DNA from: a virus
IMG/VR virus record: IMGVR_UViG_3300043827_000191
Location: 1-21,416 of that record
Length of the DNA: 21,416 nt
Reading direction: 5' to 3' (one strand)
Part shown: piece after piece, positions 1 through 21,416 of the stretch
Layout of the letters: each line of letters starts with the position of its first letter
Numbering within the stretch: position 1 is the stretch's first letter
Made by a program: the position numbers and the translations under genes
Notes under the pieces: model-generated
Told to the model about the DNA's origin: nothing
Database searches by the model: none
The model's input: only the letters and a program-made list of their open reading frames with translations

Positions 1-1466
1 AAATAACCATATTGATTTGTTGTTGGTAGTGTATTATCCAACTTAAACCAATTTTCATTGTATGTAATCTTATGTTGGTATGTCGAAATTACTCTTTCGA
101 ATTGTTCAAAGTTATTCCATTCACAGAAATCTCCGTCGATAGTATCTCCAGACGTTAATAAATCGTTATAAACAAATGGTCCATTACCAAGTAGTGAATT
201 ATATTGACTTTGGTTTATCAAAGTGCTCGAGTTTGGGTTATTTTGATTCCACCATATTTGAGGGTTACCTTTATCTAAAAAAGTATTAAATTTCCATCCT
301 TGTTTTAGTTTTTGTGTCCACCCAAAATAACCTCTCCATACAGTTGTTATAAACAACTCACTAACGGGTCTTCTTTGATTGTCTCTTAAATTCGAAGTAT
401 TTACATCACAATTAAAAGATAATGTATAAGATCTTGCACCTTCTTTTATTGAGTTTCTTTTTCTTTGATTGGGGGTTAGTGATTTTACCTCACACTTTTG
501 TTTAACATTATAGACATTTTGTTCATATCCTGCATTTGTTAAAACAGCACAATTTGAGTCGGTAAGTATTTTGTGTTTTCTAACATAATACTCACTAATG
601 GTATCTGCAGAATTTGCAGGATTTATCACTCTTTTGAATGTTCCTTGATTTAAGGTTTGAAATGTGGTTCCTGTATATCCAACATTTTGAATGTTAAAGA
701 TATAATTTTCAGAACCAGACCCTCCGTCTCCCAAACTAGCAACTTGGAAAAAAGAGTTTCCGTTATAGTTTGTTGAAAGTAAAACAAATTCACCAACACT
801 AAGTCCATGAACAACGGGACACCTAAAACTAATAATTCTTGTTTGGATATTGGTTCCGACTTCAATAATATAAGGTAATCCGTCACCCGAAATCCAATTC
901 CATGAAAAATTTGTGTTGGGTTGAATCGCATACATTTGTTTTTTATAGTCATTTAAAAACGCATAACTTATGTAGTGAGACCAATTATATGTTGTGGCAC
1001 TAACTGACTTAAAGTTTAAATGGTTGTTGGGAGGTATAGTATACCCTTGAACGTCTCTATCAGTTCTAATAAAATCAAACTCAGAATATTGTGGAAAACC
1101 GTCCCAAGGAATATTTGAGTTAATCGGTAAAGGTGGAACTGACGGAACGTTTCCTGAAGGGTAATATGACGCAGCGTTCGAAACCGCATTTGTATAATAA
1201 AGGTTATCTCTAAAGGGGGGATATAGTGTTGATCCTGTCAACGCATTTTCAAACACGACCATAAATTTTGTGACCGGTCTAAATGTAAAAGAAAGTTGTC
1301 TTTCCTCGTCAAATACTGTCGCAAGATTTAAATCAACACTTCTGTCAAATTCGACTAATTCTTTTTGAGTCTGCACTAAAGGCAAACTCATTTGTTGGTC
1401 TTGCTTTGGGGCTCCCTTGAATCTTTGTGTTGATTCTATAATTCTTGTTGTTGGATCAACGGTCAT
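1..1466 (-). CDS. Large phage structural protein, C-terminus off the left edge
   Basis: Reading the minus strand from ATG at 1466-1464 gives an uninterrupted frame of about 488 codons to the window edge, so this is the N-terminal part of a larger protein. It starts MTVDPTTRIIES. The composition is rich in Asn, Ser, Thr and aromatic residues (for example PQIWWNQNN and YFGWTQKLKQGW), as is usual for beta-rich tail or baseplate proteins, but I recognise no domain. The start lies one base after the stop of the 1785-aa gene (TAA G ATG), which suggests co-transcription and translational coupling. By position, after gp25-like, gp6-like and a giant protein, it would fall where T4 has gp8 or later wedge and fibre genes. 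I see no sequence resemblance to T4 gp8, so the function is inferred from context only. Confidence 0.85.
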   Translation of the reverse strand, partial: MTVDPTTRIIESTQRFKGAPKQDQQMSLPLVQTQKELVEFDRSVDLNLATVFDEERQLSFTFRPVTKFMVVFENALTGSTLYPPFRDNLYYTNAVSNAASYYPSGNVPSVPPLPINSNIPWDGFPQYSEFDFIRTDRDVQGYTIPPNNHLNFKSVSATTYNWSHYISYAFLNDYKKQMYAIQPNTNFSWNWISGDGLPYIIEVGTNIQTRIISFRCPVVHGLSVGEFVLLSTNYNGNSFFQVASLGDGGSGSENYIFNIQNVGYTGTTFQTLNQGTFKRVINPANSADTISEYYVRKHKILTDSNCAVLTNAGYEQNVYNVKQKCEVKSLTPNQRKRNSIKEGARSYTLSFNCDVNTSNLRDNQRRPVSELFITTVWRGYFGWTQKLKQGWKFNTFLDKGNPQIWWNQNNPNSSTLINQSQYNSLLGNGPFVYNDLLTSGDTIDGDFCEWNNFEQFERVISTYQHKITYNENWFKLDNTLPTTNQYGY

Positions 1467-1467
1467 C

Positions 1468-4400
1468 TTATTCTTGTTCTGTTGCTACATATAGTTTATA
1501 GAATCTATTGATTGCTGTTTTTCCATTATTTAAACCGAAATAAAAGTGATATGGGGCGCCAACAACAACCACTGATGAAGTTGTTATAGAAGAGCTTGGC
1601 ACTCCTTGTAAAATATTTGCCAATGGAGTTATTGGTAATGGATCACCGTTGATGTCAAAACTCGCCAAGTAACCAAGTTTAGTTAAGTTTGTTTGGTATT
1701 TGCCAGGTGCGGTTGTAAAATCTAAATCTTGATATTTTTTTTGGTAGAATCCTGAGTTACTACTTGCGTTCGTAAACCAATTATTATCTTCAGACCCGAA
1801 TATATTTGGTGTTCCCACATTGTCTTGAGGAGTTGTAATTGCCCATCTATAGTGGGGGACCACTTGTGATTTTGGATATCCAAACGATTCTTCGATCAAT
1901 GGGTTGAAACTATAGGTTTCGATTCCTGGTGACATTATTTTTCTGTATCTTACTCCTTCGTTGTTCTCAGAAAAAAATAAACCCATGATTGGTCTTATTT
2001 TTCTTGGGGGAAGTGCATTTGGAATACCGTTTTGGTTATCACCAAAATAAATATAATTTGGTGCGGGAATGTTTTCTGTAATGAATGGTAAAACTTTCCA
2101 TTCAGAGTTTATAGACAACATCTGAGCCCAATCACCGTCAATTCTATCTCCGCCTCTGTTACTATTAAAAAATTGTATAATACCAACGCCTTCTCCACTA
2201 CTTTGTCCTATATTGATTGGTAACATTCTATTTCGTGTTCCTTCGTTAATAAGTCTTGATAGAAATCCTAATTGAATAATGTCGGAATTATCTTGGTATG
2301 ATGTTGATTTTATTTGGTCAGAATAATATGATCCGCTATTTCCTGACTGATTTGATGAACAACAAATTTCATTTATGAATGAATCTCTTGGTCCCAAATC
2401 GACAACTGTTGTTGGGAACTGAACTTGTTTGACGTTAAACCCAGGAAATAAATTTGTGTTCTGCAGAGGTATTGGTGCGTCTTTTCCAATAAAATCGGAT
2501 CCATCCCATGGCGATGATCTATAGTAAAAAACATTAGTTAATGAATTGAACATAATTACATCATCACAATATTTGTAATCTGGAGTTCCTGTTAAACTGA
2601 ATCTAGTTCTTTTATTGAAACTATACATATATAAAGTTCCGTTGATCCAATTGTTTTGAAATACTTGAGCAAAAACACCTCGACAAGCCGCAAAGTTCAT
2701 CATAAATCTAACTTTCCATTCCAAAAACAATCTTATGTCGTCTAAAATTTGTATGATATATGGTCGATTGATCAAACAATAACAACCATTGATCATTCTA
2801 TCTTGTGGCACATCACATTGTCCTGCAGGTAATACTCCAACATTATTTCCTGAACCACTATAACAAGCCAAAGGAACCATTCCTTCACATGTTAAAGTAG
2901 ATGTCAATCCTGAAATTACATCATCAGAGTCTTGCGATTCCCCCGAAGCCGGATCTCCACCAGCATAAATTGATGGTGCCGATACAATTCCGTTACTTGT
3001 GAAAATCGCAAAGTTGTTATTTTGATGAAGAGCATATCCTGTTCTATTTCCCGCACCATTTTCAATACCTGTTGAGGTCGGTAGTCGGTCACTTCTCATT
3101 ACAATTCTAGATGAGTCAGAAAAACTAATTGGTGATAAAGAAAATCTGTAATAGGCAGATGAATATGATGAACTTAAAACACCTCCAGCACTATTCGAAC
3201 CAAAGTTATTATTTGTGCTCTGTGATTTATAATATTCATTAATTTGACATGAATTATTACATGATCCACCACTATCTGTTTCTAAAGAATAAACAAATGA
3301 AGAGTTATCAGACCATCCCGCAAATGATCCACCACCAACATAATCGGACTGAGTTTTTGGTTGTGTATATGAACTTACTTGTAAAAACCCTGTTGGTAAA
3401 ATTAAAGAACCCGCATTTTGCCAATTCATAAAAGGTGCTGGAATATATGATGTAGATATGGCGTCGTCGGTGCTTAGATAATAATACGGTAAATTTGATG
3501 TAAACGCCGTATAATTAGATTGTGTTATGTTAAAACTATAAGATGGGAAATATAAATGAGTGTCGGTATTTGAAACTGAATTATGGCTTCTTGGTTTGTT
3601 TCCTGATGGGTATGCTTGTATTGGAACGTTTAAATAATAACTCCCTTCTATTTCTACATTACCATTTGTTGTGTATCCAAAAATTGATGATAAGTCGTAT
3701 CGTATAGTTTGTTTTGGTGTATGGGGATCAACACCTCTTGTAAAAATACAAACTTCGAAGGTTTCGTATCCGGGTAGTAATCTAACAACATCACTTATTG
3801 TCCAAGAACTAAATGTGTTTGCATAATTTACAACGTTACAACTTGGAACTGCGATTTGAACGTTGTGGAATAAATACGCCGAATTATACGATCCTGATGT
3901 CCCCAATGAACTATTTTCAAAATCTGAAACTGTCATACCTGTAATCAATTGGAAATATTCCATGTCGGTAGCAAACTTCAAATAGTCTTGCTCAACTAAG
4001 GCGTTTCCTGTTACGGGTAATTGTGAAACTTGGGGAACATCAATTATGATATTTGCCTGTGAGTTAGTTTGTCCGTTAGGGTCGGTTGGGTTTGCATAAT
4101 TTACAACAACATTTGTTTGACCAGTTATTGTTGTTCCTGTGACAGCATTGTTATTGAATTGATTTGAGGTTCCTCCAGTTAAATTTAATTGTCTATTTGT
4201 AGATCCTGAATCAGAATAATTTGGGTCTTGGAACGTGCACAAATTTCCTACACCAATAGAACTTACGGCCCCTGCATTCATAAGAACAACAACTACTTGA
4301 TCGTTGAATGTGGCACTCGCTTGATTTGTATTGATTGAAGGATTGACCCATGTTGATATTCTATTTTTACCCGTAAAATACTTATCTCTAGTATTAAATT

Positions 4401-6825
4401 CATTTAGTTTTTTTGGGAAAGTGTCGCTTAAAGGATACGCAAAATATCTTCTGTCAGCTGCGGCTCCTTTTTTCTCTGCCGCCCACAAGAAAGGTTGTGG
4501 TGCGTGTAATAAAAAAAACTCATTATTAAAAAGTCTATTTGGGTTATTAGAAGACAACACGTCATATCCTGATATTGTTCTTTTTAAGTCTAGACTAGCC
4601 TGAACAACAACATCTAAAGATATGTCGTTATTATTTAATAATGTTTCAAAAGATTCATAATTTCCACCATAACCACCACCACAATCGTATGGCTCACTCC
4701 CATCTGAAAGTTTTAATAAATTGGGGTGTGTGATGTTATAAAGGTTTGCACTATTAAGAGGGGCAATTAAAGTATTCACCGTAGTCAAAGTTACGGTATA
4801 TGGTAAATCACCCGCACCGTTATTATAGTCGGTAGCCGCTTGTATTTCATTTCCCGTATCTTGGTCTTCATTAATGCCACAATCACATTCACAACTTGTG
4901 CAATCGGGATAAGCGATCATTGGTAGTCCAATTCTTGGGAATCCTGGTATTTCAGGTATGTTGATGTTAAAGATTCTTCTTATCGCATTTACTATGGTTC
5001 TAATCAACTGCCATATTGCGGCCACGATGTGAATTACAAATATCAAAGACATTATTGGCCATGCCAAAATGTTTAATAATAAATTCACAACAAAGAATAT
5101 AAAATCAAAATTTCTTATTATGTCATTTACAGGAAAAGTGCTCACCGTTGATTTACAACTTCTGTTGTCGATTTCTTTAATACCCAAATGTCTTGCTCTA
5201 CCTATCCCTTTTTTATACCTGTCTAAAAACATTGCTGTCGTATAAACCTTATTGAATCCGAATTCATAGAAAGTATCTTCGCAATTAATCGCGTCTTGGA
5301 TATTCACATAATCGTCCCAATCAGTGCTGAATGCGTAAGATTTATATACGTCAAACAACTGAGATGGTATTTGAGTGAAAGTAATATTTTGAGCTTGAGC
5401 TGGATTTATTGGGGTTGCAATAATTTGTATGGTGTCTCCAATATTCAGTGTAATTGAGTTTAGTGATCCAATATAAACAGAACCATTTATTAGAATTTGA
5501 AACGATTCTACGTTATTTGTCTGTGGATTTGATAAACCTTCTTGTGTTAAAAAGACTACGGTGCTACCTGTTGTAACACCAGGTGGTAACTGATAATTAT
5601 AACTTCCAATTAAAGTTGGGTCGAATGGGTCGTTAGAAGAATTAGTCCATCCGTATTCTTTAACATTTGGAACAAGAAAGTCGGCACGCATAAAACTATT
5701 TTGTAGTCCTTGTTCGTTTTGCCATCTAAACTTGAATCGGTATTTACCTTTTGTTGGAACACCGACCTTTGGGTCATTCGAAATTGCCAACTCACCAAAT
5801 TCATTTGTAAAAACGTAATCCAAATTCATTGGGACATTGATCAAATATGTTCCGTCTCCATCAATAACTTTACCTCCATCTTCAATCTGATATCTTTCTA
5901 AAATAGGTAATCCATTTACGTCTGAAAAAATTGTTTGTCTAATTGCTTGTATCTCACCAGGTCCTGCAACTAGCTCACATAAATTACCTGTATTATTTTT
6001 AGGTTTACAAGACACCTTTAAAGCGTCATCGTCAGTTGTTGAAATAATAGAACCCATAAATATTGCTGTTGGTTCTATTGTTAAATTAGCTTGTTTTGTT
6101 AAATCAAAATCTACCCTTGTGATTCCAACTTGACATAAATCATTATCACCCCAAAAAGGTCTAACATAAACATCAAAAACCAAATTTTTGATTTGTGGTA
6201 GTTCTTGTAGATTTGTTGACGATTTGAATCTTGCGCCATTTACCTGAGTTTCAGTAGCCAAACCTTGTCTAATCAAATCTTGTGGTGATAATGAAAAACA
6301 ACCAATATCGGATAAATCTACATCCATAACGATTGTTTGTGTTCCAACAGGAACTCCAAAAATCATAAAGTCACCACTTTCATTTGTTGTAACCGTAAAT
6401 CTATAATATTTATCAAATACTTCGATATACGATCCATCCATTAAAACATCACCTTTATTTGGGAATGATCCTGTAGAAACGTGTCCGTTGTATGACGGCA
6501 ATTTAGGAAGTAGATTATACCTATAACCATCCTCATTAGTATCGGTGATTGTTTTATATGGGTATAATTCTGTAATTACAGGGTCTAACTCATCTGCAGG
6601 TTCTAAAGGAATGAATACGGATACTTTGGCGTTTGGTAAACCGAACCCGTTATTTACAAATACTCTACCTGTAACAACACCATAATCCGCACAAAATCGT
6701 GTATAAACGTCGTTTGCTAAAATTTTTAGAGAAAGTATTTCTAGTTGCTCCCAATCTTGTTCTAAATTGACATTTATATACTTATCAACCCCAATTTGGG
6801 TTCTTATTCTATATGATTTGGGCAT
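1468..6825 (-). CDS. Giant baseplate/tail protein with regulatory-like beta domains and a membrane-type segment
   Basis: This 1785-aa protein lies in the baseplate operon. Residues about 45-110 (VTGRVFVNNGFGLPNAKVSV, then a DTNEDGYRYN turn) and about 140-175 (FTVTTNESGDFMIFGVPVGT) look like carboxypeptidase-regulatory-like beta-sandwich repeats, a fold common in surface and adhesive proteins. Residues about 568-625 are strongly hydrophobic and could form one or two membrane helices. They are followed by an IPEIPGFPRIGLP stretch and a cysteine cluster CTSCECDCG near residue 642. The remainder is Asn/Ser/Gly-rich with no recognised motif. It starts 76 bases after the gp6-like gene; the ATG at 6825-6823 has no Shine-Dalgarno, and a TATTTAT motif lies 16 bases upstream. 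Its place after gp6 corresponds to T4 gp7, a large wedge protein, but homology is unproven. Host-binding adhesin is the main alternative. Confidence 0.9.
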   Translation of the reverse strand: MPKSYRIRTQIGVDKYINVNLEQDWEQLEILSLKILANDVYTRFCADYGVVTGRVFVNNGFGLPNAKVSVFIPLEPADELDPVITELYPYKTITDTNEDGYRYNLLPKLPSYNGHVSTGSFPNKGDVLMDGSYIEVFDKYYRFTVTTNESGDFMIFGVPVGTQTIVMDVDLSDIGCFSLSPQDLIRQGLATETQVNGARFKSSTNLQELPQIKNLVFDVYVRPFWGDNDLCQVGITRVDFDLTKQANLTIEPTAIFMGSIISTTDDDALKVSCKPKNNTGNLCELVAGPGEIQAIRQTIFSDVNGLPILERYQIEDGGKVIDGDGTYLINVPMNLDYVFTNEFGELAISNDPKVGVPTKGKYRFKFRWQNEQGLQNSFMRADFLVPNVKEYGWTNSSNDPFDPTLIGSYNYQLPPGVTTGSTVVFLTQEGLSNPQTNNVESFQILINGSVYIGSLNSITLNIGDTIQIIATPINPAQAQNITFTQIPSQLFDVYKSYAFSTDWDDYVNIQDAINCEDTFYEFGFNKVYTTAMFLDRYKKGIGRARHLGIKEIDNRSCKSTVSTFPVNDIIRNFDFIFFVVNLLLNILAWPIMSLIFVIHIVAAIWQLIRTIVNAIRRIFNINIPEIPGFPRIGLPMIAYPDCTSCECDCGINEDQDTGNEIQAATDYNNGAGDLPYTVTLTTVNTLIAPLNSANLYNITHPNLLKLSDGSEPYDCGGGYGGNYESFETLLNNNDISLDVVVQASLDLKRTISGYDVLSSNNPNRLFNNEFFLLHAPQPFLWAAEKKGAAADRRYFAYPLSDTFPKKLNEFNTRDKYFTGKNRISTWVNPSINTNQASATFNDQVVVVLMNAGAVSSIGVGNLCTFQDPNYSDSGSTNRQLNLTGGTSNQFNNNAVTGTTITGQTNVVVNYANPTDPNGQTNSQANIIIDVPQVSQLPVTGNALVEQDYLKFATDMEYFQLITGMTVSDFENSSLGTSGSYNSAYLFHNVQIAVPSCNVVNYANTFSSWTISDVVRLLPGYETFEVCIFTRGVDPHTPKQTIRYDLSSIFGYTTNGNVEIEGSYYLNVPIQAYPSGNKPRSHNSVSNTDTHLYFPSYSFNITQSNYTAFTSNLPYYYLSTDDAISTSYIPAPFMNWQNAGSLILPTGFLQVSSYTQPKTQSDYVGGGSFAGWSDNSSFVYSLETDSGGSCNNSCQINEYYKSQSTNNNFGSNSAGGVLSSSYSSAYYRFSLSPISFSDSSRIVMRSDRLPTSTGIENGAGNRTGYALHQNNNFAIFTSNGIVSAPSIYAGGDPASGESQDSDDVISGLTSTLTCEGMVPLACYSGSGNNVGVLPAGQCDVPQDRMINGCYCLINRPYIIQILDDIRLFLEWKVRFMMNFAACRGVFAQVFQNNWINGTLYMYSFNKRTRFSLTGTPDYKYCDDVIMFNSLTNVFYYRSSPWDGSDFIGKDAPIPLQNTNLFPGFNVKQVQFPTTVVDLGPRDSFINEICCSSNQSGNSGSYYSDQIKSTSYQDNSDIIQLGFLSRLINEGTRNRMLPINIGQSSGEGVGIIQFFNSNRGGDRIDGDWAQMLSINSEWKVLPFITENIPAPNYIYFGDNQNGIPNALPPRKIRPIMGLFFSENNEGVRYRKIMSPGIETYSFNPLIEESFGYPKSQVVPHYRWAITTPQDNVGTPNIFGSEDNNWFTNASSNSGFYQKKYQDLDFTTAPGKYQTNLTKLGYLASFDINGDPLPITPLANILQGVPSSSITTSSVVVVGAPYHFYFGLNNGKTAINRFYKLYVATEQE

Positions 6826-6901
6826 CTAATTTGGTTTTTTCATAAATAGTTTATTTCCCATTTTCAAAGAAAAATACACTTGATTACAAAAAAATAAATC
6901 A

Positions 6902-8743
6902 CTAAGAGAAATTAACCGATGTTAGATTAAGAACTCTAACATTTATATCCTTATTTGGATATCTGATCTGATATATTTGTGTTGGTGTTGCGAAAATAGT
7001 ATCGGTGGTCGGTCTAATTTGTCTTGTTAGAGGATCTGAATATGGCATAGATGTTTGTGATGAAGAATATTGTCCTCCAACTTGATTAAAGAATTGAATA
7101 TCAGATATGCTTACAATCCCATTTTCAGCTTGGATTAGTCTTCTTAATTCTGAAATATTAACGTTTTGTCCAAGTTCTCTAACAAGAGGATTAAAGAAGT
7201 CCCCAATTATTTGAATTGTTTTTGCAACTATCGCCCCTTGGTTTTGACTATTGTCCAATACAACATCGACAATAACAGAAAGATCTATTGTTTCTGCCGC
7301 TTCAACAGAAATATAATCATTTATCATTCTGTAGTTTGATAAGTAATTGGCTACGTTTTGTTTTAATGTGTTTGACACAACATTTGTTAAAGTTCCGTTT
7401 GCGTCATAGGACAACATTTTAATTCGTATTTTATTATTTTCTTCCGTAATTGCAACTTTTGCCGGTGCTCCAAATTGTGCCGGCATTGTTCTTAGAATTG
7501 AGTTGTAGTCGTTTACGGTTACCGCTCTGTTTTGAGCAGCAAAATTAAACGAAACCATGTTTCTAACGTCTTCGGTTGTTGGTGGATTCGCTCCTCCAAT
7601 AGCGGCCGTAACATTATTACATTGTAAGCTGTTGATTACACTTCTATTTGCCGTCTCTGATGGTCCATTTACCGCAAATGAAACTGTTCCAATTTGGTTG
7701 ATTGTGTTAATCCCAATATTACTTGCCAAACCACCACCAATTCTATACTGAATGAATAATGTCGTATTAGGGGTAAGTGCCGCCCCCATTGCGTAATTAT
7801 TTGTATATCTACTTAAATCAAATCCTTTACCATCACGAGCAAATTCTCTTAATTGTTCTTCGGCGGAAATATTACCACCACCAAATGTCAATTTACAATA
7901 ACTTTCAGGTGTGAATTCAGAAATGAATTTATTTGATGTTGTTATGTATCTTCCCACTTTGATTCCCGGTTGGTCTGAAACCTTAGTTGGGTCTTCAATG
8001 AATATTCTGTCTTGAACCAAGGCATCTACTTCATACCATCTTTCAGGACCAATTGTTAAAAAGTCTTGTGGGTTTGGAATTGTCGAGTATTGAGTTCCAG
8101 GTTTCAAAAGAACGCTTGTGATTCCTAACACATTTTTTTCAGGCAAAAACAACTCAAAATATGGTTTGACATCATTTGGGGTTATTGTTCTTTTGAATAC
8201 TTTTGTAATTCCGTTGACTACTACTTCTCTTTTGACTATTGTGTAATTTAATAATTTTCCACTAGAATCGAAGTTTGGTATTTTAACTCTATTTGGAGAC
8301 CCTTCAGCGTTTATTGGTGAAGCAAAATCAATATCATATACAGTTTCAAAAGGTTGTCCTCCACCATTAACTTGCGAACCTCTTCTCAAAACCCCACAAT
8401 ATCTTAGATCTTCTCTATCCCCAAAAGCAGGAACGGTGATTGAAAAATCAACCAAAGCGACAGAAGGTCTTTGACCAGGAACTTTTAATCCGTAAGTTCT
8501 TGCAATGTTATATATTGAGTTTTTTTGTTGCGCAAATTGTAATACGGTTTCTTGTATGCTCCTATCTATTTGATAATTAAGGTTGTCAGTAACTGCGGCA
8601 TTTAAATCCATCATTACTGAAAAAATTCCGGCATCGTTAAAATTTTGAACTAAATCGGGGTAATAAGTTCTTGTAAAATTGATAAGTTCAGTTCTAACCC
8701 CCTGAAAGTCTCTTACGGTATAGGATATTTTTTTTTCTGCCAT
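6902..8743 (-). CDS. gp6: Baseplate wedge protein, T4 gp6-like (baseplate J family)
   Basis: The 613-aa length is close to T4 gp6 (660 aa). The N-terminus (YTVRDFQGVRTELINFTRTYYPD, then NDAGIFSVMMDLNAAVTDNLNYQIDR) matches the pattern I know from gp6-like wedge proteins of marine T4-like phages, including the helical region with QETVLQFAQQKNSIYNIART. The C-terminal half has the baseplate-J-like alternation of NRAVTVNDYNSILRTMPAQFGAPAKV, then a beta-rich region and ELRRLIQAENGIVSISDIQF. gp6 dimers join neighbouring wedges into the inner baseplate ring around the hub. The gene starts 6 bases after the gp25-like stop, so the two are likely coupled, and gp25 and gp6 interact in known baseplates. 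The start (ATGGCAGAAAAAAAA) has no Shine-Dalgarno. Identification is by pattern recognition, without an alignment. Confidence 0.85.
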   Translation of the reverse strand: MAEKKISYTVRDFQGVRTELINFTRTYYPDLVQNFNDAGIFSVMMDLNAAVTDNLNYQIDRSIQETVLQFAQQKNSIYNIARTYGLKVPGQRPSVALVDFSITVPAFGDREDLRYCGVLRRGSQVNGGGQPFETVYDIDFASPINAEGSPNRVKIPNFDSSGKLLNYTIVKREVVVNGITKVFKRTITPNDVKPYFELFLPEKNVLGITSVLLKPGTQYSTIPNPQDFLTIGPERWYEVDALVQDRIFIEDPTKVSDQPGIKVGRYITTSNKFISEFTPESYCKLTFGGGNISAEEQLREFARDGKGFDLSRYTNNYAMGAALTPNTTLFIQYRIGGGLASNIGINTINQIGTVSFAVNGPSETANRSVINSLQCNNVTAAIGGANPPTTEDVRNMVSFNFAAQNRAVTVNDYNSILRTMPAQFGAPAKVAITEENNKIRIKMLSYDANGTLTNVVSNTLKQNVANYLSNYRMINDYISVEAAETIDLSVIVDVVLDNSQNQGAIVAKTIQIIGDFFNPLVRELGQNVNISELRRLIQAENGIVSISDIQFFNQVGGQYSSSQTSMPYSDPLTRQIRPTTDTIFATPTQIYQIRYPNKDINVRVLNLTSVNFS

Positions 8744-8749
8744 ATAACT

Positions 8750-9208
8750 TTAAATATTGATTATGACAAAATCTTGTGACTCAAAGGCGGAGTCTGTAAT
8801 TCTGTAATCTATTTTTATTTTTGCGGTATGTTCCAAATTTGCTATGTTGGTCACCCTAAATTCTCTTTCACCATATTGGTTGATGGTTTCTCCTTTATTT
8901 TCCAAACCAGCTGACGCTGGTTCAACCGTAATGTTGGTAACTTGTAAGTTTGGCATATACGTTCTTATCGAGTCTTGGATTTCGGATTCTATATCTGAAA
9001 AAGTTGGTCCATCTAAGGGTTCAAATATATACTCATATAATCTTGATCCAAAATCGGGTAAAAAATATCTACTACCCTTTCTTGTTAAAAGTAAATGAAC
9101 TAAGTTTGCTCTAATTTCCCCCTCCGTAGAGTTTGTGACATCTAAATATCTTCCTGTAAAAGAATCTACGAAAGGGAAAGAAATACCATAAGTTATACCA
9201 TTTGCCAT
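8750..9208 (-). CDS. gp25: Baseplate wedge subunit, GPW/gp25 family
   Basis: This 152-aa protein is slightly longer than T4 gp25 (132 aa). Residues about 37-65 carry the family signature: NLVHLLLTRKGSRYFLPDFG followed by SRLYEYIFEPLD, matching the T-x-kGer-x3-PdfG-x2-L-x3-lfep pattern of GPW/gp25 proteins. In T4 this small protein links the sheath to the wedge and contacts gp6. It appears to lead the baseplate operon: a strong terminator sits just upstream (9252-9272), and a TATTTAT motif lies 7 bases before the ATG. An out-of-frame ATG occurs 5 bases upstream (ATGATATGG). I chose ATG at 9208-9206 because it gives MANGITYGISFPF, a typical gp25 N-terminus. Confidence 0.9.
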   Translation of the reverse strand: MANGITYGISFPFVDSFTGRYLDVTNSTEGEIRANLVHLLLTRKGSRYFLPDFGSRLYEYIFEPLDGPTFSDIESEIQDSIRTYMPNLQVTNITVEPASAGLENKGETINQYGEREFRVTNIANLEHTAKIKIDYRITDSAFESQDFVIINI

Positions 9209-9251
9209 ATCATATATAAATATAGTATCCTAAATTTTTATATAAATAAAA

Positions 9252-9272
9252 AACCCTCCGTTGCGGAGGGTT
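9252..9272 (-). terminator. Rho-independent terminator after the 255-aa gene
   Basis: A perfect 9-bp stem (AACCCTCCG / CGGAGGGTT) with a 3-base loop. Read on the minus strand it is followed by a T-run (TTTTATTTATA). It begins six bases after the stop codon of the gene ending at 9278. It is unusually GC-rich for this region and separates that gene from the gp25-gp6 baseplate operon. Read on the plus strand the stem is followed only by TTAATTTTTA, so it suits minus-strand transcripts better. Confidence 0.88.
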
Positions 9273-9277
9273 AATTT

Positions 9278-10045
9278 TTAGTATCTTCTTTTATATTGTC
9301 TTCGTCTGTAGTTTTCATCCATAGTCCTTTTGTATCCTTTCGGTAAATCGTCGCCTTTCATTTTTTCATGATATATTTTTTCACCTGATGCAGTTCTTGT
9401 AAAAATATCCCCATCTTTTCCGACAGATAAACTTCTATTTTTAATTAAATCTATTTCGGGTTCATCTTCATATGAATTGTCTGGTCTCATTTTTCTTAAA
9501 GGTCCATTTTGTTTATTTCGATTGTTAAAATCAGATGGTTCGGTTGGTGGGTCTTCTTTAAGTAATTTAGCAATACCCATTAATAATGCCGTTACCCCCC
9601 AACTTACAGCAAGACCAGCAGCGAAAGGAGCTCCAACAGTTCCTGCTAAAATTCCTCCAATTCCTATTGCTGCCGGTACACCACCCCAAGCCGAAATATT
9701 AGCGGCTCCTATACCATGTAATATTTCTGACGCCTTATTTCTTAGGCTTTCGTTTTCGCCAATTTCACCACCAATTTTATCTCCGATTTTCTTTTCTATT
9801 GCAGTGTGTACTTCTTTCGCCGAAGAATATTCATCTATTCCTAAATTATCTAAAACACGTTTTATTTTTTCTATATCTCGATCAGTAAAATTTGAGTAAA
9901 TATCTTCAATTCGATCTTGAACTTTTGGTTTTTCTAAAACATCATCCACTTCGGCGGCAATTTTGTTTTGAGTTTCTTCTTCTTTAATAATTCGTTTTAC
10001 AATACGACTCAAGTCATTTTCAGTCAATCTTATAATTTTTTTCAT
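9278..10045 (-). CDS. Probable virion protein with a cleavable-looking leader and hydrophobic Gly/Ala segment
   Basis: This 255-aa protein has three visible parts. The N-terminus, MKKIIRLTENDLSRIVKRII followed by KEEE, is a basic amphipathic helix ending in I-K-E at residues 20-22. Similar 'RLTExDL' openings are, as I recall, common on proteins of Bacteroidota phages. Residues about 30-110 are charged and probably helical. Residues about 122-162 form a long Gly/Ala/Ile-rich hydrophobic stretch (GIGGILAGTVGAPFAAGLAV) that could insert in or disrupt a membrane. The C-terminus is strongly basic (NYRRRQYKRRY). I know no named family. I infer a capsid-internal or ejected protein from the leader (I-x-E fits the T4 prohead protease rule) and from the hydrophobic core. 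It lies between the reductase and baseplate genes, with a terminator on each side. Confidence 0.8.
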   Translation of the reverse strand: MKKIIRLTENDLSRIVKRIIKEEETQNKIAAEVDDVLEKPKVQDRIEDIYSNFTDRDIEKIKRVLDNLGIDEYSSAKEVHTAIEKKIGDKIGGEIGENESLRNKASEILHGIGAANISAWGGVPAAIGIGGILAGTVGAPFAAGLAVSWGVTALLMGIAKLLKEDPPTEPSDFNNRNKQNGPLRKMRPDNSYEDEPEIDLIKNRSLSVGKDGDIFTRTASGEKIYHEKMKGDDLPKGYKRTMDENYRRRQYKRRY

Positions 10046-10081
10046 TATATTTTTTTTATAAATATATTGTAAAATAAAAAA

Positions 10082-10110
10082 AGTAAGGAACTTATAAAAA
10101 ATTTCTTACT
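10082..10110 (-). terminator. Probable terminator after the ribonucleotide reductase gene
   Basis: A 6-bp inverted repeat (AGTAAG / CTTACT) encloses a 17-base AT-rich loop. On the minus strand it is followed directly by seven T's and then ATTTT. It lies 9 bases past the reductase stop (10120). The stem is short and A/T-rich, so it is weaker than the hairpin at 9252-9272. Read on the plus strand the inner bases could extend the stem through a G-U pair. Confidence 0.5.
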
Positions 10111-10119
10111 CTATTAACA

Positions 10120-11979
10120 TTAAGTAATTTCGCAAGATCCGTTTGCACAAGCCAATTCACCACTTAAGTTGGTATTATCTTGTAACTCAATTACTTTTGT
10201 TAAATCAACATCAGTTAAAGTTTTAATCAAACGATTAAAATCTTCTTCTGTACAATCTTCAAAAGGTGCTTGAGTGTATGTTCCACCATTATAAGGAAGA
10301 ACTGAAAGTCCATTGTAAAATTTTCTATTGTTCCACATCCAATCACCCACCAAGTCCCACTCATCTTCTTTGATTGAAACTGTCGCTGATACGTTGTGTG
10401 AATTTTGTCCTCCTCTGTGTCCAAATTTAATCCACTCTTGAGATACTTTCTTAACACGCTCCAACATTTGGGATACTGATTCATGACGAAGAATAGAACC
10501 TTCAGGAGATTTTTGTGGAATTGTAATTACCGCAGTATCGTGAGGTCTAAAAAATTCATCTTCCACCAACTCAGGGTGATTAATTGCTAAGTAAGAATAA
10601 ATTGCTTCGTTTTTACCTACACGAATTCTTCTTAAATAGAAATCATTATGCCAAGCGTGAATACCTGAAGATGTGCCCAAAACCAAAGATGATGTTCCTG
10701 ACGGTTTAACAGTTGTTGTTCTTGCGGCCTTGTTAATTCCAATAAGGTTTGCCACTCTTTCATTCTCTTCTTTTACTGTGATTGCTGCGGCTTTTATGTC
10801 ATAACTTAAAACAACACCTGAACCAATACCTGTCATACCAACCCCAATAAGAGCGTCTTTTTCGGTTGTTCTTTTCCAAACATCACGAAGGTAATGAAAG
10901 TCAGTGTATCCCGCTTGAAGTGTTCCAATAAATGCTGCCCCTCTAACTCTTTTTTCAAAATCTTCTTGAGATTCGATATCAGAGGCATTTACCTCACATA
11001 AGTTACAGAACTGATAAGGTCGAAGACCGATCTCACAACATGGGTTTGTTCCCCAATCTTTGTCGTTTGACAAATATATTCCAGGTTCTCCTGCTCCTGA
11101 CAACTCAATTCTTTTCCAAAGATTTATAAAGTATTCTTTGGTTACTTTGTGACGAAGAAGTACCGCTGAGTTGTTAGCTCTACCTCTTTGTGGATTTTGT
11201 TCCCACCAACTTCCAGATTTACAAGAGATCATTTCATCATCATCTGCAGAAAATAATGAAATTAAAGCCGCTCTACGAATACCACCTGCCAATACTGCAT
11301 CTGCAATATGACAAACGATATCATGGGTTTCAATAGGTGAAAGTTTTTCACCGTCAACTTTGTTTTCAAATACTTTTGTGATGTTATGAATACAATCTTT
11401 CAATGGTTGTGGTCCTGGCGCTTTTCCACCTGAAGTGACCAACAACGCTCCTTTTTGACGAATATCAGAAAAATCAAATACTGGAGTTGATGATTTAACA
11501 CCTAAGTATGATTCGATTAAAACTTTAATGGCGTCGGACCATCCTTCTATACTATCACCAATCAAGTATCTTCTTGTTCTACTTGAATTAGGTTTTTTAA
11601 TTTCAGGAAGTTTTTCTACGTGATGTTTTTGAACTGAAAACCCAACTCCGGTTCCTCCTAACAACAAGAACATTGTTTCTGAAAACGAGTCAGGGTGATC
11701 GATTGGCATGTAAGCACAGTTGTAAACTCTGTTTGGTGAAATCTCGATTGGTTTTCCACCAAATTGTAATGATCTCATAGATGGTAGGATTTTTTTATCA
11801 TATACCATTTTATAAACTTCTTCAATCTCGTTTTTGATTTGTGGGTACTTCTTTTGATGCATTTTTTTGTTTCTTGTCACCAATTCTTCCCACGTCTCCC
11901 GTCTGTTTTTTTCGGGAAGAAACTTAGCATATTTCATGTAAACCGTAATATCACTTAATATTCTTTGCGAAATATTCAT
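10120..11979 (-). CDS. nrdJ: Adenosylcobalamin-dependent (class II) ribonucleotide reductase
   Basis: The enzyme reduces ribonucleotides to deoxyribonucleotides for phage DNA synthesis. At 619 aa it matches the monomeric class II triphosphate-reductase type. The catalytic cysteines are visible: C88 (VYNCAYMP) and C325 (YQFCNLCEVN) as the probable active-site disulfide pair, C314 in NPCCE as the probable thiyl-radical cysteine with N312 and E316, and a C-terminal redox pair C611/C616 (LACANGSCEIT). Other family motifs are LGGTGVGFSVQK (107-118), AGGIRRAALIS (231-241), TTTVKPSGTSSLVLGTSSGI (421-440) and LPYNGGTYTQAPFE (561-574). There is no N-terminal ATP cone and no NrdB-type partner gene nearby, which argues against class I. 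The class II call is by recognition of this pattern. Activity would need host cobalamin. It starts 19 bases after the helicase stop without a Shine-Dalgarno. Confidence 0.9.
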   Translation of the reverse strand: MNISQRILSDITVYMKYAKFLPEKNRRETWEELVTRNKKMHQKKYPQIKNEIEEVYKMVYDKKILPSMRSLQFGGKPIEISPNRVYNCAYMPIDHPDSFSETMFLLLGGTGVGFSVQKHHVEKLPEIKKPNSSRTRRYLIGDSIEGWSDAIKVLIESYLGVKSSTPVFDFSDIRQKGALLVTSGGKAPGPQPLKDCIHNITKVFENKVDGEKLSPIETHDIVCHIADAVLAGGIRRAALISLFSADDDEMISCKSGSWWEQNPQRGRANNSAVLLRHKVTKEYFINLWKRIELSGAGEPGIYLSNDKDWGTNPCCEIGLRPYQFCNLCEVNASDIESQEDFEKRVRGAAFIGTLQAGYTDFHYLRDVWKRTTEKDALIGVGMTGIGSGVVLSYDIKAAAITVKEENERVANLIGINKAARTTTVKPSGTSSLVLGTSSGIHAWHNDFYLRRIRVGKNEAIYSYLAINHPELVEDEFFRPHDTAVITIPQKSPEGSILRHESVSQMLERVKKVSQEWIKFGHRGGQNSHNVSATVSIKEDEWDLVGDWMWNNRKFYNGLSVLPYNGGTYTQAPFEDCTEEDFNRLIKTLTDVDLTKVIELQDNTNLSGELACANGSCEIT

Positions 11980-11998
11980 TTTTGTTTTAATTTAACTT

Positions 11999-13390
11999 TT
12001 AATTATTTGTTTGATCTTGAGAGTTTTTTTGTTTTCTTTTTTCAAGAAGTTCTCTAACTCTTTGTCTTTGTCTTTCTTCTTTTTGTTCCTCAAGACCTAA
12101 GAAAGTCATCGAGCTTTCAGTATCAATTTCAATCATAGCATTATCAAACTTACAATTCTCGAACACAACCCCATCGTCTCCAATACGAGACTTGGTTATT
12201 GCTATTGTTGCCAACTTTAATTCTTTCTGTTGTAATGTTTTAGCTAACGATATAATAACGTGTCCGACTTGTGCCTTTTTAATTGATCCCCCCATTTGAT
12301 CCGTGGTCACAACTTCAGATGAAATTGATGATCGGTTGCCTTGAGTTGCGGTCCAACCAACTATGTTCATCTCGTGACACATCGCTTCAAAAGCTCTCAT
12401 CACAGACCCTTCACTTTTCCATTCGTCACCAAGATTTCTGTCAGGAACTATACAATCAATATAATCTAAAACTACCATATCAATCTTAATTCCGTCAGAA
12501 ACAATTTTTCTAATTTGATTTTTTATTTGTAACATAGTCATTGTATCAGACGGAAGTTTTTTCAAAATCAACTTATTTGACATCGACACTTCAATCTGTT
12601 TAACTTTACTCATAACCTCATCTTTTTTACCTGATAAATCGTCAGGATGAATTTTAGTCCATAGGGTAAAGTGTTTTCTTTGAATCACCTTTGAGTTGTC
12701 CTCGAAGAATATCTGAATAACATTAAAACCGAGATTAAATGCGTGGTTTGATATTTTTGTTAGTATGGTTGATTTACCAACACCCGTAGGAGCTAAGATA
12801 ACGCCAATTTCTCCTTTTGCCAAACCACCTTTTAACAATCTGTCGATTCCTGAAATACCCATCGGAATTGGGTGTCTGTAGTCCTCTTCAAGTACTTGGT
12901 GAAGGTTTGAAAATACATCCAACATTGATGTATCTTTTGATCCGACCTGAAGGGCCGTCTTTACCATTTCTTCAAGGGTGTCATAGTTTTCAAATTCACC
13001 CCCGTCAATGATTTTTTGCGCTTTTCCCATAACCTTTTGAAGTTCTTGTTGTTTACAGAATTTTAAGGCCTTTTCTTGAACGAAACTAACGCCATCAATA
13101 GGTGCGTCCTTAATTTTTTTAATCATATCCAAAACAATCTTTGACGCGGTGGCTTGTTGTAACTCAGATTTAGTGATTTGTTCAAGGGTTTCAAACGATG
13201 GTATATGATCGTATTTTTGATAATACTCTCTTATCATTTGAATAATGATTTTAAAGTATTTGTTTTCAAAATAATCATTTTCAATAACGTCGATTATAGA
13301 GTGTGAAAAGTCTTTATCTACTACAATTCGATTTAAAAGTTGTAACTGAAATGTGTTCCCTAAATACTCGAAATTTTTACTAGTCGCCAT
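11999..13390 (-). CDS. gp41: Replicative DNA helicase, DnaB/T4 gp41 family
   Basis: This 463-aa protein compares with 475 aa in T4 gp41. The N-terminal region (residues 1-160) is helical, as in DnaB-type helicases. The RecA-like motor begins at IPMGISGIDRLLKGGLAKGE (about 175-194), with Walker A PTGVGKST at 201-208, a likely catalytic Glu at FFED (230), Walker B MVVLDYID (305-312), and GWTATQGNRSS (345-355) as the DnaB H3 region with its sensor glutamine. The hexamer would unwind the lagging-strand template in the 5'-3' direction and recruit primase, which is not seen in this window. The C-terminus is a charged helix rich in Glu, Arg, Lys and Gln. It lies downstream of the 149-aa gene with a TATTTAT motif 23 bases before the ATG. 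T4 also places gene 41 downstream of uvsX. Confidence 0.92.
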   Translation of the reverse strand: MATSKNFEYLGNTFQLQLLNRIVVDKDFSHSIIDVIENDYFENKYFKIIIQMIREYYQKYDHIPSFETLEQITKSELQQATASKIVLDMIKKIKDAPIDGVSFVQEKALKFCKQQELQKVMGKAQKIIDGGEFENYDTLEEMVKTALQVGSKDTSMLDVFSNLHQVLEEDYRHPIPMGISGIDRLLKGGLAKGEIGVILAPTGVGKSTILTKISNHAFNLGFNVIQIFFEDNSKVIQRKHFTLWTKIHPDDLSGKKDEVMSKVKQIEVSMSNKLILKKLPSDTMTMLQIKNQIRKIVSDGIKIDMVVLDYIDCIVPDRNLGDEWKSEGSVMRAFEAMCHEMNIVGWTATQGNRSSISSEVVTTDQMGGSIKKAQVGHVIISLAKTLQQKELKLATIAITKSRIGDDGVVFENCKFDNAMIEIDTESSMTFLGLEEQKEERQRQRVRELLEKRKQKNSQDQTNN

Positions 13391-13423
13391 ATTTTTTTTT
13401 ACTTTTTGTAAAGATAAATAGTA

Positions 13424-13873
13424 TTATTTTTTGATAAAGTTGGGATAAAAATAATTAAAATTTTTAGCTGAAAAAATGTCAGTTAACTCAGTCATGATTG
13501 ATTTTAACTTTGGTCGTAGGTCTACGGTATATCTGACCTTCGGAGGGTATACTTTCGCGTCGAACTGTCTATGACAAATTGTCAGGTCTCCAACCTTAAT
13601 TATTATGTTAAAATTTTCTGGACCTTCTGTAATCGAGGTGTTTAGAACTTCAGGTTTCTCAGAAATTTCATATTGGTTGTCTAACATATAAACAACTGAT
13701 CTTATCTTCAAATCGTACTTTAAATCGCGACATAAACTTTTAATGTGATTGTAAAACTCCTCCGATTTATGTGCGTTTTTGTTAAATCCTCTTACGTTGA
13801 AAAATCTTTGAACCACGATGTTTTCGTTACACATTAACAAAAATTCAACTTTTGTTATATCCTGCTCTTTCAT
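13424..13873 (-). CDS. Hypothetical 149-aa protein between the exonuclease and helicase genes
   Basis: I do not recognise this family. The protein is a mixed alpha/beta globular type without signal peptide or membrane segment. It contains the stretches KVEFLLMCNENIVVQRFFNV (8-27), LCRDLKYDLKIRSVVYMLD (47-65) and VRYTVDLRPKLKSIMTELTD (112-131), with three scattered cysteines that form no obvious zinc site. It starts 7 bases after the rnh stop and ends 33 bases before the helicase start, so it is probably co-expressed with them. That context suggests a DNA-metabolism accessory role. It is shorter than the T4 helicase loader gp59 (217 aa), and I see no reason to equate them. Confidence 0.8.
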   Translation of the reverse strand: MKEQDITKVEFLLMCNENIVVQRFFNVRGFNKNAHKSEEFYNHIKSLCRDLKYDLKIRSVVYMLDNQYEISEKPEVLNTSITEGPENFNIIIKVGDLTICHRQFDAKVYPPKVRYTVDLRPKLKSIMTELTDIFSAKNFNYFYPNFIKK

Positions 13874-13880
13874 TTGTTTT

Positions 13881-14891
13881 TTACTTTTTTTTGTTTCTAA
13901 ATTTTTGTTTTTCTTTTCTTGTCAATTTTAGAAATGGTTTTAAAAAACTCACCCAAGCTTCGTCACCCTTAGGTAAGTACTTAAAAAATCCATCCTCCAT
14001 CATCATTCGAATTAGATTTCTATGTCCTCGTCCGTCGGGATCCATCGACTCTGAATAATATATTCCAACTAATTCTTTTTCCTTGTCATTCAAAAGGGGG
14101 TTATCTAAGTTTACAAGTTTTTCATTTATCACAAAAAACTCATCACCAAAAATACCCTCTTTTGTTTTCCCACTAAGTATGTTTTGAAGAGCTACGTTTT
14201 TTTTTTCTTCTTTTAAAAGTTTTTCACTTTTTTGTAAAATATAGTTTAATTCAACTTTTTGTTCAAGTAACTCAGGAAACAATTTAATTAAAGTTTTCTC
14301 ACCAAGATAAAATATTCCATCGATATTATCAGAACTATCACCAGTGAGGATTTTAATTGTTCTAACATTATAGTGGGGAACTTCAATATCATGAAGTTTT
14401 ATTTTGTCTCCCAACTTATAATATTGTTTTGTGGATGGTGAATAAATGGAAACTTTTTCTCCAATTAATTGAGTTAAATCTCGGTCACTCGAGAATATCG
14501 TTTTTTCTTCGTCTAAAGACACTTTACAGTAGTGAGCAATTAAGTCATCAGCTTCTGCGTGTTCTGTCTCCAATTGTCTTACAAACATCTCCTCAAGATA
14601 TTGTTTAATCCTTTGTTTTTGTTCTAAAAAAGATTCTTCTTTTGATTCGGTCTCAGATGATTTACGATTTAACTTATACTTGGGATAAAGTAATCTTCTT
14701 TGAGCCGATGAAGTTTTAGAGTCCCAAAGAACCACAACTTTATTATAGTTGTGTTCCTCCAAGAATTTACGAAGAGTGTTTAGAAAGTGCCAAACTCCAC
14801 CAACATGTTTTCCATTATGATAGAAATCTCTAACACCATAAAAACCAATTTTTAATAAATTATTTCCGTCTACTAATAATGTTTTATTCAT
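13881..14891 (-). CDS. rnh: 5'-3' exonuclease, T4 RNase H / FEN-1-like
   Basis: This 336-aa protein is similar in size to T4 RNase H (305 aa). It has the metal-binding acidic residues of the PIN/FEN nuclease fold in order: D8 (LLVDGNN), D57 (VVVLWDSK), E113, D115 and D116 (EHAEADDLIAHY), D136 and D138 (FSSDRDLTQL), and D185 and D188 (ILTGDSSDNIDGI). The segment RRLLYPKYKLNR (66-77) corresponds to the arch-region basic patch. In T4 this enzyme removes RNA primers and adjacent DNA from Okazaki fragments and acts with gp32. The last 30 residues are very basic (LTRKEKQKFRNKKK). The ATG lies inside the end of the HNH gene with an 8-base overlap, so translation is probably coupled to it. Confidence 0.92.
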   Translation of the reverse strand: MNKTLLVDGNNLLKIGFYGVRDFYHNGKHVGGVWHFLNTLRKFLEEHNYNKVVVLWDSKTSSAQRRLLYPKYKLNRKSSETESKEESFLEQKQRIKQYLEEMFVRQLETEHAEADDLIAHYCKVSLDEEKTIFSSDRDLTQLIGEKVSIYSPSTKQYYKLGDKIKLHDIEVPHYNVRTIKILTGDSSDNIDGIFYLGEKTLIKLFPELLEQKVELNYILQKSEKLLKEEKKNVALQNILSGKTKEGIFGDEFFVINEKLVNLDNPLLNDKEKELVGIYYSESMDPDGRGHRNLIRMMMEDGFFKYLPKGDEAWVSFLKPFLKLTRKEKQKFRNKKK

Positions 14892-15582
14892 TTATCATAC
14901 CATTCGATGATTCAACAATTTTGTTTCCTTTTTTCATATTTTCAACAGCCCACAGAGGTTGTAAGTTAGTATAATGGCATAACTTGTAAAGTTCTTCTTC
15001 AGTTTTTGCAGAAGATAATGGAATTATATGATCTATATGCCACTCTACTCTATTTTCCCAAGTCATACCGTTACTAAATTGTTTTTCTAAGTTTTCTTTT
15101 AGTTCTTGAGGTGTGCATCCAACAATATCGAAAGTTTTGTTTGTTTTTGTAATGTTGAGTTTTTTTAAATATCCTGATAATCTTGACCTCATACCGGTTA
15201 ATAATTTAAATTCAGGTTCTTGTTTTTTTCGATTCTTCCAATAATCGTTATATTTTTTTCGATTATTGTTGATCCATATTTTCTTTTTTTCAATTTGAAC
15301 ATCTTTAACTTTATCCCAATAGTCTTTAACTTGTTTTTTATACTTTTCAGGATTACTTTTTCTCCAAATCTGTTTTTTATATAAAAGATATTGCTTGTTT
15401 TTTTGAAAGTAATTCTTACGCATCTGTCTAATCTTTTCCTGATTGTTTTTTTTATATTCCGAAGATCTTTCATTAAAACAACATTTACAATCAGATCGAT
15501 GTCCATCTTTAGTTTCTTTTCTTTTGTAGAATTCGCAAATATTTTTTTCTTGACTACACTTACTACAAATTTTTGTTTCCAT
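14884..15582 (-). CDS. Freestanding HNH homing endonuclease with zinc fingers and basic repeats
   Basis: The 232-aa protein begins with a four-cysteine zinc-finger pattern, C6-x2-C9 and C32-x2-C35 (ICSKCSQEKNICEFYKRK, then SDCKCC). It continues with about 80 residues of Lys/Asn/Tyr-rich imperfect repeats of roughly 14-16 residues (YKKNNQEKIRQ..., WRKSNPEKYKKQVKDYWD, WINNNRKKYNDYWKNR), which probably bind DNA. It ends in an HNH core, WHIDHIIPLS (H182, D184, H185), with N206 (YTNLQPLW) and N215/N220 (VENMKKGN). Such enzymes cut a specific site in related phages that lack the gene, so the gene spreads by repair. The flanking uvsX and rnh genes are intact, so this is an intergenic freestanding type, not intron-borne. 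It overlaps the RHH gene by 20 bases and rnh by 8. Confidence 0.93.
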   Translation of the reverse strand: METKICSKCSQEKNICEFYKRKETKDGHRSDCKCCFNERSSEYKKNNQEKIRQMRKNYFQKNKQYLLYKKQIWRKSNPEKYKKQVKDYWDKVKDVQIEKKKIWINNNRKKYNDYWKNRKKQEPEFKLLTGMRSRLSGYLKKLNITKTNKTFDIVGCTPQELKENLEKQFSNGMTWENRVEWHIDHIIPLSSAKTEEELYKLCHYTNLQPLWAVENMKKGNKIVESSNGMINE

Positions 15583-15724
15583 TTTTTACATAGTCTTTTA
15601 ATAATTTATTAACAAGGGAAGAAATATTTATTGATCTGTCTTTAAAGTATTTTGGTAAATCAGGATCAACAGATACACCAATTTTTACTTTTTTTTCATG
15701 ATCTTCAATTTTTTTCCTTCCCAT
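15563..15724 (-). CDS. Small ribbon-helix-helix (Arc/CopG-like) DNA-binding protein
   Basis: A 53-codon minus-strand frame from ATG 15724-15722 to TAG 15565-15563. The translation begins MGRKKIEDHEKKVKIGVSVD, continues with PDLPKYFKDRSINISSLVNK, and ends LLKDYVKNGNKNL. It has a basic N-terminus, a beta-strand (VKIGVSVD), a helix (LPKYFKD), a short INISS turn and a second helix (LVNKLLKDYVKN), which is the ribbon-helix-helix layout of small dimeric repressors. It lies 44 bases after the uvsX stop and its last 20 bases overlap the start of the HNH gene in another frame. A TATTTAT motif precedes the ATG by 6 bases. I infer that it regulates or travels with the endonuclease. The coding call is supported by the coherent fold, the lack of interruptions and the tight overlap. 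Confidence 0.82.
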   Translation of the reverse strand: MGRKKIEDHEKKVKIGVSVDPDLPKYFKDRSINISSLVNKLLKDYVKNGNKNL

Positions 15725-15768
15725 ATATTAATAAATATCTATAAAAGTAGAATTATTATAATTTATAA

Positions 15769-16773
15769 TCAAATTTCTTCTTTTTCTTCCTTTAAATCAA
15801 AATCACCATCAATTCCAATAATATTTTTCCAATAATCAGCATATTCTTTTTTATATTTTTCAATATTAGTTTTTTCTTCAGCAGAATCTTTTCCTGCTAA
15901 AAACCCATGTGGTGTTACAATTATTTTTCCATCATCATAACCTAAACCGGATATATGATTTTTTAATACCGATACCTTACTTCTTATTGCAAATTTGATA
16001 GTTCTCTTATCTTTTGTTGCCGTAATTTTTGTTGTTCCAGCACTTTTTTGATTACCAAATAAGAACACTAAAGAGGAATTCAGCCAAATAGCCTCTCCGC
16101 CTTTCGCCTTAATTTTCGGTTGACCAAAAGGATTATCTGGGAGCTCCACCCATGGTTGTGCGATTATAATTAAACTATTCTCATATTTAGAATCATACTT
16201 TCTAGATCCTGAAATCCTTTGGTTAATTCCCATACCAATTTTGTCTGCCAGTGCAGCTGCATTATGTTGTTTTCCACCTCGACCTTCATAAGTCATTTTA
16301 CATGGAACGGATCCAACCGAATCCCACATTATACAAAGTGAATAATCTAATTCACCTTTTTCTTGTGCGTCTAATAGTTCATTTATGTAATCTGTAATTT
16401 GTTCGATGTATTCAAAATTATTATTGAATAAAAAGAAACCGTCCCAAGTCAATTCACCTGTTTCAGTATCAACAACTTCTTCACATTCAAATCCCATAAG
16501 TTTGGCGTGTTCAAAAGACCATTTCTGTTCTGTAATAATGAACACGGGTAAAATACCTTTCTTTTGAGCGTCAACGGCGGTTTTGACAAGAGCCGTAGTT
16601 TTTCCTGTATCAGAGTGACCTAAATACATATTTAAATGACCAATTGCAGGTCCAGGAAGTCCAACCGCATCTAAAAAGTCAGATCCAAGATCAAAAAATC
16701 TTTGTGGTTTGTATTTAGCATCAGAAGAAAATTTCTTCTTAATTGAGCTAAAATCATTTTTTTTGAGAGTCAT
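15769..16773 (-). CDS. uvsX: UvsX/RecA-like recombinase
   Basis: This 334-aa protein has a RecA-type ATPase core: Walker A GHSDTGKTT (52-60), a probable catalytic Glu82 (FIITEQKW), Walker B LCIMWDSVG (146-154), and a loop region with AQPWVELPDNPFGQPKIKAK (205-224) that follows the strand LIIIAQ. It lacks a large C-terminal RecA domain but has an acidic tail (DFDLKEEKEEI). T4 UvsX is 391 aa and bacterial RecA about 350. It should form filaments on ssDNA, displace gp32 and invade homologous duplex to start recombination-dependent replication and repair. Its ATG shares one base with the stop of the upstream 73-aa gene (TAATG), so the two are translationally coupled. It follows the gp32-like gene in the same direction. 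Confidence 0.92.
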   Translation of the reverse strand: MTLKKNDFSSIKKKFSSDAKYKPQRFFDLGSDFLDAVGLPGPAIGHLNMYLGHSDTGKTTALVKTAVDAQKKGILPVFIITEQKWSFEHAKLMGFECEEVVDTETGELTWDGFFLFNNNFEYIEQITDYINELLDAQEKGELDYSLCIMWDSVGSVPCKMTYEGRGGKQHNAAALADKIGMGINQRISGSRKYDSKYENSLIIIAQPWVELPDNPFGQPKIKAKGGEAIWLNSSLVFLFGNQKSAGTTKITATKDKRTIKFAIRSKVSVLKNHISGLGYDDGKIIVTPHGFLAGKDSAEEKTNIEKYKKEYADYWKNIIGIDGDFDLKEEKEEI

Positions 16774-16994
16774 TATAGTTCAATAATTTGGAAATTGTTG
16801 ATTGTATCTAACTTATCTTTTGCGTTTGTAAGTTGTTCTATTAAGTTGTCCATTTCTTCTGTGTGTTGGGGGTGTTCTCCAATTCCAACTGAACTACTGA
16901 AATAAACACAAAGTCGTGCTTCAGCGTCTGCGATTTCTGCCTCATATTTTTTTATTAAGGCTTCTTTTAGTTTTTTTGCGATAAACCTGTTCAT
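16773..16994 (-). CDS. Hypothetical 73-aa coiled-coil protein coupled to uvsX
   Basis: A small helical protein. Residues 1-30 (NRFIAKKLKEALIKKYEAEI, then ADAEARL) and 44-68 (HTEEMDNLIEQLTNAKDKLDTIN) look like two amphipathic helices joined by VGIGEHPQ, so a helical hairpin is likely. As I recall, small phage proteins with a comparable '(V/A)(G/A)IGEHP' linker occur in many T4-like marine phages without known function. It ends with a TAATG overlap onto uvsX, which suggests matched expression. It starts beyond the gp32 terminator at 17023-17050. The A-rich leader (TACAAAAATATG) has no Shine-Dalgarno. A role in recombination is only inferred from coupling. Confidence 0.82.
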   Translation of the reverse strand: MNRFIAKKLKEALIKKYEAEIADAEARLCVYFSSSVGIGEHPQHTEEMDNLIEQLTNAKDKLDTINNFQIIEL

Positions 16995-17022
16995 ATTTTT
17001 GTATTCGAAAGATAAGTGAAAA

Positions 17023-17050
17023 AGGGTGCTTTGTCTATTAAAAGCACCCT
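17023..17050 (-). terminator. Terminator after the gp32-like gene
   Basis: A perfect 10-bp stem (AGGGTGCTTT / AAAGCACCCT) with an 8-base loop, starting 15 bases past the gp32 stop at 17066. On the minus strand the stem is followed by TTTTC. On the plus strand it is followed by a longer run (ATTTTTTTTG), so it may work in both directions. It probably limits read-through from the strong gp32 promoter into the 73-aa/uvsX unit. Confidence 0.85.
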
Positions 17051-17065
17051 ATTTTTTTTGTATAA

Positions 17066-17926
17066 TTAAAACGGTAGATTTTCATCAATTTCGTAATCGA
17101 TTTGTGGATCAGAGGATTCATTGATTAATTTTGATTTTGTCCCTCCCATAGAAACTTCTGCAGTTTCGTTGTTTGAATAAACGTATCCACCCTTTTCTGA
17201 ATCCCAACGTGGAGTTTCTCCTCTTGCAATTGCTTCTAGATATTCTACAGGTTTTTTAGAGTAAACGTCTTCCCAAGTCATTCCATCAGAAACCCACTCA
17301 GACATTTGTGTTTCGTCTTTTGAGATTGGTGTTGGGTCGTCATACATTACGGTTTGAATTACCGTGTAGGTAGCTCCTTTTGGTGTCTTTGCCTTTGTCA
17401 ATTCAAGAATTAAATCACGTCCATTATCAGAGTCTGTAATGTCACCTTTTGCTTTCCAAATTGGAATGATTTTATCAAGGACTCCTTCTTGTTTATAATT
17501 GTGTTTAAAACGCCAAAATTTTACTCCGTCTTGTTCGTTGTCTCTATCAATAACTTTAACAATATAAAACTTTCTGGCTTTGTATTGTTTTGCAAGTTCT
17601 TTGTCAGACTCTCTCCCTGTTGACGTAAGTTCTTCATAAACCTCATTTAAGGGTGAACGCTCATTGTCATTTTTTGCTGGATCATAAAACTTTTGCCATT
17701 TACCATCCACTTGAACTTCGTGGAACCATACTTCTTTGAACGGTGAAGATCCGTCGGACGTAGGTAAGATTCTTATTTTTCTTTGTCCTTGTTTTTCGTT
17801 GTCTTTCAGAAGAGCCGCAAAATATTTCTTCATTCGGTCTTCAGGTGACATTTTTGATGTAGTGTTAGAACTACTTTGTGATTTCTCATACTGTTGTAAA
17901 ACTGCGTCTAATGAATTTGTCGCCAT
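17066..17926 (-). CDS. gp32: Single-stranded DNA-binding protein, T4 gp32-like
   Basis: The 286-aa length is near T4 gp32 (301 aa). The N-terminal 30 residues (DAVLQQYEKSQSSSNTTSKM) form a Ser/Thr-rich region before the core. The OB-fold core holds GQRKIRILPTSDGSSPFKEV (47-66), FHEVQVDGKWQKFYDP and, further on, YKARKFYIVKVIDRDNEQDG and VKFWRFKHNYK, which parallel the gp32 order of core strands. The residues around FYDPAKNDNERSP occupy the place where T4 has its zinc-binding cysteines, yet the whole protein contains no cysteine. The C-terminus ends EIDENLPF, resembling the DDDIPF tip of bacterial SSB rather than the T4 gp32 tail. It coats ssDNA and should recruit UvsX, helicase and exonuclease partners. 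It has its own promoter and terminator, as expected for a highly expressed protein. Confidence 0.88.
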   Translation of the reverse strand: MATNSLDAVLQQYEKSQSSSNTTSKMSPEDRMKKYFAALLKDNEKQGQRKIRILPTSDGSSPFKEVWFHEVQVDGKWQKFYDPAKNDNERSPLNEVYEELTSTGRESDKELAKQYKARKFYIVKVIDRDNEQDGVKFWRFKHNYKQEGVLDKIIPIWKAKGDITDSDNGRDLILELTKAKTPKGATYTVIQTVMYDDPTPISKDETQMSEWVSDGMTWEDVYSKKPVEYLEAIARGETPRWDSEKGGYVYSNNETAEVSMGGTKSKLINESSDPQIDYEIDENLPF

Positions 17927-17957
17927 GTGTGATTAAAAATTAAAGGTTTATATATGT

Positions 17958-17991
17958 CAAAAATATAATTGTATAGAATTGTTTTGTCAAA
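17958..17991 (-). promoter_or_regulatory. Bacteroidota-type promoter for the gp32-like gene
   Basis: On the minus strand, TTTG at 17991-17988 is followed after 22 bases by TATTTTTG at 17965-17958, fitting the Bacteroidota -33 TTTG and -7 TAnnTTTG consensus. Transcription would start about 25 bases before the ATG at 17926. The site lies in the longest intergenic gap of the window (112 bases), which otherwise holds AT-rich DNA with no gene. The spacer is at the long end of the known range. Confidence 0.55.
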
Positions 17992-18038
17992 TAGTGTTGC
18001 TAAAAAAAATTTGTGATAGATATTTTTAACCTTAAACT

Positions 18039-18728
18039 CTAAGAATTAAATTTGTTTAATAAAATATCGTCTTCGTCTTCCATCGGTTTGTTGAATGAAT
18101 TTTCGATTTCAGACTGGTTAAAGTTTTCTACTTCGTCTTGTGTTAGGACATATTCATTTTTTCCTGTTTTTTCCATTTCATCTTTTTTATCATTAAAGAA
18201 ATCTGCCAAGTTTTGTTTGAAAGGCCCTGAATCTAAACTTCTTAGTGCTAGTTTTTCTTGTGGTGTTTTTGGTCTAAACTTATCTAACTTAGTTTCTAAT
18301 GAATCGATTTTTGATGCCAAAGAATCCATTTCTGCAAGTTTTTCTTCCATTTTTTTAATTTGGTCAAAAAGATTTGTAAAATATTCTTCTTGTTTGTCGG
18401 CCATAGTTTTTTGTGTATCAACTAAATCCGTAATATCTAATTCTTCCGTTCCACCTTCTTCTCCCTCTTCTTCATCAGGATCAACAAGTTCAACATCAGG
18501 ATCCGCTTCTGCTCCGCCAGCCGGCTCTTCTCCCGCTGGAGGTGGTGGAGGTGGAGCTCCTGCTGCTGCCGGATCTGCTGGTGGTGCGCCTGCTGCCGGA
18601 TCTACTGGTGGTGCTCCTGCTGCTGCCGGATCTGCAGGAGGCGGTGGTGGCGGTGCTTGTTCGTTGATATATCTATTTATAGAGTTATATCTAGCAATTT
18701 CTTCTAAAATTTTATCGTCAATTCTCAT
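18039..18728 (-). CDS. Pro/Ala-rich, acidic coiled-coil protein, probably structural or scaffold-like
   Basis: This 229-aa protein begins with a short helix (MRIDDKILEEIARYNSINRY, then INEQ) ending in I-N-E at residues 21-23, an (I/L)-x-E prohead-protease-like site. Residues 26-66 are low-complexity, with PPPPPP blocks around three imperfect copies of ADPAAAGAPP. An acidic block (DPDEEEGEEGGTEELD, about 83-98) follows, then a coiled coil (about 104-151: FDQIKKMEEKLAEMDSLASK) and a charged C-terminal region. I know no named family. The acidic, helical composition and leader resemble scaffold or internal head proteins, but this is inference. It starts two bases after the stop of the 74-aa gene (TAA AA ATG) and precedes the gp32 promoter. 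No clear terminator follows it. Confidence 0.83.
   Translation of the reverse strand: MRIDDKILEEIARYNSINRYINEQAPPPPPPADPAAAGAPPVDPAAGAPPADPAAAGAPPPPPPAGEEPAGGAEADPDVELVDPDEEEGEEGGTEELDITDLVDTQKTMADKQEEYFTNLFDQIKKMEEKLAEMDSLASKIDSLETKLDKFRPKTPQEKLALRSLDSGPFKQNLADFFNDKKDEMEKTGKNEYVLTQDEVENFNQSEIENSFNKPMEDEDDILLNKFNS
18556..18642 (-). repeat. Short tandem repeat encoding ADPAAAGAPP units
   Basis: Three tandem units of 30, 27 and 30 bases, sharing GCTCCTGCTGCTGCCGGATC on the plus strand (the second unit lacks one codon). They encode the Pro/Ala-rich linker of the 229-aa protein. The stretch is much richer in G+C than the surrounding DNA. Such repeats commonly vary in copy number by slippage. Confidence 0.85.
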
Positions 18729-18730
18729 TT

Positions 18731-18955
18731 TTATCCATTTAATAATGTTTTTATACCTGATTTGGTTTCTACCTGTACTTTTTTGAATGTTTTCTTTGTG
18801 TTATCAACTCTTTCGATAAGGCCGTCTTTCATTCTTAGGGTATAACAATCGCCAGTATCAAGATCACATACTTGTTTGGTTCCGTCACCCATGTCTTTTT
18901 CAGACACCCTTGTGTTTTTTCCGAGGTAATTGTCTAATAAATTTTTTGTGCTCAT
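18731..18955 (-). CDS. Hypothetical 74-aa protein
   Basis: A small charged protein of unknown function. It has a short N-terminal helix (STKNLLDNYLG) and then a likely beta-rich part (QVCDLDTGDCYTLRMKDGLI, then ERVDNT) with two cysteines (C30 and C37) seven residues apart. The C-terminus is KVQVETKSGIKTLLNG. It lies between the large virion protein gene and the Pro/Ala-rich gene, 19 bases after the former and two bases before the latter, so all three are probably one transcript. A small virion component is possible, but nothing proves it. A TATAAATA octamer (18963-18970, minus strand) lies just upstream of the ATG. Confidence 0.75.
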   Translation of the reverse strand: MSTKNLLDNYLGKNTRVSEKDMGDGTKQVCDLDTGDCYTLRMKDGLIERVDNTKKTFKKVQVETKSGIKTLLNG

Positions 18956-18974
18956 AGTTTTTTATTTATAAATA

Positions 18975-21413
18975 TCATGAATTCCATAAAATCTCGAAAT
19001 TTCTGTATCCCTCGGAAATTTCTGTCACAAGTTTTTCTAACTGATTTTTATTTTCTGTAATTTTTTTATAAACATCAGGATTTTGATTTATAGGATAACG
19101 TAAAACATATTGTTTTGCTAAATTGTTAATAGTAGCAACTAATGGTTCATTTGGAAAAAGTTGTGCAAAATTTGGGGCGTCCTCTTCTAAGAACACAACA
19201 ACACCCGACACTCTATTTACCACAAACTCAACAAAATCTCTAATTGTTCTAAAACTTACAATTGGAATATTTTTATCATTTCCTCTTGATACACAAAAAT
19301 ATTTTCTATTTATGAATTCAAAAAATGAATCACCATACACTTCCTGTAAATTAATTGTGCTGTAGTTGTTTTCAAAAGCATTTAATTGAGATCCGTTCTT
19401 ATTTCCTGAGTCCGCAAAAACAAAAGTGAACGTCATAGAAGCAATACTAATTGCTGTGTCTTTAGTTATGTCATAACTTTTAGAAATTAAAACCGCTCTT
19501 ATTAGACTTACAAAATCTTTAGCAGATACTGAAGTTGCTTGTGGAGTTTCAACTGCGGTAAATCCGTTATATCTACTATTTAATTGATTTGCACAGTCTT
19601 GATTTTTAGTTAAAGTATCTTCGGTCCCCAAGTTAGAAATAATATTTGCCGCTTGGAATATTACATTAGTAGAATCGGCCTTTGTTTTTTCTTCATTTTC
19701 AACAATTTTAGATTGTAATTTACTTAATATTTCTGTGTTCAAAGTCTGTAAAAAATTATCAACAGATGGTAAACTATAAAATGGTTGTCTTGTTCCTGCA
19801 AAAGTGGTTTGAAAATCTCCTTCTGTAATTGTATGTTCCACACTTGTAATCATATATGGTCCTGAGAACATGGGGATATTTCTTATGTTAAAATACATCA
19901 TCGGTTGTATTAATGCACATCCCATCATATCTACCGAACAACCATAACTTCTATTTTTATATAAGTTATATAATGAAACTGATTGTGTTGTGCTTCTTCT
20001 GTTTCTCTCAATATCAGCCATTTGACTTAACATTTCCAAAGACTCTGAAGTTGGTTTTCCTGGATCTTGTGACACGTTAAATGATTTGAATATTTGTTGA
20101 TTTTGTCTTGTGACATCAACATTAAAACCAACAACTTTATTAGACTTTGCCCAATCTGTTTTATTAGCCTGATTTTCTACTAATGGGTTATCGCTTGCCC
20201 TTCTTAGATCGAACGCATCGTCTCTATAACGATAATCAATATTGTCGTTCATATTTAAATGTTCGCTCGGTTTACTTACGTAATAACAAAGAAACTTAGG
20301 AGAACTTTGTCTATAATCCACGTTCAAAAAAGTTCCAAACATCATATTTCCAACCTCTAAAGTTCCGTCAGGTCTTGGTGTTGGGTTTTTAGCAGCATCT
20401 TGCACATTATAAAAATTAACATAAGCCGGTAACATAAAGTGTTGAAAATTATTTTGGACTAATATGGTTGTGACCATATCAAGTAAGGTATTTTTGTATG
20501 ATGTGCTTCCTTGATTTTTATCTGACGCACCATCTTCTAACATATCAATAATACCGTAGATATCCACAATAATTTTGTCACCAACATTTCTACTAGCTCT
20601 ATCAACTAAAAGAACATCTTCAAATAATGTTTTACTTTCGAAATCAAATCCTGAGATCCATGTGTCGTTAAGTGCTTTGAAGGTATCCCAAAGTTCAACT
20701 CTTGTTTGTTCTGTAAATCCAGCCTCTAACGGAGCTCTAGTTGGTCCACCATCTTCCCCAACAAAAACATTTGGTAATTGTTTTCTAACCGCAGGTAATA
20801 AGACATTTAAAACATTACCTATGTAAAGATTGTTTTGTTGTATGTAGTTATCCATCAATTTATAAAACTTACTTAGATTTCCACTACTTGTCTGAATAGA
20901 GAGGTTTGTTGGGTATCCTACTGGTGCTTGTTGTTGTGTTGTTGTGGTAGTTGTTACTTGTGTGTTTTGAGATGATGATAAAATATTTACGGTGCTTTTA
21001 ACAAATTGAGGATCATTTTGGTTTATAGATAATGACCCAAAATAATTTTGAATTATTTGGTCTTTCAATTGTTGATTTGTTGTATTTGATTGTGGAACAT
21101 TTTGACCTTGCACAATTACCGTTGATGAAGTGTCTCGTAATACCGCAAACTTATATGGTGTGTCTTGATAAATTACTACGGTGTAACCATTTGTCAAGGT
21201 TGATAATTCAACAGCGGTTCCTTGTCCTGTTGGAGATGGTGGAACTTGTGTTGGTGTTGGGACATTTGACGGATTTGGAACCGCATTTATTGGTGGAACA
21301 TTTAAAGGTGCCGGACTCTCCGGCATTTTGAACCCATTTAATTTTTGACTCGCATAAATCTTGATAAGTGGAGCAAAATCTTCCACATTTTTTTCGCTGA
21401 ACTGAACGTTCAT
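18975..21413 (-). CDS. Large virion protein with baseplate-hub-like segment, N-terminus uncertain
   Basis: At least 812 aa. The frame stays open to the window edge (one more codon, GAT, before the first ATG), so the true start may lie outside. After a Pro/Asn-rich linker (about 28-65: PLNVPPINAVPNPSNVPTPT) and a Thr/Gln run near 150 (TTTTTTQQQ) comes a large globular region. Residues about 490-545 (SVDMMGCALIQPMMYFNIRN, IPMFSGPYMITSVEHTITEG, DFQTTFAGTRQ) resemble the tail-hub (gpD / gp27-type) ending, where a 'G.Y.I..V.H.I..G.F.T.F.G.R' strand pair is typical. The final 230 residues (AKDFVSLIRAVLISKSYDIT, MTFTFVFADSGNKNGSQLNA) are unassigned. I infer a baseplate hub or spike protein acting at the tail tip. 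A generic structural protein is the fallback. Confidence 0.82.
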   Translation of the reverse strand: MNVQFSEKNVEDFAPLIKIYASQKLNGFKMPESPAPLNVPPINAVPNPSNVPTPTQVPPSPTGQGTAVELSTLTNGYTVVIYQDTPYKFAVLRDTSSTVIVQGQNVPQSNTTNQQLKDQIIQNYFGSLSINQNDPQFVKSTVNILSSSQNTQVTTTTTTQQQAPVGYPTNLSIQTSSGNLSKFYKLMDNYIQQNNLYIGNVLNVLLPAVRKQLPNVFVGEDGGPTRAPLEAGFTEQTRVELWDTFKALNDTWISGFDFESKTLFEDVLLVDRASRNVGDKIIVDIYGIIDMLEDGASDKNQGSTSYKNTLLDMVTTILVQNNFQHFMLPAYVNFYNVQDAAKNPTPRPDGTLEVGNMMFGTFLNVDYRQSSPKFLCYYVSKPSEHLNMNDNIDYRYRDDAFDLRRASDNPLVENQANKTDWAKSNKVVGFNVDVTRQNQQIFKSFNVSQDPGKPTSESLEMLSQMADIERNRRSTTQSVSLYNLYKNRSYGCSVDMMGCALIQPMMYFNIRNIPMFSGPYMITSVEHTITEGDFQTTFAGTRQPFYSLPSVDNFLQTLNTEILSKLQSKIVENEEKTKADSTNVIFQAANIISNLGTEDTLTKNQDCANQLNSRYNGFTAVETPQATSVSAKDFVSLIRAVLISKSYDITKDTAISIASMTFTFVFADSGNKNGSQLNAFENNYSTINLQEVYGDSFFEFINRKYFCVSRGNDKNIPIVSFRTIRDFVEFVVNRVSGVVVFLEEDAPNFAQLFPNEPLVATINNLAKQYVLRYPINQNPDVYKKITENKNQLEKLVTEISEGYRNFEILWNS

Positions 21414-21416
21414 ATC

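Follow-up and report, generated by a model that had tools for sequence, protein, structure and literature searches.

A conserved membrane-type module within a large baseplate-operon protein of uncultured T4-like contractile phages

Introduction

Hydrophobic, membrane-type segments have been described in a number of tail proteins. In the short-tailed phage phi29, the L-loops of the knob protein gp9 exit on genome release and form a barrel of hydrophobic helices (PMC6542822). A run of 46 hydrophobic residues in the T5 tape measure, pb2*, has been proposed to form two outer-membrane helices (PMC10038345). Transmembrane regions of the diffocin, TP901-1, and Pam3 tape measures have been proposed as a conduit, while the tape measures of T4 and T5 possess little or no transmembrane region (PMC10996793). 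The tail-fibre-like protein Cis13 anchors the thylakoid CIS through a predicted transmembrane helix, and the particles come free when this helix is deleted (PMC8894136). For T4, one paper describes the passage of DNA through the envelope after spike puncture as essentially unknown (PMC11054660).

Here, we analyzed a virus record of 21.4 kb (hereafter the window, meaning the whole stretch) encoding a 1785-aa protein, W, with an internal hydrophobic module. W resembles phi29 gp9 in having a hydrophobic helical insert inside a tail protein, although the helices of W are predicted. The gp9 insert is hidden before genome release and is a proposed membrane channel afterwards, a behavior that we can only infer for W. 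The two proteins also differ in setting, as gp9 forms the tip of the tube in a short-tailed phage that infects a Gram-positive host, whereas the W gene lies in the gp25-gp6 block of a phage with a contractile tail, and no sequence relation between them was detected in profile searches of all PDB sequences. The hydrophobic run of T5 pb2* is similar in length to that of W, but pb2* is a tape measure inside a siphophage tube, whereas W is beta-rich and encoded after gp6. Like W, the diffocin, TP901-1, and Pam3 tape measures are predicted to contain several membrane helices, but the protein and its place differ. The thylakoid system (Cis12/Cis13) is a contractile device whose baseplate region is membrane-anchored by a predicted helix; a membrane helix is also predicted in W, a candidate protein of the baseplate region. 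However, that helix is C-terminal in a small tail-fibre-like trimer anchored before firing inside the producing cell, whereas the module of W is internal and phage-borne.

Results

W is encoded in a T4-like baseplate operon

The W gene occupies positions 1468-6825 of the window on the minus strand, as deduced from the ORF list and translation. Homologs of gp6 and gp25 adjoin it on the same strand, as expected of a T4-like baseplate operon: directly upstream is a gp6-like baseplate wedge protein (6902-8743; PHROG 219, E 2.8e-19), followed further upstream by a gp25-like baseplate wedge protein (8750-9208; Pfam PF04965, E 2.7e-13). The next gene in the operon (3-1466, minus strand) exits the end of the window, encodes a protein of ~600 aa in relatives, and matched no known family in PHROG and Pfam searches. 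No Pfam or PHROG family scored above cut-off for W itself. Judged by sequence, other genes in the window serve replication, and T4-like as well as other phages encode many relatives of the gp41-like helicase.

This organization is strictly kept in the relatives with enough flanking sequence. The gp6 gene is upstream of W in 203/203, gp25 is upstream in 186/186, and the same family-less gene is downstream in 209/209; these counts are not independent, because the stretches retrieved for some loci overlap on one contig. The sheath family PF04984 was found in all five large records checked (in one of them above the curated cut-off), and one of the five matched a PHROG tail sheath model with an E value of 1.9e-54. 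These are therefore contractile-tailed phages, and the baseplate-operon setting assigned to W in the original prediction is borne out. It should be noted that the sheath gene of this group codes for ~1110-1120 aa (L209, 68-3415, from the record of L091) and that its match to the PHROG sheath model is confined to the C-terminal part. The T4 sheath protein gp18, with 659 aa, is far shorter.

We also considered that W might be a non-virion protein, either a membrane-bound assembly factor or a host-modifying protein, that lies in the operon by chance. The lack of a family assignment for W would fit such a role. Its strictly conserved place between gp6 and the downstream gene, kept in more than 200 loci, does not, nor do the size and the beta domains of W, which are typical of structural proteins. 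We regard this explanation as very improbable.

In gene position, directly after gp6, W corresponds to the T4 wedge protein gp7, for which we know of no membrane-type segment. W gave no PHROG, Pfam, or PDB-sequence match to gp7 or to any other solved baseplate protein; the fold comparison covered residues 1-756 of one relative, and a missing match is compatible with a relation. Among named phages, those closest in gp6 are Flavobacterium phage immuto, Microcystis phage Mel-JY01, and an uncultured 484-kb phage (LR756508). The large proteins encoded after gp6 in these three phages were rejected as W relatives, as they are related to one another and unrelated to W, and they have no membrane-type segment. 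The relation of gp6 to that of a Flavobacterium phage, together with a weak SprB-repeat match in a nearby gene, leads us to guess that the host belongs to the Bacteroidota.

Two further hydrophobic ORFs of the window were noted. A 255-aa protein encoded near the baseplate genes (9278-10045, minus strand) has a second hydrophobic, hairpin-like stretch at residues ~123-162. Its N-terminus carries a tag (consensus MKKIIRLTESDLTRIVKRVIKE) that is nearly identical in otherwise unrelated proteins, namely those encoded at 4995-5525 of locus L111, at 4436-4930 and 8579-8881 of locus L138, and by some ten ORFs in the 296-kb record from which L138 comes. The tag pattern gave 15 matches, about ten of them clear, whereas base-shuffled sequence gave none. 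The tag resembles a localization or capsid-targeting-like signal, an idea comparable to the capsid targeting sequence of T4, and the tagged 255-aa protein is possibly a packaged and ejected membrane protein. The second ORF, of 100 aa (650-952, minus strand), contains a strongly hydrophobic stretch, overlaps a 488-aa gene in another frame, and is probably a chance frame.

W contains a long hydrophobic segment between conserved collars

Positions 4950-5125 of the window (minus strand) encode residues 567-626 of W, where a nearly uninterrupted hydrophobic run had been proposed at residues 568-625. That span proved slightly too long: the hydrophobic part proper comprises residues 569-615 (19-residue Kyte-Doolittle windows of at least 1.6 in the region), while residues 616-625 are amphipathic. 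The membrane-type character of the segment was upheld by its hydropathy, with a 19-residue maximum of 2.45 at residues 586-604, by a run of 34 residues (575-608) without D, E, K, or R, and by a predicted insertion energy of -2.2 kcal/mol for residues 586-611. The latter value was obtained with a re-implemented position-dependent insertion scale; its L-in-A test series crosses zero between three and four leucines, as published. Across W, this scale detected no separate stretch below +2.0 outside the segment. When W was shuffled at constant composition, the 19-aa maximum was reached in 136/5000 shuffles and the 41-aa maximum (2.01) in only 4/5000; within W alone, length rather than peak value is the unusual feature.

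On the basis of hydropathy, insertion energy, helix model, and conservation, we delimited the membrane-type helix at 4969-5103 (minus strand; W 575-619), with Pro590 mid-way. Residue His599 (codon at 5029-5031, minus strand) is the sole polar residue inside the hydrophobic helix that is kept by every member of the family. The helix lies between two collars. The N-terminal one (5122-5253, minus strand; W 525-568) is defined by columns invariant in 89 diverse sequences and reads NKVYT..DRYK.G..R..H.GIKEI....C.......P.ND. The C-terminal one, FPRIGLPMIAYPDCTSCECDC (4879-4941, minus strand; W 629-649), holds the CxxCxC motif. The cysteine cluster and the PRIGLP stretch that had been noted after the segment were located at W 642-649 and 630-635, respectively.

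The module is conserved throughout the W family

Several hundred relatives were retrieved from IMG/VR, with identities down to ~31%. The family is large, with at least 596 loci in IMG/VR among the relatives of one distant member, and its contigs reach up to 304 kb. When W, an N-terminal consensus, and two distant relatives served as tblastn queries against INPHARED phages, no W relative was obtained, and no confirmed relative was found in bacterial genomes. A Foldseek search of the viral structure library gave one true relative, A0A8S5LA66 of the metagenome-assembled Myoviridae sp. ctPuP5, with 44% identity over 390 columns (E 4.9e-41).

In all 248 full-length members, the signature P-x-N-[DE] ... 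[LF]-P-[MLI]-x-x-Y-x-[DE]-C-x-x-C-x-C encloses a hydrophobic module, as the original prediction required of relatives, and this rules out a chance hydrophobic stretch in one protein. These members carry 161 distinct versions of the module, of 80-169 residues, and hydrophobicity is retained despite this wide variation in length. The best insertion energy of the module has a median of -2.4 kcal/mol (range -4.15 to +0.49), while the best stretch in the rest of the protein is never below +1.25 kcal/mol. Relatives lacking hydrophobicity at the segment were sought down to ~31% identity, and none was found. W itself represents a short form, barely long enough for two membrane passes; the majority of relatives are of a long form, in which about three membrane helices are predicted.

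An alignment of 89 diverse sequences showed that 17 consecutive positions (W 589-605) are free of charge throughout and that His599 is invariant (89/89); a His is present in the matching part of all 161 distinct modules. Conserved Pro, Asn, and Trp residues also occur in the module. In the same 89 sequences, H546 and C557 before the module and P635, Y639, C642, C645, and C647 after it are invariant. The suggestion that the flanks hold the insert in place is fitted by the invariant cysteines on both sides (C557; C642, C645, and C647), and the Cys and His residues that are invariant around the insert could tie its two ends to each other through disulphides or a metal site.

These polar residues bear on another explanation, that the module is a permanent structural core in which the hydrophobic faces of several W copies bundle on or near the tail axis and never meet lipid. 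His599 and the conserved Pro, Asn, and Trp residues would suit specific helix packing, perhaps with metal binding on a symmetry axis, and the resting-state phi29 tail contains hydrophobic helix bundles (PMC6542822). Such a core accounts less well for the 34-residue charge-free run, for the three predicted membrane helices of most long forms, and for a module length that varies widely while hydrophobicity is kept. Moreover, the monomer models described below give long helices and no globular helical core. We consider a permanent core rather unlikely, although it and an assembly-stage tether (see Discussion) are the main alternatives.

The W relatives in two large records, of 153 kb (L091) and 296 kb (L138), were compared with the other proteins of the same phages. 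No other ORF of at least 250 aa in the sheath, hub, and baseplate blocks of these possibly incomplete records has a membrane-type segment; ORFs cut by stretch borders were left unscored, and the W relative of the 153-kb record, itself cut at such a border, was read whole separately. In the 296-kb record, the W relative has the lowest insertion energy among the 125 ORFs of at least 250 aa. The largest virion-block ORFs (1705 and 1593 aa; 1697 and 2233 aa), among which the tape measure may be, score +2.3 or worse and so differ from T5 pb2* in having no such hydrophobic run.

The module is predicted to form long helices next to beta domains

An AlphaFold monomer of W 1-900, built from 59 fairly close sequences, was poor overall (mean pLDDT 55.2), but it shows residues 575-619 as one continuous helix of 45 residues (pLDDT ~76) between disordered flanks. 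A good model was obtained for residues 1-756 of the long-form relative L134 with the 89 diverse sequences (mean pLDDT 77.6, pTM 0.63). It is beta-rich up to about residue 540 and then forms a 63-residue helix (584-646) followed by a 32-residue helix (659-690), with pLDDT mostly of 80-90. Structure prediction had been suggested as a check on the segment, and in both models it yields long hydrophobic helices; the core of a soluble helical domain is absent from both, which are monomers only. The straight helix of the short-form model does not by itself show a hairpin, and a monomer is silent on packing in the baseplate.

Two beta domains precede the module. The first, Ig-like or carboxypeptidase-regulatory-like (6082-6690, minus strand; W 46-248), has a weak Pfam match below cut-off (PF13620, E 0.0044), and the homologous region of L134 matches the regulatory domains of carboxypeptidases N and D (Z 9.8 and 9.6; rmsd 2.0-2.7 over ~80 residues). 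The second is a beta-sandwich (5365-5613, minus strand; W 405-487; pLDDT ~87 in W and 80-95 in L134) that is at best weakly jelly-roll- or CBM-like, as its Z scores of 6.0-6.6 against jelly-roll domains are under the tool's reliable level. Foldseek searches of L134 1-756 against the PDB gave nothing convincing (best E 2e-3, generic beta domains), and profile searches of both halves of W against all PDB sequences gave no match at E <= 1. A match of the helical hairpin to VIP3B (Z 7.9) was set aside, being under the level at which long helices carry meaning. W was also rejected as a tape measure, a long and mostly helical tube filler, as its N-terminal 540 residues are beta-rich and its gene follows gp6.

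The two halves of W have different histories

In a tree of residues 1-560, the short form is scattered among long-form lineages, and well-supported branches force at least three changes between forms. In a tree of the part after the module, all short forms fall in one group with 100/100 support. From this conflict, it follows that the version of the module goes with the C-terminal half and that N-terminal halves have been exchanged between lineages. For W 1-560 versus 670-1785 (5146-6825 and 1471-4818 of the window), the conflict suggests that the N-terminal half has recombined repeatedly close to the border of the module.

Discussion

We propose, with a probability of roughly 55%, that W is a baseplate virion protein of a T4-like contractile phage and that it carries a concealed module that anchors to or breaches the host membrane at infection. 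It had been anticipated that a membrane segment would be unexpected in a tail protein. Such segments are in fact known in tape measures, in phi29 gp9, and in the fibre-like protein of the thylakoid system; the surprise is the location here, as an insert within a large wedge-block protein of a T4-like contractile phage.

The proposed sequence of events, in which we infer the presence of W in the virion, the concealment and release of its module, its copy number, its target membrane, and the roles of its His and Cys residues, is the following. W would sit probably at the level of the wedges, its module flanked by a beta-rich N-terminal half and by the C-terminal half. The module would form a long hydrophobic helix, returning as a hairpin in most relatives, and the conserved collars (C557; C642/C645/C647) would hold its base. 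In the unfired virion, symmetry-related W copies would conceal their helices, either packed against one another or enclosed in the baseplate, with His599 possibly keeping the helices in register. The change of baseplate shape at contraction would then free the helices to enter a membrane of the host, most likely the outer one, which faces the baseplate, where they would fix the baseplate and make or seal a passage for the tube.

Several points count against membrane insertion. A single pass would place the halves of the 1785-aa protein on opposite sides of the membrane, and the helix has an invariant His and several Asn and Pro residues, which may be just as compatible with a core of packed protein-protein contacts. 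To our knowledge, contractile phages that target Gram-negative hosts, such as T4, manage without such a segment.

A membrane-type segment in W could also serve during assembly, tying W and the assembling baseplate to the host inner membrane before being folded away or shielded in the finished particle. Membrane-anchored baseplates are known, for example through Cis13 of the thylakoid CIS (PMC8894136). Release would nevertheless require the baseplate to leave the membrane, which an irreversible anchor of several helices would hinder, and we judge an assembly tether to be unlikely.

Returning to insertion at infection, we tentatively extend the proposal to the clade as a whole, as a possibility that we hold with low confidence. 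These uncultured, mostly aquatic phages may have transferred membrane penetration to a baseplate protein, away from the tape measure or spike. A ring of W copies, three or six in number, might on firing insert two to four helices per copy and grip or open the membrane around the descending tube, with a ring of the invariant His residues as a latch or gate.

Our analysis suggests that the tail of an uncultured group of contractile phages plugs into the host membrane on firing, which is undescribed for cultured phages of this type. It also indicates that a membrane device can be a modular part, as its long and short versions go with the C-terminal and not the N-terminal half of the protein. For a very large and abundant group of phages, the conserved baseplate module offers a specific candidate, open to mutation, for anchoring or channel formation.
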